Shown in pieces: positions 1-64,000 of a DNA stretch of 64,000 nt. The notes under the pieces were generated by a model. It was given only the letters and a program-made list of their open reading frames with translations, was not told the origin of the DNA and made no database searches. Source of the stretch: Bacteroidales bacterium (lineage in GTDB: Bacteria > Bacteroidota > Bacteroidia > Bacteroidales > F082); assembly GCA_017632935.1 (NCBI GenBank), contig JAGBQJ010000002.1:1-64000 (forward strand), read 5' to 3'. The position numbers and the translations under genes are program-made. Position 1 is the stretch's first letter. The number at the start of each line of letters is the position of its first letter.

Positions 1-657
1 GACACGGCCACCATATTGCGCGGGCATGTTGCTCTTGTAAAGCGTCACTTGGTTCACCGCCTCGGGGTTGAAGATGGACATCATGCCGAAGAGGTGCGAA
101 GGGTTATAAATAGGTGCCTCGTCGATGAGGATGAGGTTCTGGTCGTTGGTGCCGCCGCGCACGAGCAATCCCGACGAGGCGTCGCCGATGGTCTTCACGC
201 CCGACTGCATCTGCACCGCCTTGAGGATGTCGGCTTCGCCAAACACGCTCGGCAGTTTCCGTATCGATTGGATGGTCAGCATCTCGGCGTGGAACTCGTT
301 CTGTTTCTGCGGGCGCTCCAAAGTGGCCGCCTCAACAGTGATTTCACCCAAACCCACAGCGTTTTCCTCTAACTTGATTTCCAAGGTTTGGTCTGCATTG
401 AGTTGAACTTCAATCTCTTTGGTGTCATAGCCCAAATAGGCGCATTGCAGTTTGTGTTTTCCAGCTGGCAAACGCAGCGAATAAAAGCCGTAGCCATTGG
501 CCGAGGTGCCTGTTTGTGAGGAGGCCTCATATAATGTAGCACCAATAAGCGTTTCGCCCGTGGCGGCATCGGTGATGTGGCCGCTTAATGTATAGGTCTG
601 TGCTTGAAGACAAACAAAAGAGGCCAAGAACAATATGGTGATGAGGATACGTTTCAT
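1..657 (-). CDS. TonB-dependent outer-membrane receptor, N-terminal part (cut by window start)
   Basis: The first 219 codons of a SusC/FecA-like receptor are present; the rest lies beyond base 1. The protein opens with a signal peptide (MKRILITILFLASF...AQ), then a carboxypeptidase-like regulatory domain (ITDAATGETLIGATLYE, about residues 25-105), then the start of the plug domain (LPSVFGEADILKAVQ, RGGTNDQNLILIDEAPIYNP, FNPEAV). Such receptors import large ligands across the outer membrane using TonB energy. The start at 657 lies 3 nt after the stop of the DUF4249 gene, so the two form an operon. That pairing is common in Bacteroidetes. The frame is open to base 1. The substrate cannot be told. 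Confidence 0.93.
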   Translation of the reverse strand, partial: MKRILITILFLASFVCLQAQTYTLSGHITDAATGETLIGATLYEASSQTGTSANGYGFYSLRLPAGKHKLQCAYLGYDTKEIEVQLNADQTLEIKLEENAVGLGEITVEAATLERPQKQNEFHAEMLTIQSIRKLPSVFGEADILKAVQMQSGVKTIGDASSGLLVRGGTNDQNLILIDEAPIYNPSHLFGMMSIFNPEAVNQVTLYKSNMPAQYGGRV

Positions 658-660
658 GGC

Positions 661-1569
661 TTATTCGTTTTCGGGGGTGATGGCGTCGTAGATTTCGTGG
701 TAAGTAAAAGGTTTGCGTTGCACATCAGAGGCAAAGAAATAGCCGTAGCCGTTCTTGACATTGCCTCGCACGTTGCCCGAGATGGTGGCGAACAGACCCA
801 GGCTCCAGTCGTCTTCGTTGAAGACATCCAACAGGAAGGTGTAGAATTCGGGCGAGACAGAACAGGTGATGAAAGTCTCGCTTTGGTCGAGATGATCTTC
901 AGTGACATGATAGGAATACCAGAACAATCTGGCGGTGAACAGTGCCGAGAGCGACCTGTCGTTATGGACGAACGAAACACTTTCGATGCTGTCGATGGGG
1001 AAATCCTCCGGCTGTCGGAAGGTCAGGCCGCAAATAACAGGTTGTTCCCCAACGGTATAGATGTGTTTGTCAAACTGGAATTCATGCGCCATCTTGCCCG
1101 AGTGCATCTGATAACTCCTCACTTTTGTGTGGTCCTTGATGATTGGGAGGTAATCCGTGTCGCCCAAAGGGGTCAGATAGTCTTCGGCGGTGATGTCGCC
1201 CGTTGGTGTCTCAATGACAAGTTTGTAGGTCTTGCCCGTCTCACCCTTGAAAGGCTGCTCCGAAACAAAAACCATCTTGTTGCGGTCGGCTTCCTTTTCG
1301 ATATATGGAATGGTGTCGTTTCCGCAAAGCACGAAAACGCGGTTGATTTCGGGCAAAGTTGTTTGATTGTCGCCCCATTGATGCACGGGCGAAATGGTGA
1401 CGCGGTGCTGGCGCATCTCGGTGGTCACATTGCCAAACACGGCGACGGTGCCGTTCAAGACCTCGCCATCCGGCTGATTGAAACTGTTGATGTCAACTTC
1501 ATCGATTCTGCTGCAAGCGACTGACAGCATGACGATAGCCAACAATAATAAGGCTTTAAACTTTTTCAT
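661..1569 (-). CDS. DUF4249-type outer-membrane lipoprotein
   Basis: A 302-residue protein with a lipoprotein signal ending in MLSVACS (lipid-modified Cys at about residue 19), followed by a beta-rich domain. I read it as DUF4249 from its size, its GTVAVFGNVTTE-like start and its place directly before a TonB receptor gene (3-nt gap). Known DUF4249 proteins are receptor-associated surface lipoproteins of unknown ligand; a lid or accessory role is inference. A structured RNA on the same strand (1645-1896) lies about 75 nt upstream, so expression could be tied to it. No clear TAnnTTTG box lies between that RNA and the start. Confidence 0.8.
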   Translation of the reverse strand: MKKFKALLLLAIVMLSVACSRIDEVDINSFNQPDGEVLNGTVAVFGNVTTEMRQHRVTISPVHQWGDNQTTLPEINRVFVLCGNDTIPYIEKEADRNKMVFVSEQPFKGETGKTYKLVIETPTGDITAEDYLTPLGDTDYLPIIKDHTKVRSYQMHSGKMAHEFQFDKHIYTVGEQPVICGLTFRQPEDFPIDSIESVSFVHNDRSLSALFTARLFWYSYHVTEDHLDQSETFITCSVSPEFYTFLLDVFNEDDWSLGLFATISGNVRGNVKNGYGYFFASDVQRKPFTYHEIYDAITPENE

Positions 1570-1644
1570 TGTTTTGAGTTTTGGTTTGAAAATATAACAC
1601 TGTCTTGGGGTTATTATTGTCTTTCAGAGGCCAAAAAGACTTTT

Positions 1645-1896
1645 CTCATACAAGAAGCGTGGCCCTGCATGCTCACATCTTCAAGAGGAGGCCCTAGGAA
1701 AGCCTGAAACAACAAGATGCTTATTAGCAGTCCACGCTTAATGCGTTTGGAGCTGCTATGCTCGCATAAGTTATTTCTGTCTTTCTTTTCAGATCAACGA
1801 TGTCGCAACTGAAATTTCCTAGGTTCCCTCTTGCAACACGAAGCATAACGCTTCTTTCCTTGATGTCTTGGAATTGGGACTTTTTCATCTCAAAAC
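1645..1896 (-). ncRNA. Structured RNA element, copy A (novel family, 3 copies)
   Basis: No protein gene occupies this stretch. Reading on the minus strand, a TATTTTTG box (1903-1910) is followed by a 45-nt leader and then the element. The closing helix P1 pairs AAGAAGCGT (1856-1848) with ACGCTTCTT (1660-1652). The long helix P2 pairs CCTAGGAAA with TTTCCTAGG (1823-1815 with 1701-1693) and CAAGAGG with CCTCTTG (1833-1827 with 1688-1682). The apical part holds TAGCAG/CTGCTA and CTTAT/ATAAG pairs and the conserved CGCATTAAGCGTGGACTG. Copies B and C keep every helix with different bases. This copy has an extra insert of about 35 nt and a weak T-run. It lies upstream of the DUF4249 gene. Confidence 0.72.
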
Positions 1897-1952
1897 CGAA
1901 GGCAAAAATAGGGAAAAACGGGCAAACACAAGCCCTTTGACAAAAAAAAGCC

Positions 1953-1960
1953 TATTTTTG
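1953..1960 (+). promoter_or_regulatory. -7 box TATTTTTG for nqrF
   Basis: A Bacteroidetes-type -7 element, with CTTTGAC about 18 nt upstream as a likely -33 element. It predicts a transcript start roughly 12 nt before the ATG at 1979, which excludes the longer open frame starting at 1868. About 45 nt away the oppositely oriented TATTTTTG (1903-1910) drives RNA copy A, so the two form a divergent pair. Confidence 0.7.
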
Positions 1961-1978
1961 CAAATCATTTCTGTCATA

Positions 1979-3292
1979 ATGGGCCTCACTTCAACCATAA
2001 TCATAAGCATCGTCGTTTTCCTAGGCATCGTTCTGTTGCTCGTTGCCCTATTGCTTTGGGTGCGCAATAAACTCATGCCCAAAGGCAAGGTGAAGATTAC
2101 CATCAACGACGACAAAACGCTGGAGGTTCAACCCGGCAGCTCGCTGATGGCCACTTTGGCCGAGGAGAAGGTGTTTCTACCTTCGGCCTGCGGCGGCAAG
2201 GGTAACTGTGGCCAGTGCAAATGCCGCGTGGTGGAAGGCGGAGGTACGATATTGCCTACCGAGGTGGGATTCTTCACACGCAAACAGATCCAAGACCATT
2301 GGCGCTTGGGCTGTCAGGTGAGAGTGAAAGAGGATTTGAAAATCGTAGTGCCGCAGTCGGTGCTCGATGTCAAGGAATACGAATGTACGGTGGTCAGCAA
2401 CCGCAATGTGGCCACCTTCATCAAGGAGTTCAAGGTGCAACTGCCCGAAGGCGTGCACATGGACTTTATCCCTGGCAGTTATGCCCAAATCCGCATCCCA
2501 AAGTTCAAGATCAACTATGCTGATTTTGACAAGGAACTCATTGGTGCTGAATATCTTCCGTCATGGGAGAAGTTCAAGATGTTTGACCTCCGTTGCGTCA
2601 ACACCGAGCCGACGGTGCGCGCCTATTCCATGGCCAACTATCCCGCCGAGGGCGATGTCTTCATGCTGACGGTGCGTATCGCTACGCCGCCCTTCAAGGC
2701 CGACCGCTCAGGCTTCATGAACGTTAACCCGGGTATTGCCTCATCTTATATCTTCTCGCTGAAACCCGGCGACAAGGTCTATATGTCTGGTCCTTTTGGC
2801 GAGTTCCATGTCAAGGAGCATAAAGACACGGGACGCGGGACTGCGGGACGCGAGACCCGGCTTCCCGAGATGATTTGGGTCGGTGGTGGTGCTGGTATGG
2901 CTCCGCTTCGCGCACAGATCATGCACCTGACCCGCACCTTGAATGTCAGGGACCGCGAGATGCACTACTTCTATGGCGCTCGTGCCTTGAACGAAGTCTT
3001 CTATCTAGACGACTTCCGCCAACTGGAAAAAGACTTCCCCAACTTCCATTTCCACCTCGCCTTGGACCGTCCCGACCCCGCCGCCGATGCGGCTGGCGTT
3101 TCTTACACGGCAGGCTTTGTGCACCAAGTGATGCTCGACACCTATCTGAAAGACCATCCCGCCCCCGAGGACATCGAATACTACATGTGCGGTCCCGGCC
3201 CGATGAGTGCCGCCGTGGTCAACATGCTGGACAATCTGGGTGTTGCACCTGAGAACATCCTCTACGACGATTTCGGCGGAGGAACGAAGTAA
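1979..3292 (+). CDS. nqrF: Na+-translocating NADH:quinone reductase subunit F
   Basis: NqrF is the NADH-oxidising entry subunit of the Na+-pumping NQR complex in the inner membrane. The 437-residue protein has an N-terminal membrane helix (about residues 5-28), a 2Fe-2S ferredoxin domain with Cys71, Cys77, Cys80 and a later Cys in LGCQV, an FAD domain (RAYSMANYP) and an NADH domain (GGGAGMAPLRAQ, YMCGPGPM). The frame is open from 1868, but the promoter box at 1953 and the family N-terminus place the start at 1979. No other nqr genes adjoin it, although NQR genes are usually in one operon. Residues about 283-294 (DTGRGTAGRETR) are encoded by a copy of a dispersed repeat and look like a loop insertion. 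Confidence 0.95.
   Translation: MGLTSTIIISIVVFLGIVLLLVALLLWVRNKLMPKGKVKITINDDKTLEVQPGSSLMATLAEEKVFLPSACGGKGNCGQCKCRVVEGGGTILPTEVGFFTRKQIQDHWRLGCQVRVKEDLKIVVPQSVLDVKEYECTVVSNRNVATFIKEFKVQLPEGVHMDFIPGSYAQIRIPKFKINYADFDKELIGAEYLPSWEKFKMFDLRCVNTEPTVRAYSMANYPAEGDVFMLTVRIATPPFKADRSGFMNVNPGIASSYIFSLKPGDKVYMSGPFGEFHVKEHKDTGRGTAGRETRLPEMIWVGGGAGMAPLRAQIMHLTRTLNVRDREMHYFYGARALNEVFYLDDFRQLEKDFPNFHFHLALDRPDPAADAAGVSYTAGFVHQVMLDTYLKDHPAPEDIEYYMCGPGPMSAAVVNMLDNLGVAPENILYDDFGGGTK
2826..2858. repeat. GGGACGCGAGACTGC-type repeat inside nqrF
   Basis: Two or three imperfect units of GGGACGCGAGACTGC lie in frame within nqrF. The same unit recurs between genes at 54300-54332 and 59604-59637. The encoded Gly/Arg/Thr-rich stretch falls between the FAD and NADH halves of NqrF, in what appears to be a surface loop. 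Confidence 0.75.
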
Positions 3293-3306
3293 TTCTCTAT
3301 ATTCGG

Positions 3307-4815
3307 TCAGTTGCAGCAGAGATCCAAATCAACAACTTTAGTTTCTGAAGCCTCCAAATGCACGGGGATCATCTCCGAGGAAAAGTCGTTCATATCGAAT
3401 TCATTGGCCTTTCGCTTGCCCATCAACACAAGGGCATCATGCGGAATCTTCACTTCCACGTCTCGACTTTCATTGCGGTTAAAATTCACGACAACCAACA
3501 GGCGTTCCGTCTCGGAATAGCGCAAAAAAGCATAGACAAACTGTGGGTCGAAATTCATGTACCATGGGTTGCACCACATCAGGTCGTAGAACTTGCCTTC
3601 AGTGATAGCGGAATGTTCTTGTCTGAAATGCAACAACTTACGGTAATAATCAAACAGTTTCTTCTGCGTCTCGTCAAATCCTCCGTCATCAAATTTACCG
3701 CCATTCATCCATTTTTGGTGCTGCGGCATGTGGCAATAATCGAAGATGGAGGTACGCCCGTCGTCGCCACTGTAACCTACTTCGCCCTCAGCGTTTTCCC
3801 CACTCTCCTGACCGTTGTACACCATAAACGGCCCCGTGTTCATCAAAGCGGAAAGCGACACGGCAGGCAGAGCGGCAAAGGCATCGCCCACAAACTGCGG
3901 TGAAGCCAGACGCTTCTCGTCGTGATTCTCCATGAAGCGCAGCATGTGCTCGTCCAAGTCGTGCAAATCCTTCCAAACTTGGCTGATTTCCTTCGCCTCG
4001 TGGCCCTCGCAAAGCACGCGCTCCAATGTGTTGTACAAACCCACCTTGTCATAAAGGTAATCGAAACCCGCATCCAAAAAAGGCTTGTAAAGGTCTGGCT
4101 GATAGATCTCCGCTATCATCAAAGGTTGATAGTCTTTTCTCAGATGCTCAATCACCCACTGCCAAAACGCCACTGGCACCATTTCGGCCATGTCGACACG
4201 GAAGCCATCGACATTTTTGCCACACCAAAAACGCAGGATTTTCAGCATCTTCTCCCAAGTATCGTGTTCGTCATAGTTCAACTTCACTGTGTCGTACCAG
4301 TCGTTGATGCTCGGATTGGGCGCAAACACATTGTTGCCCGTGGCCTTGGCAGGAAACTCCTCGTAGGGTTGCTCATCAATTCTTCTTGGCGAGACAAACG
4401 CCTGACCCTCACAATAATAAAAATTGCAAGGAGAAAAACCTTTGTTTTGCCGTGCCAAATGATTGGGAATGAAGTCGATAATCACCTTCATTCCTTTTTC
4501 ATGAATACGGTTAACCAAAGCCTCAAAATCGGCCATCGTGCCCAAATCAGGATCGACGGCATGGCAATCCGTGACGGCGTAGGGCGAGCCTGCGCGGCCT
4601 TTGGTGATGTCGGGATGTGTGCCCATGCTCTCGGAAGCATGCTCCAAAATGCCCGTTAACCAGATATGGGTGATGCCCAAATCCTTGATGGCCTCAAGGG
4701 CAATATCGTTAATATCGTGGAAGGTGCCACAGCCATTTTCGTCCTTGCTGCCGTTGAAGTGGAAGTCGGTTTGTTGGTTGCCAAACAGTCGAGGGAAAAG
4801 TTGATAGATGTTCAT
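3307..4815 (-). CDS. GH13 alpha-amylase family glycosidase
   Basis: A 502-residue TIM-barrel glycosidase with the GH13 signature: the region I-like IIDFIPNHLA, the nucleophile Asp in DGFRVDMAEM (about residue 208), the acid/base Glu in MIAEIYQP (about 235) and the third Asp in FMENHDEKR (about 295). The C-terminal 80 residues resemble the usual beta-sandwich domain C. There is no signal peptide, so it is probably cytoplasmic and acts on maltodextrin or a short alpha-glucan. It is convergent with nqrF (14-nt gap) and divergent from the fucosidase. The exact substrate is not visible. Confidence 0.9.
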   Translation of the reverse strand: MNIYQLFPRLFGNQQTDFHFNGSKDENGCGTFHDINDIALEAIKDLGITHIWLTGILEHASESMGTHPDITKGRAGSPYAVTDCHAVDPDLGTMADFEALVNRIHEKGMKVIIDFIPNHLARQNKGFSPCNFYYCEGQAFVSPRRIDEQPYEEFPAKATGNNVFAPNPSINDWYDTVKLNYDEHDTWEKMLKILRFWCGKNVDGFRVDMAEMVPVAFWQWVIEHLRKDYQPLMIAEIYQPDLYKPFLDAGFDYLYDKVGLYNTLERVLCEGHEAKEISQVWKDLHDLDEHMLRFMENHDEKRLASPQFVGDAFAALPAVSLSALMNTGPFMVYNGQESGENAEGEVGYSGDDGRTSIFDYCHMPQHQKWMNGGKFDDGGFDETQKKLFDYYRKLLHFRQEHSAITEGKFYDLMWCNPWYMNFDPQFVYAFLRYSETERLLVVVNFNRNESRDVEVKIPHDALVLMGKRKANEFDMNDFSSEMIPVHLEASETKVVDLDLCCN

Positions 4816-4867
4816 ACGGCAAAATTAGGTTTTTTCAAGCAATTCTCCAAATCAAGGAAAAATGTGC

Positions 4868-4875
4868 TACCTTTG
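4868..4875 (+). promoter_or_regulatory. -7 box TACCTTTG for the GH29 gene
   Basis: A TAnnTTTG box whose final G lies only 6 nt before the ATG at 4882. The transcript would start at or next to the initiation codon, giving a leaderless or near-leaderless mRNA. It also rules out the longer open frame that begins at 4666. Confidence 0.65.
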
Positions 4876-4881
4876 CGGATT

Positions 4882-6612
4882 ATGAAAGCACACAAAACTC
4901 TCCTTTTTTTCACCGCGTTGCTTTTCAGCAACCTTCTATCCGCACAAGTTGAGCCTACTTGGGAATCCATCAACGAGCGAGGCTATCCCCAATGGTTTTC
5001 CGATGCCAAACTGGGCATCTTCATCCATTGGGGTTTGTATTCCGTGCCAGCCTACGCGAGTCTTGAAGGCTATGCCGAATGGTATTATCGCGGCCTGAGC
5101 ACCAACGATGACCGCAAGGCCTTTCAAGAGCGCATCTACGGCAAAGACTTTAAATACGAGGACTTTGCGCCAATGTGGAAAGCCGAACTATGGAATCCCG
5201 ACGAATGGGCGGAGTTGTTCAAAAAATCAGGAGCAAAATATGTGCTGTTGGTCTCGAAACACCATGACGGCTTCTGCCTTTGGCCGAGCCAATATGCACC
5301 TAACTGGAATTCTGTTGATGTCGGGCCGCACCGCGACATCTGCGGCGAACTGACCGAAGCCGTGCGCAAGCAGGGCTTGAAAATGGGCTTCTATTACTCC
5401 CTGCCCGAATGGACCAGTCCCCTCCACCGCTGGTACGAAGACCCTGACGAGAACATCGGCACCTATGTCGACTCGCATATGATCCCTCAGTTCAAGGAAC
5501 TCATCACGCGCTACAAGCCCAGCGTCCTCTTCAGCGACGGCGAATGGCGCAACAGCGCGGATCAATGGCACGCCACCGAACTAATTTCGTGGTACTACAA
5601 TACAGTTGGAGACGAAGCTATCGTCAATGATCGCTGGGGCGGTGGCGGACAGCACGGCTTCCGCACGCCCGAGTACAGCGCAGGTATTACCCTCACCGAC
5701 CGTCCTTGGGCGGAATGTCGCGGATTGGGTCGTAGCTTCGGCCTTAATCGCAACGAGCCTTTGGAAAACTACCTGACTTCCGACGAACTCATCCGTCATT
5801 TCTGCGTCCTCGTGGCGGCAGGCGGAGGTATGACACTCAATGTGGGTCCTGCCGCAGATGGTAAGATCCCGCTTTTGCAACAAGAGCGACTTTTAGATCT
5901 AGGCAAATGGTTGGAAATCAACGGAGAAGCAATCTATGACACACGGCCTTATAAGAAGTTCTACGAGATGAAGCCAGTCTATTATCACCGCGTCAACAGA
6001 CTAATCGACTTCGATTGGAAACGTAACTCTCCCGACCCGTCCATAAGTTGCGACCATTTCCAAGCGTATTGGAATGGCTATTTCACCTGCCCGACCGACA
6101 CTTATACCTTTGAAATTCAGACCGATGACAAGGCCAAATTGGTCATCGATGACCAAATAGTCATTGAAGATACTCGAAAGAGCAACACAGGAAAGATGCA
6201 ACTTTCCAAAGACCGATTGCATTGGGTTGAGGTTTTCTACGAGGAAGACGAACTGGAAGCCTCAATTACCTTATATTGGTCTTCAAAAACAATGAAAAAA
6301 CAGGTGATGGACAACTTCGATTTAGGCGATTTGGTGTATATACCTGGTTTATGGGCCACCTATACCTGCGAGCAACCCAACATCTGCTACACGCAAGGCA
6401 AAGATGCTCTTTATGCCATTGCCTTGGATTATCCTGAAGACCAATTAGTTTTAAACATCGAAAAACCCGAAAAAGACATAAAAGTCACGCTATTAGGCTG
6501 CACTAAAACCTTACCTTGGAAATATGAGAACGGTCAACTTATCATCGACACAAGCGGACTGAAATACAGCGACTTGAAGAGCACCGCAGCTTGGGTGTTC
6601 AAGATGAAATGA
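4882..6612 (+). CDS. Secreted alpha-L-fucosidase (GH29) with PA14-like domain
   Basis: A 576-residue exo-fucosidase with a signal peptide (MKAHKTLLFFTALLFSN...AQ). The GH29 barrel shows WFSDAKLGIFIHWGLYS (residues about 34-50), SKHHDGFCLWPS, the putative nucleophile loop VLFSDGEW and NDRWGGGG. After the barrel and a MTLNVGPAADG motif comes a PA14-like module (about 395-480, YTFEIQTDDKAKLVIDDQ) that may bind sugar, then a short tail. It likely removes fucose from host or plant glycans in the periplasm. It is the only gene in its unit and is followed by a hairpin terminator. Confidence 0.92.
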   Translation: MKAHKTLLFFTALLFSNLLSAQVEPTWESINERGYPQWFSDAKLGIFIHWGLYSVPAYASLEGYAEWYYRGLSTNDDRKAFQERIYGKDFKYEDFAPMWKAELWNPDEWAELFKKSGAKYVLLVSKHHDGFCLWPSQYAPNWNSVDVGPHRDICGELTEAVRKQGLKMGFYYSLPEWTSPLHRWYEDPDENIGTYVDSHMIPQFKELITRYKPSVLFSDGEWRNSADQWHATELISWYYNTVGDEAIVNDRWGGGGQHGFRTPEYSAGITLTDRPWAECRGLGRSFGLNRNEPLENYLTSDELIRHFCVLVAAGGGMTLNVGPAADGKIPLLQQERLLDLGKWLEINGEAIYDTRPYKKFYEMKPVYYHRVNRLIDFDWKRNSPDPSISCDHFQAYWNGYFTCPTDTYTFEIQTDDKAKLVIDDQIVIEDTRKSNTGKMQLSKDRLHWVEVFYEEDELEASITLYWSSKTMKKQVMDNFDLGDLVYIPGLWATYTCEQPNICYTQGKDALYAIALDYPEDQLVLNIEKPEKDIKVTLLGCTKTLPWKYENGQLIIDTSGLKYSDLKSTAAWVFKMK

Positions 6613-6618
6613 AGGAAA

Positions 6619-6665
6619 ACTCCTTCGACCCTTCGACAAGCTCAGAGGCCGAAGGAGTCGCTTTT
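6619..6665. terminator. Hairpin terminator built on a CCTTCGACAAGCTCAG repeat
   Basis: ACTCCTTCG (6619-6627) pairs with CGAAGGAGT (6650-6658), followed by CGCTTTTC. The loop carries CCCTTCGACAAGCTCAG, a variant of the repeat also found at 29124 and 37104. It separates the convergent fucosidase and CpeT-like genes. Confidence 0.6.
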
Positions 6666-6674
6666 CTTAGTCTG

Positions 6675-7289
6675 TCAATTCCTTAATTCCTTAATTCCTT
6701 GATAGCCAAGGATTCGGCTTGTCCCTTTCGGCACCCGCTTGATGTAGAAGCGTTCGTCCGCCTGCACAAATTTGACATGCAGCAGGTCTCCTTTCGGAAA
6801 ACAGTTCATAGCCTTATATCGCGTGGGACCATCGTTGGTCTGATAGGAGAAATCAGAGGTCTTCACGAAAGTCATCCGCTTGCCACCTTTGAGAATGCTT
6901 GGTGTGAAACCGTCAAAGTAGTTGCGGTTGGCCCATTTCCCGACAAACTCAGCAGGATTCTTTAAATCATGGAGATAAATGCGGAACTTCTTGCTCGTTT
7001 TCGGCTTCAATTCAAGGACTGTCTGGAACACGACATCCTTCCCTATTGTTGCCTCTACATACATCCACTGGAAGCGGTTGCCCATATTTTCCCATATCGG
7101 GGTGAAATGCACCATCGCCGTAGTCGAGTCGTTCACCTGCATCACATAGTCGCCTTGCACGGTCTGATAAAACTGCTTGGCGTCTTCCTCAGTGAATTTG
7201 GGTTGTTTTTGAGCGAAACCACTAAATGCCAATAGAATAGCTGTCAATATTAAGGCAATTCTTTTCATACCATTTCTTTTATTTTGCAT
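6675..7289 (-). CDS. Secreted CpeT/CpcT-like protein
   Basis: About 204 residues with a signal peptide (MKRIALILTAILLAFSGFAQ). The body (FYQTVQGDYVMQ, MVHFTPIWE, FQTVLELKP, YLHDLKNPAEFVGKW) has the pattern of the CpeT/CpcT fold family, known as phycobiliprotein lyases in cyanobacteria but of unknown role in Bacteroidetes. The ATG at 7289 overlaps the TGA of the upstream TonB receptor (ATGA), which favours translational coupling. A second ATG at 7268 is a better signal-peptide start. The family call is moderate; the role is unknown. Confidence 0.6.
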   Translation of the reverse strand: MQNKRNGMKRIALILTAILLAFSGFAQKQPKFTEEDAKQFYQTVQGDYVMQVNDSTTAMVHFTPIWENMGNRFQWMYVEATIGKDVVFQTVLELKPKTSKKFRIYLHDLKNPAEFVGKWANRNYFDGFTPSILKGGKRMTFVKTSDFSYQTNDGPTRYKAMNCFPKGDLLHVKFVQADERFYIKRVPKGTSRILGYQGIKELRN

Positions 7290-9637
7290 CAGAACGAGAA
7301 CGTCAAGCCGAAGGTGGGCAAAATGGGCAGCTGGCGGGCTATCTCGCTGGTTACCAAGTTGACGTAAAACACATTATTACGGTTGTAGACATTGGTCACG
7401 CTAAGGTCTGCTTCAAGCATTATGTTTTCTGTGAAGTAGAACTTGCGTTTTACGTCAACGTCGAAGCGGTGATAGGTAGGCAGACGGCCAGCATTGAGGT
7501 CACCATAAAGCACGCCCAACTCACCGTTTGTTGTGGTATAGTCGAAGTTGATGCCATCCTGGAAGGAGTAGTATTCATAAAAGCCTTGCACCTGGGTAAA
7601 CGGAAAGCCTGTACCGAAGTTCCAGCGGCCGCTGAACTCCCACTGACGCATCGAGCCCGCAGTGTAGGTCAAGATGACATTGATGTTGTGGCGGCGGTCA
7701 AAGTGGGGCGCATACTGCATCAATTCAATCTCGTCCTCAACGGCTTTCTCATATTCACGTGTCACGAAGCCCAAAGCATACACCGTCCATAGATACCAAT
7801 GCTTGTCCTCATATTTCAGCGAGATGTCGAAACCGTAGGCATCACCCGTTTCCTTGGTGAAGTCTTTCTTCAGCAAATCCGGGATTTGGGCATTTTCGGG
7901 GGTATCGGGATAGAGTTTGTTGCGGTTGATGTTGGTCAGCTGCACGAAGTCTTTCCAATAGCCTTCAATGTTCACCGTGGCATTGCGCGACAAGTCAAAC
8001 TCGCCACCGATGACGAAGTGATTAGCCTTTTGCAGATTGCTCTTGATGGCCTCACCATTGTATGTTTCAGGCAAATTGTCGATGCCCGAAAGGAAGCCAT
8101 AGAACAAGTTGACCACGTCGCGGTCGCTGGTGGCGGCCACAAAGTTCTGCGAATACATACCGGCTGCGGCTTTCAGACGCAAACGGTCGGTTGCATTGTA
8201 TTTCAATGCGATACGAGGCTCGGGCGAAAGTTCCGACAATGAAGCGTAGAACTGCAGGCGGAAGCTCGGCTCCAGCAAGAACTTACCAAACACCGCCTTA
8301 TATTTGGCGTAAGCTCCAATTTCCGTGGAATTCAGCTTGGCACCAATCTTATTGTGTCCATATACGCTATAGGTCTGATAATCGGTCGTGTAGCCTAACA
8401 TTTCAATACCATATTTCAAGGTATTCTTTCCCATGAACTGACTGAAATCGAAGCCCATGTTGAAGCCATTGATGTTGCTATAGCGGTCGGGGCTATCGGC
8501 TTCTTTCATGCGGGAGGTATAACTTGAATAGGCGATGTTACCTTCAATCATCACAGGAGCTTTGCCGGGAATGACGAGGAAGTTGGCACCTGCACCGTAT
8601 GAATCCCAGCCGAAGTCGGAGAGCGACATGTAGTTGTTCACCTGATCGTTGAACGAGAAACCGAACAAGTTGACCTTACTGCCATTAGGGGCATTGAGGG
8701 ACACTTTACCGTAAAAGTCCTGATAATTGAAAGGAAGACCCGTCTCCGAAACGTAAGGATAAAGGTATTTGCTTGACTGTTCCAGATAGGAGTTCTTCGC
8801 CGAGAGGATGAAAGATATCGATGAGCTTTCAGGGGTCTTGGCTTTTTTGAGCGGACCTTCTATCATCACCTTGGCACCGAAGCAGTTGGCGCCCAGCTTG
8901 CCCGAGAGGCGTTTTTTGTTGCCGTCGCGGGTGGAGATGTCCATGATGGAAGAGATACGGCCGCTGTATTCGGCACCGAAGCCGCCCGTGTAAACGTCGG
9001 CATTGCGGATGATGTCGGTGTCGAACACCGAGAACAGACCTATGGAGTGGAAGGGGTTGTAGACCACCATGCCGTCGAGTAGCACCTTATTCTGTATGGG
9101 CGAGCCGCCACGGATGTAGAGCTGTCCTCCTTGGTCACCAGTGAAGATGACACCCGGCACCACCTGCAGGTATTGCGCAAAGTCGGCCTGACCACCCACA
9201 CTCGGAATCTTGGTGATGGTCTTGGGTGTGACGGTGATGACCGAGGTCTTGGTCTCGGTGCGGGCCTCAATCTTGTCAGCGGTGATGGTCACCGTTTCCA
9301 GCTTTTGGCTGGTCTCCTTCATGTAATATTTCCTGCTGATACTCTGATCCTTCGACAGGTTGAAGGTCTCGCTAATCGTGTCATAGCCCACACTTGTAAT
9401 TAATAAGGTGTAGCGTCCATCGGGGATGCGGTTGATGTTGAAATAGCCGTTTTCGTTGGTCGCGCCACCAAAGGTGGTACCTTTCAGATAAACATTGGTG
9501 AACATCATGGGCTCACCTGTCGACTCCTCGTAGACAAAACCCTTAATGCTGTTGTCGTCTTGAGCGAAAGCGACAAATCCAGTCGCGAAGAAGAATAGTG
9601 CAGTGAGAATCAGTCTCTTAAGACGGTTACAAGTCAT
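7289..9637 (-). CDS. TonB-dependent receptor with carboxypeptidase-like domain
   Basis: A complete 782-residue outer-membrane receptor. In order: signal peptide (to FAQ, about 25), carboxypeptidase-like regulatory domain (IKGFVYEESTGEPMMFTNVY), linker, plug (TKIPSVGGQADFAQYLQVVPG, RGGSPIQNKVLLDGMVVYNP) and a barrel ending in the aromatic LPTFGLTFSF. It lacks SusC-type hallmarks and has no SusD partner, so it resembles FecA/CirA-like receptors for a small ligand or siderophore. That assignment is inference. It is translationally coupled to the CpeT-like gene downstream. Confidence 0.93.
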   Translation of the reverse strand: MTCNRLKRLILTALFFFATGFVAFAQDDNSIKGFVYEESTGEPMMFTNVYLKGTTFGGATNENGYFNINRIPDGRYTLLITSVGYDTISETFNLSKDQSISRKYYMKETSQKLETVTITADKIEARTETKTSVITVTPKTITKIPSVGGQADFAQYLQVVPGVIFTGDQGGQLYIRGGSPIQNKVLLDGMVVYNPFHSIGLFSVFDTDIIRNADVYTGGFGAEYSGRISSIMDISTRDGNKKRLSGKLGANCFGAKVMIEGPLKKAKTPESSSISFILSAKNSYLEQSSKYLYPYVSETGLPFNYQDFYGKVSLNAPNGSKVNLFGFSFNDQVNNYMSLSDFGWDSYGAGANFLVIPGKAPVMIEGNIAYSSYTSRMKEADSPDRYSNINGFNMGFDFSQFMGKNTLKYGIEMLGYTTDYQTYSVYGHNKIGAKLNSTEIGAYAKYKAVFGKFLLEPSFRLQFYASLSELSPEPRIALKYNATDRLRLKAAAGMYSQNFVAATSDRDVVNLFYGFLSGIDNLPETYNGEAIKSNLQKANHFVIGGEFDLSRNATVNIEGYWKDFVQLTNINRNKLYPDTPENAQIPDLLKKDFTKETGDAYGFDISLKYEDKHWYLWTVYALGFVTREYEKAVEDEIELMQYAPHFDRRHNINVILTYTAGSMRQWEFSGRWNFGTGFPFTQVQGFYEYYSFQDGINFDYTTTNGELGVLYGDLNAGRLPTYHRFDVDVKRKFYFTENIMLEADLSVTNVYNRNNVFYVNLVTSEIARQLPILPTFGLTFSF

Positions 9638-9773
9638 AGTCTAATATAAATATAGGGGTAAAACTATGTTTATTGACCCGCAAAGTAAAGAAATAATCTT
9701 GAAACCAAAAAGAAAAAATTGAAAAAAAATGCGTAATATTCCGATTTAAGCATTAAAACAACGTTTTTAAACT

Positions 9774-9806
9774 AAAAAAAGGCGACATCAAACGACATCG
9801 CCTTTC
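9774..9806 (-). terminator. Rho-independent terminator after the T9SS cargo gene
   Basis: On the minus strand AAAGGCGA pairs with TCGCCTTT around a TGTCGTTTGATG loop and is followed by a run of T (the A-run at 9774-9780). It lies about 20 nt past the stop of the gene ending at 9828. The rest of 9638-9827 is AT-rich and shows no other feature. Confidence 0.75.
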
Positions 9807-9827
9807 TTAGTCAAGCCAAGAAAGCCA

Positions 9828-10556
9828 TCACTTCTTGACAACGAATTTCTCTGTCTGGACAGCGCAACCATTCACGAACAGGTTGCAGAAATAGATACCC
9901 TCGTTAAGGTCGGCCACCGAAATGGAAAGACGGCCTTGCAGTGCGTTCACTTGTTGTTTTGTCACTTCCTGACCGAGCAGGTTGTAGACCACGACCGAAG
10001 CCTTGTCGCTGGCATTAAGGTTATAGTCGAAGTTGACCACAGACGAAGCCGGGTTGGGATAAGCCTGACCGAAACGCACGGCGGCGGTTTCGTTCACGCC
10101 TTCGCCCGACCTGTTGAAGACGACATTGATGGTGACGCGCTCCGAAGGATTACTTTCATCGTAGGCAGAAAACTTCATCCAAACTTTTCCAAAAACTTCC
10201 TCGTCATACATCACATGGAACGAGAGATCGCTGGTGTTGAGGCTATTGGCTGCCACCGGAACGGGGTCACTGACAAAGACCGTAAACAAATAACACTGAC
10301 CCCAGCAGAAGAAATTGGAGGTACCTTCAAGATCCTCAACAACTTCCTTCTCAACGATGACATTCAAGTCGCTCGAGGCAAGATTCCTCAGCTGCATGTG
10401 CTGAATCAACTCGCCATAGCCGTATTCGTCGTTGGTGCATTCAATAGTCTCGCCCTCTTCAAAGACGTGTCCTTCCCATTCAAACTGCAAGGATTGTGCT
10501 GAAACCCAACCCATTACAGCCAGAAACATCAGAGTGAAAATAGATTTCTTAACCAT
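9828..10556 (-). CDS. Secreted protein with type IX sorting domain
   Basis: 242 residues. A signal peptide (MVKKSIFTLMFLAVMG...AQ) is followed by a beta-rich domain that I do not recognise (about 20-150, with FCWGQCYLF). It ends in a T9SS type A sorting domain (FGQAYPNPASSVVNFDYNL ... GIYFCNLFVNG ... EKFVVKK). Proteins with this tail cross the outer membrane by the type IX system and are cleaved and anchored or released. The frame is open to 10700, but the signal peptide fixes the start at 10556. It is a monocistronic unit, divergent from birA. Confidence 0.85.
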   Translation of the reverse strand: MVKKSIFTLMFLAVMGWVSAQSLQFEWEGHVFEEGETIECTNDEYGYGELIQHMQLRNLASSDLNVIVEKEVVEDLEGTSNFFCWGQCYLFTVFVSDPVPVAANSLNTSDLSFHVMYDEEVFGKVWMKFSAYDESNPSERVTINVVFNRSGEGVNETAAVRFGQAYPNPASSVVNFDYNLNASDKASVVVYNLLGQEVTKQQVNALQGRLSISVADLNEGIYFCNLFVNGCAVQTEKFVVKK

Positions 10557-10657
10557 TGCTTTATGTTTTTGAATATTATACTTCTTTTTCAATTTGCAAA
10601 AATGCAAAACTTTTCTCAATCTCGCAACAAAAACATTGCCGTTTTTTGAAAAAACGC

Positions 10658-10665
10658 TACTTTTG
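10658..10665 (+). promoter_or_regulatory. -7 box TACTTTTG for birA
   Basis: A TAnnTTTG element 24 nt before the ATG at 10690. It supports that ATG over the TTG one codon upstream. Confidence 0.6.
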
Positions 10666-10689
10666 TGGTGGAAATAGCGCATTTTTTTG

Positions 10690-11424
10690 ATGTCACTCAC
10701 CTACCAGCATTTCAAAACCCTTGATTCTACCAACGCCTACCTGCAAAGGAAGCAGTCGGAAACCGACATACGCAATTGGGTGGTCAGTGCCGACGAACAG
10801 ACCGCAGGCAAAGGCATGGGCAACAACGGCTGGGAAAGTGAGATTGGCAAAAACCTCACTTTCTCTTTGGCCATCGACATGGGTTTTCTGCCCGCCGAAC
10901 GGCAGTTTTTGCTCTCAGAAGCCGTGCCGCTGGGCATCATCGAGGTTTTGGATGGCATCTTGCCCACCGAAAAACTCAGCATCAAATGGCCGAACGACAT
11001 CTTTTACGAGAACCGTAAACTCGCTGGCATCCTCATCAACAGCACCATCAAGGCCAACATGATGGATGTTTCCATCATCGGCATCGGACTGAATGTCAAC
11101 CAAATGCAATTCCAAGACTGGCCCACACATCCGATTTCAATGAAGATGATCACTGGCGAGGACTACAATTTGCAGCCCTTGTTGGAGCAAATCGCGGAGC
11201 ATATAATAATAAAGGTGGAGCAGCTGAAAAGCAACCCCACCTCTATTGAACAAGACTACCTGAAAAGGCTGTTCCGTTACCGCAGTTGGGCGGATTATGA
11301 AATCGAAGGGAAAACCTTGAGATTGTTTATGACAGGGATAGACGCATTCGGACGGTTGCAGCTCGTTGACAAACAACAGGAATTGCACCAATACGAAATC
11401 AAACAAATCAAATTCTTGGTTTAG
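10690..11424 (+). CDS. birA: Biotin--[acetyl-CoA-carboxylase] ligase
   Basis: A 244-residue enzyme that activates biotin as biotinyl-AMP and attaches it to the carrier domain of biotin-dependent carboxylases. Visible are STNAYLQRK, the glycine-rich loop region (EQTAGKGMGNNGWES), the KWPNDIFYENRKLAGILI motif with the catalytic lysine region, and IGIGLNVNQ. It lacks the N-terminal helix-turn-helix of E. coli BirA, so it is a monofunctional ligase without repressor activity. Its stop codon overlaps that of the convergent pyrE by 2 nt. Confidence 0.93.
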   Translation: MSLTYQHFKTLDSTNAYLQRKQSETDIRNWVVSADEQTAGKGMGNNGWESEIGKNLTFSLAIDMGFLPAERQFLLSEAVPLGIIEVLDGILPTEKLSIKWPNDIFYENRKLAGILINSTIKANMMDVSIIGIGLNVNQMQFQDWPTHPISMKMITGEDYNLQPLLEQIAEHIIIKVEQLKSNPTSIEQDYLKRLFRYRSWADYEIEGKTLRLFMTGIDAFGRLQLVDKQQELHQYEIKQIKFLV

Positions 11425-12068
11425 TTCCACCTGTCGCTCCAGGCCTGCTGGTCCTTACGCCATTCCTTCAGCGACTGCACATCCTCCTCGGTGACGTATT
11501 TCTCTTCGACGGCCTTCTGGATCAGCGTCTCGTAGTTCGACAAAGTAATCAGCTCGCAACCCTTCTCCTCGAAGTTCTTCTTGGCGAGTTCCATCTGGTA
11601 GGTGAAGATGGCCAGCATGCCCTTCACCTCGGCACCTGCTTCACGCAAGGCATCGACAGCCAAGAGGCTCGACTTGCCAGTAGAGACCAAGTCCTCGATG
11701 ACCACCACCGACTGACCCGCATTGATGACGCCCTCAATCTGGTTCTGCATGCCATGCGACTTCTTCTCGGAGCGCACATACACAAAAGGCAGTCCCAACT
11801 CCTGGGCCACCAGGGCGCCTTGGGCGATGCCACCCGTGGCTACGCCTGCGATGACATCGGGTTTGCCAAAGTTTTGCATCAGCTTCTCTACAAACTGCTG
11901 GCGGATGTAAGTACGCACGGCGGGATAGGAAAGCGTGACGCGGTTATCGCAATAGATGGGGCTTTTCAGTCCAGAGGCCCAAGTGAACGGGGCTTTCGGG
12001 CTGAGTTTCACGGCCTTGATTTGCAGCAGATGCAGGGCCAATGTCAATGCTGAATCTTCGTATTTCAT
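11421..12068 (-). CDS. pyrE: Orotate phosphoribosyltransferase
   Basis: A 215-residue enzyme joining orotate and PRPP to give OMP in pyrimidine synthesis. The PRPP-binding motif VVVIEDLVSTGKSS (about residues 121-134), the SPIYCDNRVTLSYP segment and GVATGGIAQGALVAQ match the family. The start at 12068 follows a minus-strand TACATTTG box (12111-12118). Convergent with birA and divergent from the NUDIX gene. Another pyrimidine gene, pyrH, lies 10 kb away. Confidence 0.95.
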   Translation of the reverse strand: MKYEDSALTLALHLLQIKAVKLSPKAPFTWASGLKSPIYCDNRVTLSYPAVRTYIRQQFVEKLMQNFGKPDVIAGVATGGIAQGALVAQELGLPFVYVRSEKKSHGMQNQIEGVINAGQSVVVIEDLVSTGKSSLLAVDALREAGAEVKGMLAIFTYQMELAKKNFEEKGCELITLSNYETLIQKAVEEKYVTEEDVQSLKEWRKDQQAWSDRWN

Positions 12069-12075
12069 ATTTTAG

Positions 12076-12118
12076 TATCTTTGTCGTCCTAAACCAATCA
12101 AATCTGGCTACAAATGTA
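12076..12118. promoter_or_regulatory. Divergent promoter pair for pyrE and the NUDIX gene
   Basis: Two -7 boxes face apart in 45 nt: TATCTTTG on the plus strand (12076-12083) for the NUDIX gene and TACATTTG on the minus strand (12111-12118) for pyrE. The transcribed leaders overlap, so the two genes may compete for polymerase. Confidence 0.6.
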
Positions 12119-12740
12119 CAAGATTTTTCACGAAAATAAAGCACTGGTTTTTCCAAAAATTGAGGACGATTCTTTGAAATTCGATGCAACGCCCCAAGAA
12201 TCTGACAGATACGATGCCGACCTCTTATGCGATTTTCTGCCCGAATGGCTCGACGACCGCGATCCCGGCGACACCTTCATCCACGAAGTGGGTGAAAACT
12301 CCCTGGTGCAAGCCCTAAAAGAGACCTTCAGGATGGCCCCGGCGGCGGGTGGCATCGTCGTGAAAGACGGTAAATTCGTCAGCATCGTGCGCCATGACAT
12401 CCCTGACCTGCCCAAGGGACACATCGAACAAGGTGAGACGCCCGAACAGGCCGCCTTGCGCGAGGTAGAGGAAGAGACGGGTATTGGCAATCTGCAGATT
12501 GTCAAAGAATTGCCTTCCACTTGGCATTGCTATCTGGAGCATGAGGTCTGGACGCTGAAACGCACCTATTGGTATGTCATGAGCACTACCGAGACCGTCC
12601 AGCCCAAGCCGCAGACCGAGGAAGGCATCACAGAGATAAAACTGATTGGAAATGAAGAGATTGAGGCGTTCTTGAAAAACACATTCAGGTCAATAAGTGA
12701 AATTCTTGAAAAAGATTTACGTCAAATCGTGACAAAGTAA
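12114..12740 (+). CDS. NUDIX hydrolase
   Basis: 208 residues with a complete Nudix box, GHIEQGETPEQAALREVEEE followed by TGI (about residues 102-124), which binds Mg2+ and hydrolyses nucleoside-diphosphate derivatives. The N-terminal 75 residues (MYKIFHENKALVFPKIEDD) are a family-specific extension seen in Bacteroidetes. The C-terminal part has the WYVMSTTE beta strand. The substrate cannot be read from sequence. Divergently transcribed from pyrE. Confidence 0.9.
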   Translation: MYKIFHENKALVFPKIEDDSLKFDATPQESDRYDADLLCDFLPEWLDDRDPGDTFIHEVGENSLVQALKETFRMAPAAGGIVVKDGKFVSIVRHDIPDLPKGHIEQGETPEQAALREVEEETGIGNLQIVKELPSTWHCYLEHEVWTLKRTYWYVMSTTETVQPKPQTEEGITEIKLIGNEEIEAFLKNTFRSISEILEKDLRQIVTK

Positions 12741-12748
12741 TACTTTTG
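12741..12748 (+). promoter_or_regulatory. -7 box TACTTTTG for coaD
   Basis: A TAnnTTTG element directly after the NUDIX stop codon and 134 nt before coaD. The predicted coaD leader would contain the whole inverted-repeat element at 12764-12864. Confidence 0.55.
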
Positions 12749-12763
12749 CAGCCTGTATTGGTT

Positions 12764-12864
12764 ACGCTTCGCGTCACTGCGAGGCACGAAGCAGTCTAGG
12801 GCAAAAGCTCTTTTTCTGGATTGCTTCGTCGTTCCTCCTCGCAATGACGCAAAGCGACGACAAG
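12764..12864. repeat. Inverted-repeat element, copy 1 (about 100 bp)
   Basis: It begins ACGCTTCGCGTCACTGCGAG and ends GCAATGACGCAAAGCG-ACGACAAG. The halves are imperfect inverted repeats (GCGTCACTGCGAGG against CCTCGCAATGACGC, GAAGCAGTC against GATTGCTTC) and fold into one long hairpin. A copy with only a few differences lies at 22620-22719. The type resembles the GCAATGACG palindromes scattered in many bacterial genomes. Confidence 0.85.
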
Positions 12865-12881
12865 AAAAACCGAATAACACT

Positions 12882-13352
12882 ATGAAAAGAATAGCCGTTT
12901 TCCCCGGTTCCTTCGACCCAATTACTTTGGGTCACCGCAGCATCGTTTTAAGAGCTCTTCCCATGTTCGACGAGATCTATGTCGCCGTCGGCATCAATAT
13001 GGAGAAACGTTCCACCTTTGAATTGAAAGACCGCATCAAATGGTGCAAGGCTGTCTTCAAGGACTATCCTCAGGTGAAGGTGAAGAGCTACGAAGGCCTC
13101 ACTGCTGACTTCTGCAAGAAAGTGGGTGCCAACACCATCATCCGCGGTCTACGTTGCGGCAGCGACTTCGAGTACGAGAACATGATCGGGCACGCCAACA
13201 AGCGCCTGCATCCCGAGTTGGAGACCATCTTCCTTCTCACCGAGAGCGAGCTGGTGGGTGTGTCGTCGAGCGTCGTCCGTGACATCTACAAGAACGGCGG
13301 CGACACATCCAAGTTCCTGCCCGCCGAGGTGAAACTGCCGAAAAAGCAATAA
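12882..13352 (+). CDS. coaD: Phosphopantetheine adenylyltransferase
   Basis: A 156-residue enzyme making dephospho-CoA from 4'-phosphopantetheine and ATP, the fourth step of CoA synthesis. It shows the nucleotidyltransferase TxGH-type motif in GSFDPITLGHRSI (residues 8-20), the NTIIRGLRCGSDFEYE segment and the ESELVGVSSSVVRDI motif near the end. Length is normal. The leader probably carries a 100-nt repeat hairpin. The next gene starts 26 nt downstream and may be co-transcribed. Confidence 0.95.
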   Translation: MKRIAVFPGSFDPITLGHRSIVLRALPMFDEIYVAVGINMEKRSTFELKDRIKWCKAVFKDYPQVKVKSYEGLTADFCKKVGANTIIRGLRCGSDFEYENMIGHANKRLHPELETIFLLTESELVGVSSSVVRDIYKNGGDTSKFLPAEVKLPKKQ

Positions 13353-13378
13353 ATCCGCCTCTTTCTCGTTTTCAGTAC

Positions 13379-14749
13379 ATGAAACGAAGGATTGTTACAC
13401 TGTTTTTATCCCTGCTCTTCTTTTCGGTAAGCGCACAGAATGTGACGATTACCGGGCGGAGCAACAAGACCAACACGCTGATCAGGCTCTTCGTGTATGA
13501 AGACCTTGTCAACGAGACCGGCATTTTGCTCAACCAGAGCCAGACCGACGCCATGGGGCATTTCATCCTCGAAGGCAGCGTGAAACAAAACCTTCCCGCC
13601 CGCATCTATGTCGGCTTGGAGCCTGTCGACCTCATCCTCACGCCCAACGCTAACTACGACATCGAAATCATCGTGCCCGAGAAGAAGGACGATGTATCCT
13701 ATTTTGAAAAAGAGCTGCCCACCATCCGCGTGAAACGTGCCACCGACAAGGGCGTCTACCGACAGATCATCTATTCCGAGGAGATCATCAACGCCTACAT
13801 GACGGAGTACTTCAACCAGATCTACCGTGGCCGCCAGCTGCGCTATATCGACTCCATTCAGAACGCCATTAGCCGCGAGGTGCCCGACATCAAGTCGGAC
13901 TACGTGAAAAACCACAACCGTTATAAAATCGCTGCCATCAAGCTGGGCATCAGCAGCGACGGTGGCAGGAAAATCATCAAGGACTACTTCGAAGGACAGC
14001 CTGTGCTCTACACCCAAAGTGCTTATATCGACCTGTTCAAGGAACTGTTTGACGGCTACTTCAACAGTGCAGCTTACGACAACCATCTGCTCAACGACGC
14101 CTTTGACGAAGGTCCGGCAGCCCTCAAGAAATACCTGGCCACCGACCCGCTCATGGCCAACAACCCACAACTCGCCGAGCTCATCACCATCTATAACCTG
14201 CAGAAACTCTGCTATGGCGACCGCAACACGAGCCGTCTCGCCAAAAACCACCTGTATCATATCCAAAACCAAACGAAATACGACGAGCACAAGGCCATCA
14301 TCAGCGACTTTTTCTCGAAGTTCATTCATCTCACTCCTGGTTCGATAGCTACTGACTTCACCTTGAAAGACCGCAACGGCAAAGAAGTGCGACTTTTGGA
14401 TTACGAGGACCATTTGGTGCTACTGCAATTCGTCGACGGCATGTCGCCCGTCAGCGAGCGGCAGTTTGCGGAGCTGAGAAGCCTGCACAACCAATGGCAG
14501 GACTCGGTGCAGATCATCACCATCGCCCCCCACGACAAAATGGACTTCTTCAAGAAGCAGTTCGATGAGAAACGCCAGGACTGGCCCCTCCTCGACCTTG
14601 GCGACAACATCCTCCTCCTGGAGGCCTATAATGTGCGCACCTTCCCCGAGTACATCCTCATCACCAGGGGCAACAAAATCGGCGAAGCACCGGCACCCTC
14701 TCCAGAACGGTATTTGGAGGAAAGGGTGAGACGATTGTACGGGAAGTAA
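13379..14749 (+). CDS. Periplasmic thioredoxin-fold protein lacking the CXXC motif
   Basis: 456 residues with a signal peptide (MKRRIVTLFLSLLFFSVSAQ). An N-terminal beta domain (about 22-110, NVTITGRSNKTNTLIRL), a helical middle (about 130-320) and a C-terminal thioredoxin-like domain (about 325-456, GSIATDFTLKDRNGKEVRLL, VRTFPEYILITRGNKIGEAP) follow the layout of TlpA/ResA-like proteins of Bacteroidetes. Where CXXC should be, the sequence is QFVDGMSPVSERQ with no cysteine, so redox chemistry is unlikely. It may have become a binding or structural protein. The exact role is unknown. Confidence 0.75.
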   Translation: MKRRIVTLFLSLLFFSVSAQNVTITGRSNKTNTLIRLFVYEDLVNETGILLNQSQTDAMGHFILEGSVKQNLPARIYVGLEPVDLILTPNANYDIEIIVPEKKDDVSYFEKELPTIRVKRATDKGVYRQIIYSEEIINAYMTEYFNQIYRGRQLRYIDSIQNAISREVPDIKSDYVKNHNRYKIAAIKLGISSDGGRKIIKDYFEGQPVLYTQSAYIDLFKELFDGYFNSAAYDNHLLNDAFDEGPAALKKYLATDPLMANNPQLAELITIYNLQKLCYGDRNTSRLAKNHLYHIQNQTKYDEHKAIISDFFSKFIHLTPGSIATDFTLKDRNGKEVRLLDYEDHLVLLQFVDGMSPVSERQFAELRSLHNQWQDSVQIITIAPHDKMDFFKKQFDEKRQDWPLLDLGDNILLLEAYNVRTFPEYILITRGNKIGEAPAPSPERYLEERVRRLYGK

Positions 14750-14753
14750 AAAA

Positions 14754-14882
14754 CGGAAAAAGTCCCCTTTTTACCCCCTAAAACCATGGAATAATTCCCC
14801 TTTTTAGACTGAAAATTTCGGAAAAAATCCCATTTTTCTATGAAAATTTTCGGAAAAAGTCCCCTATTTTGATGAAACATTA
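14754..14882. repeat. Tandem array of four 32-33 bp units
   Basis: Units start at 14754, 14787, 14819 and 14851 and share a GGAAAAAGTCCCCTTTTT core followed by GAAAATTT-like sequence. They diverge by roughly 15-30%. There are no spacers, so this is a minisatellite rather than a CRISPR. On the minus strand a short frame through the array reads as repeated peptides (IFIEKWDFF, NRGLFPK), but it overlaps the upstream gene and has no promoter that I can see. Confidence 0.8.
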
Positions 14883-14943
14883 CTGGAAAAATGCTAATTA
14901 TCAGCATTTTTCATTTTTATCGTTACATTATTCCAGTTTTTTG

Positions 14944-14951
14944 TATTTTTG
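14944..14951 (+). promoter_or_regulatory. -7 box TATTTTTG for RNA copy C
   Basis: It lies 46 nt before the closing helix of RNA copy C. Equivalent boxes lie 47 nt (copy A) and 33 nt (copy B) before theirs, on the RNA-sense strand. Confidence 0.6.
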
Positions 14952-14957
14952 CAGCGG

Positions 14958-15166
14958 TTCTTATGGTGGACTTTGTGCCGCCGACATATTTGAACACGAA
15001 GCGTTATGCTCGCCTTGTTGATGGAAACGTGAGAAATTTTCGCAGGCAAGTGAGTATAGTGGTTCGCGCGTTATGCGTGGGCTGTTATAGTTACATCTTC
15101 CTGCAAAGGTTTTTCTCACGACCTCCATCAAAAGATGTGGTATATCAGTGCCACGCTTCTTTTTGT
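14958..15166 (+). ncRNA. Structured RNA element, copy C (novel family, 3 copies)
   Basis: Leader of about 40 nt, then closing helix P1 (GAAGCGT 14998-15004 with ACGCTTC 15153-15159). P2 pairs TTGATGGA with TCCATCAA (15018-15025, 15124-15131) and CGTGAGAA with TTCTCACG (15028-15035, 15113-15120). The inner part pairs GCAGG with CCTGC and GTGAGTATA with TATAGTTAC. The conserved core GCGTTATGCGTGGGCTG carries GCGTGG (15075-15080), which can pair with CCACGC (15151-15156) in competition with P1. The 3' strand of P1 runs directly into TTTTT. The VanZ-like gene begins 66 nt later on the same strand. Confidence 0.72.
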
Positions 15167-15231
15167 ATGCAATATCCTTCGAGGTGCAGGGAGAATGTAA
15201 AACCATATCGGATTCTAGTGAATTATTTTAA

Positions 15232-15699
15232 ATGTTTAAAAATCAGCATATCAGCATTCTAAATCTTCGTTTTTGCAATTGGAAGCGGATAATAAAGGTC
15301 TTAATTGCGATCATTACGTTGTTTATTGGAGGTCTTATCTATGTCATATACAGAAGTAATGACTTACTAATGTTCAATTGGTTTAGTTGTTTGGGATTGA
15401 ATAGTGTTGTGATGCAGTTAAGAGACAGATTTAGTCATTTGATTCTTTCAGAATGGGTTAGGTATAATTTGCCAGCAGGATTATGGCTGTTTTCTTATAT
15501 GTTCATTATCGATTCTATTTGGAATGATAATAATGGTCCTATTTATAGATGTTTCATTATAATTCTTCCTTTGGTGTCTCTTACTTCGGAAATAATGCAA
15601 TTTTATAAGATTATGCCTGGAACATTCGATATTATTGATATAATTGGATATGTCCTTGCAATAATACTTTTTATAATCTTAAAACTAACAAGTAAATGA
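15232..15699 (+). CDS. VanZ-like small membrane protein
   Basis: 155 residues with about four membrane helices (about 20-40, 85-103, 108-125, 133-152). The segment SEIMQFYKIMPGTFDIIDII followed by GY has the spacing of the VanZ-like family (E..Q then D..N/G), so I place it there with caution. VanZ-like proteins are associated with glycopeptide resistance in some species, but most have no known role. Codon use is AT-rich, unlike neighbours, which suggests transfer. Its TGA overlaps the ATG of the next gene by 4 nt. RNA copy C lies just upstream. Confidence 0.5.
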   Translation: MFKNQHISILNLRFCNWKRIIKVLIAIITLFIGGLIYVIYRSNDLLMFNWFSCLGLNSVVMQLRDRFSHLILSEWVRYNLPAGLWLFSYMFIIDSIWNDNNGPIYRCFIIILPLVSLTSEIMQFYKIMPGTFDIIDIIGYVLAIILFIILKLTSK

Positions 15700-16421
15700 G
15701 AATAACAATTAAAAGTGTTTTGTCGGTATTTATATTAGTAGTATTTGCAATCATTGGAGCAGGCTCGAACGAAAGTATTACTACCCGATGGTGGATTATT
15801 GCAGTTTTTGTCATCCTTATCATCGTGGCTATAATCCTGACAACAAGACAAGAAGAAAAGGCAAAAATAGAAAGAAATAAAAGAAAAGAAAACAGGTTGG
15901 AAAGGCAGCAGCAAGAAGAAGCAGAGCTTCTAGCGATGTATAGATCCCAGAAACAGTCATTTTTGTTAGAAAATGGTATCCCTGACAAATCAATAATTTT
16001 GAAAAAAAACGAAATAGATTCTGAGATTCATGTATATGAAAGCAATAAAACCATTTTCATAATGGGCAAACGATATCAGTTTAAGGATATTCTATCATGT
16101 ACTATAGATGATAATCCGAGAACGATTAAAGGGAAAATTACAGCTATAAAAAAGTCTGACAATCGTAATGTAATAGGTCGATCAATTGTTGGAGGGGCGA
16201 TTGGCGGCTCAACAGGTGCAGTGATAGGAGGTGCAACAGCAAGGCAAAATATGGAGTTCGTGCAAGAAGATGACAAGTTCATTCACGATTATTCTATTAT
16301 TATTAGTGTAAACAGCATTTCAAATCCCATTATTCGTATTCATACCGAAGAAGATGCTGGACTGACTAATGAAATAGTCGGATTAATGAATGTTATAATT
16401 TCCAGAAACCAACAGCATTAG
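15696..16421 (+). CDS. Membrane protein with coiled coil and glycine zipper
   Basis: 241 residues. Two membrane helices (about 7-24 and 30-48) are followed by a charged coiled coil (QEEKAKIERNKRKENRLE, about 51-85), a beta domain (ESNKTIFIMGKRYQFKDI) and a glycine zipper (IGRSIVGGAIGGSTGAVIGG, about 162-181), then a beta C-terminus (ISNPIIRIHT). This resembles widespread uncharacterised proteins with a GG-rich hairpin between two beta segments. No function can be given. It is translationally coupled to the VanZ-like gene and shares its low GC. Confidence 0.6.
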   Translation: MRITIKSVLSVFILVVFAIIGAGSNESITTRWWIIAVFVILIIVAIILTTRQEEKAKIERNKRKENRLERQQQEEAELLAMYRSQKQSFLLENGIPDKSIILKKNEIDSEIHVYESNKTIFIMGKRYQFKDILSCTIDDNPRTIKGKITAIKKSDNRNVIGRSIVGGAIGGSTGAVIGGATARQNMEFVQEDDKFIHDYSIIISVNSISNPIIRIHTEEDAGLTNEIVGLMNVIISRNQQH

Positions 16422-16516
16422 TTATAGTACTTTTGGATTTGCAATGCAAAACAAAGAAAAACAAAGAGAGAGCTGAGTAATTATCACGCCTTATTCATTA
16501 TATACTTTGCCAAAAA

Positions 16517-16750
16517 CTACATCAACGCCGCATAATACACCGGCAAGCAAGTAACAACGCCATCTTTCTGATAGTCTTTGTCATAAAGCAGAATGCGTTC
16601 ACCTATATACGAAAGATGTTTCTTGCAGAACTCGTCCAAAGATTTATAGGTTTTGTAATTTGAGGCTTTTTTATTGTTGCGCCAAAGGAACGTTCCATTT
16701 TGCCATAGGCACAGCGTCTATTCTATAACCATCATTTTCTATGGTGAGCT
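16517..16750 (-). pseudogene. Remnant of a larger protein, perhaps an ATP-binding (DUF4143-like) C-terminus
   Basis: On the minus strand one frame reads ELTIENDGYRIDAVPMAK... to a stop. After a frame change it continues SNYKTYKSLDEFCKKHLSYI then GERILLYDKDYQKDGVV and LPVYYAALM followed by a stop. The end resembles the C-terminus of DUF4143-type AAA+ ATPases, but the match is weak. No start codon or ATPase motifs are present, so it is a decayed tail. The flanks (16422-16516 and 16751-16937) are AT-rich and I see no gene in them. Confidence 0.35.
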
Positions 16751-16937
16751 CATTGTTGCTTGTCACAATTTATGCATCCTATTGCACAAAAAATATACTT
16801 TTTTATGCAGTACAACGTATTTATTGCATAAAATCAGAAATTTTGAAGAACCATCCGAACGGTTTGCATTGTAGATCCTAAAACAGCTGTTTTTCTGACT
16901 TTTTGTCGCATATTTTCCTCAATTCACCAAAAAACAC

Positions 16938-16945
16938 TACCTTTG
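16938..16945 (+). promoter_or_regulatory. -7 box TACCTTTG for secA
   Basis: A TAnnTTTG element 68 nt before the secA ATG. The predicted leader includes ATCAATTATCAATTATCAAC-type repeats (about 16979-17010) right up to the start codon. Confidence 0.65.
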
Positions 16946-16978
16946 CACGAATTTTGCCCAAGGGCAAGCATTTAATTT

Positions 16979-17011
16979 TCAACTATCAATTATCAATTAT
17001 CAACTATAATT
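16979..17011. repeat. AT-rich heptad repeat before secA
   Basis: Tandem (TCAATTA) units in the secA leader. Similar heptads precede or separate other genes at 36052-36108, 36812-36873 and 54257-54300. Confidence 0.7.
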
Positions 17012-17013
17012 AA

Positions 17014-20313
<3,300 letters not shown>

Positions 20314-20331
20314 GCCTTCACTTAAATAAGA

Positions 20332-20373
20332 ATCGAGCGGAACCCAACCAGATTCCGCTCGATTTTTGTTTTT
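20332..20373 (+). terminator. secA terminator
   Basis: ATCGAGCGGAA pairs with TTCCGCTCGAT, followed by TTTTGTTTTT. It lies 18 nt after the secA stop. Confidence 0.9.
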
Positions 20374-20409
20374 CATGGACACTTTTTCATTAGTAGAAAA
20401 TATTGTTTT

Positions 20410-20793
20410 CTACTTCTTTTTCTTAGACGGCAAATCAACGACAAGTCCTCGTTCATCAACGCTAACACCTTTCGGCATGGGCAAAATAGAGAGGACAACA
20501 AATCCCATTCCAACCAAAGAAGAAACCATTCCGACTTTTTGCATGGATTCATTCGAACTTAGAAGTGTCATGCCTGTCCCAATGAGTTGTAAAGCACCAC
20601 CAACACTTATCATTGTCGCATTAGTGTTATAAGCCTGATTCAGTCTAGCCATTTCTGCATTAGTGTTTTGCAAACTGTGAAACATAATCGAAACGCTATC
20701 ATTAGGTATTTCTGTTTTGGTAACTGTTGGGGATTGCGCCTTAACCCCAAGGGCGACAGCCATCAAGACTGCAAAAACTACAAATTTGTTCAT
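20410..20793 (-). CDS. Small exported membrane protein of unknown function
   Basis: 127 residues: signal peptide (MNKFVVFAVLMAVALGVKAQ), a short helical linker, two hydrophobic helices (about 62-78 and 84-104) and a basic tail ending SKKKK. I do not recognise a family. It is alone on its strand, facing secA. A minus-strand TATGTTTG box (20828-20835) could be its own promoter; RNA copy B lies about 75 nt upstream on the same strand. Confidence 0.6.
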   Translation of the reverse strand: MNKFVVFAVLMAVALGVKAQSPTVTKTEIPNDSVSIMFHSLQNTNAEMARLNQAYNTNATMISVGGALQLIGTGMTLLSSNESMQKVGMVSSLVGMGFVVLSILPMPKGVSVDERGLVVDLPSKKKK

Positions 20794-20827
20794 GTTGATA
20801 AGATTTGGATTAATGTTAATTGTAAGC

Positions 20828-20835
20828 CAAACATA
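20828..20835 (-). promoter_or_regulatory. -7 box TATGTTTG for the 127-residue membrane protein
   Basis: A TAnnTTTG element on the minus strand about 35 nt before the start, with TTTTGGG about 21 nt further upstream. If used, this gene does not depend on read-through from RNA copy B. Confidence 0.5.
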
Positions 20836-20865
20836 TATATCCTTTCAGTTCCCAAAAGGAGTTAA

Positions 20866-21072
20866 ACGACAAAAAGAAGCGTGGAACTGTATGCCACATT
20901 CCTAAGTCGAAGGTCCTGAGAATACCTGCATAAAACGAACATGAGATAGCAGCCCACGCTAATGCGATAGCCACTATGCCTCTTGTTTTATGCTAAGTCA
21001 GCGAATTTCTCAGGTCCTCGACTTACAAGACAAGCATAACGCTTCTATATGACAGACTTGGCACGCCAAATC
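20866..21072 (-). ncRNA. Structured RNA element, copy B (novel family, 3 copies)
   Basis: On the minus strand a TATTTTTG box (21079-21086) precedes it. P1 pairs AGAAGCGT (21046-21039) with ACGCTTCT (20882-20875) and runs into TTTTT. P2 pairs CCTGAGAA with TTCTCAGG (21014-21007, 20922-20915) and TAAGTCGA with TCGACTTA (21025-21018, 20910-20903). P3 pairs GCATAAAAC with GTTTTATGC (20993-20985, 20936-20928). The core is CGCATTAGCGTGGGCTGCTA. A leader hairpin CCAAA/TTTGG lies near the 5' end. This is the cleanest of the three copies. Confidence 0.75.
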
Positions 21073-21127
21073 CTTTGGCAAAAATAGGAAAAAGCAGAAA
21101 CATACGAGTCATTTGAAGAAAAAAAAG

Positions 21128-21135
21128 TATTTTTG
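21128..21135 (+). promoter_or_regulatory. -7 box TATTTTTG for the MNT/HEPN pair
   Basis: It lies 25 nt before the ATG at 21160, with CATTTGAAG about 19 nt upstream. Together with the minus-strand box at 21079-21086 it forms a divergent promoter pair with RNA copy B, as at nqrF and copy A. Confidence 0.65.
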
Positions 21136-21159
21136 CAGCATTGAAAACTATTATCATCA

Positions 21160-21477
21160 ATGCCTGATAGCAACATTTTGAGCCGCATTCAATCGTTAGG
21201 CGAGGAAATAATCCCCGCTGGGGGGCACTTATATCTTTACGGATCAAGAGCCCGTGGCGACTTCCGTCCCGATTCCGATTGGGACTTGCTCATTCTGTTG
21301 GATAAAGACAAAGAAGAGTTTTCTGATTTCGACAACTTTTCCTACCCCTTTATCGAATTAGGTTACGACCTAAATACAACCATCTCCGCTCATCTTTACA
21401 CATTAGACAAATGGGCAGAAATGTCATTCTCAGTTTTTCACCACAATGTCGAACAGGATAAAATAGTTCTGGTATGA
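21160..21477 (+). CDS. MNT-family nucleotidyltransferase (antitoxin type)
   Basis: 105 residues with the minimal nucleotidyltransferase signature LYGSRARGDFRPDSDWDLLI (about residues 26-45), including GS and D.D. In MNT-HEPN modules the MNT partner neutralises the HEPN toxin, in studied cases by adenylylating it. The stop overlaps the next ATG (ATGA). The pair has its own promoter and stands alone between RNA copy B and pyrH. Confidence 0.88.
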   Translation: MPDSNILSRIQSLGEEIIPAGGHLYLYGSRARGDFRPDSDWDLLILLDKDKEEFSDFDNFSYPFIELGYDLNTTISAHLYTLDKWAEMSFSVFHHNVEQDKIVLV

Positions 21478-21884
21478 GCCTCAATGACGAAGAAAGAACA
21501 CTTTTAGTGGAATTTGAAATCGAAAAAGCCCACAAACTGATAGACCAGTTTTCAATACTTGAAAATGCTGAGTTATGGGACACATTAGCCAACCGCGTTT
21601 ATTATGCAGTGTTTCATGCCGTCACAGCCTTGCTGATTAAAAACGGTCTCCATGCGGGTTCTCATCAAGGTGTATCAGTGCTTTTCAACAAGCATTTCGT
21701 GAAAGAGAACCTTATTGACGAAAAATACGGTCGATTATTGGCTCGCCTAGAAAACATGCGTGAAAAGAGTGATTATACCTGCCTTTTTGAGACCACTGAG
21801 GATGAAGTATTACCCATGATTCCTCAAGCCAAAGAGATGGTTTCAATGATTGATAACCTAATTAAGCCAGAAACAAACTCTTGA
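21474..21884 (+). CDS. HEPN-domain protein (toxin type)
   Basis: 136 residues, all helical. The HEPN pattern is visible in LANRVYYAVFHAVTALLI, then GSHQGVSVLFNKHFVKE and NMREKSDYTC. HEPN partners of MNT proteins are usually RNases that act in stress or phage defence. Translationally coupled to the MNT gene. Whether the pair is active here cannot be judged from sequence. Confidence 0.87.
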   Translation: MSLNDEERTLLVEFEIEKAHKLIDQFSILENAELWDTLANRVYYAVFHAVTALLIKNGLHAGSHQGVSVLFNKHFVKENLIDEKYGRLLARLENMREKSDYTCLFETTEDEVLPMIPQAKEMVSMIDNLIKPETNS

Positions 21885-21902
21885 CATCATAACACCTATC
21901 CA

Positions 21903-22610
21903 ATGAAATACAATCGAATTCTCCTGAAACTCAGCGGCGAGGCCCTGATGGGCAGCCAGCAATACGGCATCGACCCACAACGTCTGAACGACTATGCCGA
22001 CGAAATCATCGAAGCCGCAAAGGCGGGCGTGCAAATCGGCATTGTCATCGGCGGCGGCAACATCTATCGTGGCCTGCAAGGTGCCTCGAAGGGCATGGAC
22101 CGCATCCAAGGCGATTATATGGGCATGTTGGCCACCGTCATCAACTCGATGGCCATGCAGTCGACCCTGCAGGGCAAGGGACAAAAAGCCACCCTGCTCT
22201 CCGGTCTCTACATCGACCGCATCGCCGACACCATGAGCAGTGCCAAGGCCATCCGTCTGCTTGAGGAAGGTCACATCGTGGTGATGGGCGCCGGCACGGG
22301 CAACCCCTTCTTTACCACCGACACTGGTTCCGCCCTTCGCGCCGTGGAAATCAAGGCCGACATTATCCTAAAAGGCACCCGCGTGGACGGCATCTACACC
22401 GCTGACCCCGAGAAAGACCCGACAGCGACTAAGTTTGAGCACATCACCTACGACGAGGCTTATCAGCGCAACTTGAAGGTGATGGACATGACCGCCTTCA
22501 CCATGTGTAAGGAGAACGATATGCCGATGTATGTCTTCGACATGAACACACGCGGCAATTTGATGAAAGTTTTGCGCGGCGAGAACATCGGTACTTTAGT
22601 CACAAAATAA
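21903..22610 (+). CDS. pyrH: UMP kinase
   Basis: A 235-residue hexameric amino-acid-kinase-fold enzyme that phosphorylates UMP to UDP. Motifs: RILLKLSGEALMG (residues 5-17), IGIVIGGGNIYRG, TDTGSALRAVEIKADIILKG and DGIYTADPEKDP. Length and motifs are standard. It starts 18 nt after the HEPN stop. An inverted-repeat element follows. Confidence 0.97.
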   Translation: MKYNRILLKLSGEALMGSQQYGIDPQRLNDYADEIIEAAKAGVQIGIVIGGGNIYRGLQGASKGMDRIQGDYMGMLATVINSMAMQSTLQGKGQKATLLSGLYIDRIADTMSSAKAIRLLEEGHIVVMGAGTGNPFFTTDTGSALRAVEIKADIILKGTRVDGIYTADPEKDPTATKFEHITYDEAYQRNLKVMDMTAFTMCKENDMPMYVFDMNTRGNLMKVLRGENIGTLVTK

Positions 22611-22619
22611 ACATTGAAC

Positions 22620-22719
22620 ACGCTTCGCGTCACTGCGAGGCACGAAGCAGTCCAGAGCAAAAGCCTTTTTCTGGATTGCTTCGTCGTTCCTCCTCGCAAT
22701 GACGCAAAGCGACGACAAG
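22620..22719. repeat. Inverted-repeat element, copy 2 (about 100 bp)
   Basis: Nearly identical to 12764-12864. It fills the gap between pyrH and the glycosyltransferase and supplies an in-frame ATG at 22699, which would extend the next protein by seven repeat-encoded residues. Confidence 0.85.
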
Positions 22720-24615
22720 ATGAAAAGCAGAAATAACCACCTACGGAAAACCCACAACGCGCCGAGCAAGAAGATAGATTATATCCTTTTGGGTATCATT
22801 ATGCTGACGGCAGCTGTGCTTCGTCTATGGAAATTAGGCGATGTGCCTTTCATGCACGATGAGTTCAGCGCCTTGCTGCGCACCCGTTTCGACAATTTCC
22901 ACGACTTCATCCAGCTAGGCGTGATGCCCGACAGCCATCCCATCGGGGTGCAGCTGTTCCTTTGGGGTTGGGTGAAGCTCTTCGGTTGGAGTGCGTTCTG
23001 GGTCAAGCTGCCCTTCGTGTTGATGGGCATCGGCTCCATATACCTTATTTATTTAATAGGACGGCAGTGGTTCAACCGCAAGGTGGGTCTGTTTTCCGCC
23101 GCCTTCTTCGCTGTCAGCCAATTCACGGTGTTCTATAGCCAGTTGGCGCGACCTTATTCGGCAGGGTTGTTTTTTGTCCTGCTGATGGCTTGGTTTTGGT
23201 ACAAAATCGTTTTCGAAGCGACAAAACCAAAACTCGGTATCTATATCGGCTTTGCCCTCTCGGCATGGGCCTGTTCGTTGATGCAGTATTTCTCCATCGC
23301 GCAGGCAGGACTCATTTTCCTGACGGGCTTGTTCTTCTTACCCAAAGAAAGGCGCAAAGCCTATTGGCTCAGTGGCATAGCCGCCGTGGTGTTGTTTTCC
23401 CCCACCCTACCCATCTTCTGGCAACAACTCTTCGTGAGCGGCAGCATTGGCGGCTGGCTGAGTGCGCCCAAGTCCACCTTCCTGCTCGACTTCATCCAAT
23501 ACACGATGAACTACTCGCAGCTGTTCATGTTTGCCACGGGCATCATCATCCTTTTGCCCCTCATCCTTGGCAAACGTGACAAGAGCAAAAATCCCCTGCG
23601 TTGGGCGGGACTCATCTGGTTCGTCATCATCTTCGCCATCGCCTTTATTTACTCGCTTTACCGCGAGCCCATCATCCAGCACAGCACGCTGATTTTCAGC
23701 TATCCTTTCGTCATCATCGTGGCCTTCTCGCTGTTCAAGAGCCGCACTTTGTCACCTTGGCAGACCGCTTTGGTGGTAGCGGCAATCCTCTTTGTCGGCA
23801 TTACATCCTTGGTCATGACGCGCAGGCATTACGACCTGATGTATCATCAAGGCTTCGACCAGATTGCAGCTGAGATGAAGCTGGACAAGGAACAATATGG
23901 CGACATAATCCAGTTCGCCACGAGGACGGAGATTGGTGAAGCCGCCGAGTTTTATCAAGCGAAGACCGATGTCGAAAACCGCATTGTCTTCAACCGCTAC
24001 AACACGTTGGGCGATTTCAATGACTGGCTTGACGAGCACCAAGACGCGTCCATGCTGGGTTTCGGCTGGACCGACTATGTCAATCCCACCTGGGAAGTCA
24101 CGGCGGTGGGCAACTATCCTTATCTCGTTGAGAAAAAAGACTGGTTCACCTCGCGTTATTTGACCTTGAGCAAAACACCAGTTAAAGGCGCCCAGTATCT
24201 GCTCCAAGAGCTGAGTACCGACACCTGCCGTTACGTCGAAGGACAAGAATGGGGTCAAGCCTACACTTTCCCTTGCGACTCGTTGCCAATGGATGTTGAA
24301 GCTTGGGGTGTTGTCGTTCACTTCCACAACGAAGTTGAAGCCAACAAATGCGTTGCTGTGATTGAAGTTCACGATGCCGCGACCGACTCCCTCGTGCTCT
24401 GGCACGGATCACTGCCCGAGGACGGACATTTCCAGTCTGGCGAACATATCATTGCCGATGCAGTTGTTTTCAGTGAGGCACTAAAGCCCGAAGGCAAGAC
24501 CATCAAGACGTACCTCTGGAATCAAGACATGAAGCCACTCGTCGTGACCAAATTGAGCTATTATTACACGAAAAAGAGCCCTGTTTTGACGGGTTTGCGC
24601 GAGCCACTCAACTGA
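22720..24615 (+). CDS. GT-C glycosyltransferase (family 39/ArnT-like)
   Basis: About 631 residues. A membrane-embedded N-terminal part has about ten helices. The first loop carries the acidic pair typical of GT-C enzymes in FMHDEFSALLRTRF, and FYSQLARPYSAGLFFVLL matches the dolichyl-phosphate-mannosyltransferase-like family. The C-terminal 230 residues are soluble and periplasmic. Such enzymes move sugars from polyprenyl-phosphate donors to lipids or proteins. I start it at 22720 because 22699-22719 is repeat DNA. Acceptor and sugar are unknown. Confidence 0.82.
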   Translation: MKSRNNHLRKTHNAPSKKIDYILLGIIMLTAAVLRLWKLGDVPFMHDEFSALLRTRFDNFHDFIQLGVMPDSHPIGVQLFLWGWVKLFGWSAFWVKLPFVLMGIGSIYLIYLIGRQWFNRKVGLFSAAFFAVSQFTVFYSQLARPYSAGLFFVLLMAWFWYKIVFEATKPKLGIYIGFALSAWACSLMQYFSIAQAGLIFLTGLFFLPKERRKAYWLSGIAAVVLFSPTLPIFWQQLFVSGSIGGWLSAPKSTFLLDFIQYTMNYSQLFMFATGIIILLPLILGKRDKSKNPLRWAGLIWFVIIFAIAFIYSLYREPIIQHSTLIFSYPFVIIVAFSLFKSRTLSPWQTALVVAAILFVGITSLVMTRRHYDLMYHQGFDQIAAEMKLDKEQYGDIIQFATRTEIGEAAEFYQAKTDVENRIVFNRYNTLGDFNDWLDEHQDASMLGFGWTDYVNPTWEVTAVGNYPYLVEKKDWFTSRYLTLSKTPVKGAQYLLQELSTDTCRYVEGQEWGQAYTFPCDSLPMDVEAWGVVVHFHNEVEANKCVAVIEVHDAATDSLVLWHGSLPEDGHFQSGEHIIADAVVFSEALKPEGKTIKTYLWNQDMKPLVVTKLSYYYTKKSPVLTGLREPLN

Positions 24616-24657
24616 GGAAAAATGGCAGGATTTTTGAACGGAAAAAGAAAAAATAAT

Positions 24658-24665
24658 TACCTTTG
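24658..24665 (+). promoter_or_regulatory. -7 box TACCTTTG for frr
   Basis: It lies 20 nt before the frr ATG, with TTTTTG about 22 nt upstream. Confidence 0.65.
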
Positions 24666-24684
24666 CACCAAAATTTGAACAATT

Positions 24685-25248
24685 ATGACTGAAGATTCTC
24701 AATTTGTATTAGACGAGGCCACTGAAAGCATGGACAACACCATCAAGCACTTGGAGCATGAGTTTCAGGGCATCAGGGCAGGAAAAGCCAGTCCGGCCAT
24801 GCTGAACGGCGTTATGGTTGAATACTACGGCACGACGGTGCCCATCGAGCAGACCGCCAACATCGGCTGCACCGACGCCCGCATGATTGTGGTGCAACCC
24901 TTCGACAAGAGCGCCCTCAACAACATCGCCAAGGCCATCTTGAACGCCAACCTGGGCTTCAACCCCATCAACAATGGTGAGATTCTCCGTATCTCAGTGC
25001 CCGCACTGACTGAGGAACGCCGCCGCGAGCTGGTGAAGCGCACCAAGAACGCTGCCGAGGAAGCCAAGGTCGGCATCCGTGGCATACGTCGCAACGCCAA
25101 CGACGACGCTAAGAAACTGGAGAAGGATGTAATCTCTGAAGACGAGTCGAAACTCCTGCAAGAGGAAATTCAGAAACTCACCGACAAATACATCAAGAAA
25201 ATCGACGACCTCACTGAACTGAAGTCTAAGGACATCTTGACAGTGTAA
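24685..25248 (+). CDS. frr: Ribosome recycling factor
   Basis: 187 residues, splitting post-termination ribosomes together with EF-G. Recognised from HEFQGIRAGKASPAMLNGVM (about residues 22-41), VVQPFDKSALNNIAKAI, LRISVPALTEERRRELVK and the long C-terminal helices. Length is standard. It is often next to pyrH; here the two are separated by a repeat and the glycosyltransferase gene. Confidence 0.97.
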   Translation: MTEDSQFVLDEATESMDNTIKHLEHEFQGIRAGKASPAMLNGVMVEYYGTTVPIEQTANIGCTDARMIVVQPFDKSALNNIAKAILNANLGFNPINNGEILRISVPALTEERRRELVKRTKNAAEEAKVGIRGIRRNANDDAKKLEKDVISEDESKLLQEEIQKLTDKYIKKIDDLTELKSKDILTV

Positions 25249-25275
25249 ATCGCCAGTTTTAATGGAAACAAAACA

Positions 25276-25303
25276 GTAGAGACGCGCCATGGCACGTCTC
25301 TAC
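25276..25303. repeat. REP-like palindrome
   Basis: GTAGAGACGCGCC-ATGGCACGTCTCTAC, a near-perfect 28-bp palindrome. The same family recurs at 42673, 42727, 43030, 43081, 44945, 45710, 45770 and 47530. It lies between frr and ddl, which converge, and could act as a shared terminator-like hairpin. Confidence 0.85.
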
Positions 25304-25309
25304 ATTGTT

Positions 25310-26281
25310 TTATAATACATTTTCTATTGCCATCTCAAAAAGCCTTCCCAACGACAGGCCGAAGCATTTCGCCTGTGCCGGAATGATGCTGGCCTCCGAC
25401 ATGCCCGGAACGATGTTCGCCTCGATAAAGAACACACCTTCGTCGCTGACGATATAGTCCATGCGGACAAAACCTTTGCATTCCAGTTTATCATACAGCA
25501 TGGCCGTGGTGGCTTTGATCTCTATTTCGGTATCCTCATCCACTTGGGCGGGCGTCACCTCGTCGCACTTGCCGGCGGTGTATTTGGCCTCATAGTCGAA
25601 GAACTCGTTCTTGCTGATGATTTCGGTCAGCGGGAAAACCATCATCTTGCCTTTGTATTCCATGGCACCGCAGCCGAACTCGCGCCCGTCGACAAACTTC
25701 TCGCACATGATCTGTCGTCCAGCCGCCCTCGCCGTAAATATAGCAGGGACAAGCTCTTCTGCTGTCTTCACCTTGGTCACGCCCACGCTGGAACCGTTGC
25801 AGGTCGGCTTGACAAACAAAGGCAATCCAAGTTGCTTGATGATAGCGTCGGCATCATATTTTTCGCCCTCATTGATAAGGATTGAAGGCGCTACCTTAAC
25901 GCCGTACGATGCCACTAAACGCTTGCAAAAATCCTTGTGGAAGGTAAGGGCGCAAGTGGTCAAAGGCGAAGAAGTGCAAGGAATGCCCAACAGCTCAAGA
26001 TAACCCGACAGCGGGCCGTTTTCACCTGGCTCGCCATGCACCGCGTTGAAGGCCACATCGAATTTCGTCCTGTGACCGCCTACCGAAATGGAAAAATCAT
26101 TCTTGTCAACGTCCACCCGCGTACCATCTTTCAAGAGTCCATACCATCCTTTTTTCGATACCACAATGATCTTCGAATTATACAGTTCCGGATTCAGGTT
26201 TTGCTTCACCACCTGAGCGCTTTTGACAGAAATTTCGAACTCGCCCGAATCTCCGCCACAAATAATTGCCACGTTTTTCAT
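25310..26281 (-). CDS. ddl: D-alanine--D-alanine ligase
   Basis: A 323-residue ATP-grasp enzyme making D-Ala-D-Ala for peptidoglycan. Motifs: ICGGDSGEFEISVKSA, HGEPGENGPLSGYLELLGIP, LPLFVKPTCNGSSVGVTKV, DGREFGCGAMEY and FIEANIVPGMSEASIIP. Divergent from the PASTA-protein gene. Confidence 0.95.
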   Translation of the reverse strand: MKNVAIICGGDSGEFEISVKSAQVVKQNLNPELYNSKIIVVSKKGWYGLLKDGTRVDVDKNDFSISVGGHRTKFDVAFNAVHGEPGENGPLSGYLELLGIPCTSSPLTTCALTFHKDFCKRLVASYGVKVAPSILINEGEKYDADAIIKQLGLPLFVKPTCNGSSVGVTKVKTAEELVPAIFTARAAGRQIMCEKFVDGREFGCGAMEYKGKMMVFPLTEIISKNEFFDYEAKYTAGKCDEVTPAQVDEDTEIEIKATTAMLYDKLECKGFVRMDYIVSDEGVFFIEANIVPGMSEASIIPAQAKCFGLSLGRLFEMAIENVL

Positions 26282-26289
26282 ATTTTTTG

Positions 26290-26297
26290 TATTTTTG
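26290..26297 (+). promoter_or_regulatory. -7 box TATTTTTG for the PASTA/T9SS/rluD operon
   Basis: A TAnnTTTG element with a leader of about 65 nt before the PASTA gene. It starts a three-gene unit of overlapping frames. Confidence 0.6.
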
Positions 26298-26369
26298 TCG
26301 GTTTAAAAGGTCTGAGCAATAATTCTGCTCAAAACTGAGTTGTAAAAACACCGCTAAAATAGAAAAAAT

Positions 26370-27272
26370 ATGGGACGCTTCCACTTCCTCAAGGAAAAGA
26401 AATTTTATCTCAACCTGCTCATCATAGTGTTGCTATTCGTTGGATTGCTATGGCTAACCATCAAGCTATTAAATAGTTACACTCGTCACGATGAGGTCTT
26501 TACCATGCCTGATTTTATCGGGCAAGACTATCAGCAGGTGAAGCGTGAGCACGCAAAAGAATTCAATTTCATCCTCATCGACAGCGTTTACCCCAAAGGA
26601 CAGGAGCCTGGCAGCATCTACCAGCAAGACCCATTACCCGGCTCAAAGATAAAGAAGGGAAGGAATGTTTACGCCATCATCGTTGCCGTGACCCCCGAGA
26701 AAACCACCATGCCCAACCTGAAAGGCATCTCCTTACGCGAAGCCATCGGCCGTCTCGAATCGAGTGGCTTGGATGTCGACCATCTGGACTATGTGAACTA
26801 TACCTATAAAAACAATGTCATCGAGCAGTATTACGAAGGTGCACCCATCGCCACAGGCACCGAATTGGTGAAAGGAAGTAAAATCACACTCCGCGTAGGC
26901 CTTGGCGACGACAGGAGCAACGTGAAAGTGCCCAACCTCATCGGAAAATCGGCTGAAGAAACGAAGCACCTGCTCAACTTGGCGGGACTCAACCTCGGCG
27001 TCGAGCATAGAGAAGACCAAGACAGCATTCAATACCAATGCGTCAAGAAGATGAGTCCCGGACCCAGTTCCTATGCTGTCAGGCCAGGCTCTTATGTCGA
27101 CGTTTGGTACCATTCGAGCCGCACTTTGGACTTCAAGAAAGAAATGAAAGACCTGCTGCATGAAGACTCACTGGCCAATGTGCCGCAACCTGAGATCAAG
27201 ATAGACACAATTAAAGAAACCATAGAGACCACCGACTATGAAGAGGAAGACGAATTTGAAGACGAGTTTTAA
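26370..27272 (+). CDS. PASTA-domain membrane protein
   Basis: 300 residues: a short cytoplasmic start, one membrane helix (about 12-33) and three PASTA domains in the periplasm (MPDFIGQDYQQVKREH, MPNLKGISLREAIGRLES, VPNLIGKSAEETKHLLNL), then an acidic tail. PASTA domains often bind peptidoglycan. There is no kinase domain, which is usual for Bacteroidetes. Its last 35 nt overlap the next gene in another frame. Confidence 0.9.
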   Translation: MGRFHFLKEKKFYLNLLIIVLLFVGLLWLTIKLLNSYTRHDEVFTMPDFIGQDYQQVKREHAKEFNFILIDSVYPKGQEPGSIYQQDPLPGSKIKKGRNVYAIIVAVTPEKTTMPNLKGISLREAIGRLESSGLDVDHLDYVNYTYKNNVIEQYYEGAPIATGTELVKGSKITLRVGLGDDRSNVKVPNLIGKSAEETKHLLNLAGLNLGVEHREDQDSIQYQCVKKMSPGPSSYAVRPGSYVDVWYHSSRTLDFKKEMKDLLHEDSLANVPQPEIKIDTIKETIETTDYEEEDEFEDEF

Positions 27273-29367
27273 AACGCTTATCCTGATGATGGCCTTTGGC
27301 CTCATCGCAGGCCCCGCCTTCTCCCAAGAGATATTGACCCCATTTGGCACCACGCAAGAGTCACCAGTCAGGAAAGGGGTAGCCGAAGCACGTTTTCTGC
27401 CTTTTTTCGATGACTTCAGCCATTCCAACATCTATCCTGACTCGACCAAGTGGACCGATAACAACGTGTTGGTGAACGATGGCTTCCCGCTTTGTCCGCC
27501 CAACCGCAATGGCGCCACCTTCGACGTGCTCGATGCCAACGGCAAAGTGTACAGTTATGCCATCAGCAATGCTTTTGTGGCCGAACACCTCACCTCGGTG
27601 CGCATCCGCTTAGACTCCATCATGGAGCCCGAGCCGCGTGCCCTCACCCCTGCCGATTCGGTCTACCTGAGTTTCTATTATCAGCCTCAAGGCAACGGCA
27701 ACACACCCGAGGCACAAGACTCACTCGTGCTGCAATTCGGCACCACCACCGAGCGACAAGAGTTTCTTTTCCTTGACTATCAAAACTATAGCATAGCCGA
27801 CATCTTTGCCGAGATGCAGGTCGACACACTCTTCCCAGGCGATACCGTCTGGGCTTCGGTAGGCTGTCAGCCCGGCCTCTATACCCTCGTCACCGATACG
27901 CTGACACCTGATATGGAAGGCGACATCGCTGTGCCCTGTGACTCGGTGTTCACCACCGTGGCCGACACCACTTGGTACCATATCTGGAGCGTCCCCGGAC
28001 AGCCCTTGGATTCCTTTATGATGCAGAACGACGGTCGTTTCTTCAAGCAGGTGATGATCCCCATTACTGACCTGAAGTTTTTCCGCGATGATTTCTATTT
28101 CCGCTTCTACAACTACGCCAGCATCGTCAACAGTTCGCTGCCCAGCAACCGCAGCAACGAGGACAACTGGAGCATCGACGTCGTCTACCTCAACATCAAC
28201 CGCACGGCAAACGATACCGACTATCCCATGCTGAGTTTTGCGGGGCAAAAACCCTCGTTCTTCAAACGTTACCAGTCCATCCCTTACCGCCAATACCGCG
28301 TCAACCCCAATGCCGCCATGCGTGAGAGCCTTGAGGTTGGCATCACTAACCTTGACGGCATAGACCATGAGGCCAATTATTATTACACCGTGCAGCAAGT
28401 CGGTGGCGGACAGCACTATACGCGCACTTTGGATCCTGTGACCATTCGTCCCTACAAGACCCACGGCTATCTAAACTGCCCCGAATTTGGCGAGTCGCCA
28501 GCCTGTCCCTATGTCGGCGAGCTCTTCGCCATGAGCATGTGGTACGACTCGGTTTCCTACCAAATCAGCCATTACCTGTACGACTCCACCGCCAACCCGC
28601 CGTTGCTCGATTCGATGGTGTATCGCATTGGCATGTACAACTACTACGCCTACGACGACGGCATTCCCGAGCTGGGCTATGGCTTGAGCAACGCGGGAGG
28701 CAAGTTTGCCGTCAAGTTTGACATCAACGACTACGACACCATCCAAGGCGTGCAGCTACTCTTCAACCACACCCTCAACGATGCCAACAACAAGTATTTC
28801 GACATCGTGGTCTGGAAAGACGAGAACGGCAAGCCTGGCGACGAGCTGTACCGCCTAGAAGGTCAACGCCCGCAATGGCAAGACCAGATTTACCGTTTCA
28901 GCTACTACAGATTCAACAAGACCATAGCCCTCGCCGGCACCTTCTACATCGGCATTGAGCAAAGCAACGACGCCTTGATCAACATCGGATTCGACACTTC
29001 CATCGACAACAGTCAATACAACTATTACAATTACAACGGCTCTTGGCAACCCAGCAACATGCCTGGCTCCCTGATGATCCGTCCTGTGGTCGGCGCATCG
29101 TATTATATAGGTATTGAAGAGAACGGCCCTTCGACAGGCTCAGGGACCTTTATGATCTATCCGAACCCCGTCAGCAATGAGCTTCATATCGAAGGCGACA
29201 TCCAAAGTGGCCAAGTCAGCATCTTCGACCTCATGGGAAGGAAAGTGTATGCCGGCGAGTACCAAACCGTTATCCCTGTCGACCACCTTACTGACGGGAT
29301 CTATCTTCTCAGTGTCACCACCGAAAAAGGCCAAGTCATCAACCAGAAATTCATCATCCGCAAATGA
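27238..29367 (+). CDS. Large secreted protein with type IX sorting domain
   Basis: 709 residues with a signal peptide (MKRKTNLKTSFKTLILMMAFG...FSQ). The long beta-rich body shows no catalytic motif that I recognise. It ends in a T9SS type A domain (FMIYPNPVSNELHIEGDIQ ... GIYLLSVTTEKG ... QKFIIRK). The linker just before that domain (NGPSTGSGTF) is encoded by an exact copy of a 27-bp repeat found between genes at 37103. The gene lies between PASTA and rluD with overlaps on both sides (35 nt and ATGA). A cell-surface role is inference. Confidence 0.85.
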   Translation: MKRKTNLKTSFKTLILMMAFGLIAGPAFSQEILTPFGTTQESPVRKGVAEARFLPFFDDFSHSNIYPDSTKWTDNNVLVNDGFPLCPPNRNGATFDVLDANGKVYSYAISNAFVAEHLTSVRIRLDSIMEPEPRALTPADSVYLSFYYQPQGNGNTPEAQDSLVLQFGTTTERQEFLFLDYQNYSIADIFAEMQVDTLFPGDTVWASVGCQPGLYTLVTDTLTPDMEGDIAVPCDSVFTTVADTTWYHIWSVPGQPLDSFMMQNDGRFFKQVMIPITDLKFFRDDFYFRFYNYASIVNSSLPSNRSNEDNWSIDVVYLNINRTANDTDYPMLSFAGQKPSFFKRYQSIPYRQYRVNPNAAMRESLEVGITNLDGIDHEANYYYTVQQVGGGQHYTRTLDPVTIRPYKTHGYLNCPEFGESPACPYVGELFAMSMWYDSVSYQISHYLYDSTANPPLLDSMVYRIGMYNYYAYDDGIPELGYGLSNAGGKFAVKFDINDYDTIQGVQLLFNHTLNDANNKYFDIVVWKDENGKPGDELYRLEGQRPQWQDQIYRFSYYRFNKTIALAGTFYIGIEQSNDALINIGFDTSIDNSQYNYYNYNGSWQPSNMPGSLMIRPVVGASYYIGIEENGPSTGSGTFMIYPNPVSNELHIEGDIQSGQVSIFDLMGRKVYAGEYQTVIPVDHLTDGIYLLSVTTEKGQVINQKFIIRK
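29124..29149. repeat. CCTTCGACAGGCTCAG repeat inside a T9SS gene
   Basis: It is identical over 27 bp to 37103-37129 and related to the terminator loop at 6628-6644. It is in frame and falls in the linker before the sorting domain. Confidence 0.8.
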
Positions 29368-30485
29368 ACGACGACCTCATCGAAACTTTGAACAACGAAC
29401 CAAATCCGGAAAGCATAGATCCCATGCCATCCCACTCCCCCTGCGGGGATGACATGCTTTCCGAAGTGGATGAAGGCAGTGAACTATACGAGCACATACG
29501 CATGACGGTGGACCCGGGGCAACAACCCGAGCGCATCGACACCTACCTCACCAACCACCTTTCCAACATCTCGCGCAACCGCGTTCAAAACGCGGCAAAG
29601 GCTGGTAATATCTTGGTGAACGACAAGGCCGTCAAGCAGAACTATAAGGTGAAGCCCAACGATGTCATCTCCATCGTGTTCACCTATCCGCCGCGCGAGA
29701 CCGACATCAAACCCGAGCCCATCCCGCTGAACATCGTCTACGAAGACGACGACGTCATCGTCATCAACAAGCAGGCGGGTTTGGTAGTACATCCAGGTCA
29801 CGGCAACTTCGACGGCACTTTGTTACATGGTCTGGCTTATTACTTCGAGCAGACCCATCAGAATATTGAGAACCGTTTCGGCTATCTCGTCCACCGAATC
29901 GACAAGGACACTACAGGCTTGATGATTGTGGCCAAGAACGAGGCGGCACAGGCTGTGCTGGCGCACCAGTTCTTCGTGCACAGCATACACCGTCGTTACT
30001 ATGCCTTGGTTTGGGGCGATTTCACCGAGGACGAAGGCGTCATTGAAGGCAACATCGGGCGTAGCTATAACGACCGTCGCAAGATGACCGTCTATCCCGA
30101 CGGTGACCACGGCAAGGATGCCATCACCCATTGGAAGGTACTGGAACGCTTCGGCTATGTGACTTTGAATGAATACCGTCTGGAGACAGGCCGTACGCAC
30201 CAAATCCGTGTCCACTCACAATACATAGGCCATCCTTTGTTCAACGATGCGATGTATGGCGGTGATGTCATTTTGAAAGGCACCACTTTCTCAAAATACA
30301 AGCAGTTCATCGACAACTGCTTCAAGATTATGCCACGTCATGCCTTACATGCTAAGGAATTGGGCTTCGTGCATCCTACCACAGGTAAGCAGATGATGTT
30401 TACATCGGAGTTGCCCGATGACATGAAGCAGGTACTCGAGAAATGGAGGGTTTATCTGAAGGCAAGGAATCTGATGGAAGAGTAA
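29364..30485 (+). CDS. rluD: RluA/RluD-family 23S rRNA pseudouridine synthase
   Basis: 373 residues. An S4 RNA-binding domain (about 60-120, RIDTYLTNHLSNISRNRVQN) precedes the catalytic domain with HRIDKDTTGLMIVAKN (catalytic Asp), GRTHQIRVHSQYIGHPLFND and PRHALHAKELGF. RluD modifies U1911/1915/1917 in E. coli; exact targets here are not visible. The N-terminal 50 residues exceed the usual length and include a 17-codon segment encoded by a palindromic repeat (29410-29460). It overlaps the upstream stop (ATGA). Confidence 0.9.
   Translation: MNDDLIETLNNEPNPESIDPMPSHSPCGDDMLSEVDEGSELYEHIRMTVDPGQQPERIDTYLTNHLSNISRNRVQNAAKAGNILVNDKAVKQNYKVKPNDVISIVFTYPPRETDIKPEPIPLNIVYEDDDVIVINKQAGLVVHPGHGNFDGTLLHGLAYYFEQTHQNIENRFGYLVHRIDKDTTGLMIVAKNEAAQAVLAHQFFVHSIHRRYYALVWGDFTEDEGVIEGNIGRSYNDRRKMTVYPDGDHGKDAITHWKVLERFGYVTLNEYRLETGRTHQIRVHSQYIGHPLFNDAMYGGDVILKGTTFSKYKQFIDNCFKIMPRHALHAKELGFVHPTTGKQMMFTSELPDDMKQVLEKWRVYLKARNLMEE
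29410..29460. repeat. Palindromic repeat in frame within rluD
   Basis: 51 bp with AAAGCAT/ATGCTTT ends and a GATCCCATGCCATC ... GGGATGACATG core. On the opposite strand 35325-35382 shows the same skeleton (CATAGATCCCA, GCCATC, GGGATGACATG). It encodes SIDPMPSHSPCGDDML in rluD. Confidence 0.7.
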
Positions 30486-30839
30486 TCAAGCCTTTTCCTG
30501 TTTCTCAGCCAAAGCCTTATCCAGATCCAGCAGGAAGCTACGGGTCTTGTCCAAGGTTTCCAGCATGATGATGCGTTCCTCATAGTCGCTGAAGCGTTCC
30601 TTGAGGGCTTGCTTGGCGCCAGCCAGCGTATAGCCTTTCACTTTAAGCAACTGATAAATGACATGCACATAGCGCACGTCTCGCTCGGTGAAGAGACGGT
30701 TGCCCTTCTTGTTCTTGCGCGGACGCAAAACATCAAATTCCTTCTCCCAATAACGGATCATCGAGGTGTTGACGTTGAACATGGCGGCCACTTCGCCGAT
30801 GCTGTAGTAGTATTTGCCGGTGGTATTTGTTTCTTCCAT
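30486..30839 (-). CDS. MerR-family transcriptional regulator
   Basis: 117 residues with a MerR winged helix-turn-helix (YYSIGEVAAMFNVNTSMIRY then WEKEFDVLRPRKN, about 10-50) and a coiled-coil helix. There is no C-terminal ligand domain, so the effector is unknown. It starts 2 nt after the M23 peptidase stop, so it is co-transcribed with it. Its stop abuts the rluD stop on the other strand. Confidence 0.88.
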   Translation of the reverse strand: MEETNTTGKYYYSIGEVAAMFNVNTSMIRYWEKEFDVLRPRKNKKGNRLFTERDVRYVHVIYQLLKVKGYTLAGAKQALKERFSDYEERIIMLETLDKTRSFLLDLDKALAEKQEKA

Positions 30840-30841
30840 AA

Positions 30842-31762
30842 TCAGTCCATTGTTTGTGTTGGTAAAGTTGACAGTCGCAGCGCTTGGCTATATTGGTCGG
30901 GGTTGAGGTCTCCGTAGAGGAAATTGATCGGGTCAACTTGTTTGTCGTTCTTCAGCACCTCGTAATGCAGGTGGACACCTGTGGCCTTGCCCGTGGCACC
31001 GATATAGCCCACCACATCACCACGTTTCACCTTTTGCCCTTTGTGCACAGCAGGTTTGTTGAGATGGGCATAACGGGTCTTGTAACCAAAACCATGGTCG
31101 ACCACCACCATGTTACCATAGCCCCATTCATTGCTTTGCACATCACACACCTCACCATCGCCGGTGGCGTATGCCTCGGCATCCAAAGGAGCCGTAAGGT
31201 CGATGCCGCTGTGGAACTTCTCCACCTTGTAAATCGGATCGGGGCGGTAACCGAAATAAGACGAGATGTATTTGAGGTCAGTTTCCTTCAAAGGGAAAAT
31301 CGCTGGGATATGCGCCAGCATGTCGGACTTATTACGCGCCATCGCGTAGAGTGAGTCGTAGGAGACCGATTGGTTATACAGCTGACTCGCGAGGACATCC
31401 AACTTCCTTGCCGTGTTCACCACCATGCCTGAGTTCATGTAGCCATACAAGTCGGCATAACGGTCGGCATCCGAGAAACCGGAACGGCGCACCTGACTTG
31501 GAATGGGGTCAGCCTCGAACATCACACGGTAGAGGTCGTTGTCGCGCTGTTCCATATCGCTCATCAAGGCCTCAAGATCATCCAAGCGGTCATTTAAGAT
31601 TTCATATTTCAGCTTCATGTACTCCAACTCGCGTGCCTGTGCCTTCTCCTTGGGCGACTTCAAGAAAGTGAAGAGCAACACGGCAAAGAGGAAAGCCCCA
31701 CCCAAAACAGTGAGTGCAATCAACACAACACGCCAGATTTTGTTACTAAAATTAGAAACCAT
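30842..31762 (-). CDS. M23-family metallopeptidase (LytM domain)
   Basis: 306 residues: one membrane helix (about 10-30), a coiled coil (about 35-75) and a C-terminal M23 domain with zinc ligands in HSGIDLTAP and HLHYEVLKN (about 187-270). These proteins cut peptidoglycan cross-bridges or regulate amidases; both metal-binding motifs are intact. A minus-strand TATTTTTG box (31767-31774) ends only 4 nt before the ATG, so the mRNA may be leaderless. Confidence 0.9.
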   Translation of the reverse strand: MVSNFSNKIWRVVLIALTVLGGAFLFAVLLFTFLKSPKEKAQARELEYMKLKYEILNDRLDDLEALMSDMEQRDNDLYRVMFEADPIPSQVRRSGFSDADRYADLYGYMNSGMVVNTARKLDVLASQLYNQSVSYDSLYAMARNKSDMLAHIPAIFPLKETDLKYISSYFGYRPDPIYKVEKFHSGIDLTAPLDAEAYATGDGEVCDVQSNEWGYGNMVVVDHGFGYKTRYAHLNKPAVHKGQKVKRGDVVGYIGATGKATGVHLHYEVLKNDKQVDPINFLYGDLNPDQYSQALRLSTLPTQTMD

Positions 31763-31766
31763 GGTG

Positions 31767-31794
31767 CAAAAATAGAAATTTTAGCGTAATTTTG
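31767..31794. promoter_or_regulatory. Divergent promoters of the M23 gene and alaS
   Basis: TATTTTTG on the minus strand (31767-31774) serves the M23 peptidase; TAATTTTG on the plus strand (31787-31794) serves alaS with a leader of about 45 nt. The M23 box is so close to the ATG that no leader is left. Confidence 0.6.
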
Positions 31795-31844
31795 CATGTT
31801 TTTTTGAATCATTTTTTGAAGTAAAATCTCATAACTCACTATAA

Positions 31845-34454
31845 ATGAACGCTTACGAAATCAGAAATAGCTTCTTGGACTTCTTCCGTTCGAAGGAGCA
31901 CACCATCGTGCCGTCGGCACCCATCGTCGTCAAGAACGACCCCACCCTGATGTTCACCAACGCGGGCATGAACCAGTTCAAGGACATCTTTTTGGGTAAC
32001 CAGCCTTCGAAATGGAAACGTGCCGCCGACACGCAGAAATGTCTGCGTGTATCAGGTAAACACAACGACCTGGAGGAAGTGGGCCACGACACCTACCACC
32101 ACACCATGTTCGAAATGCTCGGCAACTGGTCGTTTGGCGATTACTTCAAGAAGGAAGCCATCGCCTATGCTTGGGAATACCTCACCGAAGTGGTGCACAT
32201 CGACAAGGACAGACTTTACGTCACCGTTTTTGGCGGCGATGAAAAAGATGGCCAGCCTGCCGACATGGAAGCCTATGGCTATTGGAAAGAGCACGTCAGC
32301 GAAGACCGTATCATCTACGGCAACAAGAAGGACAACTTCTGGGAGATGGGCGAAACGGGCCCCTGCGGTCCCTGCTCCGAGATCCACATCGACCTGCGCG
32401 ACGACGCTGCCCGCAAGCAGATTGCTGGCCGCGACCTTGTCAACATGGACGACCCGCAGGTGATTGAAATCTGGAACCTTGTGTTCATGCAATATAACCG
32501 CATGGCCGACGGCCATCTGGTGGAACTCCCCGCCAAGCACGTCGACACAGGCATGGGCTTCGAGCGCCTCGTCCGCGTACTGCAAGGCAAGACTTCAAAC
32601 TACGACACCGATGTGTTCCAGCCCATCATCCAAGCCATCGCCAAGATGTCGGGCATTGAATACGGCAAGGCCGAGAAGACCGATGTCGCCATGCGCGTCA
32701 TCGCCGACCACCTGCGTGCCGTGAGCTTCGCCATCGCCGACGGACAATTGCCGTCGAATAATGGCGCCGGCTACGTCATTCGCCGCGTGTTGCGTCGTGC
32801 CGTGCGTTATGGCTTCACTTTCTTGGGCTTCGATGAGCCTTTTGTCTGCAACCTGTTGCCCATCCTCGTGCAGCAGATGGAGCACAACTTCCCAGAAATC
32901 AAGACACAACAGGAGTTGGTCGGCAAGGTCATTCGTGAGGAGGAAGCCGCTTTCCTTCGCACTCTGGCCCAAGGCATCAAGCGCTTTGAAGGTTATGTAG
33001 AGCAGCATCCCGGCCAGGACATCGACGGCAACTTCGCCTTCGAGCTGTTCGACACCTTCGGCTTCCCCATCGACCTCACCCAGCTGATGGCCGCCGAGAA
33101 GGGCATCAACGTCGACATGGAAGGCTTCAAGGCCAACCTCGAGGAGCAGAAGAACCGCTCACGCAAAGCCGCCGAAAAAGCCAATGGCGACTGGGTGGTG
33201 GTGAACGAGAGCGAGCAGCCCACCGAGTTTGTCGGCTATACCGACATGAGCTGCGAAAGCCACATCTTGCGTTTCCGCGAGGTGGTGGCCAAGAAAAAGA
33301 CCCACTTCGAGATTGTCCTCGACAAGACCCCGTTCTATGCCGAGATGGGCGGTGAGGTGGGCGACACCGGCACCCTGACCTCCGAAAACGAGACCATCAA
33401 AATCGTGAATACCGTCAAGGAAAACAACCTGGTCATCCATATCACCGAGCAGCTGCCGCAAAACCCCGAGGTGGCTTTCACTGCCGCCATCGACGTGGAA
33501 CGTCGTCAGCGCATCGCCAACAACCACAGCGCCACTCACCTCATGCACGCCGCTTTGAGGCAGGTGCTGGGTAGCCATGTGGAGCAAAAGGGCTCGTTGG
33601 TCGACGACCAGCGTCTGCGCTTCGACTTCAGCCACTTCGCCAAGATGACCCCTGAGGAGATTCGTCAAGTGGAGAAGATTGTCAACCAGAAGATTCGTGA
33701 GAACATTCCGAACGTGACCTACGCTGAGATTCCTATTGACGAAGCCAAGGCCATGGGCGCCACGGCTTTGTTCGGAGAGAAATACGGTGACAAGGTGCGC
33801 GTGGTGGTCTTCGACAAGGACTACTCCATGGAGCTTTGTGGCGGCTGCCACACCAGCGCCACGGGTAATATCGGTTGCTTCAAGATCGTCACGGAAGGCG
33901 CCATTGCAGCGGGCATCCGCCGCATCGAAGCCATCACGGGCGAGGCTGTGGAACAATATCTTGACGAGCAGCTCGACTTGATTGGTCGCCTGCGCGAGTG
34001 CGTCAAGTCGCCCGACTTGGTGAAGGCCGTGACTTCGCTCAACGAGCAGAACTCCGCCTTGAAGAAAGAGGTGGAACACTTGATGCAAGAGAAGGCACAA
34101 GCCATGGCCGAGCGTTTGCACGAGAAAGCCACCGAGCACGAGGGCTACAAACTCATCATGGAGACCCTACCCTGCGGTGGCGACCAGCTGCGCAACATCG
34201 CCCTGATGCTCAAGCAGATGAACGAGAGCACCATTGCCATCCTCGGCTCCGTATCGGATGGCAAGCCTTCGCTCTGTCTGTTGCTGCCCGAAGCCTATGC
34301 CGACGCCAAGGGATTGGATGCCACCAAGCTCATCCGTGAAGTGGCCAAGGAGATCCAAGGTGGTGGCGGTGGACAGAAGACGCTTTGTGTGGCTGGTGGG
34401 CGTAATGCTGATGGACTGCCGAAGGCGATGCAGATGCTGAGAGAAAAGATTTAA
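31845..34454 (+). CDS. alaS: Alanyl-tRNA synthetase
   Basis: 869 residues. The class II catalytic core (MFTNAGMNQFKDIFLG, GRDLVNMDDPQVIEIWN, THLRAVSFAIADG-like segment) is followed by the editing domain with NNHSATHLMHAAL and ELCGGCHTSATG (zinc-binding HxxxH and CxxxH) and a C-terminal domain with GGGGGQKTLCVAGG. It charges tRNA-Ala and clears Ser/Gly. Length is normal. Confidence 0.98.
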   Translation: MNAYEIRNSFLDFFRSKEHTIVPSAPIVVKNDPTLMFTNAGMNQFKDIFLGNQPSKWKRAADTQKCLRVSGKHNDLEEVGHDTYHHTMFEMLGNWSFGDYFKKEAIAYAWEYLTEVVHIDKDRLYVTVFGGDEKDGQPADMEAYGYWKEHVSEDRIIYGNKKDNFWEMGETGPCGPCSEIHIDLRDDAARKQIAGRDLVNMDDPQVIEIWNLVFMQYNRMADGHLVELPAKHVDTGMGFERLVRVLQGKTSNYDTDVFQPIIQAIAKMSGIEYGKAEKTDVAMRVIADHLRAVSFAIADGQLPSNNGAGYVIRRVLRRAVRYGFTFLGFDEPFVCNLLPILVQQMEHNFPEIKTQQELVGKVIREEEAAFLRTLAQGIKRFEGYVEQHPGQDIDGNFAFELFDTFGFPIDLTQLMAAEKGINVDMEGFKANLEEQKNRSRKAAEKANGDWVVVNESEQPTEFVGYTDMSCESHILRFREVVAKKKTHFEIVLDKTPFYAEMGGEVGDTGTLTSENETIKIVNTVKENNLVIHITEQLPQNPEVAFTAAIDVERRQRIANNHSATHLMHAALRQVLGSHVEQKGSLVDDQRLRFDFSHFAKMTPEEIRQVEKIVNQKIRENIPNVTYAEIPIDEAKAMGATALFGEKYGDKVRVVVFDKDYSMELCGGCHTSATGNIGCFKIVTEGAIAAGIRRIEAITGEAVEQYLDEQLDLIGRLRECVKSPDLVKAVTSLNEQNSALKKEVEHLMQEKAQAMAERLHEKATEHEGYKLIMETLPCGGDQLRNIALMLKQMNESTIAILGSVSDGKPSLCLLLPEAYADAKGLDATKLIREVAKEIQGGGGGQKTLCVAGGRNADGLPKAMQMLREKI

Positions 34455-34480
34455 AAACACATTACTATAAAATAAAAACT

Positions 34481-35239
34481 ATGACAAAGAAACTCATTTT
34501 GGCAGCCTTCGTCGCTGCGATGGCACTCACCTCGTGCCACAAAGACCCCACTCCTACTCCTGACCCCGAACCGCAGACCGTGACGCGATTAGCCAGGGAG
34601 AAAATCACAACAACGAGCGGGACGCTCACAATGAACTCTTCGGTGGACTACACCTGGGAAAATGGTAACCTGATGCGTGTTTGCGACACGGTATCCATGC
34701 CCATTGCGACCGTCACAACCCAAGAAAGGATGGTTTACGAAGATGGCAACATCGTGAAAGTCGAAGAGGAAAGCGGCAAATGGTCGCATCACTTCACCTA
34801 CGAAAACGGACTGATCGTGAGCTTCCTCAACATTCACCAAGGCGACTCGGCTGTCTGGGGTACGGTTTCCTACAACGCCGATGGCCTTGTGGAGGGGATC
34901 CTGAGTCACGCCGGTTCAAAGACGACCAAGTGGAGCCTGACTTGGGAGGACGGCGATGCCACTGAGGTGGTGCAAGAAATACTGGAGCCTGAAGATATGG
35001 CCAGCACCCAGATTTTCATCTATGAGTACGACGACAAGCCTTGTGTTTATACCGGCTTCCCCATGGCCTATTCCATCTTTGACGGCGATGGTATCCGCGT
35101 AGCCACACGCCAATCGAAGCACAACCTCATCAAAGGAGGTTACAACTACTACTACAACACCGACAACGGCTTGTTGATCTCCACCGCTGCGGAGAACGAC
35201 TCCACGTCCTACCATTACATCGAGCAGACGGTGGAATAA
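34481..35239 (+). CDS. Hypothetical lipoprotein
   Basis: 252 residues with a lipoprotein signal (LAAFVAAMALTSC, Cys about 19), a Pro/Thr-rich linker (PTPTPDPEPQT) and repeated short beta motifs (YTWENGNLMRV, MVYEDGNIVKVE, FTYENGLIVSF, LTWEDGDATEV) that resemble Rhs/YD-type strands. No family assigned beyond that. It starts 26 nt after alaS and is followed by a strong terminator. Confidence 0.7.
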   Translation: MTKKLILAAFVAAMALTSCHKDPTPTPDPEPQTVTRLAREKITTTSGTLTMNSSVDYTWENGNLMRVCDTVSMPIATVTTQERMVYEDGNIVKVEEESGKWSHHFTYENGLIVSFLNIHQGDSAVWGTVSYNADGLVEGILSHAGSKTTKWSLTWEDGDATEVVQEILEPEDMASTQIFIYEYDDKPCVYTGFPMAYSIFDGDGIRVATRQSKHNLIKGGYNYYYNTDNGLLISTAAENDSTSYHYIEQTVE

Positions 35240-35276
35240 GGATTTGCCGACAGAGCGAATAATAAATTATGACAAT

Positions 35277-35315
35277 AGCCGCCGTGAGGATCCTCGCGGC
35301 GGCTTTCTCTTTTTA
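35277..35315 (+). terminator. Strong terminator after the lipoprotein gene
   Basis: AGCCGCCGTGAGGA pairs with TCCTCGCGGCGGCT, followed by TTCTCTTTTT. Confidence 0.9.
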
Positions 35316-35324
35316 TAGATGCTC

Positions 35325-35382
35325 CAGCAGCCATGTCATCCCAACGCTGGCATGTGCGATGGCTTGGGATCTATGGCTGCGG
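35325..35382. repeat. Palindromic repeat (partner of the rluD insert)
   Basis: GCAGCCAT...ATCCCA pairs with TGGGAT...ATGGCTGC in one long hairpin. It shares its skeleton with the rluD insert at 29410-29460. The rest of the gap to 35468 contains another small palindrome (CCCGA/TCGGG) and CCCCTTCGGGAC; I see no gene. Confidence 0.7.
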
Positions 35383-35468
35383 CATACTGGAATCCATCCA
35401 TCGTAATATGAAAACCCGACATTGCATATCGGGGTGTGGTAGAATCGCCCCTTCGGGACTAAATTAAC

Positions 35469-36050
35469 TCAACTGATTCCTCTCAAAAACGCTATCAATT
35501 TCTGCGTGGCCCGACCCCTGTGGCTGATGGCGTTTTTCACTTCATGGCCTAGCTCGGCGAAGGTCTGGTCATAGCCGTCGGGTTGGAAGATGGGGTCATA
35601 GCCGAAGCCTTCGGCGCCGCGCTGCTGCTCGGTGATCTGTCCATCGCAGCGGCCTTCAAAATAGTAGGATTTGCCATCAAGGTTCAGTGCGATGCAGGTG
35701 CGGAAAGCCGCTTTGCGGTTGGTCTGGCCTTTCATGGCGGCCAACATTTTGTTCACATTGTCCTGATAGCTGCAATGCTCGCCGGCATAACGCGCCGAAT
35801 ACACACCCGGCGCACCGCCCAAGGCCTCCACCTCGAGGCCCGTGTCGTCGGCGAAGCAATCCACGTGGAACTTGTTCGTGACGAAGTCCGCCTTGATCTT
35901 GGCGTTGCCTTCGATGGTGTCGGCATCCTCGATGATGTCCTCATGGCAGCCGATGTCGTCGAGGCTCAGGACCTCATAGAGACCTTCCATGATTTCGCGC
36001 ATCTCGCGCAGTTTGTTTTTATTGTTGGTGGCAAAGACGATCTGTTTCAT
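35469..36050 (-). CDS. rdgB: Non-canonical purine NTP pyrophosphatase (RdgB/HAM1)
   Basis: A 193-residue house-cleaning enzyme that hydrolyses ITP, dITP and XTP. Motifs: VFATNNKNKLREMREI (residues 4-19), ADDTGLEVEALGGAPGVYSA then RYAG, and GYDPIFQPDGYDQTFAEL followed by KNAISHRGRA. Downstream of ung on the same strand. The 75-nt gap between them is filled with AT-rich repeats, so an operon link is possible but loose. Confidence 0.95.
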   Translation of the reverse strand: MKQIVFATNNKNKLREMREIMEGLYEVLSLDDIGCHEDIIEDADTIEGNAKIKADFVTNKFHVDCFADDTGLEVEALGGAPGVYSARYAGEHCSYQDNVNKMLAAMKGQTNRKAAFRTCIALNLDGKSYYFEGRCDGQITEQQRGAEGFGYDPIFQPDGYDQTFAELGHEVKNAISHRGRATQKLIAFLRGIS

Positions 36051-36051
36051 T

Positions 36052-36108
36052 CAAGATTCAAAATTCAAAATTTAAAATTTAAAATTCAAAGATTTAAAGA
36101 TTCAAAAT
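36052..36108. repeat. AT-rich repeat between ung and rdgB
   Basis: Tandem TTCAAAATT/TTTAAAATT units that end directly at the rdgB start codon. Confidence 0.7.
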
Positions 36109-36124
36109 TGAGATTCCCCTTATA

Positions 36125-36805
36125 TTACGGTAAACTCCAGTCAATAGGTTCGATTCCGTTTTGTATCAGATAATTATTCGTTTGTGAGAAATGATGGCAG
36201 CCGAAGAAACCGCGGCTGGCTGAAAGCGGCGACGGATGCACCGACTTCAGAATCAGGTGTTTGAAGGGATCAATCAAAGCCTGTTTGGCGATGGCGTAGT
36301 TGCCCCAGAGGATGAAGACGATATGCTCGCGCTGCTCAGAGAGGGCACGGATGGCCGCGTCGGTGAACTGCTCCCAGCCATGGCGCGAGTGCGAGGCGGC
36401 CTGTCCAGCGCGCACCGTCAGCGAAGCGTTGAGCAACAGTACCCCTTCCCTCGCCCATTTCTCGAGGTTGCCCGAACGCGCCATGGGCACGCCGAGGTCG
36501 TCGTGCAACTCCTTGAAAATGTTCTGCAGGCTAGGCGGGAAAGGCACGCCATCGGGCACCGAGAACGAGAGACCATGAGCCTGTCCTGGACCATGGTAGG
36601 GATCCTGACCGAGGATGACCACTTTCACCTTGTCGAAGGGTGTGAGGTTGAAGGCGTTGAAAATCAACGGGCCGGGCGGATAAACGGCATATTGTCGCTT
36701 CTCGCTCACAAGGAACGACTTCAAGTCAGCGAAATACGGTGCCTCGAACTGCGGCCGCAGCACTTGGTACCAACTTTCATCAATATCGGGTTTCTTCACT
36801 TCCAT
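36125..36805 (-). CDS. ung: Uracil-DNA glycosylase, family 1
   Basis: 226 residues. It removes uracil from DNA in base-excision repair. Catalytic Asp in [19 protein letters not shown] (about residues 66-84), [14 protein letters not shown], and the catalytic His in [18 protein letters not shown] (about 192-209). Length is standard. AT-rich heptads lie directly upstream of its start. Confidence 0.97.
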
Positions 36806-36811
36806 CTTTAT

Positions 36812-36873
36812 TCAGTTTGCAGTTTGCAGTTTGCAGTTATCAGTTTGCAGTTATCGGTTATCAGTTATTCAGT
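36812..36873. repeat. CAGTTTG/CAGTTAT heptad repeat upstream of ung
   Basis: About eight tandem 6-8-bp units, CAGTTTG then CAGTTAT, between the divergent ung and small-lipoprotein genes, 7 nt from the ung ATG. Confidence 0.75.
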
Positions 36874-36950
36874 TATTGCAGAAAAAGTTGTGCAAAGATG
36901 GCAATTTTTCGGGAAAAAATCCGTTTCTTTGCAAATCAAATTTGATTTCT

Positions 36951-37082
36951 ATGAAGAGAAAACTTGTCATCGCCCTGTTAATCGCCTTTGTTTCAGGCAT
37001 CGTCATGGCTTCCTGTAAGTCCAATAAGAGCTGCCCTGCCTACGGCGAATCGCAAAACTACATCAAGGAGACACGTTATTAA
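36951..37082 (+). CDS. Small lipoprotein (43 residues)
   Basis: A very short frame, but with a convincing lipoprotein signal: MKRKLVIALLIAFVSGIVMA then SCKSNKSCPAYGESQNY. The mature part is only about 20 residues. Similar tiny lipoproteins are common in Bacteroidetes and have no known role. A degenerate -7 sequence (GTTTCTTTG) lies about 20 nt upstream. Confidence 0.6.
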   Translation: MKRKLVIALLIAFVSGIVMASCKSNKSCPAYGESQNYIKETRY

Positions 37083-37102
37083 TTAAATAGGTGTCGGGAG
37101 GC

Positions 37103-37129
37103 ACGGCCCTTCGACAGGCTCAGGGACCT
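37103..37129. repeat. CCTTCGACAGGCTCAG repeat between genes
   Basis: Exact 27-bp match to 29123-29149. It ends just before the ATG at 37132, which argues for the later start at 37153 for the next gene. Confidence 0.8.
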
Positions 37130-37152
37130 GCATGATTCTATCAAATACGACC

Positions 37153-37941
37153 ATGACTGCCCTCAGACAACGCCTATTGCGCATCCTCATGCTCGCGCTT
37201 TTTGGAGCGTGCGCATTTTTGTTGCCTGCGCAAAACATTGACATCCAGAGCGATGACGACAAGCCTTTGGAGGAAAAGCTGGTCTACAACCACCAAAACA
37301 CCTTCAATGTGGCCATCCACTCACAAGGTTTTGGGGCAGGATTCAAGATCGGCAGGATCAAGAACATCAACCTGACGCGCAATTGGGAGGCCGAAGTGGT
37401 GTCGCTACATTCGTTCAAGGAGATCAAGACCTTGAATCTCTCCACCGTCAACATGCGGCCTTTCATCTACGGCAAGCTGAACTACGCCTACGTGGCCCGT
37501 TTCGGCTACGGTGAGGAGCGGCGTATCTTCGGCAAGCCCTATTGGGGCGGCATCGAGACGCGTTGGACCTACGAATTCGGCGCGTCGTTGGCCCTGCTCA
37601 AGCCGTATTATTATTACGTGATCACCTATATCCCCAACGGCTCGGGAGGCTATATCGAGACGGTGCAAGAGCAGACCTTCGAGCAAGGCATCGACATCCT
37701 GGGCCGTTCGGCTTTCACCAAAGGCATCGCCGAGACCAAGCTCTCACCCGGCCTTCATGCTTCGTTGGGCCTCAGCTTCGACTTCGCCAAGTCGCGCACC
37801 TCGGTGCAGGCCCTCAACGTCGACGCCAAGGTCGAGTGCTTCCCTATGGGTGTCTCGCTCATGGACTCGGAGCGCGACCGCTGGCTCTTCGTCACCTTCA
37901 TGCTGTCGTACAACTGGGGATCAAGATTCAATAAATACTGA
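37153..37941 (+). CDS. Outer-membrane beta-barrel-like protein
   Basis: About 262 residues with a signal peptide (MTALRQRLLRILMLALFGAC...PAQ). Alternating aromatic strands (NTFNVAIHSQGFGAGFKIG, YGKLNYAYVARFGYGEE, FVTFMLSYNWGSRFNKY) suggest an 8-12-strand barrel with an aromatic C-terminus. Family not recognised. A longer start at 37132 is possible but lies against repeat DNA. Confidence 0.65.
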   Translation: MTALRQRLLRILMLALFGACAFLLPAQNIDIQSDDDKPLEEKLVYNHQNTFNVAIHSQGFGAGFKIGRIKNINLTRNWEAEVVSLHSFKEIKTLNLSTVNMRPFIYGKLNYAYVARFGYGEERRIFGKPYWGGIETRWTYEFGASLALLKPYYYYVITYIPNGSGGYIETVQEQTFEQGIDILGRSAFTKGIAETKLSPGLHASLGLSFDFAKSRTSVQALNVDAKVECFPMGVSLMDSERDRWLFVTFMLSYNWGSRFNKY

Positions 37942-38030
37942 TATTGAGGATTTTATTCGCCACAGCTGGGGCTGAGTAAAAAAATCTGAAAAAAAATCCC
38001 CGATTTTCGTCGCGACATTCAAAAAAAGCG

Positions 38031-38038
38031 TATTTTTG
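38031..38038 (+). promoter_or_regulatory. -7 box TATTTTTG for tRNA-Gln
   Basis: A TAnnTTTG box 14 nt upstream of the tRNA. The rest of 37942-38030 is AT-rich with no gene. Confidence 0.65.
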
Positions 38039-38052
38039 CAGCCGTTAATGAT

Positions 38053-38125
38053 TGCCCAATGGTGTAATTGGCAACACGACTGACTCTGGATCAGTAAAGT
38101 CCAGGTTCGAACCCTGGTTGGGCAA
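38053..38125 (+). tRNA. tRNA-Gln (CTG anticodon)
   Basis: A full cloverleaf can be drawn: acceptor TGCCCAA/TTGGGCA, D arm with GGTGTAATTGGCAAC, anticodon stem ACTGA/TCAGT with loop CTCTGGA (anticodon CTG), T arm CCAGG/CCTGG with loop TTCGAAC. The 3' CCA is not encoded. It is a single-gene unit with its own promoter and terminator. Confidence 0.95.
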
Positions 38126-38130
38126 CAAAA

Positions 38131-38167
38131 AAGAGAGCGACCCTTACGAGCCGCTCTCTTTTGTTTT
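38131..38167. terminator. Bidirectional terminator after tRNA-Gln
   Basis: AAGAGAGCG pairs with CGCTCTCTT. A T-rich run follows on the plus strand and an A-run precedes it, so it can also end the lipoprotein transcript arriving on the minus strand. Confidence 0.85.
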
Positions 38168-38178
38168 GTTGGGTTTGA

Positions 38179-39171
38179 TTATTGATAACTGGTCACAAAG
38201 AATTTGCCGGAAGTGAGCTTTTTGACCGTACCGTCGGGCGAAACCGTCATGATGCCCTCGTCGTCGTTGAAAGCCAGTCTGCCATCCTCAAGCCAGCCGC
38301 AGTTGGCATCATAGGCCAGAATCTTTTGGATCTTGCCGTCAAGCGTGGCGAAGCACAGCGGTCCGCGACCTCCGCGACCCCATTCCATAATAGCGGCATA
38401 AGCAACACAACCATCATCAGGATTAACGGTAATGAAAGTGAACTCGGGTTGGCCTTCCCATCCCTCGTATTTGCCTTCATGGAAATTGATTTTGTCGCTG
38501 ATGCAGACCAGATGCTCAGGCAACTCTTCCTCACTATACATGCCATAATCTTCAGGGCAGTAATAGTAACGCATCTCCTCACTGCCCTCTTCGATGGGCA
38601 TAGTAAGGTAATGCACGTTGTTAATGAAATCCTGATACATAAGGAAGCCATCGTCCACGCCTTCAGGCCAACCGTCGGACATGGTTTTTTCGTCAATCAG
38701 ATAGTATTTCATATCCTCAAAGCCCTTGCACATCTCGCCCATATTATACTCTAAGCCGACCATTTCAACATCGGAATAGTAGACCATCGATGCGCACTTC
38801 TCGCAGCTTTCGTCGTAGCAGTCGCTCAGCTTCAGCTCCCAGTCGATGAGCTGGACCGGAGCAGGCTTCTCTGCTGAAAGATCGACCTTTTTCAGATAGA
38901 GTTCATCATTGACCGAAACGGTGTAATAGAACTCGTTTTCATCGTAGAAAACGCCACTGACCACATAATCCTTTTCGGCGGCGAAAGGAACGAAGGCGTT
39001 TGTGGAGGAATTGTAGAAAGTCATTTTTCCGTCTTCGAAGACGGCCATGTCACTGCCTTTAAGGGAAGCAACGGTATTGTCATCAGACGGGTTAACCTGG
39101 ACAGGTTTAGGGTCGCAGCTCATCATGCCGAGTGCCGCGACAGCCATGAGTAAAATGAATGCTTTTTTCAT
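38179..39171 (-). CDS. Lipoprotein of a tandem paralogue pair (second gene)
   Basis: 330 residues with a lipoprotein signal (LLMAVAALGMMSC). It shares its layout with the gene at 39204-40262: MTFYNSSTNAFVPFAAEKD, then VSGVF/VNCVF, CISDKINF, AYAAIMEWG and a C-terminal FPDG/SPDG segment with DGRLAFNDDEG. The repeated short strands suggest a propeller-like domain, which is inference. The role is unknown. Downstream member of a two-gene operon (32-nt gap). Confidence 0.7.
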   Translation of the reverse strand: MKKAFILLMAVAALGMMSCDPKPVQVNPSDDNTVASLKGSDMAVFEDGKMTFYNSSTNAFVPFAAEKDYVVSGVFYDENEFYYTVSVNDELYLKKVDLSAEKPAPVQLIDWELKLSDCYDESCEKCASMVYYSDVEMVGLEYNMGEMCKGFEDMKYYLIDEKTMSDGWPEGVDDGFLMYQDFINNVHYLTMPIEEGSEEMRYYYCPEDYGMYSEEELPEHLVCISDKINFHEGKYEGWEGQPEFTFITVNPDDGCVAYAAIMEWGRGGRGPLCFATLDGKIQKILAYDANCGWLEDGRLAFNDDEGIMTVSPDGTVKKLTSGKFFVTSYQ

Positions 39172-39203
39172 GTTTAATAGGTATTAAATGTTGATTATGT
39201 TGA

Positions 39204-40262
39204 TTATTTCACTTGGAAGTCGCCACAATGGGCAATGATCTCCGTGTTGCCGTCGGGGAAAACGCGCTTGATGCAGTGGGCGCGATAGTGCCAGTTGGCG
39301 TCATAGTCGGGGTCGCTGGGTGAGAGCGGCTCCTCGCCGACATAGACCAACGAGCCGTCCTTGAGCCAGTCAGCGACAAAGCCGGTGCAATCGGTGTCCT
39401 CCAAAGGCAACTGTGTCTCGCCATCGAGGCTGGCCACCGCCAGAATGCCATGAGGCAGGTCGCCCCATTCCAGGATGGCGGCATAAAGCACCTTCGACTT
39501 GTCGGGCGACCACGAAATCAGGCTATAGTCGCGCTCCGAGGCGTAGTCGGGGTCGGAGACGTAGGGGTTGAAGTCAATCTTGTCGGACAGGCAGACACGT
39601 GCGATGCCGTCCTGAAACCAGTACTGTCCGTTCTCCACCTCAAAGAGATAGGTAAACTCATCTTCTTCGACGTCGGTGCCCATATCCTCCCATTTCCAGT
39701 CCGTGATGTTACCGTTGCTTAGGTTGTAGAGTTTCTGTTGGGTCAACGAGTAGGAATCCCAGCTGAACTCATGCCAGAGGCCCAGCATGTTACGCAGGGG
39801 GTAGTAGGTCAAAGGCGAAACCGTTCCGTAGGTCTCGGTGACGCATTTTTCGTAGTCCACGCCCCAGTCGCCCACCTGCTTGGGCTGCGGCTCGGCTTCG
39901 TTCAAGTCGATGCTGCGCAGCATCATGCGACCCTCGACGGGTACGCAATAATAGAGGTGGTTGTCGGGGGTGAAGACGCAGTTCACCACGCTGTCGGTCT
40001 CGGCCGCGAAAGGCACCATGGCTGGCTTGCCGCTGTTGTAGAAGAACAGCTTGCCCTTGTCGAGCATCACCATGTCGCATTGCGAGATGTCGACGGGCTC
40101 CACTTCGGCCTTTATGACCAAGGAGTCGCCGACAACTTTCACGTTGACAACGACGCTGTCGACATTCGTCGTGACACTGTTCGGGTCGGGTTTGATGATG
40201 ATGTCACAGCTGACGAGGCTCATCGCCAGCATCGTGAGCAGAAAATACAACTGTCTTTTCAT
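39204..40262 (-). CDS. Lipoprotein of a tandem paralogue pair (first gene)
   Basis: 352 residues with a lipoprotein signal (LLTMLAMSLVSC). Matching blocks with its neighbour include LFFYNSGKPAMVPFAAETDS, CLSDKIDF, LYAAILEWGD and GSLVYVGEEPL. The pair probably arose by tandem duplication and has diverged widely (my estimate is about a third identical). Upstream gene udk ends 40 nt before. Confidence 0.7.
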   Translation of the reverse strand: MKRQLYFLLTMLAMSLVSCDIIIKPDPNSVTTNVDSVVVNVKVVGDSLVIKAEVEPVDISQCDMVMLDKGKLFFYNSGKPAMVPFAAETDSVVNCVFTPDNHLYYCVPVEGRMMLRSIDLNEAEPQPKQVGDWGVDYEKCVTETYGTVSPLTYYPLRNMLGLWHEFSWDSYSLTQQKLYNLSNGNITDWKWEDMGTDVEEDEFTYLFEVENGQYWFQDGIARVCLSDKIDFNPYVSDPDYASERDYSLISWSPDKSKVLYAAILEWGDLPHGILAVASLDGETQLPLEDTDCTGFVADWLKDGSLVYVGEEPLSPSDPDYDANWHYRAHCIKRVFPDGNTEIIAHCGDFQVK

Positions 40263-40301
40263 AATGGTATGAGATTTTGTGAATATTCTGATTCGGTGGC
40301 T

Positions 40302-40910
40302 TTACTTGTCCAAATGCATGCGGATCCTTGAAGCGAGGATGTCGACCACCACGGGGCTGGCGCCGCGCGGCAAGATGATGTCGGCGCAACGCTTGGTGGG
40401 CTCGATAAACTGCTGGTGCATGGGCTTGACGAAGGTCTGGTAATGGCGCAGCACGTCCTCCCAGGTGCGGCCGCGCTCGGCGATGTCGCGTCGGATGATG
40501 CGCATCAGGCGTTCGTCGCTGTCGGTGTCCACAAACACCTTGATATCCATGCGTTTGCGCAGTTCCTCGTTGACCAGCACCATGATGCCTTCCACGATAA
40601 TGACCTCGGTGGGGTGCACGTAGATGACCTCCTGTGATCGGGCGCAGGTGACGTAGGTGTAGATAGGCATGGGGATGGTCTCGCCTTGTTTGAGGCGGTC
40701 GAGATGGTCGATGAGCAGGTCCCACTCGATGGCATCGGGGTGGTCGAAGTTGATCTGCTTCTTCTCCTCGGGCGTCTTGTCGCCGTTGTCGTAGTAATAA
40801 GCGTCCTGTGAAATGACTGATACTGAGTTCTCTGGCAGCTGGCTGACCAGCTCCTTGACGACGGTGGTCTTCCCTGAGCCCGAGCCGCCTGCGATTCCTA
40901 TGACTAACAT
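40302..40910 (-). CDS. udk: Uridine kinase
   Basis: A 202-residue enzyme that phosphorylates uridine and cytidine in salvage. P-loop IGIAGGSGSGKTTVVKEL (residues 4-21), ISQDAYYYD, FDHPDAIEWDLL and IIVEGIMVLVNEELR. The frame is open to 41054, but the family N-terminus places the start at 40910. Follows hicB on the same strand with a 50-nt gap. Confidence 0.95.
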   Translation of the reverse strand: MLVIGIAGGSGSGKTTVVKELVSQLPENSVSVISQDAYYYDNGDKTPEEKKQINFDHPDAIEWDLLIDHLDRLKQGETIPMPIYTYVTCARSQEVIYVHPTEVIIVEGIMVLVNEELRKRMDIKVFVDTDSDERLMRIIRRDIAERGRTWEDVLRHYQTFVKPMHQQFIEPTKRCADIILPRGASPVVVDILASRIRMHLDK

Positions 40911-40960
40911 GATATTATGGTTTTTGAGCGTGTCGAAAAAGGGTTTTAGAATGAAAAATG

Positions 40961-41365
40961 TCAAGCCATGGCCCGACTCAGTTCTTGCGCAAACTGCTGC
41001 ACCGACTGCTTGATGCGTTCCTGTGTCTTCGGTGAAGGGTGGCGGCGCCCACACACATATTGTGACAGCTGCGCCTTGTTGATGCCCGTCATGCGAGCCA
41101 GACCCGCCAAGGTCAGCAAGCCTTTGTAGTATTGCAGAAAAGCCGAAGCATCGTAAACAAACTCAAATTCCGCCTCAACATTTTCTCCTGTTTCTTCCAA
41201 ATGGTCTTTCCTAAAGCCTTCAAAGGTGGCGAGAAAATCTTCCTTAGCCTCCTTCACTGTTTTCCCCTCGCCGAAAAACCCGAAAGGGAGATCCTCGTTG
41301 TGGTACACCGAATACCAACCGTCGCTGCCGCATTCGATGTGTGCTGTGATGTGTTTCTTTTCCAT
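40961..41365 (-). CDS. hicB: HicB-family antitoxin
   Basis: 134 residues. The N-terminal HicB fold (MEKKHITAHIECGSDGWYSV, LPFGFFGEGKTVKEAKEDFL) is joined to a C-terminal helix-turn-helix (LAGLARMTGINKAQLSQYVC, then GRRHPSP). It would bind HicA and repress its own promoter. The frame is open to 41551, overlapping hicA, but the HicB start fits 41365. Confidence 0.9.
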   Translation of the reverse strand: MEKKHITAHIECGSDGWYSVYHNEDLPFGFFGEGKTVKEAKEDFLATFEGFRKDHLEETGENVEAEFEFVYDASAFLQYYKGLLTLAGLARMTGINKAQLSQYVCGRRHPSPKTQERIKQSVQQFAQELSRAMA

Positions 41366-41400
41366 AGTTTCTCTCTTTATGTTGTCTGAAGGATTAGTGC

Positions 41401-41592
41401 TTAATCCAACCCCGCGTCCTTCAGGATTTGTTGCAGTGTTCCAGGCTTCACGTCCAGCGATGCGTGGTTGCTTGTCCCGAATTTTTTCCCTGTTTTTGGG
41501 CTGTACCATGCCGGATGTCCGTTGATTTGTTTGCCTTTCAGCGGATAACATCCCGCTTTTTTCAAAAGCTGCTCCAGTTCGCTATACTTCAT
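41401..41592 (-). CDS. hicA: HicA-family mRNA interferase toxin
   Basis: 63 residues with the dsRBD-like HicA fold: ELEQLLKKAGCYPLKGKQIN, then the catalytic His in TSNHASLDVKPGTLQQIL. Placed before hicB (35-nt gap), the usual toxin-first order. A minus-strand TATATTTG box (41618-41625) lies 25 nt upstream. Confidence 0.9.
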   Translation of the reverse strand: MKYSELEQLLKKAGCYPLKGKQINGHPAWYSPKTGKKFGTSNHASLDVKPGTLQQILKDAGLD

Positions 41593-41617
41593 AGCCTGTT
41601 TCTTTTCTTTGACGATG

Positions 41618-41625
41618 CAAATATA
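41618..41625 (-). promoter_or_regulatory. -7 box TATATTTG for hicAB
   Basis: A TAnnTTTG element on the minus strand. Together with TATCTTTG at 41691-41698 on the plus strand it forms a divergent pair with the Abi gene. Confidence 0.6.
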
Positions 41626-41690
41626 ATGTTATTCTTTTGAATAGCAACAGAAATTTTTACAGAAACCCTTGCAGGATGAAAAAATGTTCG

Positions 41691-41698
41691 TATCTTTG
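41691..41698 (+). promoter_or_regulatory. -7 box TATCTTTG for the Abi gene
   Basis: About 60-66 nt before the likely Abi start codons. Confidence 0.6.
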
Positions 41699-41758
41699 CA
41701 GCACTAGAACCCGCCAAGCCTCTCAACGATGCTCAAATGTGCGGGTCGTTTTATTTTT

Positions 41759-42667
41759 ATGCCTATGGCTAATCGAATCCCTTTTCACAAAACATATACC
41801 AACGCACATGACCTCGTAAACTTGTTGCAGTCTAGAGGTCTTGCTGTTGCAGATCCGACAAAAGCTGAGCAATATATTGAATATATTGGCTACTATCGCT
41901 TATCGGCCTACATGTACCCTTTGCTTCAGATGCCAAAGGAACAGCACCAATACAAGCAGGGAGCCACATTCAGCCAGGTGATGACACTCTACCGTTTCGA
42001 CAAGAAATTGCGATTGTTTATATTCAACGAGATTGAGAAAATCGAGGTGGCAGTGCGCAGCGCCATCGTCAACACTGGCAGCGAACTGACGGGCAATCCA
42101 TTCTGGATGACTGATGGAGCCAACTTCACCAATCACAGCAAGTTTTTACATACGATGTCGCTGATAGACGCTGAAATCAACCGTTCTCGGGAAGATTTCA
42201 TCGTCCACTTCAAGCAGACCTATTCTGATGCCTATCCGCCTGCGTGGATCTTGGCCGAGGTGTTGCCATTTGGTGTGATGACCAACATTTATAGCAATAT
42301 CAAAGCGCCTCGTATAAAGAAAAGCATTGCACACAAATTCGGCTTACAGGTGGCACCTTTCGAGTCGTGGCTCACCATCGTCACACTGACACGCAACTCA
42401 TGTTGCCATCATGCCCGAGTATGGAACAAACAGAACACCATCCGCCCAATGATGCCTAACCGAATGAGCGGTGCTTGGTTGACTTTGACCACCGACCCAT
42501 TGCGCATTTATTTCAATCTGTGCATCATCAAGTATTTCCTTGATGTTATTTCGCCTCAGAACGACATGCGCGATAAACTGCTTCGGTTGCTTGCTGACTA
42601 CCCATCCATTGACCTCAATGCCATGGGCTTCCCTCAAGCCTGGCAGCAGGAACCATTGTGGCAATGA
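41759..42667 (+). CDS. Abi_2 (AbiD/AbiF-like) abortive-infection protein
   Basis: About 302 residues. Family blocks: IPFHKTYTNAHDLVNLLQSR then GLAV, YIEYIGYYRLSAYMYPLL, YRFDKKLRLFIFNEIEKIEV and the HEPN-type TRNSCCHHARVWN (RN...H) near residue 218. Abi_2 proteins block phage growth and are distantly related to HEPN RNases. Starts at 41729, 41759 and 41765 are all possible; 41759 or 41765 fits the family. It stands next to HicAB in a likely defence cluster, and its end runs into REP palindromes. Confidence 0.87.
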   Translation: MPMANRIPFHKTYTNAHDLVNLLQSRGLAVADPTKAEQYIEYIGYYRLSAYMYPLLQMPKEQHQYKQGATFSQVMTLYRFDKKLRLFIFNEIEKIEVAVRSAIVNTGSELTGNPFWMTDGANFTNHSKFLHTMSLIDAEINRSREDFIVHFKQTYSDAYPPAWILAEVLPFGVMTNIYSNIKAPRIKKSIAHKFGLQVAPFESWLTIVTLTRNSCCHHARVWNKQNTIRPMMPNRMSGAWLTLTTDPLRIYFNLCIIKYFLDVISPQNDMRDKLLRLLADYPSIDLNAMGFPQAWQQEPLWQ

Positions 42668-42672
42668 CCCTT

Positions 42673-42697
42673 GTAGAGACGGTGCGTGCACCGTCTC
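42673..42697. repeat. REP-like palindrome (GGTGCGTGCACC centre)
   Basis: GTAGAGACGGTGCGTGCACC followed by GTCTC. First of two palindromes directly upstream of the RAYT relic. Confidence 0.8.
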
Positions 42698-42726
42698 ATA
42701 ACCGCCAAATGTCCAATGATATTTCT

Positions 42727-42751
42727 GAGACGGTGCATGCACCGTCTCTAC
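42727..42751. repeat. REP-like palindrome (GGTGCATGCACC centre)
   Basis: GAGACGGTGCATGCACCGTC followed by TCTAC. With 42673-42697 it forms an inverted pair 30 nt apart, the arrangement called a REPIN in other bacteria. Confidence 0.8.
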
Positions 42752-43014
42752 AACCCGACAGATGGAAAAACGATGTTGTTGACGAACAGATGCAATTGAT
42801 TTCCAGACATAAAAACAGATTGGCCGTTGCCATAGGCAACATGAAATCTGCCGTTACCCACCACGCCAACCAGACCAACCAGGATTTCGCCTGGCAGACG
42901 CGTTTCTACGACCGCATCGTCCGCGACCAACCCGAAATGAACCGCATCGCCACCTACATCGAAAACAATGTGGCCAATTGGCACGACGACGAATTCTACA
43001 CCCCGCGACGATAA
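42752..43014 (+). pseudogene. C-terminal relic of a REP-associated (RAYT/Y1) transposase
   Basis: About 87 codons remain, with the end of an IS200-like Y1 transposase of RAYT type: GNMKSAVTHHANQT, FAWQTRFYDRIVRDQPEMNR then IATYIENNVANWHDDEFY. The N-terminal half with the HUH metal-binding motif is gone and is replaced by REP palindromes, so it cannot be active. The tyrosine region itself is also missing or altered. Palindromes of the same family lie on both sides, as expected for a RAYT locus. An open frame through the palindromes starts at 42658 but is not a real N-terminus. Confidence 0.75.
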
Positions 43015-43029
43015 CGTACCACCCACCTT

Positions 43030-43105
43030 GTAGAGACGCGCCATGGCACGTCTCGTAGAACAACCGTCTGCATTTTCCTTGAGACGCGCCATGGCACGTC
43101 TCTAC
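43030..43105. repeat. Pair of REP-like palindromes (GCGCCATGGCAC centre)
   Basis: Palindromes at 43030-43055 and 43081-43105, about 25 nt apart, each GAGACGCGCCATGGCACGTC with flanks. They close the right side of the RAYT relic. Confidence 0.8.
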
Positions 43106-43115
43106 AACAAAACAC

Positions 43116-43147
43116 AAAAAAAAAAGACGGCGCCAAAAAGCGCCGTC
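43116..43147 (-). terminator. Terminator for the truncated surface-protein gene
   Basis: On the minus strand GACGGCGC pairs with GCGCCGTC and is followed by a run of about ten T. Confidence 0.85.
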
Positions 43148-43241
43148 TCATATTAGGCCAAAGCCCGCCTGCAATAAACAGATTCCTGGACTTTGGGTTT
43201 TAACAACCTTTCTTAGTTCTTCTTGCCGAAGAATTTGCTAT

Positions 43242-44390
43242 TTACAGTCTATGTACCAAACGGACAGCATGACCGTTATCAGGAGCCATATAAAAGCTTG
43301 CATTCATAGAATCATGAGTTTCATAATCTGTACCAAATCGCAAACTATATGTTGCGGCACTCGTGCTCATCGTTGACGCATTATAAGACCCATGCTCCAA
43401 AATCCTAGAAGTTAAAGTAATACTCGCACGCCAATTTCCATCACTGCCATTGCGCCAACCAGTAGCGGGCAAAAACACTGCGCCCCTCTCTTCCATCACT
43501 TTCCACTGATCCAACGTATATGTATTATCGCCGTAATTTGCATGATGTGACGCGGTTCCTGATCCTGCTGATTTCCAGCTATACGGATTGGTGAAATTAT
43601 CAGGGAGAAGCACCAAGCCAGGCATGTCATCTTCCATAGTACCCTCAGCAACACCCGTTATAGTAGCAAGTCCTACCTTTCCCTCATTATCACGGCTAAT
43701 CAAATATGACCATTCGGTATGGGTCAAAGACGTCCACCATCCGGTATTGCCAGGTTTTCCTGAATTGACGATATTGTTTACTCCCCATTCATGGTAACCA
43801 TTGTTAGAAGTGTACCAAGTATTAGTAGTTGTAGTTTGTGTCGGATAATTACCTGTACCCCAACCAAAAAGATCAATCCAGCCATCATAATCACCGGCGC
43901 CAATATTCTCGTTGTTAGACCTAGTTGCCGAGCTACCAGTTTCATCTCTCACCACATTTCCATGTTGGTTACTGGAATTATCAAAACCTCCGACAAAATC
44001 ATATTGGTGTTTAGCGAAACGCCATGTTTGAGCAGGACGAACATTATCACCAGAACCTACAGTAAGATGTGCATATTGCAGGTTACCTCTTGAGAACACC
44101 ACCTGGTTCGTTCCAGAAACTGAGAATGCTCCGCTGTGCCACACCAAGTCAATCTTGGCATCTTGGTAGAAGGCGTTGTTCACAACCTCTCCAGCCAATT
44201 TATAGGTACCGAAGAAGCCATAAGGATCGGAAGAAGCATTAAATGCCACGTCAAGGTTTTCCTGTGTCTTATTATAAGCATTCTCTCCAGTCTTGGGAGC
44301 AACAATGGCGTATCTCACTGCATCTGGTGTTTCTGTCGAGGCTATTTCATTAGCAGCAGGCATATACAACTTAATGGCTCCATCAAAATT
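43242..44390 (-). pseudogene. 5'-truncated gene for a FISUMP/DUF1566-like surface protein
   Basis: The frame carries blocks such as NQVVFSRGNLQYAHL, TWRFAKHQYDFVGG, DGWIDLFGWGTGNYP, GLVLLPDNF, ERGAVFLPATGW and GHAVRLVHRL. These are typical of large Bacteroidales surface proteins with this C-terminal domain. There is no signal peptide, and the N-terminal part fades at about 44390, where the divergent promoter of the FMN-binding gene begins. I read it as the last 380 codons of a longer gene that lost its front. The open frame to 44519 overlaps the neighbour and is not credible as a start. Confidence 0.6.
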
Positions 44391-44410
44391 TCGCGCATCC
44401 GTTTTTTCCG

Positions 44411-44418
44411 TACTTTTG
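44411..44418 (+). promoter_or_regulatory. -7 box TACTTTTG for the FMN-binding lipoprotein
   Basis: A TAnnTTTG element 26 nt before the first ATG at 44444. Confidence 0.6.
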
Positions 44419-44443
44419 CACAAACAACCGATGTAAAACTCAC

Positions 44444-44938
44444 ATGATGAATAGCATGAAAAAAACCTTGGGCGCGCTGCTGGCCGCTGGCGTTTTGGCC
44501 CTGTGCAGCTGTGGTCCACAACTGCCCGAACTCCCCGTGGAGAACGTCAAACCCTATTTCGCCGAGGCCGCCAAGACCAAGGCCATCGATACGGCCTTCT
44601 ACGAAGTCAAGGACGCCAAAGGCACCAAGCTGGGCTCGGTCCTGTATTCCTCGCCCTACTCCGACAACGTGAAGGGCTTCAACGGGCCTACACCTATATT
44701 AATAATAATGGACGCCGAGGATCGCATCCAGAACGTGGTCCTCTTGGACAACCAGGAGACGCCCTTCTACGCCCAACGCGTTGCAGACGGCGGCCTCTAT
44801 TCAGCTTGGAACGGCCTCACCGCCGAGGAAGCCCTCCGCAAGGAAGTGGATGCCGTCAGCGGGGCCACCTACACCTCCAACGGCGTGAAAAACAGCCTTG
44901 TCGCGAGACTGAAAGCCTACCGGAAACAGGTGAAATAA
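44444..44938 (+). CDS. FMN-binding lipoprotein (NqrC/RnfG-like domain)
   Basis: 164 residues with a lipoprotein signal (LLAAGVLALCSC) and an FMN-binding domain ending in VDAVSGATYTSNGVKNSL, where the Thr after SGAT would carry FMN through a phosphoester bond. The domain is that of NqrC, RnfG and NosR, but the lipid anchor and lack of nqr or rnf neighbours suggest a separate extracytoplasmic electron carrier. Starts at 44444, 44447 or 44456 are possible. A REP palindrome follows. Confidence 0.8.
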   Translation: MMNSMKKTLGALLAAGVLALCSCGPQLPELPVENVKPYFAEAAKTKAIDTAFYEVKDAKGTKLGSVLYSSPYSDNVKGFNGPTPILIIMDAEDRIQNVVLLDNQETPFYAQRVADGGLYSAWNGLTAEEALRKEVDAVSGATYTSNGVKNSLVARLKAYRKQVK

Positions 44939-44944
44939 TACCAT

Positions 44945-44972
44945 GTAGAGACGCGCCATGGCACGTCTCTAC
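44945..44972. repeat. REP-like palindrome
   Basis: Identical to the 28-bp palindrome at 25276-25303. It lies between the FMN-binding gene and the next gene. Confidence 0.85.
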
Positions 44973-45026
44973 AGGTTTTGGTATGGTATTTGTAATTTAT
45001 AGGTCAACATTAAAATGATATTAGCC

Positions 45027-45683
45027 ATGAAAAAGACCTTGTTAGCCCTGTGCCTCCTCATTGTGGTGTCGGTTTCGGCCGAGGCACAAATCCGTCCACA
45101 CCGTCCACAGCCCCATCCCAGAACGTTGGAGCAGTCCCGTGAGCGTCGCGCACCGCGCCTCTACGGCCTCGACGACTTCCGTTTCCACGTGTACGGCGAG
45201 CTCGGCAACAACGACTTCGGCGCCATCATCGCGCACGATATCCCCTATCACTTCAGCGTAGGCGGTATGGCGGAGTACCAGATCGGTCGCCTCACCAGCA
45301 TCGGCGTCGGCGCGGAGTTCTATTCGACCTACGGCGAGCACTGCGACCTGTTCCACAACATGCAGGAGACCTACCTCCACACGCTGCCCATCTACGCCAA
45401 CCTGAAACTCACGCTGCCTTATGCCGACATCAGCCCCTTCGTCGAAGGCCGCATCGGCTATTCCGTGCCCTTGGGCGCAGTGACCTGCAACGACCCTGAA
45501 GGCGTGCACCACTACAAATCCATGGGCTTGTACACGGGCGGCGCCGTGGGTATCAAGATCTACCGCGTCTACCTCAGCTGCGGCCTGTCGACCATCGACG
45601 TGGTGGACGCCGACTACGGCACCATCGGGCCCCGCATGGATGTCATCACGGATTATTACGTCAGGGTGGGGGTCGCGTTCTAA
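45027..45683 (+). CDS. Outer-membrane beta-barrel-like protein
   Basis: 218 residues with a signal peptide (MKKTLLALCLLIVVSVSAEAQ), a His/Pro/Arg-rich linker (IRPHRPQPHPRTLEQSRERR) and strands typical of small barrels (FRFHVYGELGNND, IGVGAEFYSTYG, ISPFVEGRIGYSVPLG, YYVRVGVAF). The C-terminal Phe fits outer-membrane insertion. Family not assigned. The frame opens at 45015, but the signal peptide starts at 45027. Confidence 0.7.
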   Translation: MKKTLLALCLLIVVSVSAEAQIRPHRPQPHPRTLEQSRERRAPRLYGLDDFRFHVYGELGNNDFGAIIAHDIPYHFSVGGMAEYQIGRLTSIGVGAEFYSTYGEHCDLFHNMQETYLHTLPIYANLKLTLPYADISPFVEGRIGYSVPLGAVTCNDPEGVHHYKSMGLYTGGAVGIKIYRVYLSCGLSTIDVVDADYGTIGPRMDVITDYYVRVGVAF

Positions 45684-45709
45684 TCTAAAAACAATATGGG
45701 ATATAATGG

Positions 45710-45737
45710 GTAGAGACGTGCCATGGCGCGTCTCTAC
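45710..45737. repeat. REP-like palindrome
   Basis: GTAGAGACGTGCCATGGCGC followed by GTCTCTAC, just beyond the rsmI stop. It could serve as a hairpin between convergent genes. Confidence 0.8.
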
Positions 45738-45744
45738 AATTTTT

Positions 45745-46455
45745 TTATTCTTCGGAATCGTCGTCTGGGGAGACGGTGCATGCACCGTCTCTACCTTCCA
45801 GAACAATGACGATTTCGCCTTTGATTTCCTTTTTGGAAAAATGTTCGATCACCTCGGACAGGGTGCCACGGGCGTTCTCCTCGTGGATTTTGGTCAGCTC
45901 GCGCGAGACGCAGACCTTCCTTTCAGTGCCACAGACCTCGGCCAGCTGCTGCAAGGTCTTCAGCAGGCGGAAAGGCGACTCGTAGAGGATGGTCGTGTAG
46001 GGATACTCGGCCACGGTCTGGAGCTTGGTCTGGCGGCCTTTCTTGTGCGGCAGGAAACCTTCGAAGATGAACTTCTCCGCCGGCAGTCCCGAGTTGACCA
46101 AGGCCGGCACGAAGGCCGTCGGGCCCGGCAGGCACTCCACCTCAATGCCCCGCTTGACGCACTCGCGCACCAAGAGGAAGCCTGGGTCGGAGATGGCGGG
46201 CGTGCCCGCATCGGTCACCAAGGCGAGGGTCTCCCCTGCCTCGATGCGTTCGGCGATGCGTTCCACCACCTGATGCTCGTTGCGGATATGGAAAGCCGTC
46301 ATCGGCTTGCTGATGTCGAGATGGCGCAGCAGGTTACCCGAGGTGCGCGTGTCCTCAGCGAGGATGCCGTCCACCTCCTTCAGCACACGGATGGCCCTCA
46401 AGGTGATGTCCTCAAGGTTGCCGATGGGCGTGGGCACAAGATAGAGCTTCGACAT
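45745..46455 (-). CDS. rsmI: 16S rRNA (cytidine-1402-2'-O)-methyltransferase
   Basis: A 236-residue tetrapyrrole-methylase-fold enzyme that methylates C1402 in the ribosomal P site. Motifs: LYLVPTPIGNLEDITLRAIR (residues 3-22), ALVTDAGTPAISDPG, CLPGPTAFVPALVNSGLP and FEGFLPHKKGRQ. The normal end would be near EIVIVLEG; the remaining 15 or so residues (RDGACTVSPDDDSEE) are encoded by a REP palindrome (45770-45794) plus flank. It is the downstream gene of the conserved hypothetical gene on the same strand. Confidence 0.93.
   Translation of the reverse strand: MSKLYLVPTPIGNLEDITLRAIRVLKEVDGILAEDTRTSGNLLRHLDISKPMTAFHIRNEHQVVERIAERIEAGETLALVTDAGTPAISDPGFLLVRECVKRGIEVECLPGPTAFVPALVNSGLPAEKFIFEGFLPHKKGRQTKLQTVAEYPYTTILYESPFRLLKTLQQLAEVCGTERKVCVSRELTKIHEENARGTLSEVIEHFSKKEIKGEIVIVLEGRDGACTVSPDDDSEE
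45770..45794. repeat. REP-like palindrome inside the rsmI 3' end
   Basis: GAGACGGTGCATGCACCGTC then TCTAC, the same as 42727-42751. It encodes the RDGACTVS tail of RsmI. Confidence 0.8.
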
Positions 46456-46463
46456 GGCCGCGA

Positions 46464-47495
46464 TTATTCAAACTTTCTGGTAATCAGGTCTTTGAGTTTT
46501 AGGTACGCCTCGTTGCTGCTGTTCCACTGCAATTCGATCTTCAGCTCGTTGAGGTAGATCATCGCGCCGTTCAAGGTCTTCAAGTCGTTGAGGTTTTCGA
46601 TGGACTTGTTGTATTTCTCCATGCTTCCTCCAAACAACTCATTGACAAACAAGAACTTGTCATTGATACCGATGACGGATTTCAGGTCGCGGACAGGGTT
46701 TTGTTGCAGCTTGGCGGCCAGGGAATTGTCCTCGCCCATCATCTTCTCGCCCAAGGTCTCGCCCGTCGAGAGTTCAAAACCGGTATCGTCTTGTTCGAAG
46801 AATCCCGACATGCCTCCCGAAGCCTGCTGCTCTATCTCCGCCTTCTCGGCCTTTCGTTCATCGTCCAGTCGAGGCATCACCAGCGGGTTGTCTTTCACCA
46901 GGTCCTCGCCATGCACACGGTCGCGCTCAGGGATGAGTTCTTCAGGCACAGCCTCCATCACGTGGACCAAACGGCCTTGCTCGTCCCTCTTGGTCTCAGG
47001 CGTTTTTTCCTCCTCGGGGATGTTCTCAAAGTGCAGGAAAATGCCGAAGTCGTCCGCCATAGGCTGGCTTTCGGGTTCCGGCTCAGGGGCGACTTTTTCC
47101 GCTTTTTCGGTGGGCGTGGCGAACTCCATCACGACAGGCGCTTCTGCGACAGGCGCAGGTTGTGGCTCAGGCTGGGGCTCTTCGACAACAGGCTGTTCCT
47201 CCACGACGGGCGCTTCGTCAGTGTTTTCGGCGGGCGCATCCTGCGTCATGCCGCCAAAGAGGCCTGCAAGGTCGTCGGCATCGAAAGGAAGGTCCTCGTC
47301 GAGGCTCTCGTCACCCACATTGATGGAGCAAAGTTGGTCGTAAAGGGTGTGCGTGCGGTTCATCAGCACGTCCAAATCGAGCAGCTCGAGGGGTTTTTCG
47401 TTTCTTAAAAGGTAGTTGACTTGTTGATATAACAAACTGATTTCCTGCTTGATAGAAATCAATGTTTCTTTTTGGCTCTCAAATTTGTCGTTCAT
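46464..47495 (-). CDS. Conserved hypothetical Bacteroidetes protein
   Basis: 343 residues. An N-terminal helical part (MNDKFESQKETLISIKQEIS, YQQVNYLL) is followed by a long low-complexity Glu/Pro/Ala/Val middle (about 85-150) and a conserved C-terminal domain (IGINDKFLFVNELFGGSMEK, YNKSIENLNDL, AYLKLKDLITRKFE). I know this C-terminal pattern from Bacteroidetes but no function for it. The frame stays open antisense through tdk to 48248; the start at 47495 fits the family and the divergent tdk. Confidence 0.75.
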   Translation of the reverse strand: MNDKFESQKETLISIKQEISLLYQQVNYLLRNEKPLELLDLDVLMNRTHTLYDQLCSINVGDESLDEDLPFDADDLAGLFGGMTQDAPAENTDEAPVVEEQPVVEEPQPEPQPAPVAEAPVVMEFATPTEKAEKVAPEPEPESQPMADDFGIFLHFENIPEEEKTPETKRDEQGRLVHVMEAVPEELIPERDRVHGEDLVKDNPLVMPRLDDERKAEKAEIEQQASGGMSGFFEQDDTGFELSTGETLGEKMMGEDNSLAAKLQQNPVRDLKSVIGINDKFLFVNELFGGSMEKYNKSIENLNDLKTLNGAMIYLNELKIELQWNSSNEAYLKLKDLITRKFE

Positions 47496-47529
47496 ATAGG
47501 ATTTATCTTTATTTTTGCGATTGTGACAT

Positions 47530-47554
47530 GAGACGCAAGATTTTGCGTCTCTAC
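47530..47554. repeat. REP-like palindrome, AT-centred variant
   Basis: GAGACGCAAGATTTTGCGTC then TCTAC, between the divergent hypothetical gene and tdk. Confidence 0.75.
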
Positions 47555-47600
47555 AATGAAATGAGGGTGCTAAATTACAAATATTCCTACAATCATCGTT

Positions 47601-48191
47601 ATGTTTCTGGAAAAAGATTCTCACAACAAGTCGCAAGGCTGGATTGAAGTGATTTGCGGCTCCATGTTTTCGGGTAAGACGGAGGAGTTGATCCGCCGTT
47701 TGAAACGCGCCAAGATCGCCAAGTTGAAGGTGGAGATTTTCAAGCCGGGCGTCGACACGCGCTATAGCGAGGAGGACGTGGTGTCGCACAATGCCACGGC
47801 CTTGCATTCCATTCCTGTGGAGAGTGCCAGTGAGATTCTTTTCTATGCCAACGACGTGGACGTCATCGGCATCGACGAGGCCCAATTCCTTGACGATGAG
47901 CTGCCTAACGTCTGTGAGCAGCTGGCCAACCAGGGCGTGCGCGTCATCATCGCGGGTTTGGACATGGACTTCATGGGCAAGCCTTTCGGCCCCATGCCGA
48001 AGCTGATGGCCATTGCAGAAGACGTCACCAAGGTACACGCCATCTGCGTGCGTTGCGGCAGTCCGGCGCAATTCTCGCACCGCACCATTGCGGGTGACAA
48101 ATTGGTGGTATTGGGAGAAACGGAGAGCTATGAGCCGCTGTGCAGGGCTTGTTATCTTAAGGCTCGGGAAGAACGCGAGCAGAATCCATAG
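47601..48191 (+). CDS. tdk: Thymidine kinase
   Basis: 196 residues, type II thymidine kinase. P-loop [20 protein letters not shown] (residues 18-37), [35 protein letters not shown] and the zinc-binding [13 protein letters not shown] with a second CRAC. It salvages thymidine to dTMP. A longer antisense frame covers it but is not coding. Confidence 0.96.
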
Positions 48192-48302
48192 TTTCCTTGG
48201 CTTGTTTTTTCGGTTCGCGGCGGCAATCCCAAAAATCCACGACTTCAATCACATCCGTAATGCAATTCTTCAGCAGCTGTAAATGTGGATACTCCCTCCC
48301 CT
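48157..48302 (-). pseudogene. C-terminal relic of a RelE/ParE-like toxin
   Basis: In a frame offset from the antitoxin gene, the minus strand reads EYPHLQLLKNCITDVIEVVD then FWDCRREPKKQAKE and stops within the tdk 3' end. The VIEVVDFWDCRREP block matches the end of RelE/ParE-type toxins. The front half is missing, so the toxin is dead and the antitoxin is probably an orphan. Confidence 0.5.
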
Positions 48303-48445
48303 TCCATTTCAAATTCCTCATCTAATTCACGCAGCACATCCTCAATATCCGTATAATTGCCCAAGGCAATTTGTCTCCGACCTTCTTCAGCTCTTTCCAA
48401 AAGTTCCTTGACGGTATAAGGTTCCAAGTTTTCTTCTGCTTTCAT
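48245..48445 (-). CDS. Orphan antitoxin-like small protein
   Basis: 66 residues from the ATG at 48445: YTVKELLERAEEGRRQIALG then NYTDIEDVLRELDEEFEME, a helical antitoxin pattern. The final 15 residues read through into the deleted toxin region. The upstream sequence AAAGGAGGTGATATG is a near-perfect Shine-Dalgarno, rare in this phylum, and a TATCTTTG box (48472-48479) precedes it. Both hint at acquisition with a mobile module. Confidence 0.65.
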   Translation of the reverse strand: MKAEENLEPYTVKELLERAEEGRRQIALGNYTDIEDVLRELDEEFEMEGEGVSTFTAAEELHYGCD

Positions 48446-48471
48446 ATCACCTCCTTTATTCAATAGGACTA

Positions 48472-48479
48472 CAAAGATA
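48472..48479 (-). promoter_or_regulatory. -7 box TATCTTTG for the antitoxin gene
   Basis: A minus-strand TAnnTTTG element 26 nt before the ATG, followed by the strong GGAGGTGAT ribosome-binding site. Confidence 0.6.
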
Positions 48480-48535
48480 AAGATATTTTTCGAAAACTCT
48501 TGTTTTTCAAGCCAAACTTTCAACTCATTTACAAG

Positions 48536-49960
48536 TCATTTCCCTCGCCCTTGAATAACAATCAACACCGTGTAAATCAGAATCTTGATATCCAAAGCGA
48601 GGTTTACGTTCTCGATGTAGAGCACATCGTATTTCAGGCGCTCGATCATCTCATCGACGTTTTCGGCATAACCATATTTCACCTCGCCCCAACTGGTGAT
48701 GCCAGGCTTCACCTTAAGCAGCAGGCGGTAATAGGGCGCCCTTTCCATGATCTTGTCGATAAAATACTGCCGCTCGGGACGATAACCCACCAGCGACATG
48801 TCGCCTTTCAGCACGGTCCAGAACTGGGGGATTTCATCGAGGCGCACCTTACGCATGAACTTGCCGAACTTGGTTATACGCGGGTCGTCATCGCTCGACA
48901 GCTGCGGCGTGCCACTCGACTCGGCGTCCACCTTCATGCTGCGGAACTTGGCCATCTTGAAAGGCTTGCCACCCTTGCCGATGCGTTCCTGCGCATAGAA
49001 GACGGGACCTTTGGAAGTGGCTTTCACGATGATGGCGCAAAGCAAGAACACCGGCGACAGGATCACGAGAGCCAATACCGAGGCCACGATGTCGAAAGCG
49101 CGCTTCACCACCCTTTGCCACACGGGCATCAGCTCGGGCGTGACCTGCACCAAAGGCGCCTGCCAGATGGCCGACTGCTTGACGGTGCCGAAGACCAAGT
49201 CCTGCATGGCGGGAATGATCTTCACGTTGGCGTTGGTCGTGTCGACCACCGAGAGCAGCACCTTCATCGTCTCCACCTCGGAACGCTCGATGGCGATGAT
49301 GACTTCTTCCACATTGTGTTCCTTCACAATCTGCTCAATCTCGCGATACGAGCCGAGGCGCGGTAGATACTCCGCCAGTTTGTATTCCGTCTTGTCGTAC
49401 ACATTGAGGAAACCGATCAGTCGGCGACCCGAAGGCTTCACCTCCTCCTCAATCTCCTTGAAGATGGCGCAGGCGTTGTCGTTGCTGCCCACGATGAGCG
49501 TGTTGAAGCCAATCTTTTTGCTTCGTATGCGATAAATCACCGTCGTGGTGATGATCAGACGCGGGATGTAGGTGATGACAAATTGAAGCGTAAATAACGC
49601 GATAAACGACTGATAATAAGACTTGTACGAAACAACTTCGTCATCAAGGATGACCACAAAGAAAAGGACGATGACACCTAGCAAAGTGATGAAAAACGTC
49701 TGTCCCAGCTCTTTCAATCTTGACTTCTGGTATACTTTCTCGTAGGCACCCGTCACGGCATGAAGGATAAGCCAGCAAATGGGGATGATGGCCACACCCA
49801 GCCAGAAGCTCGGCGTGTTGAAGGAATTCGTGATGCGGTCCCAATAGTTGATGTAAAGGTCTTCGTGCGCCTTGCGGAAGAAATAAAACAAGGTCCACGC
49901 CAGAATGGAAGCCAACCAATCGACGATGAAATAAAGCGATGCCAGCCTTTTCTTGTTCAT
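48536..49960 (-). CDS. Polyprenyl-phosphate sugar-1-phosphate transferase (WcaJ-like)
   Basis: 474 residues: four N-terminal membrane helices, a CoA-binding-like domain (about 140-270, TLIVGSNDNACAIFKEIEEE), another helix (about 290-310, FDIVASVLALVILSPVFLLC) and the bacterial sugar transferase domain (KMAKFRSMKVDAE, RKVRLDEIPQFWTVLKGDMS, LVGYRPER, KPGITSW). It would load the first sugar on undecaprenyl phosphate for capsule or exopolysaccharide. It overlaps the upstream lipoprotein stop (ATGA) as last gene of a three-gene operon. Confidence 0.92.
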   Translation of the reverse strand: MNKKRLASLYFIVDWLASILAWTLFYFFRKAHEDLYINYWDRITNSFNTPSFWLGVAIIPICWLILHAVTGAYEKVYQKSRLKELGQTFFITLLGVIVLFFVVILDDEVVSYKSYYQSFIALFTLQFVITYIPRLIITTTVIYRIRSKKIGFNTLIVGSNDNACAIFKEIEEEVKPSGRRLIGFLNVYDKTEYKLAEYLPRLGSYREIEQIVKEHNVEEVIIAIERSEVETMKVLLSVVDTTNANVKIIPAMQDLVFGTVKQSAIWQAPLVQVTPELMPVWQRVVKRAFDIVASVLALVILSPVFLLCAIIVKATSKGPVFYAQERIGKGGKPFKMAKFRSMKVDAESSGTPQLSSDDDPRITKFGKFMRKVRLDEIPQFWTVLKGDMSLVGYRPERQYFIDKIMERAPYYRLLLKVKPGITSWGEVKYGYAENVDEMIERLKYDVLYIENVNLALDIKILIYTVLIVIQGRGK

Positions 49961-50919
49961 AGGTTACGATAGAGCAGTTTCAGGTTATCGAAATAATAGT
50001 AACGCGGCTCGTTGATGGGATGGTAGATGTTCCCGTAGAGGATATCCTGGTCGGTGGTCAGGTCGGAAGTGAGGTAGACTTTGAAATAGTTGGCCGTCAC
50101 GTTATTGTTCATCGTCGGGCCGATGTTGATGTAGATCTTGTTCCAACGCTGCGGCCTGTCATGTTGCTTGTCGGTAGGCGTCACTTTCACCAAGGGCATC
50201 GACTCCAGTTGATAGTTCTTATAACACTGAACACCGACGAAGAACGTGTCGTTGCAGCAGTAGTCCATCTCCAGCAAGCAATACACGCCGTTAGTGCCTT
50301 TGTAGAAGTCGAATTCGTCGGCAGTGGCGACGGTGAAGTCCATCGTGTCGGGTGGTAGCTCCACCTTGCCCGAGAAGAACGAATTGGCCGAATGCCAAGC
50401 CCCGTTGCCGGTGAAGCGCACCATGCTCGTGTCGCTAGTGGCGGTGGGCAACATGGAGCTGGTGTTCTCGAAGTCCTCCATCCAAGCCACGTTGACGCCT
50501 TCGCCGATGGGATAATAGCTGAGCACGGGACTCAAGTTGACGATGCTATCCTCAACGAGATTCAGGTTTTGGTAGATGCGAGGCATGTAGAAAGGATAAT
50601 CGTCGCGCGAGGCCCCAATGCCATTCACCTTGATGCCGCCATAGATGGCCACCTTGTGCGGGCCTTTTTTCAAGATCGGGAAGGTGCTCGGAAGCTCGAA
50701 GGCACCGATGGGGTTGTCGTCGACATACACCCAAGCGTCGGTGATTTTGCTTGAGGGGGCGCCATACACGAAATAATCCGTCAGCGAATCCACCTCAATG
50801 GACTCGATATGAATGTAGGAAGGCACCGTCTGCGAGCCTTCGAACTTGTTGCATGAAGTGGCTGTCATGGCGAGGAAAAGGAGACCCAGCATGACAGAAA
50901 AGATAGAATTCCTTGTCAT
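49957..50919 (-). CDS. Hypothetical lipoprotein of the sugar-transferase operon
   Basis: 320 residues with a lipoprotein signal (MLGLLFLAMTATSC). The mature part is beta-rich (HIESIEVDS, YFVYGAPSSKITDAWVYVDD, GPHKVAIYGGIKVNGIGAS) and unassigned. The frame is open to 50955; the signal peptide sets the start at 50919. Translationally coupled to the sugar transferase, which suggests a surface-polysaccharide role (inference). Confidence 0.75.
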   Translation of the reverse strand: MTRNSIFSVMLGLLFLAMTATSCNKFEGSQTVPSYIHIESIEVDSLTDYFVYGAPSSKITDAWVYVDDNPIGAFELPSTFPILKKGPHKVAIYGGIKVNGIGASRDDYPFYMPRIYQNLNLVEDSIVNLSPVLSYYPIGEGVNVAWMEDFENTSSMLPTATSDTSMVRFTGNGAWHSANSFFSGKVELPPDTMDFTVATADEFDFYKGTNGVYCLLEMDYCCNDTFFVGVQCYKNYQLESMPLVKVTPTDKQHDRPQRWNKIYINIGPTMNNNVTANYFKVYLTSDLTTDQDILYGNIYHPINEPRYYYFDNLKLLYRNL

Positions 50920-50976
50920 AGAACTATATTTAATAAGGTAACGACGCGGCATCATGAATATTGTCTCAAACGGGTT

Positions 50977-51963
50977 TTATTTCTGCACCTTGGCGATGGC
51001 CTCATCCACGGCCGTCAGGATGCGGTAAGCCAGCTTCAGAACATTGATGCCGTCGTCGATGGTGACGGTGGGCGTAGTGTTGTGAATGATAGCGTCATAG
51101 AAGCTTTCCAGCTCCGTCTTGATGGCGTTGATGGGGTGGATTTCAGGTCGCTCGAAGGTGATTTGCTTCTCGGTGCCGTCGCCCAAGGTGATGGTTGCTG
51201 ACAGCGGGTTGGTCTCATCCACTTCGTCGTTGATGCGGAAAATCTCCGTCACCTTGTCCAAGAAATCGACAGTGATATAGGCTCCCTTTTGGAAGATGCG
51301 GGTCTTGCGCATGTTCTTCATCGACAGACGCGATGCGGTGAGGTTGGCCACCGTGCCGTTCTCAAACTCGATGCGCACGTTGGTGATGTCGGGCGTCGGG
51401 CTGACGATGCTCACACCGCTCGCGCTGATATGCGCCACTGGCGACTTGACGATGGTGAGCAGGATGTCGAGGTCGTGTACCATCAGGTCAAGCACGACAG
51501 GCACGTCGGTGCCACGGGGGTTAAAGAGTGCCAAGCGATGCGCCTCGATGAAAAGGGGCTCTTGGATGAAAGGCTCGGCGGCAACGAAGGCCGGGTTGAA
51601 TCGCTCCACATGCCCCACCTGAACTTTCACGCCAGCCTCATCGGCTAGCTTTTTCAAGGCATTGGCTTCCTCGGGTGTGGCCACGATGGGTTTCTCGATG
51701 AAAACATGCTTGCGCTTCTGCAAGGCCTTGGAGGCACATTCGAAGTGGCGGATGGTAGGCGTGACGATGTCGACCACATCCACGGCATCGATCAATGCGT
51801 CAATGGAGTCGAAGCACTTCACGTTCATCTCGGCTTCTACTTGTCGCGCTGTCTCCATGGCGGGATCAAAAAAACCGACCAAATCGTACTTCTCTATCTG
51901 CTTGATGCAGTTCAAGTGGATTTTGCCCAAATGGCCTGCACCTAAAACACCTATTCTCAGCAT
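50977..51963 (-). CDS. Gfo/Idh/MocA-family oxidoreductase
   Basis: A 328-residue NAD(P)-dependent enzyme. Rossmann start LRIGVLGAGHLGKIHLNCI (residues 2-20), IEKPIVATPEEAN with the EKP motif, VGHVERFNPAF and HDLDILLTIV. First gene of the operon with the lipoprotein and WcaJ-like transferase, so sugar-nucleotide modification is plausible. A minus-strand TATTTTTG box (51979-51986) lies 15 nt upstream. Confidence 0.9.
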   Translation of the reverse strand: MLRIGVLGAGHLGKIHLNCIKQIEKYDLVGFFDPAMETARQVEAEMNVKCFDSIDALIDAVDVVDIVTPTIRHFECASKALQKRKHVFIEKPIVATPEEANALKKLADEAGVKVQVGHVERFNPAFVAAEPFIQEPLFIEAHRLALFNPRGTDVPVVLDLMVHDLDILLTIVKSPVAHISASGVSIVSPTPDITNVRIEFENGTVANLTASRLSMKNMRKTRIFQKGAYITVDFLDKVTEIFRINDEVDETNPLSATITLGDGTEKQITFERPEIHPINAIKTELESFYDAIIHNTTPTVTIDDGINVLKLAYRILTAVDEAIAKVQK

Positions 51964-51978
51964 ATTTCAAAATTTCGG

Positions 51979-51986
51979 CAAAAATA
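51979..51986 (-). promoter_or_regulatory. -7 box TATTTTTG for the oxidoreductase operon
   Basis: A minus-strand TAnnTTTG element with the start codon 15 nt downstream. Confidence 0.65.
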
Positions 51987-52034
51987 GTGTTTTTTATCAT
52001 TTCATAGCGTCAGATTTTAGCGTAATTTCGCAGC

Positions 52035-52700
52035 GTGAATACCTCTTTAGAAGACAACTACCGCCACAAAGGCCTTCGCCAACAACTCGTCGACCAGCTT
52101 CGCACGAAAGGCATCACCGACGAGGCTGTGCTTGCAGCCCTCAACGAAGTGCCGCGCCACATTTTCCTGGATTCCTCTTTCGTCGAGCTCGCCTACCAAG
52201 ACCAAGCGTTTCCCATCGGCTCGGGGCAGACCATCTCGCAACCCCACACCGTGGCTTTCCAGACGCAGTTGCTTCAAGTGGAGAAAGGCATGAAAGTGCT
52301 CGAAATCGGCACAGGGTCAGGCTATCAGGCCTGTGTGTTGGCGGCAATGGGTGCCAAAGTGTTCAGCATAGAGCGGCAACGCAACCTCTTCTTTAAGACC
52401 AAGGAGATACTGGAGCAACTACCCTTCCGCATGAAGGTTTTCTTGGGCGACGGCTTTGAAGGCCTGCCCATGTACGCCCCTTTCGACCGCATCATCATCA
52501 CGGCGGGCGCGCCACGCCTCCCTGAAACGCTCATCCAACAACTGAAAACTGGCGGCATCATGGTCATTCCCATGGACAATGCTGAAAGCGAGGGACAAAC
52601 TATGCTGAAAATCACCAAATTAGGAGATGACACTTTGAAAAAAGAGGCTTTCGGCGACTTCAAGTTTGTGCCGATGCTTAAAGAGATTGGGAATGACTAA
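52035..52700 (+). CDS. pcm: Protein-L-isoaspartate O-methyltransferase
   Basis: 221 residues. Repairs isoaspartyl sites with SAM. Motifs: VPRHIFLDSSFVELAYQDQA (about 37-56), GSGQTISQPHTVAFQTQLL, VLEIGTGSGYQACVLA (SAM site) and IIITAGAPRLPETLIQQLK. The start is GTG at 52035; no ATG lies near. A degenerate -7 sequence TAATTTCG is at 52023. Ends in a perfect-palindrome terminator. Confidence 0.94.
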   Translation: MNTSLEDNYRHKGLRQQLVDQLRTKGITDEAVLAALNEVPRHIFLDSSFVELAYQDQAFPIGSGQTISQPHTVAFQTQLLQVEKGMKVLEIGTGSGYQACVLAAMGAKVFSIERQRNLFFKTKEILEQLPFRMKVFLGDGFEGLPMYAPFDRIIITAGAPRLPETLIQQLKTGGIMVIPMDNAESEGQTMLKITKLGDDTLKKEAFGDFKFVPMLKEIGND

Positions 52701-52702
52701 AC

Positions 52703-52732
52703 AAAAAAAGGGAGGCGATCGCCTCCCTTTTT
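52703..52732. terminator. Bidirectional terminator, perfect palindrome
   Basis: GGGAGGCGATCGCCTCCC (52710-52727) flanked by A7 and T5. It ends pcm and the HerA-like gene. Confidence 0.9.
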
Positions 52733-52735
52733 CAA

Positions 52736-54256
52736 TCATTTCTTGAACATCCCGCCCAAAAGCCCTCTGAAAATCGACTTTCCGAGTTGACGCCCGAAGG
52801 TCGTGGCCGTCGTGTTGATGGTCTTCTCGATGGCCTTGCCTGCCGTCGACTTTTTCTTTTTGGTGGTCGTGCTTCTGGAGCTGGTGCTTCTGGAGCGTTC
52901 CCTCTCCTTGGCTTCCTTGGCCAGACGTTTCTCCTCTTCCTCGGCTTCGCGTTGCAGGCGTTTCTCTTCCTGTTTCTGCTGCTCGAGAATGAGTTCGTAG
53001 GCACTCTCGCGGTCGAAGCTCTTGTCGTAGATGCCATAGAGGCGCGAGTTACGGATCAAGGCGGTGCGCTGTCCTTCGGTGATGGCACCGATTTGGCTCA
53101 ACGGGAAGAGGATCTTGGCACGCTCGACAATGCAAGGCGCGCCCTTCTCATCCAAGAAGGAGACCAAAGCCTCGCCCGTGCCGAGTTCCAAAATGGCTGC
53201 CTCAGTGTTGAAGTTGGGGTTGGCGCGGAAGGTCTGCGCTGCCGCCTTGACGGTCTTCTGGTCTTTGGGCGTATAGGCTCTCAGTCCATGGAGGACGCGG
53301 TTACCCAGCTGTCCGGCAATGACTTCCGGGATGTCGCTCGGGCTTTGGGTGACGAAATAGACACCCACGCCCTTGGAACGCACCAGACGGATGACCTGTT
53401 CGATCTTGTCAATCAAGGCTTTGGAGGTGTCCTTGAACAGCATGTGAGCCTCGTCGAAGAAGAACACCAGCTTGGGCAACTCGAGGTCACCGACTTCGGG
53501 AAGCTGTTCGTAGAGCTCGCTCAGCAGCCACAGCAGGAAGGTGGAATAGAGCTTGGGGTTGAGCATCAGCTTGTCGGCTGCCAGCACGTTCATCACGCCG
53601 CGACCGCCTTCGGTCTGGAGGAAGTCCAAGACATTGAACGAAGGCTCACCAAAGAAAATCTCGCCGCCTTCGGCCTCCAAGGCCAACAGGGCACGTTGGA
53701 TGGCGCCCACGCTCACCGACGACACCGTTCCGTAGGTCGTGGTGAACTCCTTGGCGTTCTTGGCCACATAGTCGAGCATCATCCGCAAGTCCTTCATGTC
53801 GATGAGCAACAGGCCTTGGTCGTCGGCAATCTTAAAGACGATGTTGAGGATGCCGGTCTGGGTCTCATTGAGGTCGAGCAGACGGGCCAGGAGCTGGGGA
53901 CCCATCTCCGAGATGGTGGCTCTCAAGGGATGACCCTGCTCACCGTACACGTCGAAGAAACGTGTCGGGCAGCCGTGGAACTGCGGGTCTTCGATGCCGA
54001 ATTCGGGACAGCGCTTCTCGATGAAGCTGCTCATTTGTCCCGGCTGGCTGATGCCCGAGAGGTCGCCTTTCATATCGGCCATGAAGCAAGGTACGCCTGC
54101 CTCGCAGAAAGTCTCGGCAAGCACCTGCAGGGTAACGGTCTTACCTGTACCCGTGGCACCGGCAATCATACCGTGACGGTTGGCCATCTTGCCCACCATG
54201 TAGATTGGACCGTTGTCGCAATGCGCGATGTAGAGTTGGTTGTCTTCTGTATACAT
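52736..54256 (-). CDS. HerA-like (DUF853) ATPase
   Basis: 506 residues. Walker [19 protein letters not shown] (about 30-47), [34 protein letters not shown] (Walker B) and [19 protein letters not shown] Glu/Arg/Lys-rich coil and a Ser/Thr/Lys stretch ([20 protein letters not shown]) precede a short basic end. HerA relatives translocate DNA in repair; the role of DUF853 proteins is unknown. The frame runs to 54343 through repeats; the family start is 54256. Confidence 0.9.
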
Positions 54257-54332
54257 ATTGTTTAATTGTTGATTGTTTAATCGTTGAATTGTTGGTTTTT
54301 GACGCGAGACTGCGGGACGCGAGACGCGGGAC
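54257..54332. repeat. AT-rich heptads plus GGGACGCGAGACTGC units
   Basis: TTGTTTAATTGTTGATTGTT-type heptads (54257-54298) followed by three GACGCGAGACTGCGG-type units (54300-54332), filling the whole gap between trmB and the HerA-like gene. Confidence 0.75.
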
Positions 54333-55076
54333 TCATTCTTCATTCATCATTCCGCATTGACTTCGTCGAATCTTCGATTTCATCATTCCGCATTCCGCAT
54401 TTATTTTAAATCGGATATACTTTATCGTCAAGCCCTGGTCAAGCCACATCTGTTCGTAAAAAGTGCGGATGGTCTTCACTTCGAGGTTGTCATTGTTGGC
54501 GTAGAGGTCATCGGTGGCGTAGAGCAGCGGCAGGCCTTGTTTCTCCACCACATCGTGAAGCGTGAACTCATACATGATGGGACTGTCGGTCTTGAGGTTG
54601 AGGACGCCATCGGGACGGACGATCTTACGATAGCGGTCAAGGAACTCAGGCGAGGTGAGACGATGACGCGCATTGCGTTCGCCTTCACCAGGATGCGGGT
54701 CGGGGAAGGTGACCCAAATCTCTGCCACTTCGTCCTTGGCAAAGAAATGCTCGATTTGGTCGATGCGGGCACGCAGAAACGCCACGTTCTTCAAGCCTTC
54801 TTCATTCGACTGCTTCAGTCCACGCCAGATGCGGGCGCCTTTGATGTCGACACCTATATAATTAATGTCGCGATGCGCGCGAGCCAAGCCAACCGTGTAC
54901 TCACCCTTGCCACAACCCAACTCAAGCACGATGGGATTGTCGTTGTGGAAAAAGTCGGCATGCCACTTCCCTTGCAGGGGAAAGCCCTCGCTCATAATAC
55001 GTTCATAGCTGTATTCAAACAAGTTGGGGAAGGTCTTGTTCTCGGCAAATCGCTCTAGTTTGTTCTTTTTTGACAT
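54333..55076 (-). CDS. trmB: tRNA (guanine-N7-)-methyltransferase
   Basis: A 247-residue enzyme that makes m7G46 in tRNA. Motifs: [20 protein letters not shown] (SAM site, about 50-69), [24 protein letters not shown] and [10 protein letters not shown]. The last 25 or so residues ([18 protein letters not shown]) are encoded by ATGCGGA/ATGATGA heptad repeats rather than family sequence, so the gene has gained a repeat-derived tail. Confidence 0.94.
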
Positions 55077-55142
55077 GTTCCTTTTTTCTGAAGCATGGGA
55101 TTATATAATCCACTTTTCAAAGTGCAAAGATATGAAAAATAA

Positions 55143-56033
55143 TCACTTTGAACCTCGGTAGCCGACTCCGTATGTCGACGTGTAATAGTCGATGCGCTTG
55201 GAATCGTTGAACTCTGGCTCATAAATATTCTCGTCAGGATTGATTCCGACGAGGGTGCAAACAGCTCTGTGGGCACGAATCGTAAGGTCCGTCTCACGAT
55301 CCTTGGGCTTGAGGGCCTCATCTGGAAAGATGGGCTCACCGACATGAAGCGTAAACAATGCAATCTGGTGGAAGATGTGCTCTCTGATCCAGCCAGGTTT
55401 GCGGTAAGAGTATCCCAAAGGGATGACGGGCTTGTCATTGCTGACAGCGAGGAGTGCCGTGCCGCGTTTGAACGGGCGAATCGGAGCATAGTACTCCCAC
55501 ATGCTGCCTTCAGCGTAGATGTGAAGCCAGCCGCGCTCTGAGAGGAATTCTCCAAGGGCTTTAAAGAAAGCCTTCTTGCCAGCGATACTGTTTTCCGGGA
55601 TGGGGATTCCACCTACTAGACGCATGGCCGCACCTTTCTCACCGTTGATGTTTTTGTCCCAAACAAGAACGTTCGACTTGTAGGGACGAATTGCTTTCAT
55701 GATCCCGAGATAATCCCACATGTGAACGTGATTGCAAACCGACACCACACCGTTTTTCAGAACCGTCCTATACATCTTCAGATTTTTGCGTCCCTCAATC
55801 TTCAACCCCATACGAATGGTCACAATCGGGAACACAACCACATTCAGAAAGATGCGGATCAGGAACTTTTTAAACCTGAAAAAGCTGGACTTTTCTATAT
55901 AAGGATATGATTCATCGAAAACAAGACCGCGATCCTTATGTATTTCAAGATAATGCTGGTTGGTCTTTTCGGGATACGGGAAGCGGTCTGTCCTGGGATC
56001 AAACATAGATGTAAGAGTTTGTTTACGTTTCAT
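55143..56033 (-). CDS. 1-acyl-glycerol-3-phosphate acyltransferase family protein
   Basis: 296 residues with a membrane helix (about 55-72) and PlsC motifs: NHVHMWDYLG (HX4D) and YAEGSMWEYYAPIRPFKRGT (E-G motif). It would acylate lysophosphatidate or a related lipid. Its ATG overlaps the TGA of the SPOR gene (ATGA), as last gene of a four-gene operon. The longer frame to 56135 overlaps that gene. Confidence 0.87.
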   Translation of the reverse strand: MKRKQTLTSMFDPRTDRFPYPEKTNQHYLEIHKDRGLVFDESYPYIEKSSFFRFKKFLIRIFLNVVVFPIVTIRMGLKIEGRKNLKMYRTVLKNGVVSVCNHVHMWDYLGIMKAIRPYKSNVLVWDKNINGEKGAAMRLVGGIPIPENSIAGKKAFFKALGEFLSERGWLHIYAEGSMWEYYAPIRPFKRGTALLAVSNDKPVIPLGYSYRKPGWIREHIFHQIALFTLHVGEPIFPDEALKPKDRETDLTIRAHRAVCTLVGINPDENIYEPEFNDSKRIDYYTSTYGVGYRGSK

Positions 56034-57043
56034 TGAGATAGTATCCACGCCTTGTATTCGGTATTGGCCCTGATTTCGCGCAAGGCCGCAGCCGCCTCTT
56101 CGTCGGTCTTGTAGCAGCCGAACGACACGTACCACATATTGTAGCGCATCTCATACAAGGCACCCGAATAGCCCTTCTCTTTCAAGGTGTTGGTCAAACG
56201 CTGAGCATTATCCTCTAAGCCGAAGCAACCGGCTATGATACGGATGTTGGCATCAGATGGGGTTGCTACAGGCTGCTTGACCGTATCGTTAACCACTGTA
56301 GTATCCTGTGCCACAGACTCTTTCCATTCCCAAGTTTTCTGATAAGTGGGCAAGGTATAGGTCTTAGGCTCCGTCACGATGCGTCGCTCTTCCTTCTGCC
56401 AAGGTAACTCTATGACCTTGAAATAATACAAGCCATAAACCACGCCCGCCACAAGCAAGAGGCCCAACAAAACCCACAGCCAGCCCAAGCCGCGTCTTGG
56501 CTCGTCGTCTTCGTCATCGTTATCTCTCTCATGCACAGCCTTTTCGTCTACACTCATGGGCGTGTTTTTGTCTTTCTGCTGCTGCTCAATTTCAGTTTTG
56601 ATTTCGTCCTTTGTCTTCGAACGCAGCACCGGCTCGGGCGTGAAGTCGCACAAGCCGAAGGCGTCGGCGTTGTAGTTGACCGACTTGTCCTGCTCAAACA
56701 CGATGTCGTTGGCCCAGTCGTACGACAAAGTGCCAATCTGGCTCAGCACCACCTTCTTTCCTTGCTTGAGGCTGTTGAAACAGTCGGAAACGAACATCGA
56801 AAGCAGCTTCTGCGCCTCTTCCTTAGGGATGTCGTTCTTTTCCGACATATAGTTGACAACCAACTCGTTATCCTCGCGCAAGTTGGCATCAAAGACGATT
56901 TCGCTTGAAGGCATGGCGAAATAGTTTGCCACGGGATTCACCTGGGCCGAGACGGGTTTCTTCACGAAGGCACCCAAACCTGGCACCACCACGGTGTCGC
57001 GGACATACAAAAGATCTGATATGGCTTCAGCAATCGAAATCAT
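56030..57043 (-). CDS. HU-like/SPOR-domain membrane protein
   Basis: 337 residues. The N-terminal part (ISDLLYVRDTVVVPGLGAFV, VVLSQIGTLSYD) is the paired HU-CCDC81 domain of Bacteroidetes SPOR proteins. A membrane helix (about 190-208, LGWLWVLLGLLLVAGVVYGL) leads to a periplasmic C-terminal SPOR domain (IRIIAGCFGLEDNAQRLTNT, WYVSFGCYKTDEEA), which binds denuded peptidoglycan at division sites. Placed 1 nt after kdsB. Confidence 0.9.
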   Translation of the reverse strand: MISIAEAISDLLYVRDTVVVPGLGAFVKKPVSAQVNPVANYFAMPSSEIVFDANLREDNELVVNYMSEKNDIPKEEAQKLLSMFVSDCFNSLKQGKKVVLSQIGTLSYDWANDIVFEQDKSVNYNADAFGLCDFTPEPVLRSKTKDEIKTEIEQQQKDKNTPMSVDEKAVHERDNDDEDDEPRRGLGWLWVLLGLLLVAGVVYGLYYFKVIELPWQKEERRIVTEPKTYTLPTYQKTWEWKESVAQDTTVVNDTVKQPVATPSDANIRIIAGCFGLEDNAQRLTNTLKEKGYSGALYEMRYNMWYVSFGCYKTDEEAAAALREIRANTEYKAWILSQ

Positions 57044-57044
57044 C

Positions 57045-57797
57045 TCATTCTACCCATTGATTCTGAGCGAATTGCAAGGCTTTTTCCAGGTCCGCCTGCG
57101 TGTCGATGGACAGGCTATCGTAAGTCGTGATGCCCATACGGATGCGCAAGCCGTTTTCCAGCCAGCGCAATTGTTCCAACGACTCGGCCATCTCAAGCGT
57201 AGTCGACTGCATTTCAGCGACTTGGCATAATGTCTCTGCTTTATAGGCATAGAGGCCGATATGCTTGTAGAACTCTCCCTTTTGCAGCCACTGGTCATGA
57301 GGCAAACTACGCATGAAAGGTATGGGATTACGGCTGAAATACAGTGCGTTACCTTGTTTATCCATCACCACTTTCACCACATTGGGGCTGAACAGCTCAT
57401 CCTCGTCGTCAATACGCTTGGCCAAAGATGCCAACTGCGTATCGTCGCGGCTAATCAGGTCGATGACTTGGTTGATTTGCTCAGGATTGATGAAAGGCTC
57501 GTCGCCTTGTATGTTGACCACGGCATCGTACTGACCTTCAACCATATACAAAGCCTCGCGACAACGGTCGGTGCCACTGCGGTGGTTGGGGTCGGTGAGC
57601 ACGTATTGTCCTCCGAAGTTCAAAACCTCGTCGGCGATGCGCATGTCATCGGTAGCCACCACGACCGCGTCCAGTTTCGATTTCCAAGCCTGTTCCCACA
57701 CGCGTTGGATCATCGTCTTCCCTTTGATCATAGATAAAGGCTTGCTAGGAAAGCGCGTCGAGGCGTAACGAGAGGGTATTATTCCTAAAACTTTCAT
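57045..57797 (-). CDS. kdsB: 3-deoxy-manno-octulosonate cytidylyltransferase
   Basis: A 250-residue enzyme that makes CMP-Kdo for the lipid A core. Motifs: IIPSRYASTRFPSKPLSMIK (residues 6-25), VVVATDDMRIADEVLNFGG, RCREALYMVEGQYDAVVNIQ GDEPF and HIGLYAYK. Two nt after the kinase gene, within the operon. Confidence 0.96.
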   Translation of the reverse strand: MKVLGIIPSRYASTRFPSKPLSMIKGKTMIQRVWEQAWKSKLDAVVVATDDMRIADEVLNFGGQYVLTDPNHRSGTDRCREALYMVEGQYDAVVNIQGDEPFINPEQINQVIDLISRDDTQLASLAKRIDDEDELFSPNVVKVVMDKQGNALYFSRNPIPFMRSLPHDQWLQKGEFYKHIGLYAYKAETLCQVAEMQSTTLEMAESLEQLRWLENGLRIRMGITTYDSLSIDTQADLEKALQFAQNQWVE

Positions 57798-57799
57798 AA

Positions 57800-58411
57800 T
57801 CAGAACAATCCGTTAAGTGAGGCTTCGATGCGGTCGACGACGGTACTGAGGTCCTCAGGATTTTCGAGATCGAGGTTGTCGGTGTCGATGATGAGCAGCT
57901 TACCTTCGTGGTAGTTGTTAATCCATTCCTCGTAACGCTCGTTGAGGTTGGTCAGGTAGCTGATGCTGATGCTCTGCTCAAACTCGCGGTTGCGCTTGGC
58001 GATGTGCCTGATTAAGGTCGGCACCGAGGCGCGGAGGTAAATGAGCAGGTCGGGCGGCTGGAGGAACTTGGTCATCAGCTCGAACAGCGACTTATAGTTC
58101 TCAAAATCACGGGTTTCCATCAGACCCATGGAATAGAGGTTGGCCGCAAAGATATGGGCATCCTCGTAGATGGTGCGGTCCTGGATGACGTCCTCGCCGC
58201 TTTTACGGATGTCCATCACCTGGCGGAAACGGCTGTTGAGGAAAAAGATCTGGATGTTGAACGACCAGCGTTGCATGTCCTCATAGAAACTGTCGAGATA
58301 GGGGTTGTGCTCCACCTCTTCATAGTGAGGCTTCCAGTTGAAATGCTTGGCCAGGAGACCCGTTAAGGTAGTCTTGCCCGAGCCTATGTTGCCAGCTACT
58401 GCGATATGCAT
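57800..58411 (-). CDS. Deoxynucleoside kinase (dAK/dGK type)
   Basis: 203 residues. P-loop IAVAGNIGSGKTTLTGLLAK (residues 3-22), the EEVEHNPYLDSFYEDMQRW segment, and the DRTIYEDAHIFA motif typical of deoxyadenosine/deoxyguanosine kinases, then YLRASVPTLIRHIAKRNREF. It salvages deoxynucleosides. First gene of the operon with kdsB, the SPOR gene and the acyltransferase gene. Confidence 0.92.
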   Translation of the reverse strand: MHIAVAGNIGSGKTTLTGLLAKHFNWKPHYEEVEHNPYLDSFYEDMQRWSFNIQIFFLNSRFRQVMDIRKSGEDVIQDRTIYEDAHIFAANLYSMGLMETRDFENYKSLFELMTKFLQPPDLLIYLRASVPTLIRHIAKRNREFEQSISISYLTNLNERYEEWINNYHEGKLLIIDTDNLDLENPEDLSTVVDRIEASLNGLF

Positions 58412-58513
58412 AATACTCTTGTTTTAGGGTGATAAGAAGTGGCTAAATTAAGGAAAAGTCGGCAAAAGGAGCCCAATTTTTTGCAGAAAAATAACAAACT
58501 ATTGATTTTCAGC

Positions 58514-59593
58514 TTATTTCGGCGCTTTTATCAGAAGATAGACGCCCAGCGCGCAGAAAATGAAATTGGGAATCCATGCGGCAAGGAAGGGCGACAAGCT
58601 GCCCGAGATGGCGAACGACTTGGAGATCTGCATGAAGAGGATATAGGCAAAGGCGATGGTGATGCCGATGCCGAGGTGCATGCCTATGCCTCCCCTAATC
58701 TTTCGGCTCGACAAGGCCGCTCCGATGAGGGTCAAAATCAGCACGGCGGCGGGGGCCGACATGCGGGTGTGCATCTCCACCTGATAGGCCTTCACGCCTT
58801 CCGAACCTTTCTCCTTCATGCCTCGGATATGGTCGCGCAACTCGAAGAAGTCCATCTCCTCGAAGTCTTCCTTCAACTTGTAGAGGTCGGTCGGATACAG
58901 GTTGATGATGGTGTCGAGGTTGCGACCTTTCAGCAGGTTTTCTTCACGTCCGTCGAGATTGCGAATGGCATACGGGTCGATTTTCCAGCTGTTGAGCGCC
59001 ACCGTGTCATGATAAAGCATATCAGCCATCACCTTGTATTTCAACTCGTTACCATCGTATCTCTCCCAAGAGAACTTATAGCCGTTTTGCTTGGCGATGT
59101 TGAAACTCTCCACATACACGAACTCGTCCTTGCCAATCTGCACGTGCACATTGCGTCCCGCGCTCTGGCTCAGCTTCTCCATATACTCGTCCTTGAACTG
59201 CCGACGGATTTCGTTCGTCTTGGGAATCAAGAAGTTGCCGAAATACAATGACATGACGGCTATAAGAATCGCCGCCCACATATAGGGGACGAGGAAGCGC
59301 CAAAAACTGATGCCGCTACTCAAAATGGCCACGATTTCGGTGCGGGCGGCCATCTTTGAGGTAAAAAACACCACAGCGATGAAGGCGAACAAATGAATGA
59401 ACAAGTTGATATAATAAGGTATCGACATGACGTAGTAGTCGACCACCACCCGTTGCCATGGCGCATGGTGCTTCAGGAAGCTGTCGATGTTTTCGGACAC
59501 GTCGAAAATGATGACGACCAACAGCAGCATCGAGATGGCAAAGAAGAAAGTGCCAAGATACTTCTTGAAGATATATGCGTCTATTTTTCTCAT
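58514..59593 (-). CDS. LptF/LptG-family permease
   Basis: 359 residues with about six membrane helices, three at each end (about 13-33, 53-75, 100-120; 270-290, 300-320, 330-352), and a central periplasmic jellyroll. IDAYIFKKYLGTFFFAISML and GGIGMHLGIGITIAFAYILF match YjgP/YjgQ. With LptB it pulls LPS out of the inner membrane toward LptC/A. Which of F or G it is cannot be decided. Downstream of tgt with a repeat between. Confidence 0.9.
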   Translation of the reverse strand: MRKIDAYIFKKYLGTFFFAISMLLLVVIIFDVSENIDSFLKHHAPWQRVVVDYYVMSIPYYINLFIHLFAFIAVVFFTSKMAARTEIVAILSSGISFWRFLVPYMWAAILIAVMSLYFGNFLIPKTNEIRRQFKDEYMEKLSQSAGRNVHVQIGKDEFVYVESFNIAKQNGYKFSWERYDGNELKYKVMADMLYHDTVALNSWKIDPYAIRNLDGREENLLKGRNLDTIINLYPTDLYKLKEDFEEMDFFELRDHIRGMKEKGSEGVKAYQVEMHTRMSAPAAVLILTLIGAALSSRKIRGGIGMHLGIGITIAFAYILFMQISKSFAISGSLSPFLAAWIPNFIFCALGVYLLIKAPK

Positions 59594-59603
59594 CTACTTT
59601 TTT

Positions 59604-59637
59604 GACTGCGGGACGCGAGACTGCGGGACGCGAGACT
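59604..59637. repeat. GGGACGCGAGACTGC repeat between tgt and the LptF/G gene
   Basis: Two full units GACTGCGGGACGCGA in tandem, reaching into the tgt stop codon. Same family as in nqrF and at 54300. Confidence 0.8.
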
Positions 59638-60767
59638 CACAATCTCCTTGTAACTTTTTGAAGCATCACGTCGCGCCACTCGGCGAAGTCGCCGGCGATG
59701 ATGTGTTTTCGGGCCTCGCGCACCAGCAATAGGTAGAAGCCGATGTTGTGGAGGCTGGCAATCATGGGACCGAGAATCTCGCCCGCGACGAAGAGATGAC
59801 GCAGGTAAGCCCTCGTATATTGTGCATCGACGAAAGTTTCACCGTTGGGGTCGACGGGCGAGAAGTCCGTTTTCCACTTCTCGTTCTTGATATTGATGAT
59901 GCCTTCCGAGGTGAAAATCATGCCGTTACGTCCGTTACGTGTCGGCATGACGCAGTCGAACATGTCGACACCGCGTGAGATGCCTTCGAGGATGTTGGCC
60001 GGCGTACCCACGCCCATGAGGTAACGCGGTTTGTCCTTGGGCAGGATGGTGTTCACCAGCTCAATCATCTCATACATCTTTTCGGTAGGCTCACCTACAG
60101 CCAAGCCTCCGATGGCATTGCCGACAGCGTTTTTCGAGGCGATGTATGCCGCCGACTCTTCGCGCAGGTCGCGATATACGCAGCCCTGCACGATGGGGAA
60201 CAGTGCCTGCTCGTAGCCGTATTTCGGCTCCGTGGCATTGAAACGCTCAATACAACGGTCGAGCCAGCGGTGCGTGCGTTCCATGGAGGGTTTGGCGTAC
60301 TTGTAATCGGCGGTGCCTGGCGTACACTCGTCGAAAGCCATGATGATGTCGGCGCCGATGCTGCGCTGGATGTCCATCACACGTTCAGGCGTGAAGAGGT
60401 GCCGCGAGCCGTCGATGTGCGACTGGAAAGTCACGCCTTCCTCTTTCATCTTGCGGATGCCCGTGAGCGAAAACACCTGAAAGCCACCGCTATCGGTCAG
60501 TATCGGGCGTTCCCAGTCGTTGAACTTGTGGAGTCCGCCAGCGGCTTCGAGCACGTCCAATCCCGGGCGCAAGTACAAGTGATAGGTGTTGCCCAAGATG
60601 ATCTGCGCCTTCACCTCGTCGCGCACGTCGCGCAGGTGGCAGGCTTTCACAGTGCCCGCCGTACCCACCGGCATGAAAATCGGGGTCTCGATGGGGCCAT
60701 GGTCAGTGGTCAGCACGCCGGCGCGGGCGTTGCTTTTCGAGTCAGTGGAAGCAATAGTGAAATTCAT
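59637..60767 (-). CDS. tgt: Queuine/preQ1 tRNA-ribosyltransferase
   Basis: 376 residues. Exchanges guanine-34 for preQ1 in tRNA-Asn/Asp/His/Tyr. Motifs: ILGNTYHLYLRPG, ILTDSGGFQVFSL (general base Asp), GGLAVGEPTEKMYEMI, FDCVMPTRNGRNG (nucleophile region). The usual zinc-binding CXCX2C is absent: the segment VDPNGETFVDAQYTRAYLRH has no cysteine, although the following HLF...HN region remains. ATGs at 60770 and 60767 are adjacent; a TACTTTTG box (60783-60790, minus) precedes them. Confidence 0.94.
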   Translation of the reverse strand: MNFTIASTDSKSNARAGVLTTDHGPIETPIFMPVGTAGTVKACHLRDVRDEVKAQIILGNTYHLYLRPGLDVLEAAGGLHKFNDWERPILTDSGGFQVFSLTGIRKMKEEGVTFQSHIDGSRHLFTPERVMDIQRSIGADIIMAFDECTPGTADYKYAKPSMERTHRWLDRCIERFNATEPKYGYEQALFPIVQGCVYRDLREESAAYIASKNAVGNAIGGLAVGEPTEKMYEMIELVNTILPKDKPRYLMGVGTPANILEGISRGVDMFDCVMPTRNGRNGMIFTSEGIINIKNEKWKTDFSPVDPNGETFVDAQYTRAYLRHLFVAGEILGPMIASLHNIGFYLLLVREARKHIIAGDFAEWRDVMLQKVTRRL

Positions 60768-60782
60768 CATTGTAATTTTGTG

Positions 60783-60822
60783 CAAAAGTACGACTTTTTT
60801 TGCAACAATTTTCCTATCTTTG
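60783..60822. promoter_or_regulatory. Divergent promoters of tgt and the GT2 gene
   Basis: TACTTTTG on the minus strand (60783-60790) for tgt and TATCTTTG on the plus strand (60815-60822) for the glycosyltransferase, each 12-25 nt from its start codon. Confidence 0.65.
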
Positions 60823-60845
60823 CAATCATCAAAATCAAAGGCGTC

Positions 60846-62030
60846 ATGCAATTCAGTTTCAACTATAATACCCTAAGTTTCATTATTTTAATCGTCTTCT
60901 GCGTTTGCCTGCTCATCCAGTTGATCTACCATTGGGGCTTGTTCTCGAAAGTGGCCTTTTATAAAAGGAACGCGCGCCCGAAACTCGACGAGGAGCTGGA
61001 GCCCATATCCGTCGTGATTTGTGCCCGCGACGCCTACGAGTATTTAGTTGAACTGATTCCCGCCCTGCTCAAGCAGGACTACCCTGATTTTGAACTCGTT
61101 GTGGTGAACGACTGCTCTGACGATGAGACCGAGGAATACCTGAAAGACTTGGAACGTAAGGAATCGCGCGTGAAGCCTGTACAACTCAAGCAGCACCTTA
61201 ACTTCTTCAACGGCAAGAAGTTCCCGCTCTCGATGGGCATCAAGTCGGCACAAAACGACCTCATCGTCCTCACCGATTGCAACTGTATGCCTGTCAATGA
61301 CCAATGGCTGCGCAGCGTAGTCAACCGTTACAACAACAAGACCGAAATTGTCATTGGCTACAGTCCTTACGTGCAGAAAAAGAGCAGCCTGAACCGCATC
61401 ATGCGTTTCGACGCCTTGCAAAACGGCTTGCTTTACCTCTCGGCGGCCCTCAACCGTCACGCCTACATGGGCATCGGCAAAAACTTGTCGTATCGTAAAG
61501 AGCTGTTTTACAGAAATCAAGGCTTTATCTCGCACTACACCACAGCCGTCGGCGACGACGATTTGTTCATCAACCAAGTGGCCACTAAGAAGAACACGGA
61601 AGTCCTCATCGACGCTGAAGACGCCATCCTTACCACCCCGACCAGCAGCTTCAGGCTCTGGATGCGGCAGAAAAGCAGCCGCTACTCCACCATCTCCAAA
61701 TACGACACAAGGTCAAGGCTGATGCTGAGTCTGTTCTATGCCTCGCAGTTCTTCTTCTACGCGTCCTTCATCACATTGCTTGCGCTTTGCACCCGACCCG
61801 CCTTCACCATCACGGGCGGCACCATCACCAACGGCATTGTGTTCTACATCCCCATATTGGTGTTATTCTTCCTCTTACGCTTTGGCTCACAGATGTTTAT
61901 CTACCACAAAGCCTCCAAGCGTTTGGGCGAAAAAGGTCTGCTCCCAGGGCTCATCCTTTATGATTTCCTGTTTGCGTTCCTCAGCCCTTGGCTCAGACTG
62001 ATGGGCAGAATGAATGTCGGTGTGGAATAA
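60846..62030 (+). CDS. Membrane-bound glycosyltransferase family 2
   Basis: 394 residues. An N-terminal helix (about 10-30), a GT-A domain (ISVVICARDAYEYLVELIPA, LVVVNDCSDDETEEYLKDLE, IVLTDCNCMPVNDQWL, VGDDDLFINQ with the acidic base region) and C-terminal helices (about 300-322, 335-360). The frame opens at 60270 antisense to tgt, but the promoter and family start give 60846. Donor and acceptor unknown; surface polysaccharide is likely. Confidence 0.9.
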   Translation: MQFSFNYNTLSFIILIVFCVCLLIQLIYHWGLFSKVAFYKRNARPKLDEELEPISVVICARDAYEYLVELIPALLKQDYPDFELVVVNDCSDDETEEYLKDLERKESRVKPVQLKQHLNFFNGKKFPLSMGIKSAQNDLIVLTDCNCMPVNDQWLRSVVNRYNNKTEIVIGYSPYVQKKSSLNRIMRFDALQNGLLYLSAALNRHAYMGIGKNLSYRKELFYRNQGFISHYTTAVGDDDLFINQVATKKNTEVLIDAEDAILTTPTSSFRLWMRQKSSRYSTISKYDTRSRLMLSLFYASQFFFYASFITLLALCTRPAFTITGGTITNGIVFYIPILVLFFLLRFGSQMFIYHKASKRLGEKGLLPGLILYDFLFAFLSPWLRLMGRMNVGVE

Positions 62031-62043
62031 AAGCCCGTTAAGG

Positions 62044-62340
62044 TTAAGGAATAACGCGGAGAGAATCGGGGCCGAGACCGAGAAAAGCGGAATTTCTTTC
62101 TTCCAAATCCCTGGTCAAACGCTCTTTTTCAGTGAGATTCTCAATCCCTTTATCCTCAGAAGATGAGCTTTTCTGCATCTCTGTTTCGATTTCTTCAGAA
62201 AAGTCATCGGGATCGGGGAAGTATTCGTCTTTAAGATTGAAGTTGCTGAAATAGAAGGCTAGTAACACTACCTCCACTACGCAAAAGGCAATGAACAGAA
62301 ACCTTAAATGGTTGGCTCGTTTATTAGCATGAGCGCTCAT
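62044..62340 (-). CDS. Small single-helix membrane protein
   Basis: 98 residues: a basic start, one helix (about 12-31, LRFLFIAFCVVEVVLLAFYF) and a charged, Ser-rich acidic tail (FSEEIETEMQKSSSSEDKG). No family recognised. It starts 2 nt after the stop of the 50-residue peptide gene, so the two are co-expressed. Confidence 0.6.
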   Translation of the reverse strand: MSAHANKRANHLRFLFIAFCVVEVVLLAFYFSNFNLKDEYFPDPDDFSEEIETEMQKSSSSEDKGIENLTEKERLTRDLEERNSAFLGLGPDSLRVIP

Positions 62341-62342
62341 GG

Positions 62343-62495
62343 TTACGGGAAGATAAAGGTCTCCGTCGTCACATTGTTAGTGGTTATGCCTCTACCACCA
62401 CCTCGAGAGGCACACAGCACACCATGCACTTCCAAGCTAATGACTTCTGCCATCGGCGGCTCATAGGTTTTCCTATTAGCTTTTGCTTGTCTCAT
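62343..62495 (-). CDS. 50-residue peptide with GVLCAS-GGG motif
   Basis: A small frame, MRQAKANRKTYEPPMAEVIS then LEVHGVLCASRGGGRG and a polar tail. Short proteins with a YEPP...EVxxLExxGVLCAS-G pattern are frequent in Bacteroidales and have no known function. I know the pattern but not a family name. Support comes from the TATTTTTG box (62555-62562), the leader of about 60 nt with a GAGTG/CACTC hairpin, and the tight spacing to the next gene. No signal peptide. Confidence 0.6.
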   Translation of the reverse strand: MRQAKANRKTYEPPMAEVISLEVHGVLCASRGGGRGITTNNVTTETFIFP

Positions 62496-62554
62496 TTTGT
62501 TTAGGTTTGTATTGTCATACAACGAGTGACCCTTAAGACCACTCTTAGACGCTG

Positions 62555-62562
62555 CAAAAATA
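62555..62562 (-). promoter_or_regulatory. -7 box TATTTTTG for the small-peptide operon
   Basis: A minus-strand TAnnTTTG element. It supports the 50-residue frame as real. Confidence 0.6.
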
Positions 62563-62613
62563 CAAATAATTTAAATACCCAACATCTTTTTTTTCAAAAA
62601 ATTCAAAAAAAGC

Positions 62614-63369
62614 TTATCCCTTGATTTGCACCACATTACCTTCGTCAATAAGCGGCTGCACCAAAGCCCTCATCTCCTCTACTGTGAATTTCTGCAAACC
62701 TTCCTCAGGCGTGGGCCTGTCGATAGTGTAGACCATGATTTCGCGCGGCTTCAAGAGGCGTACGATAGTCATCCAACCGTTCAGCACCTCGGGACTTGAC
62801 GAGTCGAAGTCCTTGCTTTTCAGGAACATCGTCTGCAGGATAAAGTCGCCGTGAAACTGTTTCAAGGCTTCCACGACACGGTGGATGTCGTAGCCAGGTG
62901 TCGGATGGTTAATCTTCTCAATCAGTTCGTTAGTCGGGGCATCGATTTTCATCGTCGGGTTGTCGACCTTGCGCAAAGCGTTGAACACCTCGGGCTTGTG
63001 TACCATGGTGGCGTTCGAGAGCACCGTGATCTTCGAATTAGGATAATACTGGTCGCGGAGCCTTATCGTGTCGTTGATGATTTGCGGAAACTCGGGGTTA
63101 AGGGTCGGCTCGCCGTCACCGCTGAAAGTGATGGAATCGATGGATATGCCATCGGATTTGCATTGTTGCAGCTTGGCTTCCAAGGCTTTGCGCACTTTTT
63201 CGGCCGAGGGCAACTGTGTATCGTCGCGCCCGTCTTTGTTCCAGCCGCACTCGCAATAGATACAGTCGAAGGTGCAGATTTTCCCGTTCTCGGGGAGCAA
63301 ATTAATACCTAAGGAGCTGCCTAAACGGCGGCTCCTTATAGGTCCGAATACTACTTCCTCTCTAATCAT
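62614..63369 (-). CDS. Radical SAM protein
   Basis: 251 residues with the 4Fe-4S motif CTFDCIYCECGW (CX3CX2C, about 33-44), FSGDGEPTLNPEFPQI, ITVLSNATMVHKP and MKIDAPTNELIEKINHPTPG. It resembles the MoaA-like stand-alone radical SAM enzymes of unknown substrate. I take the ATG at 63369 over a TTG at 63384. It follows rny on the same strand with a 15-nt gap. Confidence 0.88.
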   Translation of the reverse strand: MIREEVVFGPIRSRRLGSSLGINLLPENGKICTFDCIYCECGWNKDGRDDTQLPSAEKVRKALEAKLQQCKSDGISIDSITFSGDGEPTLNPEFPQIINDTIRLRDQYYPNSKITVLSNATMVHKPEVFNALRKVDNPTMKIDAPTNELIEKINHPTPGYDIHRVVEALKQFHGDFILQTMFLKSKDFDSSSPEVLNGWMTIVRLLKPREIMVYTIDRPTPEEGLQKFTVEEMRALVQPLIDEGNVVQIKG

Positions 63370-63384
63370 GATACTGGAAGTCAA

Positions 63385-64000
63385 TTACTTCGCATATTGC
63401 ACAGCTCTTGTCTCGCGGATGACCGTAATCTTGATCTGACCCGGATAGGTCATCTCGGTCTGGATCTGCTTCGAGAGGTCGTAGGCAATGCGGTCGGCGT
63501 CTTGGTCGGTCACCTTGTCGGCACCCACGATGACGCGCAGTTCACGGCCAGCCTGGATGGCGTAGGTCTTCACCACACCTGGATAACTCATGGCCATGTC
63601 TTCCAACTTGTTGAGACGCTGGATATAGGCCTCCACCACCTCGCGGCGGGCACCCGGACGGGCACCCGAGATGGCGTCGCAGACCTGCACGATGGGCGAG
63701 ATCAGGTTGTCCATCTCGATTTCCTCGTGGTGGGCACCGATGGCATTGCAGATGTCAGGTTTCTCCTTCAGGCGCTCGGCGACCTTCATACCCAAGATGG
63801 CGTGCGGCAGCTCTTCCTCGTTCTCAGCCACCTTACCGATGTCGTGCAACAGGCCAGCGCGCTTGGCAGCTTTCACGTTGAGGCCGAGTTCGGCGGCCAT
63901 GGTGGCGCAGAGCTTGGCGGTCTCGACGGAGTGCTGCAGCAGGTTCTGGCCATAGCTGGTGCGGTATTTCATGCGGCCAATCATCTTGATCAGCTCGGGG
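63385..64000 (-). CDS. rny: Ribonuclease Y, C-terminal part (cut by window end)
   Basis: The last 205 codons of RNase Y, a membrane-anchored endonuclease that starts mRNA decay. The HD domain is clear: [40 protein letters not shown] (HD motif), [10 protein letters not shown] and [20 protein letters not shown]. The frame continues past base 64000 (PELIK upstream of MIGRMKYR), so the membrane helix, coil and KH domain lie outside. Confidence 0.95.

What the first reader, a model, noticed from the sequence alone, without database searches (positions are those of the whole stretch)
14958..15166. Three copies of a covarying ~200-nt structured RNA, unassigned family
The elements at 1645-1896 (-), 14958-15166 (+) and 20866-21072 (-) share GAAGCGTTATGCT near the 5' side, a core GCGTGGRCTG, an ATGTG segment and CCACGCTTCT at the 3' side. 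Between them the helices change sequence but stay paired. The outer P2 arm is CAAGAGG/CCTCTTG in A, TAAGTCGA/TCGACTTA in B and TTGATGGA/TCCATCAA in C. The inner arm is CCTAGGAAA/TTTCCTAGG, CCTGAGAA/TTCTCAGG and CGTGAGAA/TTCTCACG. Compensation in every helix is direct evidence of selection for RNA structure. Three copies in 64 kb imply many per genome. I cannot match it to a known RNA family.
Basis: partly seen in the sequence, partly recalled or inferred. Interest (0 to 1): 0.92.

Follow-up and report, generated by a model that had tools for sequence, protein, structure and literature searches.

The report
Knotted leader RNA on Bacteroidales genes
A folded RNA of about 170 bases that we could not match to a catalogued family sits at the front of many unrelated, mostly exported-protein genes in Bacteroidales bacteria and probably controls how those genes are expressed.

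Summary
Three copies (A 1653-1854 -, B 14998-15160 +, C 20875-21045 -) belong to a covarying RNA family with no Rfam 15 match where scanned. The own genome holds 6 strong copies, 18 with divergent ones. 53 of 148 sampled genomes of the order have it.

I read it as a 5' leader. A TAnnTTTG box lies upstream in 104 of 114 non-redundant copies (8 expected); an ORF starts 23-159 nt downstream in 108 of 114. A downstream hairpin loop pairs with the core as a pseudoknot, and 65 of 90 scored start codons lie 15-29 nt behind it.

Downstream proteins are unrelated (80 clusters in 108) but 78 of 108 look exported, against 23 of 78 upstream neighbours.

Best guess: a cis-acting leader acting on translation initiation; attenuation at a U run remains a serious rival. 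Ligand, partner and direction of regulation are unknown.

The parts
14944..14951 (+). Promoter -7 box TATTTTTG of copy B
   Evidence: Read; TAnnTTTG lies within 90 nt upstream in 104 of 114 copies against 8 expected. That this motif is a Bacteroidetes promoter box is recalled.
14954..14997 (+). 5' hairpin region of copy B (approximate)
   Evidence: and the upstream sequences, by inspection; no statistical test made
14998..15160 (+). Copy B core RNA (P1, P2, kissing helix, P4-P6)
   Evidence: R1 153.1 bits, R2 147.8 bits; covariation
15146..15152 (+). Pseudoknot strand CAGUGCC of copy B
   Evidence: by inspection; family-wide test
15173..15195 (+). 3' hairpin of copy B (approximate) with pseudoknot loop GGUGCAG (15183-15189), 6 of 7 pairs
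   Evidence: by inspection; family-wide tests
15232..15699 (+). First gene behind copy B (155 aa, no Pfam match), followed by ORF 15696-16421 (241 aa, no Pfam match)
1903..1910 (-). Promoter -7 box TATTTTTG of copy A
   Evidence: homology to G002 and G018 begins 8 bases upstream of it, at 1918
1653..1854 (-). Copy A core RNA, with a longer insertion before P4
   Evidence: R2 117.9 bits
1619..1640 (-). 3' hairpin of copy A; loop GGCCUCUG pairs with CAGGGCC with one bulge
   Evidence: by inspection
661..1569 (-). Gene behind copy A: DUF4249, lipoprotein-like by reading
21079..21086 (-). Promoter -7 box TATTTTTG of copy C
20875..21045 (-). Copy C core RNA
   Evidence: R2 127.0 bits
20840..20860 (-). 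3' hairpin of copy C; loop GGAACUG pairs perfectly with CAGUUCC
   Evidence: by inspection; family-wide test
20410..20793 (-). Gene behind copy C: 127 aa, exported-looking by reading, no Pfam match

Best explanation
The element is a cis-acting 5' leader RNA. Transcription starts just behind a TAnnTTTG box and runs through a 5' hairpin, the roughly 165-nt core and a 3' hairpin into the gene. The core has P2 and P4 helices that meet at an inner four-way junction whose two short arms (Ha, Hb) carry complementary loops (e/e') that kiss. At their other ends P2 and P4 would be joined by two more helices (c/g, j/m), giving a second, outer junction and a knotted compact fold. A pseudoknot ties the core to the 3' hairpin, which stands at a near-fixed distance (median 23 nt) before the start codon. 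I infer that the fold, or a switch between it and a rod-like alternative, sets access of the ribosome to the initiation region. Shown by sequence: the family, covariation of the single helices, promoter-like box, gene position, spacing. Inferred: transcription itself, coexistence of all helices, translation as the controlled step, direction of regulation, any ligand or protein partner.
For: Promoter box in 104 of 114 copies against 8 expected in shuffles. ORF start 23-159 nt behind the core in 108 of 114, median 55, searched between 20 and 160 nt; same rule in 103 of 106 downstream sides against 39 of 106 divergent sides. Upstream neighbours have no fixed orientation, 48 + and 37 - of 85. Pseudoknot perfect over 7 pairs in 62 of 114 against a mean of 26.7 (maximum 34 in 50 rounds) with partners swapped. 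Pseudoknot to AUG 15-29 nt in 65 of 90, a second group of 16 at 40-49 nt; the commonest 5' UTR length in B. thetaiotaomicron is 23 nt (PMC7366714, passages). Own strands pair better than swapped strands: P2 z -37, P4 z -25, pseudoknot z -10 (energies, negative is better); Ha z 10.9, c/g z 7.5, j/m z 6.9 (pairing scores, positive is better). In 28 divergent copies, none of them in the first set, c/g z 4.4 and j/m z 5.1, 0 of 10000 permutations each.
Against: No transcript data, so leader status rests on position and covariation. Random positions in the same loci also have an ORF by the same rule in 1128 of 2120 trials, so presence of an ORF alone is weak; spacing is the better evidence. 18 of the 108 copies with an ORF have fewer than 6 of 7 pseudoknot pairs and were not scored for spacing. 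All permutation z-scores ignore phylogeny and are inflated by it. The control g/j is also positive (z 2.6 and 3.2), probably by extension of P4. The e/e' pair was chosen by complementarity, so its own z is biased. Hb hardly varies (z 1.6). P4 length is broad (5-10 pairs in 103 of 111), which fits a rigid double junction poorly. A U run follows the core in 56 of 114 copies and 23 of 26 divergent ones checked, which speaks for attenuation in those. A fixed spacing would also be expected of a processing or stability element.
Confidence: 0.5

Rival explanations
1. Transcription attenuator or antiterminator: P1 (GAAGCGU/ACGCUUC) followed by U residues is an intrinsic terminator whose loop is the whole core; folding decides between stop and run-through.
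For: 56 of 114 copies have four U within 14 nt of the core end; 23 of 26 divergent copies have four U at or just behind the core end.
Against: 58 of 114 lack such a run. The pseudoknot covaries beyond the U run, so the functional RNA extends past it. The near-fixed distance to the start codon is not called for.
Confidence: 0.25
2. Free-standing small RNA genes, each with its own promoter and terminator, that act in trans; the next gene is incidental or has its own promoter.
For: Own promoter box, compact fold, U run in part of the copies, several copies per genome; multicopy sRNA families such as FopS exist in Bacteroides (PMC11697453, passages).
Against: Pseudoknot with, and near-fixed spacing to, the start of the next gene; same-strand ORF in 103 of 106.
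Confidence: 0.12
3. 5' stabiliser: the knotted leader protects mRNAs from 5' decay, without sensing anything.
For: Unrelated downstream genes (80 clusters in 108; no Pfam family in more than 3 of 108), which a metabolite-specific regulon would not predict.
Against: Does not by itself call for the pseudoknot at a set distance from the start codon.
Confidence: 0.09
4. DNA-level element: a recombination site or mobile cassette end that folds as single-stranded DNA.
For: Accessory setting: copy B lies in a variable stretch between a thioredoxin-family gene and secA that is almost empty in G021; two plasmid copies stand directly before cargo genes; homology break just before the copy A promoter box.
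Against: No sharp boundary at the one locus examined, B: the junctions look decayed. Conserved G-U pairs in P5 (U-G in 92 of 100 at one pair) speak for RNA. The promoter-like box lies outside the fold.
Confidence: 0.04

Closest known systems
Orphan riboswitch candidates and other cis-acting leader RNAs
   Same: 5' leader position, covarying core, pseudoknot, several copies per genome, alternative pairings of the same strands
   Different: Downstream genes share no pathway that I could see; no ligand can be guessed; long and knotted core
FopS (RF04319) and GibS sRNAs of Bacteroides
   Same: Multicopy RNA family of the same order
   Different: Model of 71 positions, single-stranded 5' stretch plus terminator hairpin (PMC11697453, passages); its model hits elsewhere in L089 but not at the element
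Bacteroidales-1, 6S-Flavo and Flavo-1 RNAs (RF01693, RF01685, RF01705; PMC2864571, passages)
   Same: Bacteroidetes RNAs
   Different: No gathering match of these families at the elements scanned
HEARO/omega RNA
   Same: About 200 nt, several copies per genome (recalled)
   Different: No Rfam match at the elements scanned; downstream genes are diverse
HMP2 candidate motifs of the human microbiome survey (PMC8040213, passages)
   Same: That survey lists Bacteroidetes motifs and motifs upstream of HTH_XRE genes; some divergent copies here precede small helix-turn-helix-like proteins (by reading)
   Different: The motifs with lengths in the passages seen are 38-132 bp; supplementary tables could not be read, so a fragment of this element may be among them

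Membership tests
Any Rfam 15 family | Covariance-model score at or above gathering | tested here: not met
   Window and 19 loci: gathering matches only to tRNA, abiF, 5S rRNA and FopS, none at an element; E-value mode on one window stretch and 2 loci gives three sub-threshold hits and none
Riboswitch | Located in the 5' leader of the regulated gene | tested here: met
   By position only; no transcript seen
Riboswitch | Functionally coherent downstream genes | tested here: not met
   80 clusters in 108 proteins; no Pfam family in more than 3 of 108
Riboswitch | Binds a small ligand directly | not testable with these tools
   Needs in-line probing or calorimetry
Intrinsic-terminator attenuator | GC-containing stem followed by a U run | tested here: inconclusive
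   U4 within 14 nt in 56 of 114; in 23 of 26 divergent copies
FopS sRNA | Match to the FopS model | tested here: not met
   RF04319 matches elsewhere in L089, not the element
6S RNA | Match to a 6S model | tested here: not met
   No gathering match at the elements scanned
Integron attC site | Sharp recombination boundary at the site | tested here: not met
   Only the B locus was examined; junctions decayed
Retron msr-msd | Reverse transcriptase gene next to the RNA | tested here: inconclusive
   1 of 108 downstream proteins matches RT-protease models; upstream genes were scanned with Pfam only, 25 of 99 families shown, none of them a reverse transcriptase

The most novel reading that the evidence does not exclude
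A natural RNA whose two central helices are joined at both ends by four-way junctions and locked by a kissing loop and a start-proximal pseudoknot serves as a portable, general-purpose expression-control leader for accessory and exported-protein genes of the class Bacteroidia, so that up to about 18 unrelated genes per genome answer to one RNA-sensed signal.
Probability: 0.3. Interest if true: 0.92.

Novelty: new variant of a known kind. Interest (0 to 1): 0.8.

Why it matters
It would be a widespread orphan leader RNA of Bacteroidales, attached to accessory genes including defence-like, plasmid-borne and exported proteins. In a phylum with a general absence of Shine-Dalgarno sequences (PMC3155529, abstract in listing), a knotted RNA standing at a near-fixed distance from the start codon would make the question of how Bacteroidetes control translation initiation directly testable. 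The proposed double-junction fold would also be of interest to RNA structural biology.

Tried and rejected
Considered and set aside: standalone sRNA (pseudoknot and spacing run into the gene); attC-like DNA site (conserved G-U pairs, no sharp joint at the one locus examined); HEARO, 6S, Bacteroidales-1 and FopS (no Rfam match at the elements scanned). Pairing of strand c with m, expected if the rod were extended, does not covary, which led to the c/g and j/m helices instead. Family and defence-system scans of 108 downstream proteins gave no common function (25 of 44, 9 of 9 and 25 of 68 families shown). A scan of 85 upstream genes gave a mixture, among them SecA, amino acid kinases and, in 2 of 85, a plasmid mobilisation enzyme (25 of 99 families shown). 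One copy (L104) used as a DNA query found 7 plasmid records and 1 phage record; of the 7 I opened 6: 2 have the element directly before a named gene, 1 before a hypothetical gene whose start the match overlaps, 1 has the next annotated gene 381 nt on, 2 carry no annotation there. Literature searches gave no description of this motif (open-licence papers only, supplements not readable; listings, and passages of the papers named). One search shows only that no paper holds both Bacteroidales and the 12-base motif. Two ncRNA surveys were looked up by term only and do not contain Bacteroid, Prevotella or Flavobacter.

Rows dropped: 158 loci were looked at, 139 gave a distinct copy by an exact pattern, 1 with N and 24 near-identical ones were removed, leaving 114, so divergent types are under-represented there; 3 more lacked a P2 or P4 helix (111); for spacing 6 without ORF and 18 with fewer than 6 of 7 pseudoknot pairs were left out (90); 7 of 85 upstream genes without an initial M were left out of the export comparison; 2 of the 28 divergent copies (L204, L206) were left out of the U-run count.

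Full report
What is there. Three elements of about 165-200 nt lie at 1653-1854 (-), 14998-15160 (+) and 20875-21045 (-). They share the stated motifs, and each folds better than all of 200 dinucleotide-preserving shuffles. No Rfam 15 family reaches its gathering score at any of them, and an E-value scan of copy B gives three hits, all far below their gathering scores. Rfam's copy is recent enough to hold the Bacteroides FopS family, and 19 loci with copies, divergent ones included, show no match at an element; two more loci give nothing in E-value mode.

How common. A pattern search of the own genome found 6 exact 5' motifs, all belonging to full elements, 3 of them in this window. A covariance model from these 6 (R1) finds them at 132-153 bits and further copies at lower scores. 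A model from 100 copies (R2) finds 18 at E <= 0.1, the weakest at 1.1e-6. With R1, 42 of 60 sampled genomes, the own one included, have a match at E <= 0.01, in 8 of 25 genera. With R2, 53 of 148 genomes of the order, in 47 of 127 genera, have a match at E <= 1e-4, up to 18 copies each, and 12 of 198 of the phylum: the own genome and 11 others marked as the same class; 166 genomes without a match are not listed, so I cannot say how many lie outside the class. Over 40 genomes the tool uses stricter filters, so these are lower bounds. Six viral-contig stretches carry it.

Leader position. In 114 non-redundant copies, a TAnnTTTG box lies within 90 nt upstream in 104, against 8 expected from shuffles, in 61 of the 104 at 41-48 nt before the core. 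An ORF starts 23-159 nt downstream in 108 (searched between 20 and 160 nt), median 55. As a control, the same rule is met by 103 of 106 downstream sides, 39 of 106 divergent sides and 1128 of 2120 random positions, so ORF presence alone is weak evidence. Stronger is that the loop of a hairpin behind the core pairs with CAGUUCC of the core: 62 of 114 pair perfectly over 7 nt, against a mean of 26.7 and a maximum of 34 in 50 rounds of swapped partners, with pairs such as CAGUUCC/GGAACUG, CAGAGCC/GGCUCUG and CAGUCUC/GAGGCUG. The stem of that hairpin also pairs better with its own partner than swapped (mean 5.3 against 3.9, 0 of 200 rounds). From this loop to the start codon there are 15-29 nt in 65 of 90 scored copies, and 40-49 nt in 16; printed members of the second group (L088, L100, L110) carry an extra block like GUUGCGCCCGACAC. 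The commonest 5' UTR length in B. thetaiotaomicron is 23 nt (PMC7366714, passages).

Architecture. In the 100-copy alignment 96.6% of cells of the rod structure pair, 34 of 40 pairs have double changes, and no shuffle of 500 reaches either; this alignment was fitted to that structure. Without an alignment, each strand was scored against its own and against swapped partners: P2 z -37, P4 z -25, pseudoknot z -10, P5 z -5 (negative is better). Two pairs of strands that the rod leaves unexplained were then tested. UCUUG before P2 pairs with CAAGA behind the 5' strand of P4 (c/g, z 7.5), and ACAUCUU before the 3' strand of P4 pairs with AAGAUGU behind P2 (j/m, z 6.9; here positive is better), while c/m, c/j and g/m do not (z -2.4, 1.1, -0.6); g/j is mildly positive (z 2.6). 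The short stem GAAA/UUUC around the 5' kissing loop covaries in its variable part (Ha, z 10.9); its partner AGGU/ACCU is nearly constant (Hb, z 1.6), with AGGC/GCCU and UGGU/ACCA seen by eye. In 28 divergent copies, none of them among the 114, c/g (z 4.4) and j/m (z 5.1) recur, 0 of 10000 permutations each, some as helices of 8-10 pairs, with g/j again positive (z 3.2). Taken together P2 and P4 would be joined at both ends by four-way junctions with few or no linker bases. That all helices exist at once is inference: overlaps at the junctions would also allow a switch between a two-hairpin kissing form and the rod. Relatedness inflates all these z-scores.

Which genes. Downstream proteins fall into 80 clusters in 108, 66 of them singletons; the largest, 11 members, are small exported-looking proteins, several with a TKFLGIPVDG-like start. 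No Pfam family covers more than 3 of 108; hits include HxsD-like proteins in 3, PorV in 2, and DarT and HSDR-like proteins in 1 each. By a crude hydrophobic-core rule 78 of 108 look exported, against 23 of 78 upstream neighbours (Fisher p 9e-9). Divergent own-genome copies precede small helix-turn-helix-like proteins and exported-looking proteins (by reading). Two plasmid copies stand directly before a DUF4433 gene (DarT, recalled) and a class A beta-lactamase gene.

Mobility. Copy B sits in a variable stretch before secA that is almost empty in G021 and holds other cargo in G029 and G031. Copy A, its promoter box and its gene share homology with G002 and G018 that stops at 1918, just before the box, and the G018 copy lacks window positions 1643-1813, 161 of the 202 core positions, which could be a deletion or an assembly fault. 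The junctions at B are not sharp, so the element looks like part of a travelling gene unit rather than a mobile element itself.

Mechanism and rivals. The location, the pseudoknot and the near-fixed distance to the start codon favour control of translation initiation. Against this, a U run lies behind P1 in 56 of 114 copies and in 23 of 26 divergent ones, so attenuation remains a serious rival; its odds were raised after that count. Whether the RNA senses a ligand, a protein or nothing is not known. The literature searched gave no description of it, with the limit that supplementary tables could not be read.

Noticed in passing
41710-41746 (+) and 41729-42667 (+): abiF RNA (Rfam RF03085, 58.5 bits) at the start of an Abi_2-domain ORF: a known defence-like RNA and protein pair.
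   Followed up: no
21160-21884 (+): A nucleotidyltransferase and a HEPN-domain ORF overlap head to tail, a toxin-antitoxin-like pair, divergent from copy C.
   Followed up: no
14749-14871 and 16518-16658: Repeated intergenic stretches that lie beside different cargo in other genomes of the genus; the first has internal repeats of GGAAAAAGTCCC-like sequence.
   Followed up: partly
16974-17003 and 2825-2860: Short stretches of about 30 bases with many near-identical matches over the genus; may be promoter-like or low complexity.
   Followed up: no
L231 (G018:C48), around 609-770: A copy with promoter box, first part of the core and gene, but lacking window positions 1643-1813.
   Followed up: partly
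L257 (G371:C27): A copy stands just behind a tyrosine-recombinase-like and an excisionase-like ORF, and before an exported-looking protein (names from reading the sequence).
   Followed up: no
L247-L258: In some genomes of the order several copies lie within a few hundred bases of contig ends, which hints at repeats next to them.
   Followed up: partly
L089 4662-4728: A FopS sRNA lies about 430 nt before a copy of the element in Bacteroides muris.
   Followed up: no
divergent copies L199-L210, L188-L198, L060-L064: Four U at or just behind the core end in 23 of 26 checked, far more regular than in the 114 class-I copies (56 of 114): the divergent types may work by attenuation.
   Followed up: partly
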